Origin: Candidatus Woesearchaeota archaeon
Lineage (GTDB): Archaea > Nanobdellota > Nanobdellia > Woesearchaeales > DSVV01
Length of the DNA: 57,891 nucleotides
Assembly (NCBI GenBank): GCA_016214075.1
Contig: JACRPI010000046.1
Coordinates: forward strand, 1-57,891
Reading direction: 5' to 3'
This document shows positions 1-57,891 of the stretch, piece by piece (positions within the stretch are counted from its first letter, which is position 1; each line of letters starts with the position of its first letter). The notes below the pieces were generated by a model. It did not search any database and had not been told where the DNA came from. It saw only the letters and a program-made list of their open reading frames with translations. The position numbers were made by a program, and so were the translations under genes.

Positions 1-19
1 ATACAATAATTCTAGTTTC

Positions 20-76
20 AAGAGACGCTTCGGAGACTACGTCCGAAGCGTCTCTTTCAGAGCGCAACACTCTGAA
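20..76. repeat. Two adjacent hairpins upstream of groES
   Basis: A perfect 15-bp inverted repeat (20-34 with 42-56, 7-nt loop) is followed directly by a second hairpin (56-62 with 70-76, 7-nt loop). Neither has a following T-run on the plus strand, so this is not an obvious intrinsic terminator of an upstream plus-strand gene. It does not match the CIRCE operator found upstream of bacterial groES. It could end a gene that starts outside the window, or be a palindromic element like the others in this window. Confidence 0.6.
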
Positions 77-153
77 GTCGCTGCAAGAGTTATCCTTCAC
101 AACTTGAAAGCAATATTGTTAGAGATTTTCACCGGAGCCCCCTCCTTCATAAG

Positions 154-165
154 CTTTAAATATCA
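154..165 (+). promoter_or_regulatory. Putative TATA box of the groES-groEL operon
   Basis: An AT-rich stretch with a TTTAAATA core lies about 85 nt upstream of the groES start. Transcription would begin near 185, giving a leader of about 60 nt that carries a GGAGG ribosome-binding site at about 231-235. A leadered mRNA is unusual here, since most single genes in the window look leaderless. Confidence 0.4.
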
Positions 166-244
166 GCAAAAATTTCCACTTTCTATTCTTCCCTCCACAG
201 ACTTGATGGAAAAACAAAATAAAGTAATAACGGAGGTTATTGCC

Positions 245-511
245 ATGAACCTACAACCATTAAACAATCGAGTACTCATTCGGCCAAAAAGAGCTGAAGA
301 GAAAACAAAAGGCGGCATCTACATTCCAGAAACCGCGCAGGAAAAGAGCCAGGAAGGCACTGTTGCCGCAATTCCGCAAATAGACAAATGTCCTGTCGCA
401 GTAGGCGATGTTGTTCTTTACGAAAATTTCGCGGGAACAGAAATTCAAAGCAACGGAGAAACACTGCTCCTTTTGAAACTTGAAGATCTTATCGCAAAAG
501 TTACTACATAA
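245..511 (+). CDS. groES: Co-chaperonin GroES (Hsp10)
   Basis: An 88-aa protein, close to the usual 95 aa, that caps the GroEL ring during protein folding in the cytoplasm. The N-terminus LQPLNNRVLIRP and the mobile loop GGIYIPETAQEK are classic GroES. The dome region and the C-terminal LLLKLEDLIA strand follow. The frame is open from 104, but the start at 245 is preferred because homology begins there and a GGAGG site lies about 10 nt upstream. groEL follows after 42 nt, so the two form an operon. This is a group I (bacterial/organellar) chaperonin in an archaeal context, pointing to old lateral transfer; that origin is inference. Confidence 0.95.
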   Translation: MNLQPLNNRVLIRPKRAEEKTKGGIYIPETAQEKSQEGTVAAIPQIDKCPVAVGDVVLYENFAGTEIQSNGETLLLLKLEDLIAKVTT

Positions 512-523
512 AACTACTATTAG

Positions 524-2194
<1,671 letters not shown>

Positions 2195-2202
2195 GTTTAT
2201 GT

Positions 2203-2235
2203 TATTTTTTATCTCTTTTTTTTGTATTCTTTCTT
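2203..2235 (+). terminator. Oligo-T terminator after groEL
   Basis: Several long T-runs on the coding strand directly follow the groEL stop codon. Archaeal RNA polymerase terminates at such oligo-T tracts without needing a hairpin. The next gene (rpo4) converges from the other strand. Confidence 0.5.
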
Positions 2236-2285
2236 CTTTAGAAAACTAAAACATAAATCTTATAAAATTATAGAAAATCATAAAA

Positions 2286-2675
2286 CTATTCAGCAGGCGC
2301 TTCTGCTTCTTCTTTTTGTTTCTTTGGCTTTTCTGCATACTCATTGACAAGAGTGACTACTTTCTTGACATTATCCGCAGTGACAGAAATGTTGAATCCT
2401 GCAAAAATGGTCTTTGCTCCCTCTGCTGTCAATGGCATAATTTCAATGATTTTTTGAATTTGTACTTCTTTTATTCGTGGAATTTCCAGTTCAGTTAATT
2501 TTTCCTTTAATTCCTTTGCGCTCTTTGGCTTGATGGTGTTAATCGCGTCAAGGTATTCCGCAGTTTTCTGCGCTCGGAAATTGAGTTCTGTATCCCTGTC
2601 TTTGATTTTTTTGAGCATTTCTTTTACTTCAACAATGTTTAATGGAACTTCTTCAACTACTTGCGGGTTTGTCAT
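2286..2675 (-). CDS. rpo4: DNA-directed RNA polymerase subunit Rpo4 (RpoF)
   Basis: A 129-aa protein resembling archaeal RpoF/Rpb4, which with Rpo7 forms the stalk of RNA polymerase. The N-terminal half (VEEVPLNIVEVKEMLKKI...) and the C-terminal HRDC-like helical half (LEIPRIKEVQIQKIIEIMP followed by TAEGAKTIFA) fit the family. The C-terminus carries an extra lysine/glutamate tail. It lies 12 nt downstream of rpl21e, an arrangement conserved in archaea, so both probably sit on one mRNA starting upstream of rpl21e. Confidence 0.9.
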   Translation of the reverse strand: MTNPQVVEEVPLNIVEVKEMLKKIKDRDTELNFRAQKTAEYLDAINTIKPKSAKELKEKLTELEIPRIKEVQIQKIIEIMPLTAEGAKTIFAGFNISVTADNVKKVVTLVNEYAEKPKKQKEEAEAPAE

Positions 2676-2687
2676 TTTTTCTCGTGT

Positions 2688-3011
2688 CTATTTTTTACTT
2701 ATTGCTCTTTCTTTAGGATTATCTAATTTTTTAAGATGGATTGGATGAACAATTAATTCTTTCTTTTTTCCTTGATCATTAATCATGACAAGGTAACATC
2801 TGCCGCGTTTTCCTACTACTGTCGCAGGATAGCCGTGAAATCGTGCATGATACATGCCCTTTTGCACTGCTGGTTCTACTTTGAGAATGACATGCTCTCC
2901 ATTTTCTAACTTTTGGAAGTAGCGTGTGATGCTGATTTTGCCGTGTTCCTTGACATTCTTTCTGAATGTTTTTCGTGTTCTTGAGCGTGATCCGCCGTAT
3001 CGTGTTGTCAT
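2688..3011 (-). CDS. rpl21e: 50S ribosomal protein eL21 (L21e)
   Basis: A 107-aa basic protein of the archaeal/eukaryotic large ribosomal subunit. The N-terminus (TTRYGGSRSRTRKTF), a central segment with YHARFHGYPATVVGKRG, and the C-terminal strand LIVHPIHLKKL match L21e. It starts a short operon with rpo4 downstream. A TTTAAAAA TATA-like element near 3037-3046 lies just upstream. Confidence 0.93.
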   Translation of the reverse strand: MTTRYGGSRSRTRKTFRKNVKEHGKISITRYFQKLENGEHVILKVEPAVQKGMYHARFHGYPATVVGKRGRCYLVMINDQGKKKELIVHPIHLKKLDNPKERAISKK

Positions 3012-3070
3012 ATCTCTTGAGAAAAGGAGGTTCTTTTTAAATGTTACTATCTGTGCCTTAATTATTGTAT

Positions 3071-3159
3071 AGCGGACGCAATTAATAATCGTAATTTGTC
3101 TTGCGTCCGCTGAATAGTAAACACACTATTCTTCTTACGATAATTTGGTGCGTTTACTA
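3071..3159 (+). repeat. Double-hairpin repeat element, copy A
   Basis: Hairpin 1 is a perfect 11-bp stem (3071-3081 with 3101-3111). It is followed by the constant core GAATAGTAAAC and hairpin 2 (3115-3126 with 3148-3159, one mismatch). Three other copies with the same core lie at 14259-14347, 28022-28108 and 57567-57656, all in the same orientation. The loop of hairpin 1 is nearly identical to that of copy C. This copy sits between the divergent rpl21e and a small hypothetical gene. Confidence 0.85.
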
Positions 3160-3193
3160 AACATTTTAATACCCCTTCTTCTTTCTCTCATTT

Positions 3194-3586
3194 ATGACTA
3201 GTTTTCTCACAACGTATCCTGCAAAAGAACTTGTTTGTCGTGTTCAAACTCTTTCTTCTATAAATGGAGCTATTAGTACGACCAACGTTTATGCTGTTCC
3301 TACTCTTCGCGCCTATGTAATTCAGCCAGATCCCTCCAGTATCTCTGGCGTGAGAATAACAGAGTTAAAACCTCTTTATGAACTTGTTTATGAAGATGAA
3401 ACAACTCCACAACCTCCTTCTTCTCGAGCTGCATCAACTCCAATGCCTTCTCCTCTCGAACAAATTGCAATCAACTCTCAGCCAAAGGAAGAAACTTCTG
3501 GCTGTTTATCAGTCCTCTTGCCTGTTGTTGCTATTCCTTCACTTTCTCTTGCGTTGATGTACGCTTATTTATCCCTTACACACTAA
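3194..3586 (+). CDS. Hypothetical small membrane protein, C-terminal anchor
   Basis: A 130-aa protein not recognised as any known family. About 90 mostly soluble residues are followed by a proline/serine-rich linker (TPQPPSSRAASTPMPSP) and one C-terminal hydrophobic segment (LSVLLPVVAIPSLSLALMYAYL), so it is probably a tail-anchored membrane protein. A TATA-like ATTTTAATA near 3162-3171 lies about 27 nt before the ATG, which supports this start on a leaderless mRNA. The repeat element just upstream places copy A next to its promoter. Confidence 0.6.
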   Translation: MTSFLTTYPAKELVCRVQTLSSINGAISTTNVYAVPTLRAYVIQPDPSSISGVRITELKPLYELVYEDETTPQPPSSRAASTPMPSPLEQIAINSQPKEETSGCLSVLLPVVAIPSLSLALMYAYLSLTH

Positions 3587-3596
3587 ATCTAGAAAT

Positions 3597-5225
3597 TCAC
3601 ACACTCTTCAACAACACAATCGCCTTCTCTTTAATCTCAATCAAGAACGCCGCTAACTTTGGTCCTTTATCTTTGCTGATAAGGACATTGTAGCACGCGG
3701 TAAAGAAATTCTTTGTGTCAAGATTGTTGTTTTTGAGAATAATATAACATTCTTCATGCAATTCTTTATCTTCCCATTCTTTGTCTTCCAAGCGCTTCGC
3801 AAGCTCATGAAGCGCAGCTCGTTGCTCTTTTGTCAATTTATCTTTGACATCCTGCGGTACTGCTTTATTTATCGTGTACTTGAACTCTTCTGGCGCATAC
3901 TCGAGAATCCAGTTCTTCGCGCACACTGCGCGGAGATGCAATCGTTCTCTGTCTTCTTTCGATTTGAGTTGTTTCTCAAAATAACCAATTGATTTTTCGA
4001 TGTCTAATTCATTTTGGAGAAGGACGTTCGTGATATGACGGAATCCTGGCTGATAGGGCATTGCCTTTGGCACTTTTCCTTCTTCAACACAAGAAAGTTC
4101 GTAAATTCTTTTTTGGTTCGCTAATTCTTTTTCACTGACATCTTTTTGTTCTCCATAATAAATTCGTTCGCACTTGTCAAAGTCTTCGTAGATTTTAATG
4201 ACATCCGCGTCAAAAGAAATCGCGAACTCCGCTCCTGGTCGTGTTCCCGCGAAAAGCCATCGCACAATCTGTGGTTCATAAATTTCAAGACAGTCATTTA
4301 ATGTAATAACTTCTCCTGTACTCGAAGAGATTTTTCCCGCTCCACCCTTGATGCTGATAAAATTATACATGTGATAGACTGGCGCTTCCCAGTTAAACAG
4401 TTTGACAATTTCTTTTCCTGTATCAAAGCTTCCACCAACAGTGGAGTGATCTTTTCCTCCTGGTTCGAAATCTACTTTTTCCCATGACCAACGCATTGGC
4501 CAATCCACTCGCCAAAGCAATTTGACATTTCCTGACTTGAAAATATCCGCGTGCTCTGTTGTTCCATCTTCTAACTCATAGGAAACCGTATGCTTTCCAT
4601 CCCAGCGAATATTTCTAATTTTGTCTGTTTTATCTTTTAATGAGAAGACCGTGATTGGAAGCCATGTTTCTTCTAGTGGTTCTTCTCTATACTTATCCAA
4701 AATCGCTTTGATCTTTTCTTTGTTTTTTAATGCATGGATAATCTGCTCCGCGTATTCGCATGCTCTATATTTTTTGCTTTGATAGAGAAATTCTGTGTGA
4801 ATTCCTACTTTTTTAATTGCTTCTTCTACTTCCACTTCGTGATGACGCGCGTAGGATTCTTCTTTTCCAAATGGATCAGGAACATCGACAATGGATTGCC
4901 TGAGATACGTTTGCAGCATTTCTTGTTTTGGCATGTTTACAGGAACTTTTCTAAATACATCATAGTCATCCCATGAATAAATGAAGCGGACTTTTTTCCT
5001 TCTGCTTCTCAACGCGCGCGCGATAAGTTCTGTTGTAATAATTTCCCGAAAATTTCCAATGTGGACAGTTCCACTTGGAGTAATGCCTGACGCAACAGTG
5101 TATTTTTCTTTATCTCCTTTTATCTGGATAACTCTTTCCGCAACCTGGTCTGCCCAGTGTAAGATTGCCGCTCTCTGGTCTTTATGATCGTTCTTGTCTT
5201 GCTTTTGTTTTTCGTTTGTTTCCAT
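3597..5225 (-). CDS. lysS: Lysyl-tRNA synthetase, class I
   Basis: A 542-aa class I LysRS, the form typical of archaea and some bacteria, which charges tRNA-Lys in the cytoplasm. The Rossmann-fold ATP-binding motif is present as TPSGTVHIGNFREI near residues 49-62 and the KMSKS-equivalent as GGAGKISSSTGEV near residues 294-306. Length and the C-terminal helical anticodon-binding region fit the family. The gene converges on the small hypothetical gene at 3194-3586. The MscS-like gene lies upstream with a 90-nt gap. Confidence 0.96.
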   Translation of the reverse strand: METNEKQKQDKNDHKDQRAAILHWADQVAERVIQIKGDKEKYTVASGITPSGTVHIGNFREIITTELIARALRSRRKKVRFIYSWDDYDVFRKVPVNMPKQEMLQTYLRQSIVDVPDPFGKEESYARHHEVEVEEAIKKVGIHTEFLYQSKKYRACEYAEQIIHALKNKEKIKAILDKYREEPLEETWLPITVFSLKDKTDKIRNIRWDGKHTVSYELEDGTTEHADIFKSGNVKLLWRVDWPMRWSWEKVDFEPGGKDHSTVGGSFDTGKEIVKLFNWEAPVYHMYNFISIKGGAGKISSSTGEVITLNDCLEIYEPQIVRWLFAGTRPGAEFAISFDADVIKIYEDFDKCERIYYGEQKDVSEKELANQKRIYELSCVEEGKVPKAMPYQPGFRHITNVLLQNELDIEKSIGYFEKQLKSKEDRERLHLRAVCAKNWILEYAPEEFKYTINKAVPQDVKDKLTKEQRAALHELAKRLEDKEWEDKELHEECYIILKNNNLDTKNFFTACYNVLISKDKGPKLAAFLIEIKEKAIVLLKSV

Positions 5226-5315
5226 TTTTCTTTTGAGAATCTTCTTTTGCTTTTAATTCTTTTTCTTTCTCCTGTCTTTTCTTTACTTCTTGCCTTTAAA
5301 CTATTTTTACTTGCT

Positions 5316-5903
5316 TTACTTGAGTTTCTTAAATCCTTTCTTTAGAAATGTGCTGTGTGGAATGTATAAATGGTCTCCTTTCTCTGTTACTATTTTTGTG
5401 TCTGTCCATGTTACTTCTTCCACAGTTCCTTTGATATCATCAATAATCACGTCGTCTTTTATTTTCAGTCGTTTGTACAGCCGTAACCCATCGATGTAAT
5501 TTGGAATGAAATCTTTCCATGCAAGGATAAACGAGATAAAGATGATAATCATGACGCCAAATCCCAATATTTTTGCGATGATTGTGGATAGACCTAGCAC
5601 ATTAAGGACCATGACAATCACAATGAAATATATGATTCCAGAGAGAATCCCACTTACTGCTGCGTCAATTCTCCAATTCATTCCTGTCAATTCTTTCCAA
5701 TACTTATTGACGTCGAGCGTGCGTAACACCCAATGCGCTGTTTTGCCGATCAGCTTTCCAACAATAAATCCGATGAGAAGAATGATCAGCGCGACAATAA
5801 TTTCTGAGATAATTGGCTTGATAAGATTGATAATGTACTCTGTTTTGCTTGGCGCCTCAATAAATGAGGAAGGTTCAATTGTTTCATCCAGAATGCTGAC
5901 CAT
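5316..5903 (-). CDS. Small mechanosensitive channel-like membrane protein (MscS family)
   Basis: A 195-aa protein. Residues about 27-60 form a hydrophobic helix, and two further helices lie near residues 85-130. They are followed by a short beta-rich domain (LKIKDDVIIDDIKGTVEEVTW, then KGDHLYIPHSTFLKK) that resembles the Sm-like beta domain of MscS channels. It is short for the family and lacks the full C-terminal domain. A TATA element (TTATATAAAT near 5925-5936 on this strand) centred about 27 nt from the ATG supports a leaderless start. Confidence 0.72.
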   Translation of the reverse strand: MVSILDETIEPSSFIEAPSKTEYIINLIKPIISEIIVALIILLIGFIVGKLIGKTAHWVLRTLDVNKYWKELTGMNWRIDAAVSGILSGIIYFIVIVMVLNVLGLSTIIAKILGFGVMIIIFISFILAWKDFIPNYIDGLRLYKRLKIKDDVIIDDIKGTVEEVTWTDTKIVTEKGDHLYIPHSTFLKKGFKKLK

Positions 5904-5924
5904 GAGGACGTTAAAATTGTTTGG

Positions 5925-5936
5925 ATTTATATAATT
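5925..5936 (-). promoter_or_regulatory. TATA box of the MscS-like gene
   Basis: An ATTATATAAATC-type element is centred about 27 nt upstream of the ATG at 5903, the spacing expected for a leaderless archaeal transcript. Confidence 0.6.
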
Positions 5937-6012
5937 TCGGTTGTTTGTCTGTTATTTATCCCCACATACCCAAACAATAAACAATTTAAAGCTGACCGCA
6001 TTGTCTTTTTTC

Positions 6013-7311
6013 ATGAACTTTGCAAAAGACTTTACCACCTCCATCACTTCTTTTGATCCTGTTGTTGCGCAGCTTATCGCACACGAAAAACAACGACAAC
6101 ATGATGGTCTTGAAATGATTCCGAGCGAAAGCTTTCCCAGCAAAGCTGTGCTTGAAGCACTAGGTAGCGTGCTCAACAACAAATATTCAGAAGGCTATCC
6201 AAAAAAACGATATTATGGCGGTAATGAGTTTATTGATGAAGTTGAACAACTTGCCATTGATCGCGCGAAACAACTTTTTGGCGCAGAACACGTTAACGTG
6301 CAGCCCTATTCTGGAAGTCCCGCGAACGCAGCGATCTACTTCGCATTACTTGAACGCGGAGACAAAGTCATGGGGATGAGTCTTGCACAAGGCGGTCATT
6401 TGACGCATGGACATACTGTTAATTTCTCTGGAAAATATTATTCCTTTTCTCAGTATGGTGTTGACAAAAAAACAGAGCAGCTTGACATGGACGCTGTTCG
6501 AAAACAGGCGCTTGTCGAGCAGCCAAAAATGATTGTCTCAGGGTATACAGCATACCCTCGCTCGATTGATTTCAAACAATTCGCTGAAATCGCAAATGAA
6601 GTTGGCGCGTACTCGATGGTTGATATGAGTCACATTGCTGGACTTATTGCTGGCGGAGCACATCAAAGTCCATTTCCATTCACTGATGTTGTGATGACCA
6701 CGACACACAAAACACTTTGCGGTCCTCGTGGCGCAATGATTCTCTCAAAAATTGAAGATCCTTTGAAACAAAAATATCATCCTGAAAGCAAGCTGACCCT
6801 TGCACAACGGATTGACAAAGCGGTCTTTCCAGGATTACAAGGTGGGCCGCATAATCACGCAATCGCAGCAAAAGCAGTCGCGTTCGGAGAAGCACTACAA
6901 CCAAGCTTCAAGATATTTGCGCAGCAGATTGTGAAGAACGCACAGGCGCTTGCGGACAGTTTAATGGAACAAGGACTTCGGCTTGTTTCTGGCGGAACTG
7001 ATAATCATTTGCTTCTTGTCGATCTCACGAAACTTGGCGTGACTGGACAACAAGCAGAGACCGCGCTTGATAAGGCGGGGATTACTGTCAATAAAAATAC
7101 CATTCCTTACGATCCTCGAGGACCATTTGATCCTTCAGGCATTCGCTTGGGAACTCCCGCATTGACTTGTCGTGGCATGAAAGAATCAGAGATGAAGGAT
7201 ATTGGTTTGTGGATCGCTGAAGCAGTTAAGAATTATGAAAACGACGAACGCCTGAAACATGTCCGCGCGAACGTCTTGGATTTGACGAAGCAATATCAAA
7301 TGTATGACTAA
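6013..7311 (+). CDS. glyA: Serine hydroxymethyltransferase
   Basis: A 432-aa PLP enzyme that interconverts serine and glycine and supplies one-carbon units to a pterin cofactor. The N-terminal motif [14 protein letters not shown], the segment [15 protein letters not shown], the [13 protein letters not shown] region and the PLP-lysine motif [16 protein letters not shown] are all present. The open frame extends to 5941, but the start at 6013 is chosen because homology begins there and an AATTTAAAG TATA element (about 5986-5996) lies about 24 nt upstream. Length is normal, with no missing catalytic motif seen. Confidence 0.96.
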
Positions 7312-7353
7312 TATAATTACATTCTCTTACTCTTTTTTGTTCTTACCTTTCTT

Positions 7354-7638
7354 TTACAAATCCTTGCCATGCGGAGTAATAGAAACAAAGCTTGCGATGA
7401 ACATCATCACAAACACCAAGCAGAATGTAAAGCCCCACGTTGGGCTGATTCTTCCATACACTGTCAGTACTGCAGAAACAACTAATCCAAGAATACTGGT
7501 GAGAAAAAATGATTGCGAAAGGGGCAATGTTGAACTTGCGCTGCCTAAATATTCTTCTGCTTTCTTGAGATCTTCATGAGAACGGAAACCTAACTCTTTA
7601 TCATATTTTGCAGGTTTTTTCTTACTTTTCTTTGCCAT
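7354..7638 (-). CDS. Small two-helix membrane protein, unknown function
   Basis: A 94-aa protein with a very basic N-terminus (MAKKSKKKPAKYDKELGF) followed by two hydrophobic segments (FFLTSILGLVVSAVLTVYG and GFTFCLVFVMMFIASFV). The frame is open to 7683. The start at 7638 is chosen because a GTATATATAC TATA box (7661-7670) is centred 27 nt upstream, so translation would begin at the 5' end of the mRNA. The family was not recognised. Confidence 0.6.
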   Translation of the reverse strand: MAKKSKKKPAKYDKELGFRSHEDLKKAEEYLGSASSTLPLSQSFFLTSILGLVVSAVLTVYGRISPTWGFTFCLVFVMMFIASFVSITPHGKDL

Positions 7639-7660
7639 ACTGGCTTTTTTGGGAAAAGAG

Positions 7661-7670
7661 GTATATATAC
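7661..7670 (-). promoter_or_regulatory. TATA box fixing a leaderless start
   Basis: GTATATATAC is centred 27 nt upstream of the ATG at 7638. It places the transcription start at or next to that ATG and argues against the longer upstream frame. Confidence 0.65.
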
Positions 7671-7685
7671 TTTTCTGCTTCACTC

Positions 7686-7961
7686 TTAGAAGTCATGTTC
7701 ATGAGATGGAATTGTCGTTTGTCCAGAATATCTTTCTGCTCGTCTATATCCTCTTTCTTCTAATGCGCTGTGCGCGTTTGGGCAACCTGTTTTTACCACA
7801 GTCACTGGAAATGTTTTATGCAGATCTGCTACATGCTCAAGACCTTCTAACCTCAGTCCTGATCTTGCAAAAATAATAACATGACTATCTACTGCCATTG
7901 TATCCTCGCGATTATGTCTTCCTTCTATTACATACGTTCTTGTTTCTCTTGAATTGGTCAT
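7686..7961 (-). CDS. Hypothetical small protein
   Basis: A 91-aa soluble protein with alternating strands and helices (SHVIIFARSGLRLEGLEHV, then FPVTVVKTGCP). It has no transmembrane segment and no motif that I recognise. It lies between the two-helix membrane protein and the large 709-aa gene on the same strand, with gaps of 47 and 35 nt, so the three may be expressed from neighbouring units. The coding call rests on the open frame, plausible composition and a GGAGAG-type site just upstream of the ATG. Confidence 0.5.
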   Translation of the reverse strand: MTNSRETRTYVIEGRHNREDTMAVDSHVIIFARSGLRLEGLEHVADLHKTFPVTVVKTGCPNAHSALEERGYRRAERYSGQTTIPSHEHDF

Positions 7962-7996
7962 TTTTATTCTCTCCTTTTTTTTTATGGATATTATTA

Positions 7997-10126
7997 TTAT
8001 TCTACTTGATACGCGCTTGGATTTGCTAAGATTGCATCATATTGCTCAAGCAATGCTTTCGCGCTTTCCCAGTTATCTCTTTTTTCTTTAAACGCGTCCA
8101 CTTTTGCTTTTGTTGCTGCAATATCCCCTGGATCGATGTTGATTGTGTATTGTGTTGTTGCTGCTTGCCGCGCTTCGTAGAGTCGTACAATTTCTTTTGT
8201 TGTTTCGCTGGAAATTCCATTTGTTCCTTCAGGTCGTCTTATTTCTATTGGAATAGCAGTTGTAATAATGGGAGTGTATGTCGTATTTATTGTTGGAAGT
8301 TCCACACTGATGTCGTCATATCTCTGGCTTGCTGCTTTTACGCCAATATTGCCTGTCTGCTCTTCTATTCCTGTTTCATATATTCTTGCAGGTTGCTTTG
8401 GAGCGTACACTTGCGATTCTTCTTTAGTACTTCTTGTTCCCTTCGGTACTTCTGGAGCATACGCTGGTCTTGCTTCTTGTGTTTCCAACGTTTTTCCGTA
8501 TCCTTCAAGTGCAGTTTCAACAATACTTGTTTCTGGTTTTAGGCTATCATACACTGCTTGGACTGCATCATTGCTGATTTTTGCGAAATAGTCAATTCCA
8601 CCGACAAGCGCTGTGACTGCCGCCGCTACTGTTGCAACTGCTGTAATCGCTCCTTTTATTTGTGAAAATCTACTTGCTCTTCGTACTCTGTTCTCAAGGA
8701 CATCATTTGATTCGATTCTTTCAATTACTACTGGCGTTGTGGTAAATTCTGCTGTTTCAGGATTGTAATTACTGAAGAAATCCGCGTCAAGTTCGTCGAA
8801 TGCTGCGACTTCTGTTGTTCTTGTCGCTTCTTCTCGTTTTCTTATTTCTCTGAGAATTGTTGGCTCCGGCATCACGATTGCGGGTAAAGGTATATAAAAT
8901 GAAGAAGGCATAACTAAAGCAAGTTCTGTGAGTTTCGAAGTATAAAGCGGTGCTGCTGCGAGTTGTTCGTATACTGCTGCTTTTTGTGTAGCTGCTTCTT
9001 TCGCTGCTCTTCGTGCGCGGATCTTGTTTACGAATTTCTGCGCAGGATTTATTCGCTTTGCTTTTGGTCTTTGTGTTTCAACTTCAGGGCTTTCGACTTT
9101 CTGAATAATGTATGGTTCCCCGATAAGAACAAAGCCTGTTTCATTTTGCCTTGCTAAGTATCTGTCTAGAGTTGCGTCATCAACTGTTATCCTTGGCTGT
9201 TCTTCTATAAATCTGCTTCTTGCAGGCGCTTCTTGCACTTGTGTTTCTATAGGTTTGCTTGCAAGATATTCTAACAATCCAATTGTTGGTACTGGATCTT
9301 CTATTCTGAATCCTTCTTGTGGTTCTTTGAAATATGCTGGTTCTTTGATTTTGTATGTTTGTAAAGGAGTTGGATTTCGAAGGACTTCAGGAATTACTGG
9401 TGGAATTGTCCCAATGAGTTTTGCTTCTTCGAGAACTTCTGGAGTGTACGATGTTTGTCTTTTTCTCGCTTTAAGTATTTGATACTTTGGAGCAGATTTT
9501 ACTTTATACTCTACCACTTCTCTGTCTTCAGCAATTTGATAGATTCTGTGTTTTGCAATTGCTGCTTTTTGTTCGTATTTATTTCCTAGAATTCCTGTAA
9601 GCGTATCAATCTTCTCCATAATAACATTCGCCGCTTGCTCTGTATTTGTGCTTCTCTGATAGGTTGCGACAAGCGCATCTACTTTCTCATCAAAATATTG
9701 TCCAAGAAGTTTTTCTCGTTGTGTTTTGTTTGCTTTGAGAACACGTTTTGTTTCTTCTTCCGCTAATCCAAATGCCCCAAGCTTTGTTCGTAATTCTTCG
9801 TTCTTTGGAATTTGATAGGAAGCAAATGTCCTTTCTGTATCTCTTTTTGAAAGTGCGTCATACTCTCTTCGCATCTCTCTAATTTGTACTTGCTCCATTC
9901 GTACATGTAGGGGGAGTCCTTCAACTAAATCACGAACTGTCTGTAGATTCCTTTGCAGTTCTTCATCCGCAAATGCTGCTCTAAGACGTGCATCAAAATC
10001 ATCTGCTAAAGGTGCTGTTACTTCTCCTTTTTCATGGAGACGATTATCTAGAAGCCAACGTGTGAAAGTATCTTCTACTCTTTGTTCAAATGTCATTGCT
10101 GTGTTTTCTGTTTCCATGTTCGTCAT
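7997..10126 (-). CDS. Large single-pass membrane protein, unknown function
   Basis: A 709-aa protein of unrecognised family. Residues about 1-230 look helical and charged. Residues about 230-480 are rich in Pro, Glu and Arg. One hydrophobic helix follows at about residues 492-515 (AITAVATVAAAVTALVGGI). The rest is a long low-complexity tail with YAPEVPKG- and YAPKQPAR-like segments, then a helical end. The topology (a long basic domain, one membrane pass, an extended tail) suggests an envelope or scaffold role, but this is inference. The ATG at 10126 is preferred over the GTG one codon earlier. Confidence 0.65.
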   Translation of the reverse strand: MTNMETENTAMTFEQRVEDTFTRWLLDNRLHEKGEVTAPLADDFDARLRAAFADEELQRNLQTVRDLVEGLPLHVRMEQVQIREMRREYDALSKRDTERTFASYQIPKNEELRTKLGAFGLAEEETKRVLKANKTQREKLLGQYFDEKVDALVATYQRSTNTEQAANVIMEKIDTLTGILGNKYEQKAAIAKHRIYQIAEDREVVEYKVKSAPKYQILKARKRQTSYTPEVLEEAKLIGTIPPVIPEVLRNPTPLQTYKIKEPAYFKEPQEGFRIEDPVPTIGLLEYLASKPIETQVQEAPARSRFIEEQPRITVDDATLDRYLARQNETGFVLIGEPYIIQKVESPEVETQRPKAKRINPAQKFVNKIRARRAAKEAATQKAAVYEQLAAAPLYTSKLTELALVMPSSFYIPLPAIVMPEPTILREIRKREEATRTTEVAAFDELDADFFSNYNPETAEFTTTPVVIERIESNDVLENRVRRASRFSQIKGAITAVATVAAAVTALVGGIDYFAKISNDAVQAVYDSLKPETSIVETALEGYGKTLETQEARPAYAPEVPKGTRSTKEESQVYAPKQPARIYETGIEEQTGNIGVKAASQRYDDISVELPTINTTYTPIITTAIPIEIRRPEGTNGISSETTKEIVRLYEARQAATTQYTINIDPGDIAATKAKVDAFKEKRDNWESAKALLEQYDAILANPSAYQVE

Positions 10127-10167
10127 CACTGTAGTCTTTCGACACTATTTACTACCTAAAAGTGGCA

Positions 10168-10183
10168 CTTATTTATATATTTT
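10168..10183 (-). promoter_or_regulatory. TATA-type promoter of the 709-aa gene
   Basis: The 16 plus-strand bases CTTATTTATATATTTT occur here and again at 40468-40483 upstream of the AbrB/GHKL operon. Both lie on the side from which the minus-strand gene is read. The core is a good TATA box, and spacing to the ATG at 10126 implies a leader of about 20 nt. Between 10184 and 10313 nothing else is evident. Confidence 0.45.
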
Positions 10184-10313
10184 GTGCTTTTTCGTCCCTT
10201 TTTAGTAGTTTTATTGGGGTCTTTTTTCAAGTGGTTTGTGGTTAGTTTGATGAAAGAAGATAGGTGTGGCGTTAAATTTAGCTTTCTTTTAAGAAATAGG
10301 GTCTAAAATAGTT

Positions 10314-11438
10314 TTAATCTCTCAACATGAACTTCTCAACGTCCTTCTTTGCTTTTTCGCGGTTTGCTTGGTGCTTTTTTAAGAAATCATTAATCTTGTC
10401 GACCAATATCTGTTTCAATTCTCCACTCAAAAGCTTTCCTGATTTATAATCTTTGTATATCTTTTCCAGCTTTTTATCATCTTCTTCAAAGAACATGAGC
10501 CATTGATAACTGATGTCAACATCAGGATTTCCACCTAATTTTCGATGCTCTTCTATTGTTGTTCGTCCACCAGAGAACGCGTATCGCATGATCTTCTTTT
10601 TGACTTGCTCAGGAGTATCTGTTGTATAAATTGCGCTTGACTCTTCTGATGATGACATTTTTCCCTGTGTTTCCATGCCTTGTAATCCTTGCAAAAATCT
10701 GCAATGGATTCCCGCGGGTTTTGGATAGCCTAACTTTTCCGCGACATCTCTCGTAATTCTGAAATGCGGATCTTGGTCAATCGCATAAGGAATTAAACAG
10801 TATGTTGGCTTCTTTTCAAAGATACTGGGAAGGAACGCGGGCACAGATTGCATACATGTGTAGAATATTTGTCCGAGATTACTTTCATTGGTAAATCCGA
10901 ACGTTGCTTTTGCAGTGGAAAATGTCACACGTTTTCCGACTTGGCAGGCATGCTTGTACATTGTTCCCGCGTATTCTGTATCAAGGAAAATTTTTGTTTT
11001 CTTTGGATCAAACCCTAACGCGATGATGTCAAGGATATTTTCATGCGCCCATTTTTTGCTGTCTTCCAATGTGAGATTTTCTTTGAACAAGAACTTTTCT
11101 TCGTCAGGAATTTGGAAGAGTAAGGTGACGTTAAATTCGTCCTGCAGCCATTTGGTGAAGAGCCATGGAACGATGTGGCCAAGATGCACGGGACCAGAAG
11201 GCGCTCTGCCCGTGTATAAATAGAATGGCTCTCCTTTTTCATACGCGTCAAGCACTTTGTCCATGTCCCGATGACTGAAAAATATTTTTCTTCTCAGAAA
11301 AGGATGGAGTGTTTTTGTGTGTTTTTGGATTCTTTGGAGGAGTTTGTCGTCAATAGGTTGTGTGCCGAATTCTTTGATAAGTTTGTTATAATCAATATTT
11401 CCCTTCACTTCCCATGGGGTGATGATTGGTTTTGTCAT
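10314..11438 (-). CDS. trpS: Tryptophanyl-tRNA synthetase, archaeal/eukaryotic type
   Basis: A 374-aa class I synthetase that charges tRNA-Trp. The HIGH-type motif TGRAPSGPVHLGHIVPW, the substrate-pocket segment PYAIDQDPHFR and the KMSKS motif GKMSSSEESSAIY are visible, and the N-terminal TPWEVKGNIDYNKLI is typical of the archaeal/eukaryotic TrpRS group. The frame is open to 11483, but the ATG at 11438 is preferred because a TTTAAATAAAA element near 11460-11473 is centred about 27 nt upstream. The gene is divergent from the NYN protein. Confidence 0.95.
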   Translation of the reverse strand: MTKPIITPWEVKGNIDYNKLIKEFGTQPIDDKLLQRIQKHTKTLHPFLRRKIFFSHRDMDKVLDAYEKGEPFYLYTGRAPSGPVHLGHIVPWLFTKWLQDEFNVTLLFQIPDEEKFLFKENLTLEDSKKWAHENILDIIALGFDPKKTKIFLDTEYAGTMYKHACQVGKRVTFSTAKATFGFTNESNLGQIFYTCMQSVPAFLPSIFEKKPTYCLIPYAIDQDPHFRITRDVAEKLGYPKPAGIHCRFLQGLQGMETQGKMSSSEESSAIYTTDTPEQVKKKIMRYAFSGGRTTIEEHRKLGGNPDVDISYQWLMFFEEDDKKLEKIYKDYKSGKLLSGELKQILVDKINDFLKKHQANREKAKKDVEKFMLRD

Positions 11439-11512
11439 ACTGATGTTCTTTTCTGTATTTTTATTTAAATGTTTCCAAAACAATTATAAATCCATTCTTC
11501 TCAAGAATTTCC

Positions 11513-12046
11513 ATGAAACACAAAGAACAGCGTGTCTTAGTTTTATTTGATGTTCAAAATCTCTATTACAGTGGCAAGCAGTTGTACAACTGCAAAGTCA
11601 ATTTTGGTGAAATTCTTCGTCATGCTGTTTCGGGAAGAAAACTTATTCGCGCGATTGCTTATGTGATTAAAACTGATATTGAAGAAGAAAAGGTTTTTCA
11701 CGACGCGCTTGAGAAGATGGGCATTGAAGTGAAGGCGAAAGACATTCAAATCTTCGCAGGCGGCGCGAAAAAAGGCGATTGGGACATTGGTATCGCGATG
11801 GACGCAGTTCGATTAAGCCCAAAGGTGGATACTGTTATTCTGGTCAGCGGGGATGGTGATTTTAAGGATTTATTGCTCTACTTGAAATCTCACGGCTGTC
11901 GCGCTGAAGTTATCGCGTTTGGACAAACCACTTCAAAACATCTTCATGAAGTGTGCGATGATTTTACTGATCTTAGTAAGAACAGGAAGTTCTTGATTCC
12001 TGGAAAACCGCAGCATAAAAGAAGAGAATTTCATCCTGTTGAGTAG
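11513..12046 (+). CDS. NYN (LabA/DUF88) domain protein, putative ribonuclease
   Basis: A 177-aa protein with a PIN-like NYN fold. The first strand VLVLFDVQNLYYSG, the segment AGGAKKGDWDIGIAMDA and the motif VILVSGDGDFKDLL carry the conserved acidic residues (D in FDVQN, D in WDIGIAMD, D-x-D in SGDGD) that bind metal in this family. NYN proteins are generally linked to RNA cleavage or turnover; the substrate here is unknown. A TTATAAAT element near 11483-11492 fits a leaderless start at this ATG. Confidence 0.88.
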   Translation: MKHKEQRVLVLFDVQNLYYSGKQLYNCKVNFGEILRHAVSGRKLIRAIAYVIKTDIEEEKVFHDALEKMGIEVKAKDIQIFAGGAKKGDWDIGIAMDAVRLSPKVDTVILVSGDGDFKDLLLYLKSHGCRAEVIAFGQTTSKHLHEVCDDFTDLSKNRKFLIPGKPQHKRREFHPVE

Positions 12047-12132
12047 TTTCTAACATTTTTTAAAATGAATTGCATGTTGTTTGACCTTAGCTTTTCTGTT
12101 ATTGCTTCTCTGTTTTTTGCTTTATTTTAAAA

Positions 12133-12210
12133 TAACCCCATTGCACTTTTGTGCAATGGGTCCCCCTGACAATTTTGGTTGCTGAGCGAATAGACGAGAA
12201 ACTGGTGCGT
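12133..12210 (+). repeat. CCCATTGCAC palindrome repeat, copy 1
   Basis: A perfect 10-bp hairpin (12137-12146 with 12151-12160, TTTT loop) is followed by TCCCCCTGACA and, further on, GGTGCGT (12204-12210). The palindrome, the TCCCCCTGACA tail and the distal GGTGCGT recur at 44515-44572. The flanking gap 12047-12423 otherwise holds only the operator-like array described separately. Confidence 0.8.
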
Positions 12211-12288
12211 ATTTTTTTATCTCTTCTTTTGTTCTAAGGGCTAAACGAATGCATAAAAACAAAGAAAATTACAAAAATCCTTTCGCCA

Positions 12289-12380
12289 TATCCGAAAAAA
12301 ACAGAGGAAAAAACAAAAATACCGAAATGTATTCGCTTTATCCGAAAATCCTTCGGTATATCCGTAAACTTTTCGGAAAA
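12289..12380 (+). promoter_or_regulatory. Array of TATCCGAAAA-like sites upstream of an Lrp-type regulator
   Basis: Within about 90 nt there are direct copies TATCCGAAAA (12289-12298 and 12339-12348), ATACCGAAAT (12319-12328) and TATCCGTAAA (12359-12368). Inverted copies lie at about 12351-12360 (CTTCGGTATA) and 12371-12380 (TTTCGGAAAA). Adjacent copies form CCGAA...TTCGG palindromes. The array ends just upstream of a TATA-like ATTAATA (about 12395-12402) serving the regulator gene at 12424. The arrangement suggests binding sites for that regulator (autoregulation); this is inference. Confidence 0.6.
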
Positions 12381-12423
12381 CTCGTCGGAAGAACTATTAA
12401 TATGTTCTGTCTTTGTATTTTGC

Positions 12424-12915
12424 ATGAAAACAAACAAAGAAACACTTGGACAAAAAATAGTGCGCAATGATCTGCGCTTACTCGCGCGACTTCGAACAAA
12501 CGCGCGGCAGCCTGTGCTTGCTTTAAGCAAAGGTCTTGATCTTTGTAGAATTACGGTGACCAAGCGTCTTCAATTGCTGCAAAATAGTGTCATTCAGAAA
12601 TATACTGCGCTTCTTGATTTTAACCAACTCGGATTTCCTATTCGCGTTCAACTCAGCGTTCACCCTGCGTTGGAGGATCGTTCTGTCTTTGAACGATTCA
12701 TCCGACAGCAGGGCTGTCTGAATAATCTTTATGCTGCGGATGGTTCTGGATACATTGCTGATCTCGTTTTTCAAACACAGATAGAAGCAGATCGCTTTCT
12801 TTCTCAGCTGGATACAGCATTTTCTTTTGTTGACAAGCAGGTTTATTTTATTACACAAGAACTTGTTCGTGAATCTTTTTTCCACAACGTATTGGAGGGG
12901 TCGTTATGCAAATAA
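12424..12915 (+). CDS. Lrp/AsnC-family transcriptional regulator
   Basis: A 163-aa protein with an N-terminal winged helix-turn-helix (RNDLRLLARLRTNARQPVLAL, then KGLDLCRITVTKRLQLLQNSVIQKYTALLDFNQLG) followed by an alpha/beta region resembling the Lrp ligand-sensing domain (IRVQLSVHPALEDRSVFERFI, then LVFQTQIEADRFLSQLD). A TATA-like ATTAATA lies about 26 nt before the ATG and the operator-like array lies immediately further upstream. The gene overlaps the next ORF by 10 nt, so the two are likely co-translated. The regulon is unknown. Confidence 0.78.
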   Translation: MKTNKETLGQKIVRNDLRLLARLRTNARQPVLALSKGLDLCRITVTKRLQLLQNSVIQKYTALLDFNQLGFPIRVQLSVHPALEDRSVFERFIRQQGCLNNLYAADGSGYIADLVFQTQIEADRFLSQLDTAFSFVDKQVYFITQELVRESFFHNVLEGSLCK

Positions 12916-13193
12916 ATGAAACAGAAAATATACAAGTAGAAACAGAAAAAAATCTTGATCAGCAGGATAAAACGCCGTCAGGAGCAGTTGGAGATACTAT
13001 CCTATCTGCTTCTGCGCCAGCATGGGCGCTTACACTGCAATTTTTTACCATCGCAGGGAAAATTCCATTTGATCTTTTTATTTTAACGAGAAATTCTGTC
13101 GTAGGAAAGGTTTCAGAATTATATTATTTTCAGGAAACCGCAGAAACAGCGTTTTTTCGTTGGATTGTCCGTTATGAGAATGGGGAGAGGTGA
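12906..13193 (+). CDS. Hypothetical protein coupled to the Lrp-type regulator
   Basis: A 95-aa protein of unknown family. The first 35 residues are acidic and polar. The rest has a short hydrophobic stretch (APAWALTLQFFTIAG) and aromatic residues (ELYYFQETAETAFFRWIVRYENGE). It starts inside the end of the regulator gene (10-nt overlap), with a GGAGGGG site just before the ATG, which supports real translation and co-expression. It could be a partner or effector of the regulator, but no function can be read from sequence. Confidence 0.5.
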   Translation: MQINETENIQVETEKNLDQQDKTPSGAVGDTILSASAPAWALTLQFFTIAGKIPFDLFILTRNSVVGKVSELYYFQETAETAFFRWIVRYENGER

Positions 13194-13331
13194 AGTTCTT
13201 TATGAGCTGGATCATTACCATCGCTTCTCTGTATCATAAGAAGAAGATTTACAAGGTTACTCGTCATTTTCTTTCTTTGTCGATTAGTGAAACTCATTTC
13301 TTCTCCAGAAAATATGATGTACAACAACAAA

Positions 13332-13652
13332 TTATAGCATGGCTTGATTGACAAGCTCTTTCATCTTTTTATTGATGACTTCTTTCAATGCTGCTTGATT
13401 ATAGGAATAGACGTCAGGAATATTTAGTGTCAGGATTTTTTTTTGAAGATATTGTTTTGGAAATCGTTTTGCAAGTTCTCTGCGTTGCGCATCTTCCATC
13501 ACAATCACTGCATCTGCCCATGTGAGTGTTCGTTCCTCAACAGGTTTTTCATTAAACAATCCTGCGGATTTTGTCTCGAACTCTTTTTTCATCATCTCTT
13601 CCGCAGTTGTGCTTCTGTTCTTATTCTGGTTGCAAATGAAGAGGAGTTTCAT
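13332..13652 (-). CDS. Low-molecular-weight protein tyrosine phosphatase-like protein
   Basis: A 106-aa protein beginning MKLLFICNQNKNRSTTAEEM. CNQNKNRS fits the CX5R(S/T) phosphate-binding loop of LMW phosphatases, and WADAVIVMEDAQRREL and NIPDVYSYNQ fit the DP-loop region, although the canonical DPY is altered to IPDVY. The protein is shorter than the usual 140-150 aa. It follows the methyltransferase gene after 5 nt, with GTGAGGA as a ribosome-binding site, so a GTG 9 nt upstream is less likely as the start. The substrate is unknown. Confidence 0.78.
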   Translation of the reverse strand: MKLLFICNQNKNRSTTAEEMMKKEFETKSAGLFNEKPVEERTLTWADAVIVMEDAQRRELAKRFPKQYLQKKILTLNIPDVYSYNQAALKEVINKKMKELVNQAML

Positions 13653-13657
13653 AGTCC

Positions 13658-14224
13658 TCACTTCCCATATAACACAAACATATTGCCATTCACGACAATT
13701 TCTTTTTCTTTCTTTAATGCGTTTGGATGAAATTCAAAGCCATGGACAAGTACTTTTCCGGTTGCTTCTCTTTTCAATTTTTGATCAAGTCCTCTGTAAA
13801 ATGGCTTGTCCGGGCTCACATAGATAAAATCGTATTTGCTCAAATCCATTTTCATGAAATCTTCTTTGAAAAATTGCGCGTTTTCCATTGAAGGGTGTTG
13901 TATTTTTCGCTTCATATCCAGCGCGGAGTTCGTGAGCCAGTCATCTGCTTCAATTCCTGTTGCTTTCACACCCATTGCCGCTGCCATGAGCACTACTCTT
14001 CCATCGCCGCTGCCCAAATCAATGAATTGTCTATGCTTGTGTACTTCTGCTTCCTGCAACGCATTATGTAACGCTTCTATGTGCGTGACACCCCAATACC
14101 CTATGCCTGTGTCTCGCGCGAGAAAGATGCCATTTCGAAGAAGATATGTTTCAAAGTCCAGATATGCTTTTTTGAGCATTTCTACGTGCTCTTGTTTTGT
14201 TTGGAGCTCTTTTTGTTCTACCAT
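13658..14224 (-). CDS. SAM-dependent methyltransferase (class I fold)
   Basis: A 188-aa protein. Motif I is FIDLGSGDGRVVLMAAAMG near residues 67-85, followed by the acidic end of strand 2 (VKATGIEADDW) and KYDFIYVSPDKPFYRGLDQKL as a motif IV-like segment. The N-terminal GIGYWGVTHIEALHNAL precedes the cofactor-binding domain. The substrate cannot be deduced. It forms a two-gene unit with the phosphatase-like gene downstream, and repeat copy B lies just upstream of its start. Confidence 0.82.
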   Translation of the reverse strand: MVEQKELQTKQEHVEMLKKAYLDFETYLLRNGIFLARDTGIGYWGVTHIEALHNALQEAEVHKHRQFIDLGSGDGRVVLMAAAMGVKATGIEADDWLTNSALDMKRKIQHPSMENAQFFKEDFMKMDLSKYDFIYVSPDKPFYRGLDQKLKREATGKVLVHGFEFHPNALKKEKEIVVNGNMFVLYGK

Positions 14225-14258
14225 TTTCTTTCAACGCTTTATCAGAAGAGCATGCTAT

Positions 14259-14347
14259 AGCAAACGAACGATGTATTCGACATTTGGCGTTCGTTTGCTG
14301 AATAGTAAACGCACTCTTATTATTACGATTAATTGGCGCGTTTACTA
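14259..14347 (+). repeat. Double-hairpin repeat element, copy B
   Basis: Hairpin 1 is a perfect 12-bp stem (14259-14270 with 14288-14299). Its sequence, AGCAAACGAACG on the left arm, differs from copies A, C and D but is fully paired. The constant GAATAGTAAAC core and hairpin 2 (14303-14314 with 14336-14347, one mismatch) follow. It lies upstream of the methyltransferase gene, which is read away from it. Confidence 0.85.
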
Positions 14348-14431
14348 TATTTATAGTTTTTGATTACGGAGCGTGCGCTTGTTGTAGCAAGATAGAGAAA
14401 CATAAAAAAAGAAAATAAATACAAATTCCTA

Positions 14432-14606
14432 AAAATTCACCATCCCAATCGGAGCAGAGCTCCGGGGTATTGATGAATTTTCTTAACGGAATTTGTGTTA
14501 TTACGCTCATGGGTTTTCGAATCCGCAGCAAGCTGCGGGGTATTATTTCGAGCTATGCTCGTAATACTACGAACTTTCGGTTCGAAGTAAACCCATTCGG
14601 TAATAA
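14432..14606. repeat. Cluster of nested palindromes, cloverleaf-like
   Basis: The first unit has an 8-bp outer stem (14432-14439 with 14474-14481) and an inner hairpin 14450-14464. The second unit has nested stems 14498-14504 with 14600-14606, 14509-14516 with 14589-14596, and TTCGAA at 14516-14521 with 14581-14586. These enclose the hairpins 14523-14538 (CCGCAGC/GCTGCGG) and 14540-14567 (GTATTA/TAATAC with CGAGC/GCTCG inside). Both units share a stem ending in CGGGGTATT. No ORF is convincing here. It could be a structured RNA or a mobile palindromic element. Confidence 0.65.
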
Positions 14607-14617
14607 AAAACAAAACC

Positions 14618-14968
14618 TTAATCCGCAGCCAATGAATAGATTGCTTTACATGCGACAATGATCGTTGCAGGGATGATAAACGTGATAAACGTAATCAACA
14701 CTTGCTGGAGCTTTGGTCCAATTACTTCAACCTGTCCAAGTACACCTTGCCCGACTGCCGCAACAACAACCAGTGATACTGTTGCAAGCAAAAATGGGGT
14801 TGTTTCTTCTCCTGTGACGTTAAGAAATCCAACGATCAGACCAAGAACAATGAGAACTGAAACAATCAGCGCATTCAAATCCCAAAATCCTGCTGCCATT
14901 GCAATAATAATTCCTACAATAAACGACCATGTTCCTATTTTTTGAACAATTGTATGTTTTCTTTCCAT
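14618..14968 (-). CDS. Conserved-looking multi-pass membrane protein, unknown function
   Basis: A 116-aa protein made almost entirely of four hydrophobic helices: WSFIVGIIIAMAAGFWDL, ALIVSVLIVLGLIVGFL, FLLATVSLVVVAAVGQGV and LITFITFIIPATIIVACKAI. The short basic N-terminus MERKHTIVQK probably stays in the cytoplasm. An AATATATATAG TATA box near 15013-15024 lies upstream on this strand and a GGAGGG site precedes the ATG. The family was not identified. Confidence 0.65.
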   Translation of the reverse strand: MERKHTIVQKIGTWSFIVGIIIAMAAGFWDLNALIVSVLIVLGLIVGFLNVTGEETTPFLLATVSLVVVAAVGQGVLGQVEVIGPKLQQVLITFITFIIPATIIVACKAIYSLAAD

Positions 14969-15149
14969 TCTTTTCCCTCCACTTTGTTTCTGGTTTTCGT
15001 GTTTTATTTCTCTATATATATTTTTATGATTACTGTATGGTAGTTTATTGGAGTCTCTCCTCTTCTATGATAATCGTAAACTTTATATAGAACTCTCTCT
15101 GTAAGAATTCTATAATAGTGACAGATGTATAGTGAGAGGAGGAGAGAAC

Positions 15150-15551
15150 ATGAAGGGACTTTTTTCTGAAATGCGAAAAAGATTGCTTGGTGAAGATAGC
15201 ACACCAATGGATGACGTTGAAGATGAATATGTTGAGTTGGACACCTCTGGTCATGAAGCAAACAAATCCAAAGTTACTGTTCGCCCATACGCTCTTACTG
15301 ATTTTGCAGACGTCAAATCAGTTCTTGACGCGCTTCGCGATGGAAATACCATTGTGCTTGTGAACATTAAACCATTGAAAGATAAAGATCTTGTTGAACT
15401 CAAACGCGCGATTAACAAACTTAAAAAAACGTGCGACGCAATCGAAGGAGACATTGCAGGCTTTGGCGATGATTATTTGGTTATCACTCCTGCTTTTGCG
15501 CAGATTTATCGAGAAGCGCAGAATCCTACTGTCAGTGAAGTGAAGCAGTAA
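15150..15551 (+). CDS. sepF: Cell division protein SepF-like
   Basis: A 133-aa protein. An amphipathic N-terminal segment (MKGLFSEMRKRLLGE) is followed by a flexible acidic linker and a SepF-type domain (VTVRPYALTDFADVKSVLDAL, then TIVLVNIKPLKDKDLVELKRAI and CDAIEGDIAGFGDDYLVITPAFA). In archaea SepF ties FtsZ to the membrane through its N-terminus. The start at 15150 is chosen because a strong GAGGAGGAG site lies just upstream and the membrane-binding helix starts there; the open frame extends to 15132. No ftsZ is adjacent. Confidence 0.88.
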   Translation: MKGLFSEMRKRLLGEDSTPMDDVEDEYVELDTSGHEANKSKVTVRPYALTDFADVKSVLDALRDGNTIVLVNIKPLKDKDLVELKRAINKLKKTCDAIEGDIAGFGDDYLVITPAFAQIYREAQNPTVSEVKQ

Positions 15552-15571
15552 GGTTTTTTTCTTTTCACTTC

Positions 15572-16120
15572 TTACTGATAGGCGCTTTCCAACAAATCCG
15601 CTTTTGTAATTAATCCAAGAAGCTTTCCTTTTTCCGCGACGAGAAGAAGCGGGTAGAATTTCAACAGATGGGAAACTACTTTCATTGACGCGTTTCTGTC
15701 AATTGTTGGCGGCGCTTCACTCATAATCTCTTCTATTTTTGTTTCTGCTGATTTATTATTCATAATCGCGTCGAGAATTGCGGTCTCGGATATAATGCCT
15801 ACCGCTTTCTTGTTATCTAAAACAGGAAGCTGCGAAATCCCGTGCTTTTTCATGCGTTGAATTGCTGTTTTGAGTGAATCTTCTTGCTCAAGATAGATGA
15901 GGTTTTTGTTCATTAAATCCGCTGCTTTTTTTTCATCTTTTTCAGAAAGCGTTTGCAGCGCGCGGTAAATTTTCTGCGCGTTGGTGAACGTTGGATCTAT
16001 CTTATTGCTCTCTATTTTTGCGATCAATGATTGCGAAACTCCCGCAAGCTTTGCAAGTTCTCCTTGGGTGAGATTGAATTTTTTTCTGAGATGTTTTATT
16101 TCTTGGAGTGTGTTGAACAT
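15572..16120 (-). CDS. HTH (XRE-type) regulator with two CBS domains
   Basis: A 182-aa protein. Residues about 7-60 form an XRE-like helix-turn-helix (LRKKFNLTQGELAKLAGVSQ, then SLIAKIESNKIDPTFTNAQKI). Two CBS motifs follow, one near residues 67-120 (NLIYLEQEDSLKTAIQRMKK, then ISQLPVLDNKKAVGIISE) and one near 128-182 (PTIDRNASMKVVSHLL, then PLLLVAEKGKLLGLITKADL). CBS pairs usually sense adenosyl ligands, so this is probably a nucleotide- or SAM-responsive regulator. A TTTATAAATATT element near 16142-16152 sits 27 nt from the ATG, supporting a leaderless start. Confidence 0.88.
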   Translation of the reverse strand: MFNTLQEIKHLRKKFNLTQGELAKLAGVSQSLIAKIESNKIDPTFTNAQKIYRALQTLSEKDEKKAADLMNKNLIYLEQEDSLKTAIQRMKKHGISQLPVLDNKKAVGIISETAILDAIMNNKSAETKIEEIMSEAPPTIDRNASMKVVSHLLKFYPLLLVAEKGKLLGLITKADLLESAYQ

Positions 16121-16199
16121 TGTTTGAAGAATAAAGTACTCGTTTATAAATATTATGAAAGAGGAATAAATATCTTAGGAATTATTCCAAAAAGAATGT

Positions 16200-17162
16200 A
16201 TGTCGAAAGGTTTAAATAGATGTTTATTCTTAAAAACAATATGGAAAAAAAGGGTGGAGCGTATTAGGGGTAGCCTTCGTAGAAGGCTTTTTGACGAAAC
16301 ATTCCTATCGCTGTCTCCTTCAAGTTCTTTAGATTCTTCTTCAACCCCTTTACACCTTGTATCAGACCAGGATATCTCCTTTGGTTCTGTCTTTGAAGCA
16401 GGAGTTGCACGATCAGAAAAACTTTGGGGAACGAGACGATATTGGTCTGCAGAAAATCTTATTCTTGGATCCGATGATGGTCTTGTTGGTCTACTTAAAG
16501 CGCAGGATGAAGAAGGAAGGATTGCACGTGATGAAACACTAAAATCCCTTATTGAGATAGAAGGTCTTAGATTTCTTACTATAGAGAAATCCGTCGCTGG
16601 ATATACTGCTATTGTAACAAGTATGAAAAATACTATTGTGCAAATTCAATATTTTGACGGTAATGATTCTTATATTATTCAACGTTATTCTGATGCACAT
16701 AAAAATGAAGCTGTCAAGCGTCGAATCGAGAAATTAGAAGCAGAACGTCCTCGTCATAGTTCTGAGGCTCTTACTGATGGTTCTATCACTGATATTGGAG
16801 TTATTGTTTATAATCTTCCTCAGCTTAAGCTTTCCATTCGCTATAAACCTAAAGAGCCCCGTAATTATACTAAAGGAGTAATTCGAGACTTTGGCTCTAA
16901 ACAAAGTGCTACTGAGGCTATTCGCGGACTTATTACTGAACAATCCTTTCCTATACATAACGGAGTCTTTGGTTTTTATTTCCATTACGCTGAAGTTAAA
17001 GGAGGGTATTCAGGTCCCGATGCTCAAGAGGTTAATACTGCGATAAGAAATACATATCGTGATGTTATTTATGATAGAATAAAATCAGTTTTGGATACAA
17101 TAGAAATGAGAACTTCTCCTTCTGTTCATTATCATGCTTCAGAGCATCGGGTTGCAAAGTAA
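16200..17162 (+). CDS. Hypothetical protein
   Basis: A 320-aa protein of unrecognised family. The N-terminus is basic, followed by a Ser-rich stretch (SLSPSSSLDSSS) and then an alternating alpha/beta region. No catalytic motif, signal peptide or membrane helix stands out. A TATA-like GGTTTAAATAG at 16208-16218 lies inside the 5' end of this frame. If it is the promoter, translation would begin further in, for example at the GTG at 16254. The gene converges on zpr1 with only 2 nt between their ends. Confidence 0.55.
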   Translation: MSKGLNRCLFLKTIWKKRVERIRGSLRRRLFDETFLSLSPSSSLDSSSTPLHLVSDQDISFGSVFEAGVARSEKLWGTRRYWSAENLILGSDDGLVGLLKAQDEEGRIARDETLKSLIEIEGLRFLTIEKSVAGYTAIVTSMKNTIVQIQYFDGNDSYIIQRYSDAHKNEAVKRRIEKLEAERPRHSSEALTDGSITDIGVIVYNLPQLKLSIRYKPKEPRNYTKGVIRDFGSKQSATEAIRGLITEQSFPIHNGVFGFYFHYAEVKGGYSGPDAQEVNTAIRNTYRDVIYDRIKSVLDTIEMRTSPSVHYHASEHRVAK

Positions 17163-17164
17163 AA

Positions 17165-17734
17165 TTATTTCTTCGCCTTAAATTTTTCTTTACTTGCTTT
17201 TTCAGAAATAATCGCGGAATTTCCTTCGGGGTCTTCTAGAATAATGTCAATCGTATCATGGCCCCATAGCGCTGCTTGCACTTTCTTCAATAGATTTTTT
17301 GCTTTTTTTCTGTCTTCATCTTCTTCTGCGAGATCACGAGTTTTTTCGAGTTGTACTTTGACTCTGTTGAGAATTCCTTCAACATTCGTCACGTATCCAT
17401 TGGACGCAGGTCCAGGTTCGATGCTCATAATTCGTGGTATTTTGACTGTAGCAGTGCTTGATTTTATTACTCGAACGCTGAGGTCTTTTTCTTCTGAAAC
17501 AGTGATTGTATATTTTGCTCCTTCATGTTGTTCAAGGCATTCAACGTCTGCTTTGTGATAATTGCAGCTGCTGCAATTCATAGAAAAAACAAGAACTGGA
17601 CCAAAAAAAGGAACTTCTTGATCGTTTTCCATCAATGTGAGTGTATCTTTGAAACACATTGGGCATTTTTGTCCTTCGAGGACTTCAGGACCTTCTGCAG
17701 ATTCTTTTTCTGCTTTTTTTTCTTCTTTTGCCAT
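17165..17734 (-). CDS. ZPR1-type zinc-finger protein
   Basis: A 189-aa archaeal single-module ZPR1 homologue. It has a four-cysteine zinc finger near residues 24-57 (CPMCFKDTL, then FSMNCSSCNYHKADVE) followed by the ZPR1 beta domain (IPRIMSIEPGPASNGYVTNVEGIL) and the closing strand IDIILEDPEGNSAIIS. Eukaryotic ZPR1 binds and assists folding of eEF1A; an equivalent role for the archaeal form is plausible but not shown. The lysine/glutamate-rich N-terminus (MAKEEKKAEKESAEGPE) looks disordered. Confidence 0.88.
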   Translation of the reverse strand: MAKEEKKAEKESAEGPEVLEGQKCPMCFKDTLTLMENDQEVPFFGPVLVFSMNCSSCNYHKADVECLEQHEGAKYTITVSEEKDLSVRVIKSSTATVKIPRIMSIEPGPASNGYVTNVEGILNRVKVQLEKTRDLAEEDEDRKKAKNLLKKVQAALWGHDTIDIILEDPEGNSAIISEKASKEKFKAKK

Positions 17735-17788
17735 AAAGGAAATTAATGCTGCAGGATATATATAGTTTTTGCTTTGCTCTTCTTGATC

Positions 17789-18865
17789 TTATTTCTTCAC
17801 TTTAATTAATCGTAGTTGTTCATCAATCACAAACTTTATTCCAAGAAATTGTTCTGTGACATAGATATTTGTTCTCGTGTGATCGCTGATCTTTTCTATT
17901 GCAATTTCTCCGCCAACAATGCCCAGCAATGGGATGAGATTATCCGCAAGATGCGCGTCAACTGGCGCTCCTGACGCGAGTGTTTCGTTGAGTATTGTTG
18001 CACATTCTTCTCCAATAATCTCTGCTCGCTTTCCTTGCTCTCCAAGAACATCTGCGCCAACACGAATAGGATCAATAAAATCTACATCCTGCTCTGCTCC
18101 TGTGAATATTGCCCAAAGTGTTATTCCTGATCCACTGCTTGCTGTTTGTGTGTAACTACTTACTATTTCCACAGGAACTTTCCATTTCTGCAGATGGACG
18201 CTTGCTGCTTGCGCTTGTCTTTCTGCAACACGATTTGTTGCAAGATCTGCTGACGCATGGCTGATGCCCGCAATCTTCACGAGCGTTCCTTTTTCGATAA
18301 GCGAGAGTGGTTTTATTGTAGCGATTCCTGCTGTGATGTCCGCGTATTCTATTTTCTTTTTTATATCGAGAAGTACTTCTCCTTGTCCTTTTGGGTAATA
18401 CCCCCGTTTTTGTAGAGTGATTGTTCCTTTTCCATATCGTAGAAAATGAGGGAATAACACTTGCGCACAATAATCAAATTGTGGACTCCACGCAACATCT
18501 GTTCCTCCTTTTATGGTGACTTGAAATTTTTTCCCAGAGAATATGCAGGGAAGAAGAATGGATTGTAACAGTAGCGTTATACTTCCTGCTGTTTGGATGT
18601 CGATCATTAGATCTTGTCCTTTTGTAATTGGACGTGGATAGAAGGTGATTTCTTCAGAACCAAGCTGCGCGTTTTCTACAACACCACCACAAAGATCCCG
18701 CACCGCGCGGATGCAATGCAGATGCTGGTTCTTTAATCCTTTGTCTGGTCTGTTTTGCCGGATATTGTTGATAGAGAATGCTTTTTGGGTGAGCACGCTT
18801 AATGCTAACGCTGTTCGTACTATTTGTCCACCTCCTTCGAGATAATTTCCATCCAGTTTGAGCAT
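17789..18865 (-). CDS. rtcA: RNA 3'-terminal phosphate cyclase
   Basis: A 358-aa protein, normal length for RtcA, which converts RNA 3'-phosphate ends to 2',3'-cyclic phosphates with ATP. The N-terminus LDGNYLEGGGQIVRTALALS, the segment DIQTAGSITLLLQSILLPC and the C-terminal DAHLADNLIPLLGIVGG, including the histidine expected to carry AMP, match the family. The frame continues to 18910, but the ATG at 18865 fits the family's N-terminus. RtcB or an Rtr regulator is not adjacent. Confidence 0.94.
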   Translation of the reverse strand: MLKLDGNYLEGGGQIVRTALALSVLTQKAFSINNIRQNRPDKGLKNQHLHCIRAVRDLCGGVVENAQLGSEEITFYPRPITKGQDLMIDIQTAGSITLLLQSILLPCIFSGKKFQVTIKGGTDVAWSPQFDYCAQVLFPHFLRYGKGTITLQKRGYYPKGQGEVLLDIKKKIEYADITAGIATIKPLSLIEKGTLVKIAGISHASADLATNRVAERQAQAASVHLQKWKVPVEIVSSYTQTASSGSGITLWAIFTGAEQDVDFIDPIRVGADVLGEQGKRAEIIGEECATILNETLASGAPVDAHLADNLIPLLGIVGGEIAIEKISDHTRTNIYVTEQFLGIKFVIDEQLRLIKVKK

Positions 18866-18930
18866 GAGAAAGAAGAGGGGAAAACTGTTTATATAGTTAT
18901 TTACTCTCAAAAAACAAACCTTTATATCTT

Positions 18931-18964
18931 AGTTATCTTTAGTATAATTATATAAAAGATAACT
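18931..18964 (+). promoter_or_regulatory. Palindromic operator around the vapBC promoter
   Basis: A perfect 10-bp inverted repeat (AGTTATCTTT at 18931-18940 and AAAGATAACT at 18955-18964) flanks the AT-rich core AGTATAATTATATA and ends next to the AGGTGA ribosome-binding site. Toxin-antitoxin operons are usually repressed by the antitoxin/toxin complex bound to such palindromes, so this is probably the autoregulatory operator. Confidence 0.7.
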
Positions 18965-18975
18965 AGGTGAAAACT

Positions 18976-19200
18976 ATGGAATGCGTTGCAACAACAAGAA
19001 AGTGGGGAAACTCATTAGGTATAACGCTGCCAAAGGAATTGGTTGAACAGGCACATATTAAAGAAAATGAAGAGGTGAAGGTTTTTATTCTCAGAAAAAA
19101 TCAAACAGGTGAGCGATTATTTGGTATGCTTAAAGGAAAAATGCGTGGATCTGGTCAGGAAATAAAAGATATGATTCGAAAGGAGCTTCATCATGACTGA
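18976..19200 (+). CDS. vapB: AbrB/MazE-type antitoxin (VapB-like)
   Basis: A 74-aa protein with an N-terminal swapped-hairpin AbrB domain (VATTRKWGNSLGITLPKELVEQAHIKENEEVKVFIL) and a C-terminal tail likely to wrap the toxin. It would bind DNA at the upstream palindrome and neutralise the PIN toxin encoded next. The ATG at 18976 is chosen because AGGTGA lies 5 nt upstream; a GTG at 18967 lies inside that site. It overlaps the toxin gene by 8 nt. Confidence 0.85.
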   Translation: MECVATTRKWGNSLGITLPKELVEQAHIKENEEVKVFILRKNQTGERLFGMLKGKMRGSGQEIKDMIRKELHHD

Positions 19201-19564
19201 TTCTCATTATTTTTTCGATAGCTATGCTCTTATTGAACTTATAAAAGGGAATGAAAATTATAAACAATATGCTCCTGTCGGGATGGTATTCACAAAATTA
19301 AATCTTTTTGAAGTTTATTATGCACTTTTACGACTTGATGGACAACAAAAGGCAGATTCTTTTCTCTATTCCTATTCTGATTATGCTGTTGACTATGATG
19401 AGACTGTTATTGCGGATGCCGCACATTTTCGTCTTCAATATGCGAAAAGAAATATTTCAATGGTTGACGCTGTTGGTTATATTGTTGCAAAAAGATTTTT
19501 TATGAAATTTCTTACTGGCGACCAACAATTCAAAGATTTAGAAAACGTTGAATATGTGAAATAA
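19193..19564 (+). CDS. vapC: PIN-domain toxin (VapC-like ribonuclease)
   Basis: A 123-aa PIN domain. Acidic residues sit in the expected places: D9 in FFDSYALIELIKG, E41 in KLNLFEVYYALLRL, D91 in ISMVDAVGYIVAKR and D108 in FLTGDQQFKDL. VapC toxins cleave tRNA or rRNA when freed from the antitoxin. The start codon lies within the end of the antitoxin gene, the usual coupling. Length is slightly short of the usual 130-140 aa but all four acidic positions are present. Confidence 0.88.
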   Translation: MTDSHYFFDSYALIELIKGNENYKQYAPVGMVFTKLNLFEVYYALLRLDGQQKADSFLYSYSDYAVDYDETVIADAAHFRLQYAKRNISMVDAVGYIVAKRFFMKFLTGDQQFKDLENVEYVK

Positions 19565-19580
19565 CTCTATTCTTTTTGTC

Positions 19581-21566
19581 TTATTCCAACAAATCCAACT
19601 TTAACATATTCTTTAATCCGAGAATTTCATAATAGATTTCTTTCTTTCGTGGATTGCTATCTGGAATCTTGACATAGCGTTGCATGAGGCGATTGATATT
19701 CTTATTCGCTTCATCATAATGCTTGTCCATGATCATTTGTTTTGTCGCGGTAATAATGTTTGTAATATCCCCTGTTTCTACAGCAGGTTCTTTGTGCATT
19801 GGCGCTTGATACGTTGCGACAAGCGGCATTGATTTAATTGATTCTTCCCGTGCTTCTTGTTTGTTATATACTTCTTTATTGCTGAATTTCTCTTCATACT
19901 CTTTGTACGCGATTCGTAAGCGTTCCCGCATTCTCGCGTATGTTTCTTCAACATCTTTCAGGCGTTCTGCTGTTTTCTTGAGTTTTTGGATTCTGTTAAA
20001 TTCTGCTTCAATGAGCTTTTCTTTTCTTCTGACTCGTTCTTCTCTTTCATCAAGATCCCGCGCTTTCTCTTTTAGTTCGCGTTCACTATCTTCGATCTTC
20101 TTGACGATATTTGCAAACTCTTTTGTTTTTGCGCTGATTTGTAATCGTTCTTTGTCTAGCTTGTTTACTGTCTTATGAATTGCATCTTGTTCTTTTTCCA
20201 ATAACTTCTGATCTGCTTCGAGTTTCTTTATTTTCGCAATGATCGCGTTTTCTTCATTTTGCACTCGGACTTCTGTTTCATGAATATCATCTTGTCTTGC
20301 TTTTATTTCTCTTTCTTTTGCGACGAGTTCGTCTTGTTTTTGTTCAAGTTCTTGGAGTTGCGGTTCATACTGCGCAACAGCATGCTGTTTTTGTTCAAGC
20401 TCGCCTTCCATTTGTTGCATCTTTTGGATTTTTTCACTGACGCGTTTTTCTTGCGCAACTTGTTTTTTCATCCAAACTTGCGCGTCATTTTCTTTCTTTT
20501 TGAGATCTGCCTTTGCTTTCTTCACGCGCTGTTCGTATGCTTGCACTTCTTTCTTGAATTTTTTCAACGCTTGCGCGCTGAGTTGTTTTGGTATTTCTAT
20601 GTTAGGCACTGCTGATTCTTCTGCCTCTTCTGTAATAATTTTAAGATCTTTTAATGTCTGTGAGCTCGCCATTGGTTTGATTTTTTCTAAGAACTCAAAT
20701 CCACCTGTTTCATGCGGATGTTTCTTTTCATACGCAACCTGCAGATCTCGCGCACCTGTTTTCATTGTTGTCTTTTCAAACATTGTTTCCGCGCGTTCGT
20801 CGAAAAGCGGATACTTTTCTGGAACGCTGAAACTTGGCATGGTGATAATTGGTTTTTCTTCTCTTTTGATTTCTGGCTTTGCTAGAGCAGGCATAACTGG
20901 TGCTTCTTCCTTCTTTCTGCTTCCGAACTTAATTTCCGCAAGGAAGTCATGTGATGAAGGCATTTTGGATTGTGGTTCTTTCTTCTGCGCAGGTTTTGCG
21001 AACATGCTGAGAACACTCGGTTTCTTTGCAATTTCCTGCACTGTTTCTTTGGGAGATTCAATATCCCACTTGTCTAATCCAGGCATTGTTTTCTTTGCTG
21101 TTTCTGGAATTTGCAGCTTTGGTGGCGGCATATCCATTGATTCTAATCTTTTGCTTTCTTTCGCAGAAGGAATTGGCATTTTTATAGGCGGAATCTCGAG
21201 TTTTCCAAGATCCAATGGTTCTTGTGTTGGAATTGTTGCTTCTGCTTCTTTTTGTTTTGCTTTTCCAAAGAATCGAGAAATAAGTCCTTTCTTTTCAGGC
21301 TCTTCACTCTTGGTCTCAGGCATTTCCATAATCTGGATATCCTTTCCTTTGATTGGTGGAATGTCTAATGCCGCGAGATCTAATTCAAGTTGTTTTTTAT
21401 TTTCTTTATCCGTTTCGGTTTCTTTTTTTCCAGAAGGAATTTCTAACGCAAGACCTAACTCAGGCAATGCTTTTGCCGCTTCATCTTTTTTCTTTTTTCC
21501 ATAGATTTCTAAATAGGCTTCATGGAATTCCTTTGTCGGCTTTGGCGGTTCTAATTCTGCCTGCAT
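19581..21566 (-). CDS. Long coiled-coil protein, unknown function
   Basis: A 661-aa protein. Residues 1-330 are low-complexity and rich in Lys, Glu and Pro, with short recurring IPP-containing peptides (LDIPPIKGK, LEIPPIKMP, MDMPPPKLQ). Residues about 330-560 form one long heptad-rich coiled coil (EQKQDELVAKEREIKARQDD and similar). A compact helical C-terminal domain of about 80 residues follows (ITNIITATKQMIMDKHYDEA, then IYYEILGLKNMLKL). No membrane helix. It could be a structural or tethering protein; this is inference. Confidence 0.65.
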   Translation of the reverse strand: MQAELEPPKPTKEFHEAYLEIYGKKKKDEAAKALPELGLALEIPSGKKETETDKENKKQLELDLAALDIPPIKGKDIQIMEMPETKSEEPEKKGLISRFFGKAKQKEAEATIPTQEPLDLGKLEIPPIKMPIPSAKESKRLESMDMPPPKLQIPETAKKTMPGLDKWDIESPKETVQEIAKKPSVLSMFAKPAQKKEPQSKMPSSHDFLAEIKFGSRKKEEAPVMPALAKPEIKREEKPIITMPSFSVPEKYPLFDERAETMFEKTTMKTGARDLQVAYEKKHPHETGGFEFLEKIKPMASSQTLKDLKIITEEAEESAVPNIEIPKQLSAQALKKFKKEVQAYEQRVKKAKADLKKKENDAQVWMKKQVAQEKRVSEKIQKMQQMEGELEQKQHAVAQYEPQLQELEQKQDELVAKEREIKARQDDIHETEVRVQNEENAIIAKIKKLEADQKLLEKEQDAIHKTVNKLDKERLQISAKTKEFANIVKKIEDSERELKEKARDLDEREERVRRKEKLIEAEFNRIQKLKKTAERLKDVEETYARMRERLRIAYKEYEEKFSNKEVYNKQEAREESIKSMPLVATYQAPMHKEPAVETGDITNIITATKQMIMDKHYDEANKNINRLMQRYVKIPDSNPRKKEIYYEILGLKNMLKLDLLE

Positions 21567-21709
21567 GCTTCCCCTCTTTTTCTTTTACTGATCTATACAC
21601 CCAAATGTGATTAAAATACAAAATCAGATTCTTTCTTGGTGTCTTTCCTTTTAAATACTTTTGTTTTACTTATAGAATAGTGACGAAAAGACCATTACCT
21701 TTTTTACAT

Positions 21710-21808
21710 CCCGCCGCAGCTGGCTGCCTACGGGTAAAATTCTGCGAATTTTACCCTACGCGACACCCCGTAAGGGACAACCCCCGTCGCGTCGGCGCCA
21801 GCGGCGGG
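21710..21808 (+). ncRNA. Candidate structured RNA: GC-rich three-helix element
   Basis: A GC-rich island in AT-rich DNA. The closing stem CCCGCCG...CGGCGGG (21710-21716 with 21802-21808) continues through CTGGC/GCCAG after a 3-nt bulge. It encloses hairpin 21732-21756 (10-bp stem, 5-nt loop) and stem 21759-21764 with 21786-21791, which holds CCC-GTAA-GGG (21767-21776). GTAA is a GNRA tetraloop on the plus strand only, hinting at RNA function. A TTTTAAATAC element near 21649-21658 could be its promoter. A palindromic mobile element is the main alternative. The rest of the gap 21567-21893 shows only a TATA-like TTTAAAAA near 21840-21848. Confidence 0.45.
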
Positions 21809-21893
21809 AGCTTTCTAAACCAACATGCCAAGCACAATGTTTAAAAAGGAGTGCTTGTTTCGGTAGAATATTATCCACAACAGGTGATTTATG

Positions 21894-22067
21894 ATGAAAA
21901 AAGAATTACAATGCAATTCTTGTAAGAAAAGCCAGACAAATAGTACTGGATGCGCAGTTTTCAAGTGCCCTCAGTGTTCTAAATACGAAATTGTTCGCTG
22001 CAAACAATGCAGAGACACCGCTATTCAATACACATGTCCTGAATGTTCATTTGTTGGACCTGCTTAG
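21894..22067 (+). CDS. Small zinc-ribbon protein adjacent to aEF1-beta
   Basis: A 57-aa protein with four CxxC pairs (CNSCKKS, CPQCSKY, CKQCRDT, CPECSFVG), enough for two zinc knuckles. This matches the short archaeal zinc-finger protein commonly encoded directly upstream of elongation factor 1-beta. The second of two tandem ATGs (21894) is preferred because AGGTGA ends 6 nt upstream. The gap to aEF1-beta is 8 nt and contains another GGTGA site, so the two are co-transcribed. Function is unknown beyond likely nucleic-acid or protein binding. Confidence 0.85.
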   Translation: MKKELQCNSCKKSQTNSTGCAVFKCPQCSKYEIVRCKQCRDTAIQYTCPECSFVGPA

Positions 22068-22075
22068 GTGAAATA

Positions 22076-22351
22076 ATGGGACTTGTTATTGTTGAATTGA
22101 AAATCATGCCTGTTTCTCCAGAAACTGATCTCGATAAATTACGAGACGCAGTTGACAAAGAAGTAACAGCATCTGGCGCAAAGCTGCACAAACATGAAAT
22201 ACAGCCTGTTGCTTTTGGATTAAAAGCTTTGATTATCACTATTACTGCTGACGAAGACAAAGGATCAACTGACGCGCTTGAAGAAAAAATTTCTGCATTG
22301 AATCATGTTGAGTCTGTTATGGTCACTGCTGTCAGCCGTGCACTTGGATAG
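22076..22351 (+). CDS. ef1b: Translation elongation factor aEF1-beta
   Basis: A 91-aa protein, the usual size of the archaeal nucleotide-exchange factor for aEF1A. It has the ferredoxin-like core VIVELKIMPVSPETDLDKL, then LHKHEIQPVAFGLKALIITI and HVESVMVTAVSRALG. The frame is open from 22043, but the ATG at 22076 is correct by homology and by the GGTGA site just upstream, which overlaps the end of the zinc-ribbon gene. Confidence 0.95.
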   Translation: MGLVIVELKIMPVSPETDLDKLRDAVDKEVTASGAKLHKHEIQPVAFGLKALIITITADEDKGSTDALEEKISALNHVESVMVTAVSRALG

Positions 22352-22394
22352 TTACTTGTTTTCTTTATTCTCTTCTTTTTAGTTTCTCTTTTTT

Positions 22395-22515
22395 ACATGG
22401 GAACTCGGCGAAAGCCCCGCACTTTAGTGCGGGGATGAAGCCGTAAGTTCACATGTTTAATAATCCCCACGGAAAAGCCCATGCCTTCAGGCATGGGATA
22501 ACCATTGGGATTATT
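22395..22515. mobile_element. IS200/IS605-like palindromic ends without a transposase
   Basis: Two successive two-tier hairpins. The first has an imperfect outer stem (ACATG.GAACT..CGGC, 22395-22409 with 22440-22456) and a 9-bp inner stem 22415-22423 with 22426-22434 around the loop TT. The second has outer stem 22459-22467 with 22507-22515 and inner stem 22478-22485 with 22490-22497 around TTCA. Hairpins with short loops like these are typical of IS200/IS605 ends and their derivatives. No tnpA or tnpB is nearby. The gap 22352-22516 contains nothing else. Confidence 0.5.
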
Positions 22516-22516
22516 T

Positions 22517-23569
22517 TTACTTTGTCTTTATTCTCTTTATTATTTCAAGAAGTTCTTTCTCAGTAATAGTAGATCGCATGCCGTTTAAAGAAAAATGCGT
22601 TCTTGAGACTTTATGGCCCGCGTCTTTTATTGCTTTCATTAATGGACTGTATTGGGGGATTTGGAGTTTGTTTTTTTTGCACAGCGCGTGGATTTCATGA
22701 AACCCTACTTGTTCTATTTTTGTTTCTTCTTTGATGATATCAAGGAATTTCTTTGTTTCTTCCTCTTCTGTTTTCATGTTTTTGATGAACTTTTCATCCC
22801 ATAATTTTCCTGTCCAGAATGGTCCTGCTTCAGTATCTCCCACTCTTATTATCTTGTGTTGATCCATAATTTCATTTGCTTTTGTTTTTCCTTTTTCGCA
22901 CTCGAAGAAGACTCTCATGTAATGATCTTTCGCATAACTGAAAAGCGGATACAACGCTCGGTCATACTGACTTGCTATTTCCTGACATTTTTTTATGAGA
23001 ATTCGTAATCCAATCTCATGCATCATTGGGGAATGCGATGGTGTTGCCGCGTATTTTCGCTTGCACGCATCTGGAAACGCGCCGCAGAGCGCGCTTGTAT
23101 CTGTCGCAGTGACTGCGAGAATGCCATCTCGCGCAATTCTTTTGCACGCGCTGTCGAGAAACGCAACTGGCGATCCAAACGGATCAAGATCAATATAATC
23201 AAATCCATGAGATTCAAGGAGAAACATGTTCGCGTCTTTTTGTTCGATTGTTATTCGTTTGTCTTTGTCGAGTTTGTTCTGCTTCAGATTTTCTTTTATT
23301 TGTTCTATTGCATCAGGACTGTGATCGTTGAGCCAAATGGATTCCACTTTTTCTTTTTTGCACTCTTTGAGGATCCTGATTGTTCTGATTCCTGACGCTG
23401 CGAAAGGATCTGCGATTTGTAGGTTATTTTTTTCCCAAGCGTTGAGCACTGCAATCGTGAGATCTCTATTTGCTTTCATTCTTGGATTGTAAAAGACTTC
23501 CATCTGTTTGGAAATCTTTGTTTCTTCTGGAATTTTGATTGTCGCGGATGCTTCAGTGATTGTTTGCAT
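22517..23569 (-). CDS. trm1: tRNA (guanine26-N2)-dimethyltransferase Trm1
   Basis: A 350-aa enzyme that uses SAM to dimethylate G26 in tRNA. Visible: the N-terminal VFYNPRMKANRDLTIAVLNAW, the SAM pocket around IADPFAASGIRTIRILKE, and the motif FDYIDLDPFGSPVAFLDSA, followed by ILAVTATDTSALCGAFPDAC. The frame runs to 23647, but the ATG at 23569 fits the family. It ends directly next to the IS605-like hairpins, which may act as its 3' boundary. Confidence 0.95.
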   Translation of the reverse strand: MQTITEASATIKIPEETKISKQMEVFYNPRMKANRDLTIAVLNAWEKNNLQIADPFAASGIRTIRILKECKKEKVESIWLNDHSPDAIEQIKENLKQNKLDKDKRITIEQKDANMFLLESHGFDYIDLDPFGSPVAFLDSACKRIARDGILAVTATDTSALCGAFPDACKRKYAATPSHSPMMHEIGLRILIKKCQEIASQYDRALYPLFSYAKDHYMRVFFECEKGKTKANEIMDQHKIIRVGDTEAGPFWTGKLWDEKFIKNMKTEEEETKKFLDIIKEETKIEQVGFHEIHALCKKNKLQIPQYSPLMKAIKDAGHKVSRTHFSLNGMRSTITEKELLEIIKRIKTK

Positions 23570-23670
23570 TTTGCAGAAAAAGGAGTATTTGTTTAAAAAA
23601 GTTCGGTTCAATAATGAAGAAGGGGTAAGAAGATGAGGAAATAACAAGGTAAAAAAAGAAAAAGAAAAAC

Positions 23671-24639
23671 TTATTTTTGTAACAGATGCGCAATGTACAA
23701 GTGCGCCATTTTTCTTGTTGCGTCTTTAAATGTTCCACTCATTAATTGCGTTCTGTCCAAGGGTATGTCTAACGCAAGTCTGTCGCAGTAATGGACTCTT
23801 GAAGTTCCAAAATCTGTTTGTGTGAAGCCAATGACATTTTCTTCATGTGTTACTACAAGATATCTTGGTCTTAGACCACCTGTTTCTTTTGGCGCATACT
23901 TTCCTTCTACTATTGCGATTAAGCCGTCTGTCATTCTTTGTGTATTCTCATCAACAGAAGGAATGTGTTGTCTAAATGGTTCTAACTTATGGAATCTTGC
24001 CCAATTGTCTCCCCAACCACAGTTAGCCCATTCAGGATCTTTGTTGTAGACTTTTCTTATTATTTCTCTCGCTAATCTGTAGTCTCTTCTTGCTGCGGCA
24101 GGTATTTGTGACTCATCAAGCCCTGCAAATGTTGTGTTATGCCACCCTTCAGGAGGTTCCATCATATCTTGCGCCCACATTGCTTTATAGAAAAGAGATG
24201 CAAAATCAACAGGAACTATTCTTTGATCAAGTGTAATTACTCCACCACTCTCTTCAAATTCAGCAGCTTTTGCTGCGTTAATTCCTACTGGATACTGTTT
24301 TCCTGCAAACATTTTACTCATGTCCACAGCAGTTCTTCCTTCTCTTTCCAATGCCAGTACATATTCACCTGCAGTTTGATATGCTCGCATTTCTCTACTT
24401 GAAATAATTACAACGCATTCATCTTTCTTAACAGAGTTGGCAAATCTTTCTGCTGCTTTTCTTGCAAAAGTAATATCTTCTCCTTTCGGATGTTTTTGTC
24501 TTAAATCAGGGACTTGACTACGGTAATCAACATATCTGTTTGCGTCTCCGCCATCCTCAATAACAAGATAATTATTATAATCACAATATCCATGTCTTGT
24601 TATATCTACTCTTACTGTCTGTTCTGTCTGTTGTGTCAT
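23671..24639 (-). CDS. Histidine phosphatase superfamily protein
   Basis: A 322-aa protein. The phosphoacceptor motif is VDITRHGYCDYNN near residues 11-23, followed by VVIISSREMRAYQTAGEY (the second conserved Arg region) and, near the C-terminus, RYLVVTHEENVIGFTQ with the second histidine. These define the phosphoglycerate mutase-like phosphatase fold. The substrate is unknown. Its ATG lies 2 nt past the stop of the upstream PEP-mobile-domain gene, so both are expected on one mRNA. Long insertions between motifs set it apart from small SixA-type phosphatases. Confidence 0.85.
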   Translation of the reverse strand: MTQQTEQTVRVDITRHGYCDYNNYLVIEDGGDANRYVDYRSQVPDLRQKHPKGEDITFARKAAERFANSVKKDECVVIISSREMRAYQTAGEYVLALEREGRTAVDMSKMFAGKQYPVGINAAKAAEFEESGGVITLDQRIVPVDFASLFYKAMWAQDMMEPPEGWHNTTFAGLDESQIPAAARRDYRLAREIIRKVYNKDPEWANCGWGDNWARFHKLEPFRQHIPSVDENTQRMTDGLIAIVEGKYAPKETGGLRPRYLVVTHEENVIGFTQTDFGTSRVHYCDRLALDIPLDRTQLMSGTFKDATRKMAHLYIAHLLQK

Positions 24640-24640
24640 T

Positions 24641-26194
24641 TTAGTTACCCCCAACTTCGAGTTGTTCTTGTAATTTATTTTTCATTTCTTCATGTTCTTC
24701 TTTTGTTATCTTCTTGATCTTTCCCATTTCTTTATTCATAAGAATATATTCTCCTGTTTTGAAAATCCTTGTCGCGTCTTTTGTTCCGACGATGCACGGT
24801 TTTTTTCTTGGTGTTGTTACTTCTCTCGCGATGATCGCGGCATGAGAACAAATTCCGCCTTCATTTGTGATAATTCCTGCTGCTTTTTTTATCAGCGGAA
24901 CCATGTTTGGAGAGGTCATTGTTGTGATGAGAATTTCTCCTTCTTCAAACTCATTCAATGCTTTCTGGAATTTTTCAATGTCTTCTATTAGAACTATACG
25001 AACTCTTCCGCTAATGACTCCACTATTCGCGACCATTCCTTTCACTTCTGACTGTTCTGAAAAATCTTGTGTCCCAACTAATTGTTTTATTTCTTTTTCT
25101 GCTTCCTCTCCTGACTTGAATGTTACTGTACCATTGTCAATTTTGTAGAGCATTGCCTGCTTTCTCTTCTTGATTTCTTCTTCTGATAGTTTTTTCCCTG
25201 TGAGAAGCGCACTTTCTATGTCCTCTTCTGTGTATGTCGCGAAAAAATCCTCAAGAGGCAGACCTATACGTTTTTGTATTTCTTGAAACAAATTCAGCGC
25301 GAGGAGTTCTGCGCCACTCCAACAATTCTTCAATTCGAGTCGGTCATGTCCTAACTTCATCAGAATAGTTGCGTATTCTTTCACTTCATCTGAAAGAGTA
25401 AGAAGAAGCTCTTGCTTCTTTTTTTCCATATTTTTCTTTTGTGCATATATCTTTTCTATCTCTTCTTTGCTTTCTTCTGTAGTCATTTGCTTCTTTCTTT
25501 GTTGCAAATAGAGGAGGATAGATTCCCATTTGTAGGTGTTAAAGAAAAAACAAGGATATTTTTTTGCATGCTCTTTTACTGCTTCTTCTGTTCCTTTGTC
25601 TGTTTCCTTTATTGTTGAGAAGTCAACTCTTTCCTGCTGGATTAAATCCAGTTCAGATGACGAAGTGATTATTTTATGCTCTTCTTCTATATCTTCTTTT
25701 CGCAGTTCTTTTCTTAAGAGCTCGCTTAGTTTTGTATTAACAAAATCCACTCCTTCTGGCTGACTTGCCATGTATAGCGCTTGTATTCTTTGGAGTTTTA
25801 GGTAATATTCATTGAAGTCCTCTAGAAGCTCTCTATTTGACCCTGTTCCTACATCCTTGTTCTCTATTCTTTTTATGAATTCTCCAAACTCTTGTCTTAT
25901 ACTTGCTGCTTCATTTAGAAATTTTTTTAAATATCCTTTTTCTTCAAACTTTTCCCCTTCTTCCTTCCACCTTGCAATGCTTTTCTTGGAAAAATATGTA
26001 TGACTTTGTCCGTTTTTCCAAAAAACAAAATGCTCCTTTACTTGCGGTGCGAATATTTCCTTTGTATTTTCAAAAAAAGCTCTATGGGGACCTATTCCTA
26101 CAAGCGCTGATGACTTCTCTTGCCAGCCAAAAACGTATTTATCCTTTTTATTCTCTTTATTCTCCATTATTGAGTGATTATTCTTCATATTCAT
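24641..26194 (-). CDS. PEP-utilising mobile (phosphohistidine) domain protein
   Basis: A 517-aa protein. The C-terminal 130 residues contain a phosphohistidine swivel domain (GMVANSGVISGRVRIVL, then EILITTMTSPNMVPLIKKAA and GIITNEGGICSHAAIIAREV), as in PEP synthase, PPDK and rifampin phosphotransferase. The expected N-terminal ATP-grasp and the C-terminal PEP TIM barrel are not seen. The preceding 370 residues are helical and charged, with no recognised domain. A CTTTAAATAAAA element just upstream is shared in a 66-nt divergent region with the tandem-Lrp gene. Other nearby ATGs (e.g. 26188) are possible starts. Confidence 0.75.
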   Translation of the reverse strand: MNMKNNHSIMENKENKKDKYVFGWQEKSSALVGIGPHRAFFENTKEIFAPQVKEHFVFWKNGQSHTYFSKKSIARWKEEGEKFEEKGYLKKFLNEAASIRQEFGEFIKRIENKDVGTGSNRELLEDFNEYYLKLQRIQALYMASQPEGVDFVNTKLSELLRKELRKEDIEEEHKIITSSSELDLIQQERVDFSTIKETDKGTEEAVKEHAKKYPCFFFNTYKWESILLYLQQRKKQMTTEESKEEIEKIYAQKKNMEKKKQELLLTLSDEVKEYATILMKLGHDRLELKNCWSGAELLALNLFQEIQKRIGLPLEDFFATYTEEDIESALLTGKKLSEEEIKKRKQAMLYKIDNGTVTFKSGEEAEKEIKQLVGTQDFSEQSEVKGMVANSGVISGRVRIVLIEDIEKFQKALNEFEEGEILITTMTSPNMVPLIKKAAGIITNEGGICSHAAIIAREVTTPRKKPCIVGTKDATRIFKTGEYILMNKEMGKIKKITKEEHEEMKNKLQEQLEVGGN

Positions 26195-26260
26195 TAATCT
26201 TCTGTTCTTTTATTTAAAGAAAACGATACATTATTATATTTTAAATGCATTTTATTTAAA

Positions 26261-27259
26261 ATGGACCCGATTCTTGACCAAAAAGACAGAGAAATTCTTT
26301 CTCTTCTCTCGGAAAATAGCAGACTTCCTGTCTCTATTCTTTCGCGAAAGCTTCGCATAGGGAAAGATACGCTTTGGTATAGGTTGCAGCGTCTTATTGA
26401 CAATAAAATTATCGAAGCGTTTGTCACAGAAATAGATGAAGGAGCTCTTGGCTACAAGAGACATCTCATTTATCTTGCTTTTCAGGATGTTGATCAAAAA
26501 CAGGAAGAACAGATACTCTCTTTTATTGTTATTTTTCCTTTTGTTTCCTGGACAACAACATCTACAGGTAAATGGAGCGTTATTCTTGATTTCCTTGCTC
26601 AAGACATCAATGAGATTCAATCTTTTTTAGATCAGCTTCTCCATCGTTTTGGACCTTGTATTTCTGAGCATCTTATTTTTCCTTTACTTTCTTTTGAACA
26701 TTATCCCTCAAAGATATATGGTTTTAAGAAAGATGCTCTTCGGAAAGATCTCTCTCCAAAATTATTGAAGAAGAAAAAGAACGTTGTTACAGTTTCTCTT
26801 GATACTCTTGACAAGCAGCTTCTCTCGCTGCTCTCTGCAAACGCTCGTTTGGATTATGTTTCTCTTTCAAAGCTTCTTAAAATCACTTCAAACGCAGTAA
26901 AAAATCGTCTCAAAAAACTTCAGGCAAATGGGGTTATCAAAAGTTTTACGCTTTATCCTAAAAAAAGCGCTCTTGGTTATGAGCAATATTATGTTCAACT
27001 CTTTTTTTCCCAAGCGACCAAACAAGAAGAATCCGCGTTTCTTCACTATCTCAAAGCGCATCCTCTTATCAATGCGGTTTATCGACCCCTTGCTCCCTGG
27101 ACTATTGAACTTGCGGTTCTTGCGCAAAATTCTGGTGAACTTCGTCAAGTTATTCTTGATCTTCGCAATAAATTTGGAAAATTCATTAAAATTCATGATA
27201 CGATGCTCTTTTATCAAGAACCAAAATTGAATTATCTTCCTGCTGGTGTTTTTCAGTAA
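26261..27259 (+). CDS. Tandem Lrp/AsnC-type regulator (two fused copies)
   Basis: A 332-aa protein with two winged-helix units of Lrp type. The first is near residues 5-55 (LDQKDREILSLLSENSRLPV, then SRKLRIGKDTLWYRLQRLID). The second is near residues 180-230 (LDTLDKQLLSLLSANARLDY, then SKLLKITSNAVKNRLKKLQA). Each is followed by an alpha/beta sensor-like stretch (GYKRHLIYLAFQDV and GYEQYYVQLFFSQA). Usual Lrp proteins have one unit of about 150 aa, so this is a fused duplication. It is divergent from the PEP-mobile/histidine-phosphatase genes, its likely targets by position. Confidence 0.85.
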   Translation: MDPILDQKDREILSLLSENSRLPVSILSRKLRIGKDTLWYRLQRLIDNKIIEAFVTEIDEGALGYKRHLIYLAFQDVDQKQEEQILSFIVIFPFVSWTTTSTGKWSVILDFLAQDINEIQSFLDQLLHRFGPCISEHLIFPLLSFEHYPSKIYGFKKDALRKDLSPKLLKKKKNVVTVSLDTLDKQLLSLLSANARLDYVSLSKLLKITSNAVKNRLKKLQANGVIKSFTLYPKKSALGYEQYYVQLFFSQATKQEESAFLHYLKAHPLINAVYRPLAPWTIELAVLAQNSGELRQVILDLRNKFGKFIKIHDTMLFYQEPKLNYLPAGVFQ

Positions 27260-27338
27260 TATTTTCTTTTTTGTTTACTCTTTATCAAAACATTTAAATA
27301 TTAATTCATTCTTCTTTGTTATTAATTCATACCTAAAG

Positions 27339-27611
27339 GTGATTAATCTGTCACAAAAACTCGAACAAGGACCAACATTACAAACAATAAAAATGGTGGA
27401 GAAAGCTTTACAAAACATGCCCGATAGCGTGATGACTATTTCGGAATTGAAGCGCGCACTGCCAAAACAAGTGAATCACAACACGTTGATAATGGTTCTT
27501 GAATATTTGGAAGAAAGCAATAAAATTGATGTTGGTTTGAAAGGTATTGTTTGGCTTTATAATCCTAGCCCTAAATTGTGGGCATCAATAGCGAAAGGAA
27601 GAGAGTTATGA
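27339..27611 (+). CDS. Small winged-helix-like protein, possibly antitoxin-related
   Basis: About 90 aa if the GTG at 27339 is used. The next ATG is 27391, and the frame is open from 27246. Helices VEKALQNMPDSVMTISELKRA and the strand-rich end (NTLIMVLEYLEESNKIDVGLKGIVWLYN) look like a winged-helix DNA-binding fold. A TTTAAATATT element near 27293-27302 lies upstream. A RelE-like toxin gene follows after 71 nt with its own TATA box, so these two may form a loose toxin-antitoxin pair, but this is only suggested by position. Confidence 0.5.
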   Translation: MINLSQKLEQGPTLQTIKMVEKALQNMPDSVMTISELKRALPKQVNHNTLIMVLEYLEESNKIDVGLKGIVWLYNPSPKLWASIAKGREL

Positions 27612-27682
27612 TTCCAAAAATATACATTTTGTAAATCATTTTTCTGCTAGTTTTATAAACAGATTTTTTCGTTTCTCTATTC

Positions 27683-28036
27683 ATGAAAAAATTCATTCGC
27701 GTGGTGCTTGCTCCTGATATGCTCTTATTTTATGACTCCCTTTCTGAGAAAGCATTAACTAATAATACAGCAAGGATTCTTTTTCAGGGCATTTATCATA
27801 AAGTTGAGATATTAAGACAAAATAGCAATTATGGTGATACGCTTGCAAAGAAACTTATTCCTGTGGAATATAAAATTAAACACAACGCAACAAACCTCTT
27901 TCGCGTGGAACTTCCTCTTTTTTGGAGAATGATTTACACATTGACAAATGATGAATCATCAATTATTGTTTTCATCGTTGATATTCTTGACCATGACTCG
28001 TACAACAAGAAATTTGGATATCGCGGACGCAATTAA
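27683..28036 (+). CDS. RelE-like toxin-fold protein
   Basis: A 117-aa protein. NLFRVELPLFWRMIYTLTND followed by IIVFIVDILDHDSYNKKFGYR matches the C-terminal half of RelE/ParE-fold toxins, with the DH.xY.K.FGYR ending common in archaeal members. A TTTTATAAAC TATA box about 28 nt upstream supports a leaderless start at the ATG. The last codons and stop (YRGRN and TAA) lie inside repeat copy C, so the original 3' end of the gene may have been altered by that element. Confidence 0.72.
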   Translation: MKKFIRVVLAPDMLLFYDSLSEKALTNNTARILFQGIYHKVEILRQNSNYGDTLAKKLIPVEYKIKHNATNLFRVELPLFWRMIYTLTNDESSIIVFIVDILDHDSYNKKFGYRGRN

Positions 28037-28108
28037 TTATTCTAATTTGTCTTGCGTCCGCGGAATAGTAAACGCACTATTTTATTATTATAATTGGTGC
28101 ATTTACTA
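28022..28108 (+). repeat. Double-hairpin repeat element, copy C
   Basis: Hairpin 1 is an 11-bp perfect stem (28022-28032 with 28052-28062). Its 19-nt loop is nearly the same as in copy A. The GAATAGTAAAC core and hairpin 2 (28066-28077 with 28097-28108, one mismatch) follow. The element starts inside the end of the RelE-like gene and reaches to within 60 nt of infB, whose likely TATA element lies at about 28134-28143. Confidence 0.85.
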
Positions 28109-28164
28109 TATAAAGGACACTGATCTGACAAACATTTAAAAACATCTTCACATTTTTCTCTCCT

Positions 28165-29934
28165 ATGATCCGCAAACCACTCATCACGATTCTCGGGCAC
28201 GTTGACCACGGGAAAACGAAACTCCTTGACACTATCAGAAATACCACTGTCGTTGATCGTGAAGCAGGAGCAATCACTCAGGCAATCGGCGCAAGCGTTG
28301 TTCCACAGGAAACTATTCATCGAACGTGCGGCAAACTCCTTGAAAAAGTAGGAATGAAACTTATTATTCCAGGTCTTCTTTTTATTGATACACCAGGACA
28401 CGAAGCGTTTACGCATCTTCGCAAACGTGGAGGGAACCTTGCAGACATCGCTGTTCTTGTGGTGGACATGCATGAAGGATTAATGCCACAGACTATTGAA
28501 GCAATTGAAATTCTCAAGAAATTCAAAACACCTTTTGTTATTGCGTTAAATAAATTGGATCTTTGCCGTGGATGGCAGGATAAACCAGGTTCGCTCCTCG
28601 AGCAAATCAGCGGCCAAAACCCAGAGACACAACAACAGATTGAAACAAAATTGTATCTGATTGTAGAAAAAGTGTTTGAGCATGGTTTTGAATCCGATCG
28701 CTTTGATCGTGTCAGCGATTACACCAAACAAATCGCAATTGTTCCCCTCAGCGCAAAAAAAGCAATTGGAATCGCAGAATTATTGATGGTTCTTACAGGG
28801 CTTGTGCAAAAATATCTCGCGAAAAAACTAGAAGTCGAAGTTAAAGGTCCCGCGAAAGGAACAATTCTTGAAGTCAAAGAAGATAAAGGACTTGGCATCA
28901 CTGTTGACGCGATTATTTACGATGGAACGCTTGATGTTGGTGATACGATTGTCATTGGAACACTCGCTGAACCACTCGTCACAAAAGTCAAAGCGTTATT
29001 TGTTCCTGAGCCGCTTAAAGAAATGCGCGATGTGAAAGGAAAATTTCTTTCTGTTAAGAGCTTAACTGCGGCGACTGGCGTTAAAATTTCTGCACCTGGA
29101 CTTGAAAAAGCAGTTGCGGGCATGCCGTTGTATGAAGCAACTGAGGAAACCCTTGATGCAGTCCGGGAAGAAATTCAAAAAGAAATTCATGAAGTTGTTG
29201 TGGAAACAGATAACGAGGGTGTTGTTGTGAAAGCAGACGCGCTTGGTTCTCTTGAAGCATTATTATTCTTGCTTCGTCAGAAAAAAATTAAAATTAAACG
29301 CGCGACTATTGGCGCAATTTCTAAAAAAGAAATCATGGACGCGCAGGCAAATTTTGATAAACATCCAGAGTATACAGCAATTCTTGGTTTTAACGTTCAA
29401 GTGGATAAAGACGCAGAGACCTCTCTTTCAGAAACTAACGTGACTATTTTCCGTCATTCCGTTATCTATCAACTCATTGATGATTTTGAAAAATGGTTTC
29501 TTGCAAAAAGTCAGCAGGCGGCATCTTCTGGACTTGAAGATCTTGCTCGACCATCGAAATTTCAGATTATGCCTAACCACATTTTTAGAAAAAATAATCC
29601 TGCTGTTGTTGGCGCAGATATTCTTGCGGGAACACTCAAATCAGGTGCACGCCTGATGAATAAAGAAGGCGAACAAGTGACGCATGTAAAATCCATGGAG
29701 CACGAAAAGAAAAACGTGACTGAAGCAAAGCAAGGTATGCAGTTAGCGATCTCTCTTCCAGATATTACTATTGGCAGGCAAGTACAGGAAGGCGACATTT
29801 TGTATACTTTCCATCCAGAAAGTGAATTTTTGGCACTGAAGAAATATTTGAAATTACTTACTCCTCAAGAAATCGCAGCAATGAAAGAGATTGCGGAAAT
29901 TATGCGCCGTAAAAATCCAACATGGGGGATGTAG
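28165..29934 (+). CDS. infB: Translation initiation factor aIF5B
   Basis: A 589-aa GTPase that promotes ribosomal subunit joining. G motifs: ILGHVDHGKTKLLD (G1), the switch I region around AGAITQAIGAS, DTPGHEAF (G3) and NKLD (G4). Domain II, the middle domain and the C-terminal domain IV (SKFQIMPNHIFRKNNPAVVG) follow, as in archaeal aIF5B rather than bacterial IF2. ATTTAAAAA near 28134-28143 lies about 27 nt upstream, so the mRNA is probably leaderless. The next gene starts at the base after its stop codon. No intein is present. Confidence 0.97.
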   Translation: MIRKPLITILGHVDHGKTKLLDTIRNTTVVDREAGAITQAIGASVVPQETIHRTCGKLLEKVGMKLIIPGLLFIDTPGHEAFTHLRKRGGNLADIAVLVVDMHEGLMPQTIEAIEILKKFKTPFVIALNKLDLCRGWQDKPGSLLEQISGQNPETQQQIETKLYLIVEKVFEHGFESDRFDRVSDYTKQIAIVPLSAKKAIGIAELLMVLTGLVQKYLAKKLEVEVKGPAKGTILEVKEDKGLGITVDAIIYDGTLDVGDTIVIGTLAEPLVTKVKALFVPEPLKEMRDVKGKFLSVKSLTAATGVKISAPGLEKAVAGMPLYEATEETLDAVREEIQKEIHEVVVETDNEGVVVKADALGSLEALLFLLRQKKIKIKRATIGAISKKEIMDAQANFDKHPEYTAILGFNVQVDKDAETSLSETNVTIFRHSVIYQLIDDFEKWFLAKSQQAASSGLEDLARPSKFQIMPNHIFRKNNPAVVGADILAGTLKSGARLMNKEGEQVTHVKSMEHEKKNVTEAKQGMQLAISLPDITIGRQVQEGDILYTFHPESEFLALKKYLKLLTPQEIAAMKEIAEIMRRKNPTWGM

Positions 29935-30393
29935 ATGAACGGCAGTTTTTTGAACAGCAAAGAAGTAAAACGTATTCTTGAGCAGCTTGACGAGCAATGG
30001 GGATTTACAGGATCCTTGGATTATGCTTTTTTCATGAACAATCAGCGTCGTGTCGCGCTTGTGAATAGAGATTTTGCACTTGTTGCGGATGCTAAACTCC
30101 GTCTCAATAGTTTAGGTTTATATTTTTGTGAAGTCATGGAAAATGGCGAGATTCGTTTGAGCATTGAAGCAAGCCAGTTGATTGGTCCCCATGCTTCTAA
30201 AAATGTCATTGAGGTTGATTTTCTTTCTGCAAAACGATGGATGTTTGGAGAGGACTTGGAGATTCCTTTTGGTGATGTGACTGCGTTTGTTATTCTGAAA
30301 TGTGGAAATTATTTCTTAGGTTGTGGTCGTTATAAACATGGGATTGTCAGCAATCACGTGAGCAAAAATAGAAGAATTGGGACGCTGCAGTAG
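29935..30393 (+). CDS. PUA-domain protein (NIP7/NOP2 C-terminal type)
   Basis: A 152-aa protein. The N-terminal half (LNSKEVKRILEQLDEQWGF, then RVALVNRDFALVADAKLRLN) resembles the pre-PUA region. The C-terminal half is a PUA RNA-binding fold (VIEVDFLSAKRWMFGEDLEI, then FVILKCGNYFLGCGRYKHGI). Archaeal relatives accompany ribosome or tRNA maturation factors. It starts immediately after the aIF5B stop, so translation is coupled and a role in ribosome function is likely. Confidence 0.72.
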   Translation: MNGSFLNSKEVKRILEQLDEQWGFTGSLDYAFFMNNQRRVALVNRDFALVADAKLRLNSLGLYFCEVMENGEIRLSIEASQLIGPHASKNVIEVDFLSAKRWMFGEDLEIPFGDVTAFVILKCGNYFLGCGRYKHGIVSNHVSKNRRIGTLQ

Positions 30394-30410
30394 GTATTTG
30401 GAAAAAGAAA

Positions 30411-30483
30411 AGCCCTCGATGGGAGTTGCACCCACGACCTTTACCTTACCAAGGTAACGCAATGGCTACTATGCTACGAGGGC
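30411..30483 (-). tRNA. tRNA-Thr(GGT) with unusual D- and T-loops
   Basis: Seven-bp acceptor stem GCCCTCG/CGAGGGC, anticodon stem TTACC/GGTAA with loop TTGGTAA (anticodon GGT, codons ACC and ACU), and T-stem GTGGG/CCCAT with one G-T pair. The discriminator base is T, as in some archaeal tRNA-Thr. The D-stem has only three firm pairs, the D-loop has GC in place of the G18-G19 pair, and the T-loop is TGCAACT with G at position 55, so the usual elbow contacts look broken. No encoded CCA or intron. Confidence 0.85.
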
Positions 30484-30598
30484 ATAACATTATGTGTACA
30501 TGCTCTACTTTAATTTCTATCAAAACTCTGCTCGCATTTTAAATGTTTTGTAATTTTTGACCCAAAGGTTTAAATCTTCGTTTCACTGGAAGTATTGC

Positions 30599-31168
30599 AT
30601 GACTAAACCTTTTTTGCAAAAATATGTTCATCCAAGCACGATTTATTACGCTGGTCTCTTTATCTTTTTCGTTCTTCTTATTGTCTACAGACTGTATGAT
30701 GAACCCGATCTTTTCTTAGACGCAATTGTTTCTTTGCTTCTTTATGCTCTTTTCTATCATTATCATAAAATGTTCCATCAAGACAGCGTGAGCTGGTTTT
30801 TTGTGACCTTTACCATTATTCTTCATAATCTGCATCTTTATGGAACAAGTCCCTTTGGCATTCGCTTTGATCATTATATGCATTTTATCGCTGGCTTTAC
30901 CATTGCGCTTGTTTTTGATAGGATTCTCTCTGAAAAACTGCCTTTTTTCAAACGCTTTATCATTGTTGTTCTCTGCGCATTAGGTGTCGGCGCAATAGGA
31001 GAAATTATTGAATGGTTGGGTTATGGGATTCTCGGTAGCGGAAAGGGGTTCTTTTACTTTGGTATTGGTGATGAAGGAGAATGGCGCAACGCAATTCTTG
31101 ATACTATTTTCAATGGGTTAGGGGGTATTACTCTTGCTTCGTTGGTTGGATTATTGAGAAGAAAATAG
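30599..31168 (+). CDS. DUF2238-like multi-pass membrane protein (YjdF type)
   Basis: A 189-aa protein with about six hydrophobic helices. Conserved polar residues sit inside the membrane segments: FDHYMHFIAGF and AIGEIIEWLGYGI, followed by LDTIFNGLGG, a pattern typical of DUF2238/YjdF. Function of the family is not established. A GGTTTAAATC element at 30568-30577 is centred 26 nt before the ATG at 30599, which is preferred over the earlier in-frame start at 30557. Confidence 0.78.
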   Translation: MTKPFLQKYVHPSTIYYAGLFIFFVLLIVYRLYDEPDLFLDAIVSLLLYALFYHYHKMFHQDSVSWFFVTFTIILHNLHLYGTSPFGIRFDHYMHFIAGFTIALVFDRILSEKLPFFKRFIIVVLCALGVGAIGEIIEWLGYGILGSGKGFFYFGIGDEGEWRNAILDTIFNGLGGITLASLVGLLRRK

Positions 31169-31196
31169 TTTTTTGTACACGGGCAATAAGAAACAA

Positions 31197-31270
31197 TGGG
31201 CCCGCCCGGATTTGAACCGGGGACCTTTTCCACGTCAAGGAAACGTTATACCGGGCTAAACCACGGGCCC
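31197..31270 (-). tRNA. tRNA-Val(GAC)
   Basis: Seven-bp acceptor stem GGGCCCG/CGGGCCC, D-loop with GG, anticodon stem TTTCC/GGAAA with loop TTGACGT (anticodon GAC, valine), and T-arm CCCGG-TTCAAAT-CCGGG. Discriminator A. Intronless, no encoded CCA. An AAACGTTTTATATAGG element upstream on this strand (about 31288-31304) is the probable promoter. Confidence 0.95.
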
Positions 31271-31366
31271 ACTTTCCTTTTGAAAGTAGGAAACGTTTTA
31301 TATAGGTTTTGGTCAAATAAATGCAAATCTTTTTATTCCCTCTTTCTTTATTGTTTCTTGATCTTT

Positions 31367-32530
31367 ATGACCATCCTTTCAAAACGCGCGGAAAATGTGC
31401 AGGAAAGCGCAACACTCGCGATTGGCGCAACCGCGAAAGCACTCAAAGCAGCAGGAAAAAATGTTGTTGATTTTTCTCTTGGAGAACCTGATTTTCCCAC
31501 TCCTCGCGCAGTTAAAAAAGCAGCGCTTCGCGCGATGAAACATAACTTTACCTATTACACCGCATCTGGTGGTATTCCAGATCTTAAGAAAGCGGTGTGC
31601 GTAAAACTACAGCGTGATAATGGATTGACTTATACTCCTGACCAAATTCTTATTTCTCATGGCGCAAAGCATAGTCTAATGAACATTTTCTTTGCGCTTT
31701 TGAACAAAGGAGACGAAGTCATTATTCCTGTTCCTTACTGGACAAGCTATACTGAAATGGTGAAGCTTGCCGATGGCGTTCCAGTTTTCTGCGAAACAGA
31801 TGCCGCGTTTCATCTGACCGCAGCAGCCTTGGAGAAAAAAATGACCAAAAAAACAAAATTGCTTATTTTAGGCTCTCCTTCAAATCCGACAGGCGCAATT
31901 ATTCCAAAAGAAGAATTAGAAAAAATTGCAGCGCTTTGCGTTAAGAAAAACATTTTTGTTGTTTCTGATGAGGTGTATGAATTCTTTTTTTATGATGGCA
32001 ATAAAAATCCAAGCATTGCTTCATTGGGGAAGGATATTTTTGAACGCACCTTTGTGGTGAATTCTGTGTCTAAAACATATTCTATGACTGGTTGGAGAAT
32101 TGGCTATCTTGCGGGACCAAAAGAACTTGTGAAAAAGATGGATGCGCTTCAAAGCCAAATGACTTCTTGTCCAAATTCTATCGCGCAAAAAGCAGCTCTT
32201 ACAGCGTTGATAGGGAATCAAGATTGTGTTCAAGAAATGCTGCGCGCGTTTACCGAGCGGCGAAATTACATCCACAAGCGTTTGAACGCAGTCAAAGGAC
32301 TCTCGCTCTTGCCTCCAGAAGGAGCGTTTTACGCGTTTGTCAAATTTGATTTTCCCCTTTCTAGCCAGGATTTTTGCATGAAGTTGCTCAATGACGCGCT
32401 CGTCGCAACAGTTCCTGGCTCTGCTTTTGGCGCAGAAGGATATTTTAGAATTTCTTACGCAACGAGTTTGGATGTCATTAAAGAAGGGTGCGACAGGATT
32501 GAGAAGTTCTGCAATTCTGTAATTCATTAA
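31367..32530 (+). CDS. Aspartate aminotransferase-like class I aminotransferase
   Basis: A 387-aa PLP enzyme of fold type I, probably transferring amino groups between aspartate (or an aromatic amino acid) and 2-oxoglutarate. Motifs: VVDFSLGEPDFPTP near residues 36-49, ILGSPSNPTGAIIPKEELE, DEVYEFFFY, and the PLP-lysine motif VNSVSKTYSMTGWRIGYLAG. The frame is open to 31196, but that extension is translated from the antisense of tRNA-Val; the ATG at 31367 gives the normal N-terminus. Exact substrate is not certain from sequence. Confidence 0.92.
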   Translation: MTILSKRAENVQESATLAIGATAKALKAAGKNVVDFSLGEPDFPTPRAVKKAALRAMKHNFTYYTASGGIPDLKKAVCVKLQRDNGLTYTPDQILISHGAKHSLMNIFFALLNKGDEVIIPVPYWTSYTEMVKLADGVPVFCETDAAFHLTAAALEKKMTKKTKLLILGSPSNPTGAIIPKEELEKIAALCVKKNIFVVSDEVYEFFFYDGNKNPSIASLGKDIFERTFVVNSVSKTYSMTGWRIGYLAGPKELVKKMDALQSQMTSCPNSIAQKAALTALIGNQDCVQEMLRAFTERRNYIHKRLNAVKGLSLLPPEGAFYAFVKFDFPLSSQDFCMKLLNDALVATVPGSAFGAEGYFRISYATSLDVIKEGCDRIEKFCNSVIH

Positions 32531-32562
32531 CTTTTTAAACTTATGATAGTTCTGTTTTTTCC

Positions 32563-34059
32563 ATGACAAAACCATTTATCTCTCGCACGATGTGTACGCA
32601 ACATCCTGATAATGTTTCTCAACCATTTTTTGCGCAGAATGCAATTCTTCACGGCGACGATGAAGTCAAAGAAGCATTTTATTCTTTTAGTCACATTGGA
32701 AGCGATGAACAGTTGTGGGATTGCGAGGGAAAAGAGGTGGACAATTATGTAGTCAAAAAATTATTGACCTCGTACGAACCATACTTTACCAAACACGTTC
32801 TTGGCAAGCATAAGCAGCTTACTGTTCGCATTCCTAATCCAGCTGTTGAAAAAAATGAAGCAAAAATACTTCTTGAAGTTCTTGAAAGCATTCCGCGAAA
32901 TTATGATGTCGCGAAACTCTTTTATGGAGAAGACGCTGTCCACGCGCATCCTCCTATCAACGAAGTTTTTATTCCTATGGTCACGCAGGCAGAAGATGTG
33001 ATTCGTGTTCGCGAATATTACAAACGCTTTGTTGTGGGCAAAAAAATGCTTCCTGTCACTTCTGGTGATGTGACTGTGAAAGAATGGATTGGTGATATTC
33101 TCCCTCAAGAAATTCGCGTTACTCCTCTTCTTGAAGATAAAGAAAGCATGCTCCACGCAGACGCGATTGTGCAAAAATATGTCCAGCACCAAAAAATTAC
33201 TGATTTTCAGAGGGTTTGGCTTGCACGCAGTGATCCAGCATTAAATTATTCTTCTACCGCGACCGTGTTGATTGAGAAAATCGCGCTGCAACGACTGCAT
33301 CATCTTCAGGAAAAATTATCCATGGAATTTTATCCTATTCTTGGTTCAGGAAGCGCACCATTTCGTGGGAACCTTCGTCCCAGCACTGTTCCAAACATTC
33401 TCAAAGCGTATCCGAGTGTTCAAACGTTTACTTTGCAATCTTCTTTCCGCTACGATTCTCCTATTGCAGAGGTACAATCTGCAGTAGAAACATTAAACAA
33501 TTCGAAGCGCACGCAGCCACTTCCTGTTAACGAAGAACAGATTCTTCCTCTTATCGAAAAAATGGAACACGCGTATCAAAAACAGGTCGCGCTTCTTGCG
33601 CCATTCATCAACAAAATGTCCGCATATGTTCCTTCCCGACGTAAAAGAAAGCTGCATGTTGGTCTGTTTGGATACTCTCGAAGTCAGGGTGAGGGGAAGA
33701 TTCATCTCCCTCGTGCGATTCCTTTTGTTTGTTCTCTTTATTCAGCAGGACTTCCTCCTGAAATTTTAGGACTTGACGCTATTTCTGAAAAAGATATTGA
33801 AAAAATTGAAGCAGTCTATCCTTCTTTTCAGAATGACGTCCAATCGTTTATGCCGTATTTGAACGAAGAAAATCTCCTGTATTTACCTCATGAACTTCAT
33901 GCTGTTGTTGCTCGCGTGAAAGAGCTGTTTCCTTGTGATTCTAATCCTGCGCACAAAAAAATAACCACTTTGATTATGCATGATCTGGGTAAAGAAAATA
34001 CTGTTCTTGTGAAAGAGAATATTGAACGTGCTGCGTTTGTTCGCGGATTTTTAGGATAA
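32563..34059 (+). CDS. ppcA: Phosphoenolpyruvate carboxylase, archaeal type
   Basis: A 498-aa protein, the length of the archaeal (atypical) PEP carboxylase, which makes oxaloacetate from PEP and bicarbonate. The N-terminal signature ISRTMCTQHPDNVSQPFF is diagnostic, and GSGSAPFRGNLRPSTVPNI and the C-terminal YVPSRRKRKLHVGLFGYSR fit the family. The enzyme could supply oxaloacetate to the aminotransferase encoded 32 nt upstream, making aspartate. A TTTTTAAAC element near 32532-32540 suggests its own promoter. Confidence 0.95.
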   Translation: MTKPFISRTMCTQHPDNVSQPFFAQNAILHGDDEVKEAFYSFSHIGSDEQLWDCEGKEVDNYVVKKLLTSYEPYFTKHVLGKHKQLTVRIPNPAVEKNEAKILLEVLESIPRNYDVAKLFYGEDAVHAHPPINEVFIPMVTQAEDVIRVREYYKRFVVGKKMLPVTSGDVTVKEWIGDILPQEIRVTPLLEDKESMLHADAIVQKYVQHQKITDFQRVWLARSDPALNYSSTATVLIEKIALQRLHHLQEKLSMEFYPILGSGSAPFRGNLRPSTVPNILKAYPSVQTFTLQSSFRYDSPIAEVQSAVETLNNSKRTQPLPVNEEQILPLIEKMEHAYQKQVALLAPFINKMSAYVPSRRKRKLHVGLFGYSRSQGEGKIHLPRAIPFVCSLYSAGLPPEILGLDAISEKDIEKIEAVYPSFQNDVQSFMPYLNEENLLYLPHELHAVVARVKELFPCDSNPAHKKITTLIMHDLGKENTVLVKENIERAAFVRGFLG

Positions 34060-34222
34060 TTGTTTTACTGCTAGTTTCTTCTCTTTCATCTTTTCTTCCT
34101 ACTTCTCCTTCCTTATAAAAATTTCTTTTCTTTATAATTACTTCTCTTTCCTTATAATTCGTTTATTTCTTTACTACTTTGTGGTGCAAACATTCAAATA
34201 TGTCCTCTTCATTCTTTGTTGT

Positions 34223-34996
34223 ATGGTTACGGATTATATCGTTGAAAAAATAGCAGGAGCTCCTGTCTCCCTTGAGGCATTTCAGCCAAAACGCCGTGTC
34301 GCGTTTGTTGTCCAGGGTGCTGGCGCAACGCTTTCTCCTTCCTTTGACATGATGGTCGATTGTCTTGTTCAGCGAGGCTACAATGATATTGTTGCTGTTC
34401 GTGATGCGCCGCATGTTTTTTGCAGGGAAAGACGAAATCTTCATGAGAAGCATATTGTAGGTCTTCTTGGAGAACTTGCACGAGAGCTTTCTTCCGATGA
34501 TGTTCTTTTTACCGCGATTTTGGGCGCCTCATACACAAAAACAGGTGTTGTATATCTTCCTATTCCTCGCTCTTCTTCAGCAATCTCTGCTGTTGAAATT
34601 CGCGATCTTTTATCTTCTATTCCTGTTCATCACGCTGTGCATTATGTCAGTCCTGATGTCCATGCGGGAGCATTTGCGAAATATTTAAGTCAGGCGGAAC
34701 ATGTAGATCTTGGGAATAGGCATATTGCAATTGCGCCAACTCTTCCGGATGTTTCAGCTTCTTCTTATGCTCATCCAGTGCCAAATGGTCAACATCAATC
34801 AGTGGATGTTGTTACTCCATTTCACGCAGGTTTTTTTGATCTTACTGATAAACCTTCTTTAGAAGCGCGCTTTCAGGATGCTGCAACATATCAACGTCGC
34901 TATAGAACAGAAACTCAGGCATATATGTGTCACGGTGCAGTGCATCCTCAAGAAATTGCTTTTCGACCTACGCCTGTAGTTAAGAGACAGTATTAA
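34223..34996 (+). CDS. Hypothetical protein with a caspase/legumain-like fold signature, catalytic residues not evident
   Basis: A 257-aa protein. RRVAFVVQGAGATLSPSFDMM could be the first strand and helix of a caspase-hemoglobinase fold. The strand DDVLFTAILGASYTKTGVVY sits where active members have a TGHG histidine motif, and HHAVHYVSPDVHAGAFAKYL where they have the catalytic DxCxSG. Here neither the histidine nor the cysteine is at the expected place, so it would be an inactive relative. The resemblance is by eye only. The ATG at 34223 lies about 27 nt downstream of ATTCAAATA. The 163-nt gap upstream is pyrimidine-rich. Confidence 0.4.
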   Translation: MVTDYIVEKIAGAPVSLEAFQPKRRVAFVVQGAGATLSPSFDMMVDCLVQRGYNDIVAVRDAPHVFCRERRNLHEKHIVGLLGELARELSSDDVLFTAILGASYTKTGVVYLPIPRSSSAISAVEIRDLLSSIPVHHAVHYVSPDVHAGAFAKYLSQAEHVDLGNRHIAIAPTLPDVSASSYAHPVPNGQHQSVDVVTPFHAGFFDLTDKPSLEARFQDAATYQRRYRTETQAYMCHGAVHPQEIAFRPTPVVKRQY

Positions 34997-34997
34997 A

Positions 34998-35546
34998 CTA
35001 TTCTTTCCTTTTCCACAACTCTTTTGCCATAAGAAATCCAAGCGGGGTGACAAGATCTGTGTCTTGTTTTTTTAACGCTTCTTCTGCTTCTTCTTTTGTG
35101 TATTCAAACACTTCTAATGTTTCAAGCTCATCAAGTTTTTGTTCTCTTGTTTTTTCACAGTCTTCTGCAAGAAAAAAATGATAATAATGCGTTAGTCGTC
35201 CAGGAGATCCTGTAAACGCGCCAAGCGTTGTCCACTTTTTTGAGGTGTATCCTGTTTCTTCCGCAAGCTCTCGCTTTGCTGCTGTAAATGGGTCTTCATT
35301 TTTATCTATATAACCGCAAGGAAGTTGTAGTATTTCTTTTTGTACTCCATGTTTGTATTCTTTCACAAGCACTATTTTTTCTTGTTTTGTGATCGCTACC
35401 GCGCAGCTCACATCTTCAATTTCCATGACATAATAGGGATCAACAGTTTTTCCTTTTGGCGTGACGCAACTATCTTTTCTGAGCTTTATCCAGTCATTTT
35501 TTTCGAGATATTGCTGTTTTAGGATTTTCCACTTTTTGTTTTCCAT
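34998..35546 (-). CDS. Nudix hydrolase, ADP-ribose pyrophosphatase type
   Basis: A 182-aa protein. The Nudix box GYIDKNEDPFTAAKRELAEETGY matches GX5EX7REUXEEXGU with all catalytic glutamates. LGAFTGSPGRLTHYYHFFLAED downstream fits the ADP-sugar pyrophosphatase group, which removes ADP-ribose or similar nucleotides. The frame is open to 35678, but the ATG at 35546 is chosen because a GTTATAAAAG element near 35566-35575 is centred about 25 nt upstream. Confidence 0.9.
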   Translation of the reverse strand: MENKKWKILKQQYLEKNDWIKLRKDSCVTPKGKTVDPYYVMEIEDVSCAVAITKQEKIVLVKEYKHGVQKEILQLPCGYIDKNEDPFTAAKRELAEETGYTSKKWTTLGAFTGSPGRLTHYYHFFLAEDCEKTREQKLDELETLEVFEYTKEEAEEALKKQDTDLVTPLGFLMAKELWKRKE

Positions 35547-35739
35547 TATCTCTCTGAATATTGCTTCTTTTATAACGTTTTTTGTCAAAATAAAAAATCC
35601 CCATCTAAAATATTCTCCATATGAATGGATTGGGATTTTTAGTGTTACGAATTTACCATTGATCACTATTATACCCAATCCTTTCAGAAAGGTGGTAAAT
35701 TCGAAACAATTTATAAAGCATCATCAGTATCTTTGTTCC

Positions 35740-36411
35740 ATGAAACTTTACAAAACATCCTTAAGCGGTAATTCAAACATCGGTCTTTACGGTTTTTGCA
35801 ATGACCAGTACTGCCTTCTTGCACCAGATTTCACTCCCGAGCAAGTTGCGACCATTCACGAAGTATTGAAAGTTCCTGTGTATCAAATTAAAATCGCGCA
35901 CACTTCTCTTATTGGCGCTCTTGTGACGGGAAACAGTCGTGTTCTTCTTGTTCCAAACATTACTGATGATCCAGAACTTATGGTTTTGAAACAATTAAAA
36001 ATACCATACAAAGTTATTCCAAGTAAAATTACTGCGCTTGGTAATGCAATTCTTTGCAATGATTCAGGCGCTCTTGTGCATCGCGAATATAGCGCAGATG
36101 TCAAAAAAATTATTCGACAAGCTCTTAATGTTCGACTTCATCCTGGAGAAATCGCAACTACAGAAGTTCCGGGTTCTTGCGTTGTGTATAACAGCAGAGC
36201 CGCAATTATTCACGCGTTCGCGACTGTTGATCAGATTAAGGAAGTGGAAGATCTTCTTGGTGTTCCTTGCACAAAAGCAACAGTTAATTTTGGAAGTCCA
36301 CTGATTCGTAGCGGTTTGCTCGCGAATTCTCATGGCATGGTCATTGGTGACTCTTCCACAGGTATTGAGATTGAAAACATTTATGAAGCCTTAGGATTCT
36401 TACAGGGGTAA
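35740..36411 (+). CDS. eif6: Translation initiation factor aIF6
   Basis: A 223-aa anti-association factor that binds the large ribosomal subunit, built of repeated alpha/beta subunits around a pseudo-fivefold axis. Repeated segments such as GNSNIGLYGFCNDQYCLLA, TSLIGALVTGNSRVLLVPN, GNAILCNDSGALVHREY and SPLIRSGLLANSHGMVIG are visible. An AATTTATAAAG TATA box (35708-35718) is centred 27 nt before the ATG. Its stop codon overlaps the ATG of the prepilin peptidase by one base. Confidence 0.96.
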   Translation: MKLYKTSLSGNSNIGLYGFCNDQYCLLAPDFTPEQVATIHEVLKVPVYQIKIAHTSLIGALVTGNSRVLLVPNITDDPELMVLKQLKIPYKVIPSKITALGNAILCNDSGALVHREYSADVKKIIRQALNVRLHPGEIATTEVPGSCVVYNSRAAIIHAFATVDQIKEVEDLLGVPCTKATVNFGSPLIRSGLLANSHGMVIGDSSTGIEIENIYEALGFLQG

Positions 36412-37346
36412 TGGTAGGAAACATTCTTTTTTCCGTGCTGAGTTATGTTCTTTGTTTTCTTGGTCTTCTTGTTGGCTCTCTTACTGATCTTAAAACTCGT
36501 GAAGTTCCTGATCTTGTGAATTTTGGATTGTTGATTACTGGTTTTTGTTTGTCTCTTCTTACTTCACTTGTTTTTTGGAATAGTTCATATTTTATTTCTT
36601 CTGTTTTAGGTTTTGCTCTTTGTTTTCTTCTTGCTTGCATTATGTTTTACACTGGCCAATGGGGTGGCGGTGACGCGAAAATGCTCATGGCAATGGGAAG
36701 TCTGATCGGTTTGCCGTTGTCTTCTGTTCTTTCTTTCTCCTCTCTTATTTCTTCTGACTCTTTTTTTTCTTCAATAACTCTTTCTTCTTTTATTTCATTT
36801 CCTTTTCTTGTTTTGTTTTTACTGCTTGTCTTTTTTGTTGGAGGAATTTATGGCACAGCATGGTTGTTTGTCTTACTCCTGAAACATTATCGAGAATTCA
36901 TGCTTCGTTGTGTTGTTTATCTGACTGACAGAAAGCAGCGATTTTGGATTGTTCTTTTTCATAGCCTTTCTCTTCTGCTCTTTGTCTTCTCTTTTTTTGT
37001 TGCTGATCTTTTCTTACGTCTTCTTTCGCTTCTTCTTGCTTTCATGATTCTTGTGTTGTTTTATGGTTTTATCGCGATCAAAGTATTGGAACAGATTGCT
37101 TTTGTCAAAGAGATTCCTGTTTCTTCGCTCACTGAAGGAGATTGGGTTTCGGAGGATATTATTGTCGCGGGAAAAGTAATTGTTCGAAAAAAAGATCTTG
37201 GGGTGAGTAGAGAACAGCTTCAAGAGTTACACGCGCTTGCGAAGAAAGGAAAAATTACGCATGTTCTTGTGAAGTATGGTATTCCGTTTGTGCCAAGCTT
37301 TTTATTGGCGTTCTTGGTTTGTGTTGTTTTGGTTTATCTTCTGTAA
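36411..37346 (+). CDS. Prepilin/preflagellin peptidase (A24 family, GxGD aspartyl protease)
   Basis: A 311-aa integral membrane protease that trims the leader peptide of archaeal pilins or archaellins. It has many hydrophobic helices and both aspartate motifs: VGSLTDLKTREVPDLVN near residues 21-37 and QWGGGDAKMLMAMGSL near 82-97, the latter holding the GxGD site. A C-terminal soluble segment of about 60 residues (VSSLTEGDWVSEDIIVAGKV) precedes a last helix. The ATG overlaps the aIF6 stop (TAATG), so expression is coupled to aIF6. No pilin gene is adjacent. Confidence 0.9.
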   Translation: MVGNILFSVLSYVLCFLGLLVGSLTDLKTREVPDLVNFGLLITGFCLSLLTSLVFWNSSYFISSVLGFALCFLLACIMFYTGQWGGGDAKMLMAMGSLIGLPLSSVLSFSSLISSDSFFSSITLSSFISFPFLVLFLLLVFFVGGIYGTAWLFVLLLKHYREFMLRCVVYLTDRKQRFWIVLFHSLSLLLFVFSFFVADLFLRLLSLLLAFMILVLFYGFIAIKVLEQIAFVKEIPVSSLTEGDWVSEDIIVAGKVIVRKKDLGVSREQLQELHALAKKGKITHVLVKYGIPFVPSFLLAFLVCVVLVYLL

Positions 37347-37348
37347 AC

Positions 37349-40264
37349 TTAATGAACAAGGAAATAAAGGAAACGAAGAAGTGGGTTCTTTGGACCAGCA
37401 ATTTGTTCTTGCAATGCAGCGAACTCTGCTTCTTGTCTACTAGCAGCGACTAATGAAGCCGCTCGTTGGTATTCTTCTATTTCTGTTCCAAGCGCATGGT
37501 TTCTTTCTTCCAACTCTATAAGTCTTGTTTTATCTTCTGTTGCCTGTTGAAGTCTCATCTGCAGAGAGACATTTTGACCTTCTAATTCTCTCACACGAGC
37601 AGCATGTATAGATTCTTCTCTTCTTCCTTCATAGGTTGTTGCCACTCGTGGTGTTCCTGTCATTTCTGCAACGACATATCTATCTAAGCCAAACTCAAAA
37701 AATTGTCTGAATTCGTCAGTAGGATCTCCTGCTCTTGTTTCCTGATGCCCTTTTTCGTGTTTGTACACGTGAACGAAACTACCTAAATCTAGTAATGTTC
37801 TCCTGCTTAAATAAACATTTCCTGAGGCAATTTCACAAAAACCAAGGAAAGGAATTTCAACACCATCTCTTCTTCGTAGTTTTGAATAAATTTGTGGCGC
37901 ACCTGTATCTCTAAGTCCAAGAACAGCGTTCACTGCTTTATATTTCTCAAGCATCTCTCTTTCTGCTATTGTGAGGTTGTTGTAATCAACAAGTTCAGGT
38001 ATAAACCCTTCACTAATTACTTCTCTTTCCGTAAGAACGCCCGCTGCTTGAAGTGTTTTTCTGAATGATTCAGAAACTTCTATCGGAGTATATCCCTGAT
38101 GTACTGCTTCTAAAGCAAGCAACGGATTAGTGAGTAGAACTGCTTTTTCTCCATACACTTTGTGAAATGCTTTTTTGTAGAGAGGAGCAACGTGTTTATT
38201 ATCGCTTGTAAATTCAATAGTCTGGAACTCAAAAACGTCATTGTGGTTTCCTTTTGCAGCTTTTACTATTTCTTCAATGGTTTCAACATCACTGCATGTT
38301 CTTATAATTTCTTTCACGGCTGTACGAACAACTGTTGGATTCGCAAGATCTCTATCTGGATTAATTTCTCTTGTTTGCAAGTTATAGCTAAAAAGAAGGT
38401 TTTCTTCAAAAAGATCAGTCATAAAAAAGTCTCTGACAAAAACAGTTCCTTTCTGGATAGTGTTCATAATACCATACTTTCTTCCATCAAATACTGCACC
38501 AGCTCCCACTGTATATTTTGGTTTGTAGTCTGGATTAAATGATAAAACATATTTTTGAATATAGTCAAGAACAAAGAGCATGTCTTGTGTAGGATTGTAA
38601 ATAGTAGTAGTAGATCCATTCTGTCGCTCTAATCCTTCAACAACGCGATAATTCAATCTTTTGGTATGATGCCCATCAACAGCAATATCTGTTGCAAAAG
38701 GCATTGCAGCCCAATCTCTGCTTCGTAATTTGAGATCCATTTTAGGGTGTTCTCCTTTTGCTCGCAAAACAGCAGCAGAATACATTTTCAAACCTTCACC
38801 AAATTGACCAACAGCACCTCCTGTTTTCGTGCTGTAAAGCAATTCTAAGAACTCAGGAGCGTACCCTTTTCCATCATCACAAAATCGAAGAGCCAAGACT
38901 GGTTTGTTCCCTCTGGCTGCTTGATTAACCCACTCAGGAGGATATCCATTATATTGACTTGGAATAAGATATTGAATATCTACCCGTGTCCCTCCACTAT
39001 CTGCTGGCATGTGATTTGCAAGTCCATCTAAAATAATGCGAAGCGTGTTCCACTTTCCAGCTCTATATGCGAGTGTCAGCGATGTTTCTGCTGCTCGTTT
39101 ACGAAGATTTTCTGGAGCGTATTTTTCTCCAGAAAGAAGTTCCGCATATTCATCTGCTTGAACTGTGTCCGCTCTTTTGACGCCACATTTTTCAAGAACA
39201 TCTCCGAGGTCTGAGTTAATAGCGACTATTTTATGTCCCATTACTCGCGCAAAATTATCTACTTCATGCGCTTTTCCATTCGCTTTAGAAGGAAGAACAG
39301 CATTTGTTCCAAAAAGAGTGTAAAATGTATCTCTCCAGAGGTCAGGAGCTGTTACTTTTGAACCTAGCATAGCGTTACCAGTAGAACCTTGATATTCATA
39401 CCAAAGCGCACGGTGCTCTATGTGAGATTTACCATCTTGTCCAGACTCAATAATTTTTCTCACTATTCGAGGATCTGTTACTTGAGATATAACCTCTCTA
39501 ACATGATTGTTAAGTTGATACTCACTAACAATATTTCTATCTCTATTTGTTTCTGCAGCAATATTATAGCCAAAGAGAAGTTTACCTTTAAATTGGTCAG
39601 TAACATATACTCCTTTCACATATAATTTTCCTGTTTCATCAAGGATTTCTCCTTGTTCTGTTCTAAAAAGTGTAGAATATGGTCCTGTAAGTCCTAATAC
39701 TTTTCCATGAAGTTCAAGAACATATCGTACTAAAGCATCAAATCGAGAAGATTTTCCCTGACTTTTTCTAAAGATTGTTGCAGAGCCTTGGTTTCTTTCA
39801 TCATGACGAAATAAATTGTACTGAAGTTGTTGAACACGTTGTTCATCAGCAGTAAATTCACGAATAGCAGGAACCGCACTCCAGTCTCGAGATCGAAGTT
39901 CAAGATCTATTCCTTCTCGCACACATGCTGCGGAAAGCATCTTTACTCCTTCTCCAAACTGACCAACGGATTTTTTATCACCTGCTTTTGAACTATGAAA
40001 CACTCCAAGAAGGTCGCAAGAGTATCCTTTCCCGTCATCTGCAAAGCGAATTGCTTCAATTTGTGATGGAGAAATTGCTGTGCGTCTTGAATAAGGAATG
40101 AAAACTCCATTAACGAGGAAGTCAATATCAACACGAGAACCGCCACTATCTGTAGGAAGATGGTTTTGAATACCATCAAGGGCAATTCTTTCTGTACTCC
40201 ATTGCTCTGCTTGATATTGGAGCGTGACAGAAGTTTCAATCACTCTTTCGAGTCTTGATACCAT
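37349..40264 (-). CDS. Tandem GHKL-type ATPase with a HEXXH motif, unknown function
   Basis: A 971-aa protein with an internal duplication. Each unit of about 390 residues begins with a GHKL ATP-binding core: N-box-like LDGIQN (29-34) and LDGLAN (412-417), DDGKGY (76-81 and 463-468) and GQFGEG (101-106 and 486-491). Matching SRDW segments follow, then LLFGYN/LLFSYN strands. After the second unit come a zinc-protease-like HEKGH (836-840), with acidic residues nearby, and a C-terminal coiled coil. The pattern recalls MutL/MORC-like ATPases. The ATG overlaps the stop of the upstream AbrB-like gene (TAATG). Confidence 0.8.
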   Translation of the reverse strand: MVSRLERVIETSVTLQYQAEQWSTERIALDGIQNHLPTDSGGSRVDIDFLVNGVFIPYSRRTAISPSQIEAIRFADDGKGYSCDLLGVFHSSKAGDKKSVGQFGEGVKMLSAACVREGIDLELRSRDWSAVPAIREFTADEQRVQQLQYNLFRHDERNQGSATIFRKSQGKSSRFDALVRYVLELHGKVLGLTGPYSTLFRTEQGEILDETGKLYVKGVYVTDQFKGKLLFGYNIAAETNRDRNIVSEYQLNNHVREVISQVTDPRIVRKIIESGQDGKSHIEHRALWYEYQGSTGNAMLGSKVTAPDLWRDTFYTLFGTNAVLPSKANGKAHEVDNFARVMGHKIVAINSDLGDVLEKCGVKRADTVQADEYAELLSGEKYAPENLRKRAAETSLTLAYRAGKWNTLRIILDGLANHMPADSGGTRVDIQYLIPSQYNGYPPEWVNQAARGNKPVLALRFCDDGKGYAPEFLELLYSTKTGGAVGQFGEGLKMYSAAVLRAKGEHPKMDLKLRSRDWAAMPFATDIAVDGHHTKRLNYRVVEGLERQNGSTTTIYNPTQDMLFVLDYIQKYVLSFNPDYKPKYTVGAGAVFDGRKYGIMNTIQKGTVFVRDFFMTDLFEENLLFSYNLQTREINPDRDLANPTVVRTAVKEIIRTCSDVETIEEIVKAAKGNHNDVFEFQTIEFTSDNKHVAPLYKKAFHKVYGEKAVLLTNPLLALEAVHQGYTPIEVSESFRKTLQAAGVLTEREVISEGFIPELVDYNNLTIAEREMLEKYKAVNAVLGLRDTGAPQIYSKLRRRDGVEIPFLGFCEIASGNVYLSRRTLLDLGSFVHVYKHEKGHQETRAGDPTDEFRQFFEFGLDRYVVAEMTGTPRVATTYEGRREESIHAARVRELEGQNVSLQMRLQQATEDKTRLIELEERNHALGTEIEEYQRAASLVAASRQEAEFAALQEQIAGPKNPLLRFLYFLVH

Positions 40265-40416
40265 TACTTCTCACCAGCACTAAAATCTTCAAGAACTTTT
40301 ATTTTAATTTCAACTGTCGTCTTTGGTTTCAGTTTTTCCTGCAAGAATTTAGGAATAATAATAACTGCTTGGTTTCCTTGTTTGGATATTTGTTTTGTCA
40401 ATGTAATTTCTGTCAT
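40264..40416 (-). CDS. Small AbrB-like protein coupled to the GHKL gene
   Basis: A 50-aa protein (begins MTEITLTKQISKQGNQ) resembling half of an AbrB/SpoVT swapped-hairpin: TKQISKQGNQAVIIIPKFLQ, then KPKTTVEIKIKVLEDF. Such domains bind DNA as dimers and are common as antitoxins. Its stop codon shares a base with the start of the 971-aa GHKL/HEXXH gene, so the two are co-translated. An ATATAAAA element near 40446-40455 and a further TATA at 40468-40483 lie upstream. Confidence 0.75.
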   Translation of the reverse strand: MTEITLTKQISKQGNQAVIIIPKFLQEKLKPKTTVEIKIKVLEDFSAGEK

Positions 40417-40467
40417 CGTATGCCTCTGTTATGTTGTATGCATGTATTTTATATGTAAAAAATGGGG

Positions 40468-40483
40468 CTTATTTATATATTTT
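40468..40483 (-). promoter_or_regulatory. TATA-type promoter of the AbrB-GHKL operon
   Basis: The plus-strand 16-mer CTTATTTATATATTTT is identical to that at 10168-10183 and is preceded in both places by a TGG-containing stretch. Read on the minus strand it is a good TATA box, about 60 nt before the ATG at 40416. A second TATA-like ATATAAAA lies nearer the gene. Between 40484 and 40560 nothing else is seen; a TTTATAAAT at about 40571-40579 serves the divergent ATPase gene. Confidence 0.45.
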
Positions 40484-40600
40484 ACTCTTAGTTAGTGATT
40501 AAAATGCTGTTTAAGCTGATTCCTGCTGCTTTATTTCTCCTTTATATAGGCTCCTAACCCATTCGAAACCTTTATAAATAAACTCTTCTTCACTATTTTT

Positions 40601-41821
40601 ATGGATAGTAACGTACTTTTGTCTGTTTTGAAACAGTGGTCACCATGGGACAAACAAATAGAGATTGGAGTAAAAAGAGATCGCTATCTTGAGCTTCTTC
40701 TCCCGTATCTTGAAAGAAAGGAGGTGCTTGTCCTTAAAGGGGTACGCCGATCTGGAAAATCAACATTGATTAAGCAGATTATGCAGTCTCTTATTTTATC
40801 TGGTGTTCATCCAAAGCAACTTCTTTATCTGAATTTAGAAGATTATGCTTTGAGTGGACATCTCCATCTTGAACTTTTTGAACAGGTTTTAGACACATAT
40901 AACAACTATACAAAAAATAAAAAGAAAATTTATTTTTTTATTGATGAAATTCAAAATATTCCTCAATGGGAGCGTTGGATTCGAACAAAATATGATCTTG
41001 ACCTTACCATTAAATTTATCATTACCGGCTCTTCCGCATCCTTGCTTTCAAAAGAGTTATCTACTTTATTGACGGGAAGAAATCTTTCTTTTACAATCAT
41101 GCCTTTATCTTACGCGGAGTTTTGCATCTTCAAAAAATCAGAAAATCTTGAAGAGTACATGACGTACGGAGGTTTTCCTGAAGTTGTTTTGGAGCAGGAT
41201 GTTGTTAAAAAGAAAAAAATACTTGAGCAGTATTTTAATGACATTATCAATAAGGATATTATCAGTCGTTACAATATTCAAAATACAACACAAATTATTG
41301 CGCTTGCTCGTTATCTTTGTAGTACCCCTGGAGCAAAAGTGAGCTTCAACAAGCTTTCTAAGGTATTTGGCATAACTGACGATACCATTCGAACGTATCT
41401 CAGTTATATGGCAGACGCATACCTTTTATTTCGTGTTTCATATTTCTCTTATTCCGCAAAAATAAAATATGACGTCTCAAAACTTCCAAAATATTATATT
41501 TGTGATAATGGGCTTATTCACGTCGCAAGAGAGCATTATTCAAATAATTTAGGAATGCTTTATGAAAATACTGTCTTTCTTAAACTTCTTGAAAAATCTA
41601 ATGAAATATTTTATTGGGGTGAGCTTCACTCAGAAGTAGATTTTATTCTTGAAAAGAGCGCAATCAATGTGACCGCGACAGACGCCATTCCATCTCGTGA
41701 AAAGCAAGGGTTAGATGATTTTTCAATAAAACATAATGGTTTTTCACTTCTTATTATTGCTCCTTCAAAAAAGAAAGACAACATTATTTCAATCTCTGAA
41801 TTTTTGAAATTCTCTGTTTAA
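40601..41821 (+). CDS. AAA_14/DUF4143 ATPase
   Basis: A 406-aa protein with Walker A GVRRSGKSTLIKQIM near residues 47-61, Walker B KIYFFIDEIQNIPQWERWI near 107-125, and sensor-like IKFIITGSSASLLSKELS. A winged-helix region and the DUF4143 C-terminal domain follow (YYICDNGLIHVAREHYSNN, then FYWGELHSEVDFIL), which looks like a nuclease-fold remnant. Such ATPases are widespread in archaea and often mobile or defence-linked; function is unknown. A CTTTATAAAT box is centred about 27 nt before the ATG. It is divergent from the AbrB-GHKL operon. Confidence 0.88.
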   Translation: MDSNVLLSVLKQWSPWDKQIEIGVKRDRYLELLLPYLERKEVLVLKGVRRSGKSTLIKQIMQSLILSGVHPKQLLYLNLEDYALSGHLHLELFEQVLDTYNNYTKNKKKIYFFIDEIQNIPQWERWIRTKYDLDLTIKFIITGSSASLLSKELSTLLTGRNLSFTIMPLSYAEFCIFKKSENLEEYMTYGGFPEVVLEQDVVKKKKILEQYFNDIINKDIISRYNIQNTTQIIALARYLCSTPGAKVSFNKLSKVFGITDDTIRTYLSYMADAYLLFRVSYFSYSAKIKYDVSKLPKYYICDNGLIHVAREHYSNNLGMLYENTVFLKLLEKSNEIFYWGELHSEVDFILEKSAINVTATDAIPSREKQGLDDFSIKHNGFSLLIIAPSKKKDNIISISEFLKFSV

Positions 41822-41848
41822 TGTATTTATACAACCGAATACCACTAA

Positions 41849-41940
41849 AGTATTCTCTGGTGGAGTGGTATGAGCGTTGTGCTCAAGAACCACTGGGTCT
41901 TTAGTTCATGCCACCGGTCAAAGACCGGTGATTCTTGACA
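41849..41940. mobile_element. IS200/IS605-like terminal hairpins or omega-RNA-like remnant
   Basis: The 121-nt gap between the DUF4143 ATPase and ftsY is mostly palindromic. TACCACT...AGTGGTA forms an outer stem near 41849-41870, followed by a GAGC/GCTC hairpin. TCAAGAACCAC...GTGATTCTTGA (about 41883-41893 with 41929-41939) encloses ACCGGTC-AAA-GACCGGT. Hairpins in this arrangement are typical of the 3' end of IS605-family tnpB elements. No tnpB is present, so this would be a solo end. Confidence 0.45.
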
Positions 41941-41942
41941 GT

Positions 41943-43919
41943 TCACCCCAATCCCAACTGTTCCATAACCTTTTCTTTGTCAAATTCCTCGAGATTCTTG
42001 TACTCTTGTCCTGTTCCTAAATACAGAATTGGTTTCTTGGTGACATAGCCAATGGACAACGCCGCGCCGCCTTTTTCATCGACATCCGCTTTCGCGAGAA
42101 TAATCCCATCAATGCCTACTGCCTCATTGAACTTTCGCGCTTGATCAACACAATCATTTCCTGTAATCGCTTCACCAATGAAAATTTTGAAATCAGGCTT
42201 TGTGACACGGATGATCTTTTTCATCTCATCCATGAGATTGACATTGCTATGCAGTCGTCCTGCGGTGTCTATAAGGACACAATCAATGTTATGCGCTTGC
42301 GCGTATTTGATCGCGTCAAATCCTACTGCTGCTGGATCTGAACCATAGTCGTGCTTAATGAGCTTGACATTGAGCCTTGTCGTGTGCTCTTCTAATTGTT
42401 GGATTGCCGCTGCTCTGAAGGTGTCTCCTGCGGCAACAACACACGATAGATTATTGTCCTTGAGTTTCTGAATCATCTTTGCGATGGTTGTTGTTTTCCC
42501 TGATCCATTAATTCCGACAAAGACCACGATGTAGGGTTTCTTTTCTTTTATTTTTTCGATTAAATCCACTTGTTCAACGTCAAATGTCTGTTCTACAGAC
42601 TCTTTCAATGTTTTGAGAATGATTTCATTGATTTGTCCGCGAAGTATTTTCTTCTCGACAAGTTCTTTCTTGAGATTTTTTTTAATAAGGTCAATTACTT
42701 CTACAGCGACATTGTTTTCCAGCAACGCGACTTCAAGATCCCAGAAAAGTTCTTCGAATTTTTCTTCAGAAATAGATGTCTTGAAAATCGTGTCTTTGAG
42801 CAGTCCAAAAAATCCTGTTGTTTCTTCTTCAGGCTCTTCTTTTCCTTGTTCCTTTTTCTGCTCTTCCTTTTTTGCTTTCTGCTCTTTCTTTTGCTGTGCA
42901 GCTTCTTTTTTCAGCTGTTCTGCTTCTTTTTTACTTTCTTCTTTATGGTCTTTCTTATGTCCAACTGCTGTTGGTTTTTCCTGTAGTTCAAAGATTGTCT
43001 CTCCATCTTCTGTCTGTGTCACAACAGGAATTTTTTCTTCCTTCTCTTCTTCCTCTCTTATTTCAGGTTTTGTTTCTACTTCTTTGAACGCTTCTTCAAA
43101 CTCTTTGACTTCTGCTTCATTGACTTCAAACGCTTCTTTCTTTTGTTCTTCTTCCTTATGCGTAAACTTATCTTTTAATCGCGCAAAAAATCCTTTTTCT
43201 TCTTTCTTTTCTTCCTTCTGTTTTTGTTCTTCCTGCTCTTTCTTCTTCTTTTCGAGAAGCTCGTCAATCTCTTTTTCTCCTTCTTCTTCTCTCTTGTGCA
43301 TGTCAACTGCATGAATTTTTGCTTCTTCTTTTCTTTCTCTCTTCTCTTGCTCTATTTCTTCAACTTCTTTTTTTGGCTCTTCGATGATTTGTTTCTTTTC
43401 TTCCGCGATAACTTCAATGCCGTAGGTTTCATCAACATATCTTTCTTCTTTCTTTTCCTTGTGTCTTTGCTCTTTCTTTGCTTCTTCTTTTTTTGGAACA
43501 TGTTTCTTTTCAGCTTCCTTTTTTGCGTGCTCTTTTTGCTTTTCTTTGTGCTCTTTAGGGTGCTTTTTTTCTTCAATTTCTTTTTTCTTCTCTTCTCTCT
43601 TCTCTTGTTTTGTCTCTTCTGTTGTTTCCTTCTCTTTCTCACTTTCTTCTTCAGCTTCTTCTTTACTTTCTTCTTGCAGTTTTTCTTCAGAAATCTCCTC
43701 TTTCTCTTCTCCTGTAATTTTATCTTTTAATCGCGCAAAGAATCCTTTCTGCTTTTGCTCTTCTTTCTTTTTTTCTTCTTTTTTCTTCTCTTCTTTTATT
43801 TCTTCAACTATTGCTTTCTTTTCTTCTTCTGTTGGTTCCACTGTTTCTGTTGCTTTATCTACTTCTTTTGTTAACTTTTCAACAGTCTTCTTTAGTGTGT
43901 CTTTGAGAAAGCCAAACAT
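41943..43919 (-). CDS. ftsY: Signal recognition particle receptor FtsY with long charged N-terminus
   Basis: A 658-aa protein. The C-terminal 290 residues are the NG GTPase domain: G1 VGINGSGKTTTIAKM, ATDTFRAAA-equivalent AGDTFRAAAIQQLEEH, DTAGR, and the DEKGGAALSIGYVTKKPI segment. The N-terminal 370 residues are almost all Lys, Glu and Gln. Embedded are similar short modules: MFGFLKDTLKK (1), KGFFARLKDKITGEE (58), KGFFARLKDKFTHKE (242) and TGFFGLLKDTIFK (368). These may be repeated membrane-binding helices. FtsY docks ribosome-SRP complexes at the membrane. Confidence 0.95.
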   Translation of the reverse strand: MFGFLKDTLKKTVEKLTKEVDKATETVEPTEEEKKAIVEEIKEEKKKEEKKKEEQKQKGFFARLKDKITGEEKEEISEEKLQEESKEEAEEESEKEKETTEETKQEKREEKKKEIEEKKHPKEHKEKQKEHAKKEAEKKHVPKKEEAKKEQRHKEKKEERYVDETYGIEVIAEEKKQIIEEPKKEVEEIEQEKRERKEEAKIHAVDMHKREEEGEKEIDELLEKKKKEQEEQKQKEEKKEEKGFFARLKDKFTHKEEEQKKEAFEVNEAEVKEFEEAFKEVETKPEIREEEEKEEKIPVVTQTEDGETIFELQEKPTAVGHKKDHKEESKKEAEQLKKEAAQQKKEQKAKKEEQKKEQGKEEPEEETTGFFGLLKDTIFKTSISEEKFEELFWDLEVALLENNVAVEVIDLIKKNLKKELVEKKILRGQINEIILKTLKESVEQTFDVEQVDLIEKIKEKKPYIVVFVGINGSGKTTTIAKMIQKLKDNNLSCVVAAGDTFRAAAIQQLEEHTTRLNVKLIKHDYGSDPAAVGFDAIKYAQAHNIDCVLIDTAGRLHSNVNLMDEMKKIIRVTKPDFKIFIGEAITGNDCVDQARKFNEAVGIDGIILAKADVDEKGGAALSIGYVTKKPILYLGTGQEYKNLEEFDKEKVMEQLGLG

Positions 43920-43957
43920 GTTTTACCTCATTTTTTCCTTTTTATGCTTTTAGAGTC

Positions 43958-44434
43958 TTACTCTTCCTGATCTTTGGTCATCGCGTACAATTCCGCTTCA
44001 AGCTGCTGCTGATGCAGGATAAGCATTGTATGATTATTTGCCATTGTTTCTTTATACTTCTGGATTTCTTTTTCTTGTTTTTCCACAAGTGTAATCGCGT
44101 CTTTTATTGATTTTGGAACAACAACATTGTCGCCGACATTGACGAGGAGTTCATTGTTTTGTTTGATCTCTGCTTTAATGAAAATTCCCGCGCTAATCGG
44201 AACAAAAAGTTCACTGCCTATTTTTGTTTTTTCCATGCTTTCAATTGCTTCTTTTATTCCATTAAGATCTTCAATTTGTTTTTGCAATGTTTGATTTTGT
44301 TCTTCTACTTGCTTCATTTGCTGCTCAAGCACTTGATATTCCATATATTTTTCTTGAAGCGCGCTTTGGAGTTCTTCTTGCGTTATTTTCTTTTTGATTT
44401 CTTTGTTTTCACTTTTTGTTTCGTTTTTTTTCAT
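43958..44434 (-). CDS. pfdA: Prefoldin alpha subunit
   Basis: A 158-aa protein with two coiled coils flanking a central beta hairpin region (IGSELFVPISAGIFIKAEIK, then LLVNVGDNVVVPKSIKDA), typical of archaeal prefoldin alpha. It holds unfolded proteins for hand-over to a chaperonin. Extra charged residues extend the N-terminus by about 15. It lies between srp54 and ftsY on the same strand; a pfdA-ftsY neighbourhood is common in archaea. The rpl18a/LX gene often found with it is not seen here. Confidence 0.92.
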   Translation of the reverse strand: MKKNETKSENKEIKKKITQEELQSALQEKYMEYQVLEQQMKQVEEQNQTLQKQIEDLNGIKEAIESMEKTKIGSELFVPISAGIFIKAEIKQNNELLVNVGDNVVVPKSIKDAITLVEKQEKEIQKYKETMANNHTMLILHQQQLEAELYAMTKDQEE

Positions 44435-44514
44435 GATTTCACCGTTATCTTCACTTCTTGTTTTATTCTTTTATATTTTCTTTTTTGACCTTGATTGTTT
44501 TTTTAATTCCATAA

Positions 44515-44572
44515 TACCCCATTGCACTTTTGTGCAATGGGTCCCCCTGACATTTGGCTTTAGCAGGTGCGT
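44515..44572 (+). repeat. CCCATTGCAC palindrome repeat, copy 2
   Basis: TACCCC followed by the same 10-bp hairpin as copy 1 (loop TTTT), then TCCCCCTGACA and a distal GGTGCGT (44566-44572). The spacing between the tail and GGTGCGT is shorter than in copy 1. It lies in the gap between pfdA and srp54, downstream of srp54. Confidence 0.8.
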
Positions 44573-44614
44573 GTTTTCATTTTATCTGGCGACTATAGTG
44601 TCTGTTATTCAATC

Positions 44615-45985
44615 TCATTTTACTTGCAAATTCCCTAATCCAGGAATCTTTCCACCCATTCGCTTCATCATTTTTTCCATTGCTTTTGGTGTTCCTGCGC
44701 CGCCAAACATTTTTGTCATTTTTTTGGTCTGACGATACTGTTTGAGCAACTCATTTATCTCCTGCACTTCTGTGCCTGATCCCTTCGCAATTCGTGTCAT
44801 GCGCGGACTATCAATAACATCTGGATCCTCTAACTCTTTTTTCGTACAGGAGTTAAGGATAAACTTCCACTTCTTTAACTTTTCTTCCTGCACCGCGATC
44901 ATATCTTTCGGCAACTGTAGTTGACCCATACCAGGAATCATTTCCATCAACTTCCCCATGGAACCCATTTTACTGAGTGATTCCATCTGTTGATATAAGT
45001 CAATGAGATTGAATTTTCCACTGAGGAATTTTTTGCCCATATCCTCTGCTTCTTCTTCTGTAAACGCTTCTTTCGCTTTTTCCAGAAGCGCTTCTATATC
45101 TCCCATCCCTAAAAGTCTTCCCACGAAATTCTTTGGCTTAAACTCCTCAAACGCGTCAATCTTTTCTCCAACTCCAATGAACTTGACCGGCGCGCCTGTG
45201 ACTGAGCACGCAATCAACGCGCCTCCTCCTTTCGCAGTTCCGTCGAGTTTTGTAATAATAACTCCTGTGACTTTACAGGTTTCATGGAACGCGCGCGCTT
45301 GTCTTTCAGCCGCTTGTCCAATATCCGCGCTCATGACGAGCAATGTTTCATCTGGATTCACTAAAGCATTCATTTGCTTGAGTTCTTCAATAAGGTCTTC
45401 GCTCAGCGCGTCTCGTCCCGCAGTGTCCACAATGACGATGTTGTATTTTTGTAATTCCGGAAGAAATGTTTTGTAAATTTTTACTGGATCTTTTTCATTC
45501 TTGATTCCAAAAACATCGACATTAATCTGCGCCCCAAGTTGCTTGAGTTGTTCATACGCAGCAGGACGCCAGGTGTCTGTTTGGATTACCGCGACTTTGT
45601 TTCCCCGCTTTTGGAAGAATTTCGCGAGCTTTCCCGCTGTTGTTGTTTTCCCGTTTCCGAAAAGACCACAAAGCATGATGACATAGGGTTTTTTGTTGAC
45701 CTCTATTTTGTGTCCTTCTCCTCCTAAGAAATTCGCGAGTTCTTCATAGACAATGTTAATCAGATATTCTTTTTTTGTTAATCCTGGCGGAGGTTCTTGT
45801 TTGAGCGCGCGCTCTTTGATTTTATTGGAGAGCTCAAAGACTAATTTGACGTTGACGTCCGCTTGCAGAAGGGCACGCTGGATCTCTTTTACGAGTTCAT
45901 TGATAAGCTTTTCATCCACGAACATAGCGCCCGCTATCTTCGAGAGCGTTGCCTTTAGACTGTCCCCTAAGTTTTCTAAGACCAT
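44615..45985 (-). CDS. srp54: Signal recognition particle protein SRP54 (Ffh)
   Basis: A 456-aa GTPase that binds signal sequences and SRP RNA. N domain, then G1 LCGLFGNGKTTTAGKL, QTDTWRPAAYEQLKQL, DTAGRDAL and TKLDGTAKGGGAL. The C-terminal M domain is methionine-rich, with MTRIAKGSGTEVQEINELLKQY and a Gly/Met-rich end. The canonical G1 GxxGxGKT appears as GLFGNGKT. A CTTTAAAAAC element near 46003-46013 is centred about 25 nt upstream, so it probably starts the srp54-pfdA-ftsY series. Confidence 0.97.
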   Translation of the reverse strand: MVLENLGDSLKATLSKIAGAMFVDEKLINELVKEIQRALLQADVNVKLVFELSNKIKERALKQEPPPGLTKKEYLINIVYEELANFLGGEGHKIEVNKKPYVIMLCGLFGNGKTTTAGKLAKFFQKRGNKVAVIQTDTWRPAAYEQLKQLGAQINVDVFGIKNEKDPVKIYKTFLPELQKYNIVIVDTAGRDALSEDLIEELKQMNALVNPDETLLVMSADIGQAAERQARAFHETCKVTGVIITKLDGTAKGGGALIACSVTGAPVKFIGVGEKIDAFEEFKPKNFVGRLLGMGDIEALLEKAKEAFTEEEAEDMGKKFLSGKFNLIDLYQQMESLSKMGSMGKLMEMIPGMGQLQLPKDMIAVQEEKLKKWKFILNSCTKKELEDPDVIDSPRMTRIAKGSGTEVQEINELLKQYRQTKKMTKMFGGAGTPKAMEKMMKRMGGKIPGLGNLQVK

Positions 45986-46104
45986 GTCCTCTTAGAATCC
46001 TTAATTGTTTTTAAAGGTATTGATAGATTCCTATTCTTATTTTGATACTTTTAAGTGGTAAATTGGTCGCAATTTTTATAAAGCATATCCTATTTCTTTT
46101 CACT

Positions 46105-46722
46105 ATGGTAGATCCACTGAATTATGGTTATTTGGTTGCGTATCGCGCTCGCGCTCAAGCAGAAGGTCAAGAACCTGATCTTGAGGTTCTTCTTGTGCGA
46201 CGGCCCTATTTCAATTGGGTTACAGGATTTCCTTCAGAATTTCCTGGAGAGTGTATGTTTCCGGGTGGAAAATTCGATCCTTCTGATTATGTTCGTAATC
46301 AGCCTCTTCTTCTTCAAACCGCGATCCGCTATTTTCATAGTCAACTTCATTATTCAGGAGCTTTACTTAGACCATCTTATCTTCCTTCTCATGAAGAAAC
46401 AGTTTATGATGAATTTCGTCTTTGTCACTTTTTTGCTGTTCATGTTTCTAATCTTCCTGATACTCCTGACGCTCAGCGATCGGGTTTTTCTCTTCCATAC
46501 AGGTGGATGAAACCACAAGACGCGCTTGATTTTGCTCTCTCTCAAAGGTTATATGAAGGTTTTGCGAAAAGACAGCTTGCTACATTTCAAGAGCTTGGTC
46601 TTGGCGCTCCATCTTTGGGCACTGCTCGCGTTACTGAACGCGTTGTCTCTCCCGCAACAATAAAAATTCTTGAATATCTTTCTGATCATCCTAAAATTTA
46701 TCCCATTGAACTTCCTGAATAA
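46105..46722 (+). CDS. Degenerate Nudix-fold protein, paralogue 1
   Basis: A 205-aa protein. The segment FPGECMFPGGKFDPSDYVRN followed by LLLQTAIRYFHSQLHYSG aligns with a Nudix box, but the RExxEE core is RYFHSQ, so the catalytic glutamates are missing. The following region (ETVYDEFRLCHFFAVHVSN, then LPYRWMKPQDALDFA) fits the rest of a Nudix fold. It is probably a binding protein rather than an active hydrolase. The ATG at 46105 lies about 28 nt downstream of TTTTTATAAAG. A related gene follows after 19 nt. Confidence 0.65.
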   Translation: MVDPLNYGYLVAYRARAQAEGQEPDLEVLLVRRPYFNWVTGFPSEFPGECMFPGGKFDPSDYVRNQPLLLQTAIRYFHSQLHYSGALLRPSYLPSHEETVYDEFRLCHFFAVHVSNLPDTPDAQRSGFSLPYRWMKPQDALDFALSQRLYEGFAKRQLATFQELGLGAPSLGTARVTERVVSPATIKILEYLSDHPKIYPIELPE

Positions 46723-46741
46723 ACTGCTGCTTCGTGATACT

Positions 46742-47338
46742 ATGAAACCAACACTTCATCACCTCGCGCATCTTTGCGCGTATAGGGTTCTTGGCACTCC
46801 TGAAAATTCCACTATTGAAATTCTCCTCACGCGAAACCGTTTTTGGGACGCTGAAAAAAACAAGCCTCATGATTTTGCAGGAGAATGGATGTTTCCTTAT
46901 ACAGCGCATATACGTGGAGATAGTTCTCTTGGAAATACAGCTTCTCGCGCATTTCGCGAGCAGCTTGCTTATCAAGGAGTTTTTTATGATCTTTCTTTTC
47001 TTCGTTCTTACGATGTTGATTTTCATGATGGCAGGTATCATGAGGAATATTACGCCGCGCAACTTGATTCGCATCAGTTTGCTCTTCCAAATGATGGCGC
47101 TTTGATTGATTATCGATGGCTTTCTATCTCTGCCGCAGGTGAATATTTTTCTTCAGACGCGTTTAGCGTTGAACAACAGCGTGCGTTTAAGGAGCATGGG
47201 TTGAACGACTCCTGCCTTGGACCTTACGCACTCTTTGCTAGACAGATTCCCTTTCAAACCTGTGATGTTTTATTGCGGCTTCGTGAGATGCCTCATCTTC
47301 TTTATGCCATTCCTGTAGAAAGGGATAAACTTCGATAG
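46742..47338 (+). CDS. Degenerate Nudix-fold protein, paralogue 2
   Basis: A 198-aa protein related to its upstream neighbour: FAGEWMFPYTAHIRGDSSLG followed by TASRAFREQLAYQGVFYDLS mirrors that Nudix-like region, here with a REQLAYQG remnant instead of RExxEExG and no GG at the start of the box. YRWLSISAAGEYFSSDAF matches YRWMKPQDALDFALSQRL of the first protein. The pair looks like a tandem duplication that has diverged. The ligand is unknown. Confidence 0.65.
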   Translation: MKPTLHHLAHLCAYRVLGTPENSTIEILLTRNRFWDAEKNKPHDFAGEWMFPYTAHIRGDSSLGNTASRAFREQLAYQGVFYDLSFLRSYDVDFHDGRYHEEYYAAQLDSHQFALPNDGALIDYRWLSISAAGEYFSSDAFSVEQQRAFKEHGLNDSCLGPYALFARQIPFQTCDVLLRLREMPHLLYAIPVERDKLR

Positions 47339-47383
47339 TTTTTCCACAACTTATTTTAACTCTCTTTTCTTTTCATCCTGTTT

Positions 47384-48145
47384 ATGAAAATCCTTGCCCA
47401 TATTGAAATTGTTGATCTTGGTCTTTATTTTACCAAGCGTCAGCTTCTCGCAATTACTGATCTGCAGTTTGGCTATGAAGAATCGTTGAATAAAAAAGGA
47501 GTGCTTGTTCCCCGCTTTGCTCATCAAGAAATGCTGAAGCGCATGGAAGCAATGCTGCAACACTGTTGCATTCTTTCTCAAACAAAAAAAATCAACGCTG
47601 TTCTTGTCAATGGTGATTTCAAACATGAATTTGGGACCATTAGCGAAACAGAATGGAGGTATTGCATACGTTTTCTCAAACTTCTTCAAACATATGCTGA
47701 TACTATTATTTTAGTGAAAGGAAATCATGATACGATGCTTGATCCTATCGCAAAAACACGTGGGTTGGAAGTTGTAGATCACTATATTCTCAATGATGTT
47801 CTTTTTGTGCATGGAGATACGCTTCCCGCGTTGTTGTCTGATAAAAAAATTATGAAGAATATTTCGACTATTGTAATCGGGCATGAACATCCTGCAGTTG
47901 TGTTGTCACAATGGCCCCGCTCTGAAAAATACAAAGCATTTCTTTGTGGAACATGGAAGCGGAAGAAATTGATTGTCTTGCCTTCTTTTAATCAGTGCAC
48001 AGAAGGCACTGACGTGCTCAAAGAATATTTATTGAGCCCATTTTTGAAAGGAGCGGATCTTTCTTTGTTTGAGGCATTTCTTGTTGCGGACAAGCCGTAT
48101 TATTTTGGAAAGCTGGGGAATTTGAAGAAGAAAACGCAAACATGA
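47384..48145 (+). CDS. Calcineurin-like metallophosphoesterase
   Basis: A 253-aa protein with the metal-binding motifs of the superfamily: AITDLQFGYE (D-x-Q in place of the usual D-x-H), VNGDFKHEFG (GD), VKGNHDTM (GNHD), FVHGDTL and VIGHEHPAV (GHxH). This pattern resembles the archaeal ICC-type phosphoesterases. The replacement of the first histidine by glutamine is notable but not unknown in related archaeal proteins. The substrate is unknown. No Rad50/Mre11 context. Confidence 0.88.
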   Translation: MKILAHIEIVDLGLYFTKRQLLAITDLQFGYEESLNKKGVLVPRFAHQEMLKRMEAMLQHCCILSQTKKINAVLVNGDFKHEFGTISETEWRYCIRFLKLLQTYADTIILVKGNHDTMLDPIAKTRGLEVVDHYILNDVLFVHGDTLPALLSDKKIMKNISTIVIGHEHPAVVLSQWPRSEKYKAFLCGTWKRKKLIVLPSFNQCTEGTDVLKEYLLSPFLKGADLSLFEAFLVADKPYYFGKLGNLKKKTQT

Positions 48146-48185
48146 AGAATTTAAAAAAATAAATTAAAAAAACAAAAAAGAAGAA

Positions 48186-49412
48186 TTACTGTCCAGAACT
48201 ATACCCATCCCTATATCCTTTGATATAATCATCTCTATTATATCGGATGAGTTTTGTGTAATAAATTTCTTCTGGCTTTGTCACATATCTGTGTGTTTTC
48301 CATGTGTAGGTGTACGGATTGCTCGATGCACCTTTCTCTGCATCATACGTACCTACTTCAAACCCAATCTGATACACGTATTCTTCATCCGTGAGTTCTG
48401 CAGCAGTTTCATCCTCTTTCAATGCCATTGTGTAGCCTTCACGGTAGCCTTTGAGATAATTCTTCTCATCTGCCTGCGCTTGTTCTACATCCTGTTGTGA
48501 TACTCCTTCAGGAAGCGTATACCAATTCCGGTCATTTGCTTCGCCTGTGTCTGTGTATCTTGCATTTAAGATCCAGTCATAACTCAAGATTGTTTGCGGG
48601 TTGCTTCTTTTTCCGGCTTCCGCGTCCGCATACCCAAATTTATAGCCAACAGCATACGCGGCTTCTTTCTGCTCCGCAAGTGTTTGTTGCGACGCTAAGC
48701 TGCTTGATTGTCTTTGCGTTGTTTTTGCTGCTGTTTTTTCTTCGCTTGCGCTCGCTGCTGTTTTATACGCTTCATATCCTTCTTTATACTTCTTTGAGAA
48801 TGTTCCTCTATTTTCTCTGATCCATTCATAGACATCGCGAACATCTCTTGATTGATCTTTTGAAAGATCATACATAATCTTCAACGGTGTTTTGGAATTT
48901 CCTTTGCTTGCGTCTTCATATCCTATTTTGTACGCGAGATTTTCTACTCCTTTTGTTGTGTCTATTTCATCAAGATTCCATTTATTATACACAGATGTTG
49001 TAGAGCGTGTTTCTCCTGCATCTTCTTTAATGACATCATATTCTTCTAAAAAGTTGGAACTGACTGCTCTATCTCGCCCGTTTTTCGCGTCAACATATCC
49101 TTTGCTATATCCTGATGTGTAGCTTCCTTTATACAAATAGGCAAGTTCTGCTCCAAAATAATCAGGATCACTCTTACTGACTCGCTTGTATTTGTTTACA
49201 ATCGCATTTGGCGTCGATGCTCTCCCACGTGTATAATCATCATATCCATCTGTATATCCCCACGCGTACGTCACATCTTTGATAATGTTTCTTGATCGCA
49301 ACTCATTAACAGATTCATATTCCACCGCGAAAACGCTTTGCAACGCGAGAATAAGAAGTACTCCTAAAAGCGCGCTTGTTATGATTATTTTTTTTGTTTC
49401 TATTGTAACCAC
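48186..49412 (-). CDS. Exported GY-repeat protein, unknown function
   Basis: A 408-aa protein. An N-terminal signal peptide (IIITSALLGVLLILALQSVFA) precedes a domain built of irregular repeats with the pattern GY.DG or GYxDAxxG: WGYTDGYDDYTRG, GYSKGYVDAKNG, IGYEDASKG, VGYKFGYADAEAG, EVGTYDAEKG and KGYRDGYSSG. It is probably a secreted or surface repeat protein. The start is a GTG. A GATATAATATATAG TATA box near 49430-49443 places the mRNA start at or next to that GTG. It is divergent from the exported DsbA-like gene. Confidence 0.72.
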   Translation of the reverse strand: MVTIETKKIIITSALLGVLLILALQSVFAVEYESVNELRSRNIIKDVTYAWGYTDGYDDYTRGRASTPNAIVNKYKRVSKSDPDYFGAELAYLYKGSYTSGYSKGYVDAKNGRDRAVSSNFLEEYDVIKEDAGETRSTTSVYNKWNLDEIDTTKGVENLAYKIGYEDASKGNSKTPLKIMYDLSKDQSRDVRDVYEWIRENRGTFSKKYKEGYEAYKTAASASEEKTAAKTTQRQSSSLASQQTLAEQKEAAYAVGYKFGYADAEAGKRSNPQTILSYDWILNARYTDTGEANDRNWYTLPEGVSQQDVEQAQADEKNYLKGYREGYTMALKEDETAAELTDEEYVYQIGFEVGTYDAEKGASSNPYTYTWKTHRYVTKPEEIYYTKLIRYNRDDYIKGYRDGYSSGQ

Positions 49413-49540
49413 CCCAGTATTGGTATTGTTGACTATATATTATATCTATCACAAGGCGACCTTATATTTAAAGATTGTTGTGGGCGACGGGAGAACTCAA
49501 AACGCAATGTTTATATACTATTGTGCGTCTGAAACACCTC

Positions 49541-50326
49541 ATGCAAAAGAGGGGATTGCTTCTATCATTGATAGTATCTGTTCTAGTGTTCTCTCTTTTT
49601 TCTTCAGTAGTTTTCGCAAAACAAGTGGATATTACCAGCTACTGCGACGTTGCGCTTGAATCCTGCGCCGCGCAAGATCAGGCGTTAGAATTGCTTGTCC
49701 AAAAATATCCTCATGATCTTCGCGTTGATTATGTCTATTATTTTGATACTTCTGATGTACAAAGTTCTCTTGCGCAAATTGCGCTCGAATGCGCGAACAA
49801 ACAAAGCAAAAAGGATGTGTACAAAGCAGAACTTCAAAATAATTTGGATATAATTACCCGCGCTTCATTGAAAGAATACGCGGACAATGTGGGTCTTGCT
49901 TCCGCAAACTTCAGCTTTTGCTTAGATACTCAGGCGACCGCATGGGATGTTCTTGATCAGGTTGAAGAAGCAGAAGCTGATGGTGTTACCAGCGCTCCTT
50001 CTGTTCGGTTTAACATGGACATCTACCCTGGAAGTCAAACGTTCACTTCTCTTCATACGCTCGCGAAAGAATATCTCGGCTTAGACGCTCTTGATGCTTC
50101 GGAAGAAACAACTGAAGAAACAGTTTCAGATGTTGATGAAGCAGAAGAAGTGGCAGAAGAAGAAGCAGAGCCTTCTGTTGATCTCGAAGAAACATACAAT
50201 GGCGCTCCTGAAACAGCAGGCACTGCTGAAGAAGGACAAGAAGCATTGGATCAAATTGAACAACCTTTATTTTTCCGTGTCATTAGTCAAGTCAGAAATT
50301 GGCTTTTAGGCGTTTTTGGTTCTTAA
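49541..50326 (+). CDS. Exported DsbA/thioredoxin-like protein without a standard CXXC
   Basis: A 261-aa protein with a signal peptide (LLLSLIVSVLVFSLFSSVVFA). CDVALESCAAQDQALELLVQ, then PHDLRVDYVYYFDTSDVQSS, LAQIALECANKQSKKDVYKA and GLASANFSFCLDTQA follow the order seen in DsbA-like thiol oxidoreductases, and GVTSAPSVRFN resembles the cis-proline loop. The CPYC-type motif is replaced by C-x6-C. An acidic tail and a hydrophobic C-terminal helix follow (FFRVISQVRNWLLGVFG). A TTTATATAC TATA box (about 49509-49518) is 27 nt upstream. It shares a 128-nt divergent region with the GY-repeat gene. Confidence 0.6.
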   Translation: MQKRGLLLSLIVSVLVFSLFSSVVFAKQVDITSYCDVALESCAAQDQALELLVQKYPHDLRVDYVYYFDTSDVQSSLAQIALECANKQSKKDVYKAELQNNLDIITRASLKEYADNVGLASANFSFCLDTQATAWDVLDQVEEAEADGVTSAPSVRFNMDIYPGSQTFTSLHTLAKEYLGLDALDASEETTEETVSDVDEAEEVAEEEAEPSVDLEETYNGAPETAGTAEEGQEALDQIEQPLFFRVISQVRNWLLGVFGS

Positions 50327-50402
50327 TAATTCAGTACTTCCGATCTTTGATTTCGTTCATACTACCACAATATTTATAAATAAATGCCTTTTCTTGAATG
50401 AC

Positions 50403-50672
50403 ATGAAAATAAAAGTTCTTGAACAAAAGAAAAACAAGCTTCATCTTGAAGTTGAAACAGGACACACCTTCTGTAACGTACTCAGAAAAGAACTTTGGAA
50501 CGACAAAGACATGCACGTTTCAGGCTATTACACAGAACACATTCAAGTTGGTCATCCTCATTTTGTTATCGAAACAACAGACAAAGATTCTGTTGACGCT
50601 TTACGAGACGCTGTCAAACGGGTTAAAAAACAGAACGCTGGATTTTTAGATTCTTTTAATGAAGCGAAATAG
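50403..50672 (+). CDS. rpo11: DNA-directed RNA polymerase subunit Rpo11 (RpoL)
   Basis: An 89-aa protein that pairs with Rpo3 in RNA polymerase assembly. LHLEVETGHTFCNVLRKELW, then GYYTEHIQVGHPHFVIETTD and ALRDAVKRVKKQ match the archaeal RpoL/Rpb11 family, although the usual EDHT near residue 19 is ETGHT. An AATATTTATAAAT element lies about 28 nt before the ATG. The gene is 137 nt upstream of gyrB on the same strand. Confidence 0.92.
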   Translation: MKIKVLEQKKNKLHLEVETGHTFCNVLRKELWNDKDMHVSGYYTEHIQVGHPHFVIETTDKDSVDALRDAVKRVKKQNAGFLDSFNEAK

Positions 50673-50683
50673 ATCTTCTTTGA

Positions 50684-52720
<2,037 letters not shown>

Positions 52721-52773
52721 AAATACAATAACCTTTAAAACTACTCTTCTATTTTCTTACTTTTGGGTAGTAT

Positions 52774-55080
52774 ATGATATCATTTGATGATTGGGGGTCG
52801 AAGGCATGTACTTTTTTTCGCAATAGGCGGCTTGCTCCCTTTGACGAGTGTGGGATTGTTTTAGAGGATATTCTTCGAAGACGGGTTGAAGAAAAAAGAG
52901 ATGCATTTGTTTCTGTTGCTTCTGGAGATTATATTAAGGGTTTTCGTCTGGCTTTTGATGAATTTGATGCCGCGGGTTTTATTCCTCCTCCAAATATGAT
53001 ACTGCCAATGCTCGAAACTCTTTATGATGGAGATTTAACAAAAGTTGCTCAGACTCTTGAGAATTGGGAGCAGAAATGGCAACGGGGCTTTCGTTATGAT
53101 CTTCTTGGATACTTTGAAGAAGTAGCTGCAACAGATAAAGAACTCCTTCGTCATTATGAACTTCTCCCAGAGCAACGGGAACGTTTGCAGTTTATGCGTG
53201 CACATCCAGAAGCAACAGAGATTGGGAATTATGTTGACGCATGGATTTCTGAAAAAAGAATACATTCTACTGATCAGGAGATTGCGAGGCAGGCATGTCT
53301 CTTTGGATGGGCGCATGTGTGGAATCTTGTTTCACAAAAAGAAACTCTTTCTGCAGAAAATTGGCAGCGATTATATCACGCAGTCACCATCACTATGTTG
53401 ACACCAGACTTGTATCAAGATATACCGCTTCATTCCTTTGAACTTGCAGAAATGAGTTATCTTCATGCTCCAGATTCCGTCAGAAAACTTCTTGGCGGTT
53501 TATTGTACGCAAAGGTTCTCGAAGTTGAAGGGGTGCAAGCACTCAAGAAACCAGTCATTGCAGAGCTTGAAAGAATTCTTGCGGGAGAAGATTTATTTTC
53601 TTCTTCCAGCTTTGTTCGTTTTGATGCCGCGAAAGATGCAGGGTATTTTGTGGAAGATACTGAACACTATTTTGTCTTCAAGCGAACACACAAACAAGAA
53701 GTGGATGCACTTTCCGGGATTGCTGCAATCATGATCAATCCTTCCATGACTTATTATCGTGTTGCTGCACGATATAGTCCCCGTTTTTTTAATAGTCGTG
53801 ATGGTTCTCCAAACTTTCCTCGCTCTCCTGAGGAATTTCACGCACTTCTTGATGAAGCAAAAATGAATCCTCAACTCAAAGCATACTTTGAAATTCCCTG
53901 CGTCAAACTTGGTGGGCTTGTTTTGAAATTGCCAGGCGATGCTCGCGTTTTGAGCATGCACAATGAAGGTAAAACAGCTGCGGAACAGCTTGATTTGGCA
54001 GCAGATGATAGCAAAAAAATGGAGATCTGTCGTGATGCACTTACGATGTTAAGTAAATTTCATCTCATGGTTACAGAAAATCTTGTTCATTATAATGGTA
54101 AATGGTATCCTGCGCCAGGAATGCAAGGATATGTCGGCAGACCCGCAATTCCACAAATTAAGTATCGAAATTTTCTTGAACGACGTATTGCTGGAACAAA
54201 AGACGTTCCTCGCTTGCCAAGAAATTCTCATCTTGAAAATGTTCTTGACGCAACTGATGATCTTTCAGCTTTTCTTCAACGTGGTTGTGTTGGCGCGGTT
54301 TTGCTTGACGCCCATGACGCAAATATCACTGAACATGGGGTGATTGATGTTGCAAAGCTTTCCATCGCAAACTTTTTTTATGATGTTGCCCGCTTTTTGT
54401 ATGGGAATTCTTTTGAGAGAAAGAGAAATTTAAATTTTCATGCTCTTCGTGAACATTATATTTCTACTTTGATTGCTATTGTTTCTGAAACACACATTGC
54501 GCATAATGATGAAAGTGGTGGAGATTTTGAGAGTGTTTGTCGTGACTATAAAAATTGGAGAACGCGCGATGAACTTCTTGCTGCGCATACGCCCGCATAC
54601 AAGCAAATGATGCGTCGAGGTCACAACAAACGAGTATCTCCTTCTTTTATTGAAGCGCAATGTTCTCATACGCTGCTTGATTTGGTTATGAGCTGGGATT
54701 GCTGCAAACCAGATGCAGCAGAACATATGCGAGAATATTGTCAGGCTGCCGCAATATTTGTTTCCATGGGTGAGACTGGAGCTTTGCTCCATCAATTCTC
54801 TTCTGCATCTTCATCACACAAAGATTTTCTTGAACAAGAACTGCAGTATGCTGTTGCAAACTCTTTTGCTCTGATGCGTGAACAAGGATTTACTACTCTT
54901 GCTGGAAATTGGAGAACCTATCTTGCAATGTCTGGCAAAATTCCAGACGCATATCTTCAGCAGGAATCTCTTCTTCCTGCAAATACATTTATTCCAGATT
55001 TAGCAAAACGCGTCTTTGATGCTGTTTATGCCGCTCCCCGACGATTTCCCGTTTTGCTTCCCAATTTAACCTATACCTAA
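52774..55080 (+). CDS. Large hypothetical protein with faint kinase-like signature
   Basis: A 768-aa protein of unrecognised family, largely helical, with no signal peptide or membrane helix. GAVLLDAHDANITEHGVIDV (from residue 507) followed by FFYDVARFLYG resembles the catalytic loop (HxDxxxxN), metal-binding D and following helix of aminoglycoside-phosphotransferase-like kinases; the histidine and aspartate are present in modified order. Upstream, LSKFHLMVTENLVHYNGKWY could be part of the same lobe. The first 300 residues match nothing known to me. Its last 4 nt overlap the convergent PhoU-like gene. Confidence 0.6.
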   Translation: MISFDDWGSKACTFFRNRRLAPFDECGIVLEDILRRRVEEKRDAFVSVASGDYIKGFRLAFDEFDAAGFIPPPNMILPMLETLYDGDLTKVAQTLENWEQKWQRGFRYDLLGYFEEVAATDKELLRHYELLPEQRERLQFMRAHPEATEIGNYVDAWISEKRIHSTDQEIARQACLFGWAHVWNLVSQKETLSAENWQRLYHAVTITMLTPDLYQDIPLHSFELAEMSYLHAPDSVRKLLGGLLYAKVLEVEGVQALKKPVIAELERILAGEDLFSSSSFVRFDAAKDAGYFVEDTEHYFVFKRTHKQEVDALSGIAAIMINPSMTYYRVAARYSPRFFNSRDGSPNFPRSPEEFHALLDEAKMNPQLKAYFEIPCVKLGGLVLKLPGDARVLSMHNEGKTAAEQLDLAADDSKKMEICRDALTMLSKFHLMVTENLVHYNGKWYPAPGMQGYVGRPAIPQIKYRNFLERRIAGTKDVPRLPRNSHLENVLDATDDLSAFLQRGCVGAVLLDAHDANITEHGVIDVAKLSIANFFYDVARFLYGNSFERKRNLNFHALREHYISTLIAIVSETHIAHNDESGGDFESVCRDYKNWRTRDELLAAHTPAYKQMMRRGHNKRVSPSFIEAQCSHTLLDLVMSWDCCKPDAAEHMREYCQAAAIFVSMGETGALLHQFSSASSSHKDFLEQELQYAVANSFALMREQGFTTLAGNWRTYLAMSGKIPDAYLQQESLLPANTFIPDLAKRVFDAVYAAPRRFPVLLPNLTYT

Positions 55081-55985
55081 AATTCTTTCATTCTCATTTC
55101 AAGGACAGGTCCATTCAAATCAAAGAGCAGTGCTCTGATACTCATACAATAAAATAATGGTTTTACTTCTTTCTTTGTGATTTTTGCAATAATCTCTTCT
55201 TCTTTGCGCTCTATTCTTCTTCTTTCTTTTCCAAAGTCTACGACTTTTTGCATGGAAAAATTGTAATATAGTCCTTCGAAGTGTGCCGCAAATGCGCAAA
55301 GTTCTTCTATCAGTTCCTGAATCTCTTTACTTGGCTTTTCTTTGTACTCAAGATACCATCGACAAATATATTTAAACCTATCTGCTATTTTTTCCAACTG
55401 TACTGCAAGGTGATATTGTTCTGCAATATGTTCTTCTGCATATCCTAAGAGCAGCATTCTTCTTGAATAATTTGCAAACACTGCCATGAGATTGTCTTTA
55501 AGTATCACTTCTGCCATCTTCTCTTTGTTATTTTTTTCCAGCGCTTTTTTTGTTTCCTGTGCCATCTCTTGCACCATCTGAAAACATTTTCTGTAAAGGA
55601 CATCAAATGTTTCTGTGTCCATGTTCATGATTCGCTGGATGGTGATTACATTTTTTTCATGCTTCATGACTTGATGCCCTTGCATGGATTGTGTTGCTTC
55701 TAGAATCGCCTTTGCTTCCTCAATTATTCCATATTTGATATTTATCTCGTCATATCCTGCTTTGTAAAGAGCACCAACAATTCTATGCGTCATAGGCAGT
55801 GTTCCTGTCACGTTAACATTAATTTTTGTATCCCCTTTTTCTGGTTGCTTGCTGATACTGATTGTACTTCCCTGCTCTTTTAGAAAAATACTGCTTCCCT
55901 TCCTGACATTGTATTTTTTTGTCCATTTGCTGGGGAGTGAGACGACTAATGTACTTGGACCCTGCTTCATCACTTTTCTTTCCAT
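55077..55985 (-). CDS. PhoU-like phosphate regulator with N-terminal AbrB domain
   Basis: A 302-aa protein. Residues about 1-50 are an AbrB/SpoVT DNA-binding domain (RKVMKQGPSTLVVSLPSKWT, then VRKGSSIFLKEQGSTISIS). The rest is two helical PhoU-like bundles (FDVLYRKCFQMVQEMAQETK, then YHLAVQLEKIADRFKYICRW, including the E..AD..K pattern). This two-domain form is common in archaea and is thought to regulate phosphate uptake. No Pst transporter genes are adjacent. A CATTTAAAAG element near 56010-56022 is the probable promoter. Confidence 0.88.
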   Translation of the reverse strand: MERKVMKQGPSTLVVSLPSKWTKKYNVRKGSSIFLKEQGSTISISKQPEKGDTKINVNVTGTLPMTHRIVGALYKAGYDEINIKYGIIEEAKAILEATQSMQGHQVMKHEKNVITIQRIMNMDTETFDVLYRKCFQMVQEMAQETKKALEKNNKEKMAEVILKDNLMAVFANYSRRMLLLGYAEEHIAEQYHLAVQLEKIADRFKYICRWYLEYKEKPSKEIQELIEELCAFAAHFEGLYYNFSMQKVVDFGKERRRIERKEEEIIAKITKKEVKPLFYCMSIRALLFDLNGPVLEMRMKEF

Positions 55986-56116
55986 ATTTTCTTTGTATTT
56001 GCCTGCTTCTTTTAAATGTTATTCACATATTGATATTTTCATAACATATATATGTCAGTATGCATCATCATTATATTGTGATTAAACTTACATTCCCTTC
56101 ACTGTTTCTGCCTATT

Positions 56117-56908
56117 ATGGCACTTGACGACAATCTTGCAGCTTTTATGGCTGAACTGAGACCAGAACACATCGCACCACTCATTGATCACACTGTTTTA
56201 CATGCGCTTACGACAACATCAGACGTTGATCGAGTTATTTCTGAAGCACAAGAGTATGGATTTGCAGCAGTCTGTATTCCTGCTCGATTTGTTGCCTACG
56301 CATCTTCGCAGCTTTCAGGAAGTTCTGTTGGTCTTGCGACTGTCGTGAATTTTCCTTTAGCAAACGATACTGACGTTGCTGTTTGCGTCGCAACAGCAGA
56401 CGCAATTCGCAATGGCGCGAATGAAGTAGATATGGTTGCTAATCCTTCTCTTGTAGGAAGTCCTCTTTATGCCGCACAGATTCGAGCAGTTGCGCAGACT
56501 GTTTTGAATAATAAGGGAAACATGCTCAAAGTCATTATTGAAGCAGGTTATCTTTCTCCAGAGGGTGTTCGTTCTGCAACACAAGCAGTTGTTTCTGTTG
56601 CTCAAGATTTTCCAAATCTTCGTTTTATGACCAAAACAAGCACAGGAATGGCACAGGAAACATATCTTGTCGCAAAATATGATGGCACAAAGAAAACTGG
56701 CGCTCGTCCAGAAGATCTTGAAATTATTTACGATGTCCATCGCGCTTCAGGTTTAGGTACTCTTGGGATTAAAGCGTCAGGCGGTGTTCGCTCTTTCCAA
56801 GACGCGGGAGTTGCGCTGTATGCAATGGGCGCGCGATCTGTTGCTGATTTGCATCCTACTCTTTATCGCTTAGGAACTTCTTCTGGCGTCAGTATTGTAA
56901 AGCGTTAA
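56117..56908 (+). CDS. deoC: Deoxyribose-phosphate aldolase
   Basis: A 263-aa class I aldolase that splits 2-deoxyribose 5-phosphate into acetaldehyde and glyceraldehyde 3-phosphate. LIDHTVLHALTTTSDVDRVI at the N-terminus, NGANEVDMVANPS, the Schiff-base lysine motif FMTKTSTGMA and the second lysine in LGIKASGGVRSF are all in place. The frame is open from 56060, but the ATG at 56117 agrees with the family. Its stop overlaps the end of the convergent hypothetical gene by 4 nt. Confidence 0.95.
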   Translation: MALDDNLAAFMAELRPEHIAPLIDHTVLHALTTTSDVDRVISEAQEYGFAAVCIPARFVAYASSQLSGSSVGLATVVNFPLANDTDVAVCVATADAIRNGANEVDMVANPSLVGSPLYAAQIRAVAQTVLNNKGNMLKVIIEAGYLSPEGVRSATQAVVSVAQDFPNLRFMTKTSTGMAQETYLVAKYDGTKKTGARPEDLEIIYDVHRASGLGTLGIKASGGVRSFQDAGVALYAMGARSVADLHPTLYRLGTSSGVSIVKR

Positions 56909-57522
56909 GCGTCATAGCTTTCTTTTTGCTGTCTTGTTATTATTCCTTTTGTTGCTAAACAATAAATTGTTGTTCCAAGATTTTCCTGAAGTTGGTCGAG
57001 TTGGTTGCAGTATGTTGCGAATGCACCTGTGTTAAAACCCATTTCTTCCTTATGTCTTGCTACTATTCCCATTGTTCTTCTGACGCTTTCCACTTTATAC
57101 GCAATAAGCGCTTCTACTGTTCCTCCTTTGTAGAGCATGATATAATCAAACAACGCTTCTCGTTGTGGAGTTTTCTCTTCAGAAAATAACTCTTGCTCTT
57201 CTTCTTCAGTCTTGAAAAAATATGCGCCAAAAACCGCGCCAATCATACTATATAGCAATCCTTTAAACGCGAGTGGGCTCAGTGTCTTTTTGCTTGTAGC
57301 AGGAATTGTAACTCTTCCTGTCTTTGTTTCATAATCTACTTCTGCTTCGCCAAACGTGAGGACATTTTCTTCTGTTTCTGCTCTTTCAAATGTCTCCACA
57401 TAAATATCTACTGTTATTTTTTCTATCTGCGCGCTTGCTCTTGTTCGTTGAATAATTTCTTCCAGAAGTAGTCTTTCCTCTCTTGATTGCGGTTGGTAGT
57501 TTATTCTGACTTCTCCGACCAT
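56905..57522 (-). CDS. Hypothetical protein
   Basis: A 205-aa protein of unrecognised family. The N-terminal third is charged and strand-rich (VEVRINYQPQ-like opening; ITVDIYVETFERAETEENVL). A moderately hydrophobic helix (LAFKGLLYSMIGAVFGAYFF) follows, then an acidic segment and a helical C-terminus (ALFDYIMLYKGGTVEALIAY). No catalytic motif was seen. It converges with deoC and its start faces repeat copy D. Confidence 0.55.
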   Translation of the reverse strand: MVGEVRINYQPQSREERLLLEEIIQRTRASAQIEKITVDIYVETFERAETEENVLTFGEAEVDYETKTGRVTIPATSKKTLSPLAFKGLLYSMIGAVFGAYFFKTEEEEQELFSEEKTPQREALFDYIMLYKGGTVEALIAYKVESVRRTMGIVARHKEEMGFNTGAFATYCNQLDQLQENLGTTIYCLATKGIITRQQKESYDA

Positions 57523-57566
57523 TGTCTTAGGTGCTTGTTCATACTATAAAAAGTGAACGACATAAT

Positions 57567-57656
57567 CAGTGGTGGACATAAATAAATTATACTTGTGTCC
57601 GCCACTGGAATAGTAAACGACATGCAGTCCCATATTTTGTTTGTGTCGTTTACTAT
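57567..57656 (+). repeat. Double-hairpin repeat element, copy D
   Basis: Hairpin 1 has a 15-bp stem (57567-57581 with 57593-57607) with two G-T pairs that would be G-U in plus-strand RNA. The GAATAGTAAAC core and a perfect 13-bp hairpin 2 (57610-57622 with 57644-57656) follow. Both stems differ in sequence from copies A-C yet stay paired. A partial extra arm GTGAACGACAT lies just upstream at about 57553-57563. The element is upstream of tRNA-Gln. Confidence 0.85.
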
Positions 57657-57666
57657 AATCAGAAGC

Positions 57667-57679
57667 AAAATATATAAGC
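57667..57679 (+). promoter_or_regulatory. TATA box of tRNA-Gln
   Basis: AAAATATATAAGC lies about 33 nt upstream of the mature tRNA 5' end, consistent with a short precursor leader. Confidence 0.6.
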
Positions 57680-57706
57680 GGTTGCTTTTTTCAGTAGTTT
57701 ATCATT

Positions 57707-57779
57707 AGCCCCGTAGTCTAGCGGTCAAGGATAGGGGACTCTGGATCCTCTGACGGCAGTTCGAATCTGCCCGGGGCTA
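57707..57779 (+). tRNA. tRNA-Gln(CTG)
   Basis: Acceptor stem AGCCCCG/CGGGGCT, D-loop with GG, anticodon stem GGGGA/TCCTC (one G-T pair) with loop CTCTGGA (anticodon CTG, codon CAG), T-arm GGCAG-TTCGAAT-CTGCC, discriminator A. Intronless, no encoded CCA. A run of T follows directly. Confidence 0.95.
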
Positions 57780-57785
57780 TTTTTT
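57780..57785 (+). terminator. Oligo-T terminator of tRNA-Gln
   Basis: Six T residues follow the discriminator base, a typical archaeal transcription stop for a tRNA gene. Confidence 0.5.
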
Positions 57786-57820
57786 GTTTGGGATATATAC
57801 ATCTCCAATTTTTTTACGCT

Positions 57821-57832
57821 TTATAAATGCCT
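57821..57832 (+). promoter_or_regulatory. Putative TATA box of a feature beyond the window
   Basis: A CTTTATAAATGC-type element lies 60 nt before the window end. Transcription would begin near 57850. The remaining sequence is too short to say what is transcribed. Confidence 0.35.
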
Positions 57833-57891
57833 CTTTTCGTGCATAGTCCCGACAGAGGAAGCGCAGAAATATTTTCTCAGATCACCCATCC

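Follow-up and report, generated by a model that had tools for sequence, protein, structure and literature searches.

The window, by which we mean the whole 57,891-nt stretch of DNA that was analyzed, carries a two-gene operon on its minus strand. The upstream gene (40264..40416) encodes a 50-aa AbrB/MazE-like small DNA-binding protein that is a probable autorepressor, and the downstream gene (37349..40264) encodes a 971-aa protein in which two GHKL units are followed by a zincin-like protease domain and a coiled coil. Both ORFs are present as the first-pass annotation had described them, and the start of the 971-aa gene overlaps the 50-aa gene by one base. The operon promoter region (40417..40546, minus strand) contains a TATA-like TATATAAATA at 40470-40479. 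The divergent neighboring gene (40601..41821, plus strand), which encodes an AAA_14/DUF4143 ATPase, lies outside the operon and is considered here as context.

The two GHKL units correspond to residues 1-381 (39122..40264, minus strand; domain 1 of the family HMM and phrog_6077) and residues 382-753 (38006..39121, minus strand; domain 2 of the family HMM and homology to unit 1). Each unit has a full set of GHKL motifs (D..N, DDGKG and GQFGEG), at residues 30-34, 76-80 and 101-106 in unit 1 and at residues 413-417, 463-467 and 486-491 in unit 2. Thus, the two complete sets first read from the sequence are there, at the claimed separation of ~385 residues. In unit 1, the N-box, DGIQN (40163..40177), was located by alignment, while the G1 box, DDGKG (40025..40039), and the G2 box, GQFGEG (39947..39964), were located by motif reading, alignment and the family HMM, all on the minus strand. 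Because the halves of the protein align over their length (121/381 positions identical, 32%, E=1e-58 in a full-length half-versus-half alignment), the duplication of the unit is real. The family HMM, whose training set contained the window protein’s own units, places the units at residues 5-373 (iE=3.5e-115) and 388-753. Sisterhood of units 1 and 2 received an AU p-value of 0.11, and the alternatives received 0.21 and 0.13.

Structure prediction is consistent with this assignment. AlphaFold2 was used to model the window protein (mean pLDDT 76.7, pTM 0.42) and a single-unit relative (pLDDT 81.2), and the models, analyzed with Foldseek, bear out a topology of the Bergerat type for every unit. 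With a pTM this low, how the units sit relative to one another is not fixed in the model of the window protein. For the tandem model, matches among solved structures include HtpG (1y4u; E=1.1e-4, prob 0.98) and TopoVI-B (prob 0.99), and the single-unit model matches TopoVI-B and Hsp90 N-terminal domains. Profile matches among relatives include HATPase_c, HATPase_c_3, DUF6782 (putative metallopeptidase) and SprT-like profiles, many of them below cut-off; the phage relative P0007 scores above the HATPase_c_3 cut-off, and a three-unit relative reaches E=2e-13. By its motifs and predicted Bergerat fold, the window protein is a member of the GHKL superfamily, and ATP binding would be expected of it. 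An intramolecular clamp formed by the two units is a plausible idea. One feature of the active site complicates this picture. The N-box Glu, the general base, is replaced by Asp in the window protein (LDGxxN), with the Asn kept. The Asp is found in nearly all archaeal and two-unit relatives aligned, whereas the Glu is mostly retained in phage and other bacterial relatives. The substitution could slow or abolish ATP hydrolysis, which counts against the explanation we favor below; alternatively, it may make hydrolysis slow in a way suited to a switch.

The putative SprT-like zincin protease domain covers approximately residues 754-870 (37655..38005, minus strand), as judged from the model and from a relative’s Foldseek match to SprT. 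Its active-site motif, HEKGHQETRAGD (residues 836-847; 37724..37759, minus strand), was found by alignment and begins with HEKGH at residues 836-840. In an alignment of 13 sequences, H836, E837, H840, T843 and D847 are each at least 90% conserved; hence the HEXXH motif noted at first reading is no chance occurrence. D847, seven residues past the second His, is a candidate third metal ligand. The AlphaFold2 model has the layout of a zincin, with a small sheet (strands 791-798, 808-811 and 816-820), a helix carrying HEKGH (827-843) and a further helix (850-869). When the model of the single-unit relative was compared with viral models, Foldseek returned a SprT match with prob 1.00, presumably to the protease part. 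In profile searches, the best relative scored 17.1 bits against the SprT profile PF10263 (cut-off 25.6), the window protein had no match to it, and the DUF6782 and SprT-like matches of relatives were below cut-off. In all proteins read, there is one C-terminal protease, whether one, two or three GHKL units precede it. In L059, an archaeal locus with two genes, HEXXH is lost from the second copy (ITRLGE), which suggests that a set needs just one active protease. The C-terminal coiled coil (approximately residues 878-939; 37448..37633, minus strand), a single long helix in the model, is missing from most aligned relatives.

What is the small upstream gene? The 50-aa protein has no Pfam match, and its NCBIfam match, TIGR02609, has E=0.086. 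Its counterpart at a second locus, L071, matches MazE_antitoxin with E=0.028, and the two small proteins are 57% identical over 42 aa. Profile support for the original AbrB-like label is weak. These are the two loci with an AbrB-like gene in the partner position. In nine other archaeal loci, the partner is a ribbon-helix-helix (RHH) gene of 44-54 aa, directly upstream of the large gene and overlapping it, or in one case one gene away. No recognizable partner is present at L061, L063, L064 or the bacterial two-unit loci. The idea of a gene pair specific to AbrB is rejected, since most archaeal relatives with a partner have RHH. Thus, a small DNA-binding gene beside the GHKL-protease gene is supported, and its upstream position is conserved in homologs, but its kind varies and it is sometimes absent. 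The promoters of the RHH loci have AAGTAGTAA/TTACTACTT boxes flanking the TATA box, with at least one box in 9/9 and at least two in 7/9; among random windows, 0.24% have two or more. Because the loci share ancestry, these counts are not independent, although the large proteins have diverged to ~40-60% identity. No such boxes occur in the promoters of the two AbrB loci, that of the window included. The comparison of these two promoters for a shared operator was made by eye, and two sequences are too few for it. A longer version of the RHH promoter pattern has a single exact match genome-wide, at the RHH paralog, so no wider regulon is indicated. Both partner types (RHH, 44-54 aa; AbrB, 50-55 aa) consist of a DNA-binding domain only, with no toxin-neutralizing tail, which argues for an autorepressor rather than an antitoxin. 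Of the two roles first proposed for the small protein, repressor is accordingly favored, all the more because the RHH partners have their own promoter boxes, and antitoxin is weakened. The small gene is probably an autorepressor, and the change of partner can be read as repressor and promoter having been exchanged together between RHH and AbrB loci.

Members of the family turn up in archaea, in bacteria, on plasmids and in phages, with a patchy distribution. Scans of genomes and viral contigs with the window protein as sole query gave no matches; an alignment of relatives was required to find members beyond it. The family is present in 15/371 sampled genomes of the phylum (~4%), and in 1/380, 4/391 and 2/199 genomes of the sampled bacterial groups, with the starting genome counted in each. 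Further members occur in Pacearchaeota and Nanosalinarum, with single cases in Elusimicrobia, Parcubacteria and Clostridia. Those three bacterial proteins, from three different phyla, have two units in co-linear arrangement, at 28-33% identity with the window protein, and they rule out the two-unit form as a private duplication of the window’s own genome. That genome also has a second, single-unit copy (L011:103-1749), from which the protease part is absent; a protease-domain fragment matching this copy lies at the end of another contig. Unit number varies further in bacteria: three units precede one protease in an 1104-aa protein of the Alkaliphilus plasmid pB6464, and two and a half units are present, as annotated, in a protein from Aneurinibacillus. 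A 480-aa member is known from Salinibacter (pSR56); it and the Alkaliphilus protein are mesophilic. Among phages, single-unit forms with the protease occur in Moorella phage MTATph1 and an IMG/VR contig, and single-unit forms lacking it occur in Vibrio and Pseudomonas phages. In the tree, archaeal single units form one clade, with phage forms outside. Hence, the tandem arrangement noted at first does not define the system: a single-unit GHKL-protease is the common form, and versions with one to three units exist.

On one side of the module is a prepilin-peptidase gene, and on the other is ftsY. At this location, a sister species has an AbrB-PIN pair, along with 63 residues left over from the protease domain (77% identical). 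In L077, from another family of the order, the RHH version adjoins the same prefoldin-ftsY pair, and the L077 ftsY is 63% identical over the GTPase part. Elsewhere in the taxonomic family, other accessory genes occupy the module’s place. The divergent AAA_14/DUF4143 neighbor matches the candidate defense gene PDC-S01 (E=1e-98, PADLOC); PADLOC returned only this neighbor, with no match for P0001, P0002, or the three-unit or Salinibacter relatives. One distant relative lies between hsdS and hsdR inside a type I restriction operon (hsdM-hsdS-X-hsdR), and others lie near a Piwi gene, near cas3 and near SbcCD. These defense-type neighborhoods are examples, mostly from the distant L108-type subfamily, which shares ~23% identity with the Moorella phage relative, rather than from the window’s own clade. 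Ordinary-gene settings are also seen: L108 itself is near a methyltransferase and a redox gene, and a methyltransferase is found in G136, G280 and G247. The earlier suggestion of a defense-like setting is thus supported by the surroundings of some relatives and by the PDC-S01 neighbor.

How might such a module work? The computed features are its architecture, the homology of its units, the conserved active sites and the operon structure, together with the partner swap and matching change of promoter boxes, the patchy distribution and the defense-type surroundings of some relatives. From these we infer ATP binding, gating, protease activity, a substrate, repression and a biological role. The explanation that we tentatively prefer, at somewhat less than even confidence, is that the two genes supply an accessory, ATP-gated metalloprotease together with the repressor that controls them, likely with a role in conflict (anti-virus or anti-plasmid) or stress. 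The AbrB-like protein would bind the shared promoter and hold expression low. On binding ATP, the two GHKL units would clamp shut, either against each other or against a second molecule, in the manner of Hsp90, TopoVI-B or MORC. This closure, probably in combination with the binding of a target (foreign or damaged DNA-protein complexes, for example), would license the single C-terminal SprT-like protease, which would then cleave nearby proteins. Several points count against this explanation besides the N-box Asp. We know of no activity for any family member, the defense-type neighborhoods come mostly from a distant subfamily, some neighbors are ordinary genes, PADLOC has no model for the family, and the bacterial two-unit proteins are partnerless.

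Other mechanisms would account for part of the same evidence. First, the pair could be of the ImmR/ImmA or DdrO/PprI type, with the upstream small protein as the protease’s main substrate and the GHKL units sensing an inducer, such that cleavage of the repressor switches on the operon or other genes. In immR-immA, a small repressor gene overlaps an HEXXH protease gene; the same overlap of a small, probable repressor gene with a downstream HEXXH gene is seen here, and the RHH or AbrB partner comes with promoter boxes. However, a swap between two unrelated partner folds would demand a changed protease specificity, many members are partnerless (phage and bacterial two-unit ones included), and the longer promoter pattern at the module’s own promoter alone gives no sign of a wider regulon. 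We consider this mechanism unlikely. Second, and less likely again, the protein could be a DNA repair factor in which a DNA-loading GHKL clamp brings a Spartan-like protease to DNA-protein crosslinks. The SprT-like fold match, the presence of TopoVI-B, from a DNA-clamp family, among the closest solved folds, and the position of phage relatives amid replication and repair genes (helicase, ligase, SSB, dUTPase) are all consistent with this role, but the gene is rare, patchy and easily lost, unlike a housekeeping gene, and having its own repressor suggests conditional expression.

Third, the operon could be a toxin-antitoxin module, with the GHKL-protease as toxin and the small protein as antitoxin. 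In its favor, a small DNA-binding gene lies upstream with an overlap, RHH and AbrB are antitoxin folds, an AbrB-PIN pair is found at a neighboring spot in the sister species, and the distribution is patchy. Set against this, the partners lack a neutralizing tail, the toxin would measure 500-1100 aa, and many members have no partner, making this reading distinctly improbable. Finally, it is very improbable that this is a virus-derived, RIIA-like counter-defense gene kept by chance in an archaeal genome, as phage homologs, phrog_6077, structural RIIA matches and two relatives near recombinase or transposase-like genes might suggest, given that the archaeal clade is diverse and cell-encoded with its own conserved regulators, that the archaeal flanks read contain no viral structural genes, and that the archaeal clade in the tree excludes the phage forms.

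What would an ATP-gated metalloprotease mean more broadly? In defense, GHKL ATPases are known to drive nucleases or DNA clamps. Coupling of such an ATPase to a protease instead, with one, two or three units per chain, would extend this class by a new output. It is possible, though doubtful, that the family represents a kind of anti-virus system not described so far, with one to three GHKL clamps in tandem gating one SprT-like protease, held silent in archaea by an exchangeable mini-repressor (RHH or AbrB), and with phage-borne counterparts. If a role in defense were shown, this would be a new class of system; GHKL fusions to other effectors are already known. The first-pass claim that no system of such architecture has been described agrees with our searches: no model in Pfam, NCBIfam or PADLOC names a GHKL-protease architecture, and in the literature we found no description of GHKL with a protease or metallopeptidase in connection with toxin-antitoxin systems or defense. 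Since the family resembles RIIA closely in structure, work on a tractable bacterial member could shed light on that protein as well. That a probable RHH repressor, along with its promoter boxes, has given way to an AbrB one at a single position makes this two-gene module a clear example of regulator exchange.

There are partial parallels among known systems. ImmR-ImmA-type pairs differ in having an HTH partner in place of RHH or AbrB, and the protease here is fused to GHKL units. SprT/Spartan metalloproteases share a fold match and weak profile matches with the C-terminal domain of relatives; the profile scores are below curated cut-offs, and the family’s candidate third ligand is an Asp at the second His +7. 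The PHROGs family phrog_6077, of unknown function, shares the GHKL unit (E=3e-34 against the window protein) and includes Vibrio and Pseudomonas phage proteins annotated as hypothetical or as histidine kinase-like ATPase. It differs in that its profile is a single unit with no protease, which is also missing from its members P0007 and P0008. Against viral models, Foldseek gave the single-unit relative a near full-length match with E=5e-25, and a match to the T4-type RIIA protein Q6U9V1 with E=8.5e-5 and prob 0.97. Like the family, T4-type RIIA has an N-terminal GHKL ATPase and a variable C-terminal part. The PHROG RIIA profile does not match P0001, and the Moorella phage relative is marginal (phrog_2979, E=0.03). 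RIIA is a poorly understood phage counter-defense protein (PMC7824862). Prokaryotic MORC ATPases combine GHKL with an S5-type second domain and are associated with restriction-modification (PMC2292703); that paper does not mention peptidase, protease, zinc or HEXXH. Similarity to MORC2 is marginal (E=0.4), and one distant relative is the gene inside the type I restriction operon. The closest proven parallel in layout is VcSduA, a Shedu anti-phage protein that combines a GHKL domain and a nuclease in one chain (PMC12137116). VcSduA has a single N-terminal GHKL unit and a nuclease effector, unlike the window protein, but both proteins join GHKL to a C-terminal enzyme domain, and gating of the VcSduA nuclease by GHKL is its authors’ hypothesis (PMC12137116).

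The window's own genome (G000) contains a second, single-unit copy of the GHKL-protease gene. This copy (L011:103-1749) sits at the start of contig C13 and breaks off at the contig edge just short of the protease motif. The end of a different contig, C6 (L012), carries a protease-domain fragment (TYIHELGHFVTGAGD...). The second copy is probably a gene that has been broken in two by insertion or rearrangement. In a sister species, the protease domain is reduced to a remnant (L029:5824-6108; 77% identity over 63 residues) that adjoins an AbrB-PIN pair and occupies the same chromosomal place as the window operon. Elsewhere, the second of two neighboring single-unit genes (L059:5661-7439) has lost the HEXXH motif and has ITRLGE instead. 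The GHKL-protease genes of archaeon GW2011_AR15 (L058) and genome G088 (L030) are broken up by in-frame TAG codons, meaning that they are either decayed or translated by TAG read-through.

What surrounds these genes? In the window, a candidate defense gene encoding an AAA_14/DUF4143 ATPase (PDC-S01; 40601-41821, + strand) is divergent from the operon. The N-terminal part of FtsY (41943-43919, − strand) is a charged stretch of ~350 residues, unusual in its length and with many Lys and Glu. In a related genus (L097), ftsY has two ATPases nearby that resemble the AAA_14/DUF4143 ATPase in appearance. In a third archaeal subfamily (L078, L079 and L081, in G280, G136 and G247, respectively), the GHKL-protease gene has a conserved methyltransferase as its neighbor, along with a protein of 86-93 aa; the small RHH/AbrB gene is absent at these three loci. 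On two haloarchaeal plasmids, from Natrinema (L114) and halophilic archaeon DL31 (L118), a gene for a 666-aa protein, identical in length and spacing on both, is immediately 5' of the GHKL-protease gene; its product is a possible partner. In Elusimicrobia RA.bin80 (L104/L068), a single open frame of 6484 codons encloses a two-unit GHKL-protease together with methyltransferase-, acetyltransferase- and peptidase-like parts, as assigned by eye.

On Salinibacter ruber plasmid pSR56 (L112), the gene for a distant relative separates hsdS from hsdR in a type I restriction operon, and a SprT-annotated protease belongs to the same operon. Among viral protein models (BFVD), a Foldseek query with a single-unit relative matched the GHKL-protease fold to A0A3Q8Q6V3 (E=2e-10), which comes from SBFV1, a filamentous virus of archaea, and is named a putative structural protein.
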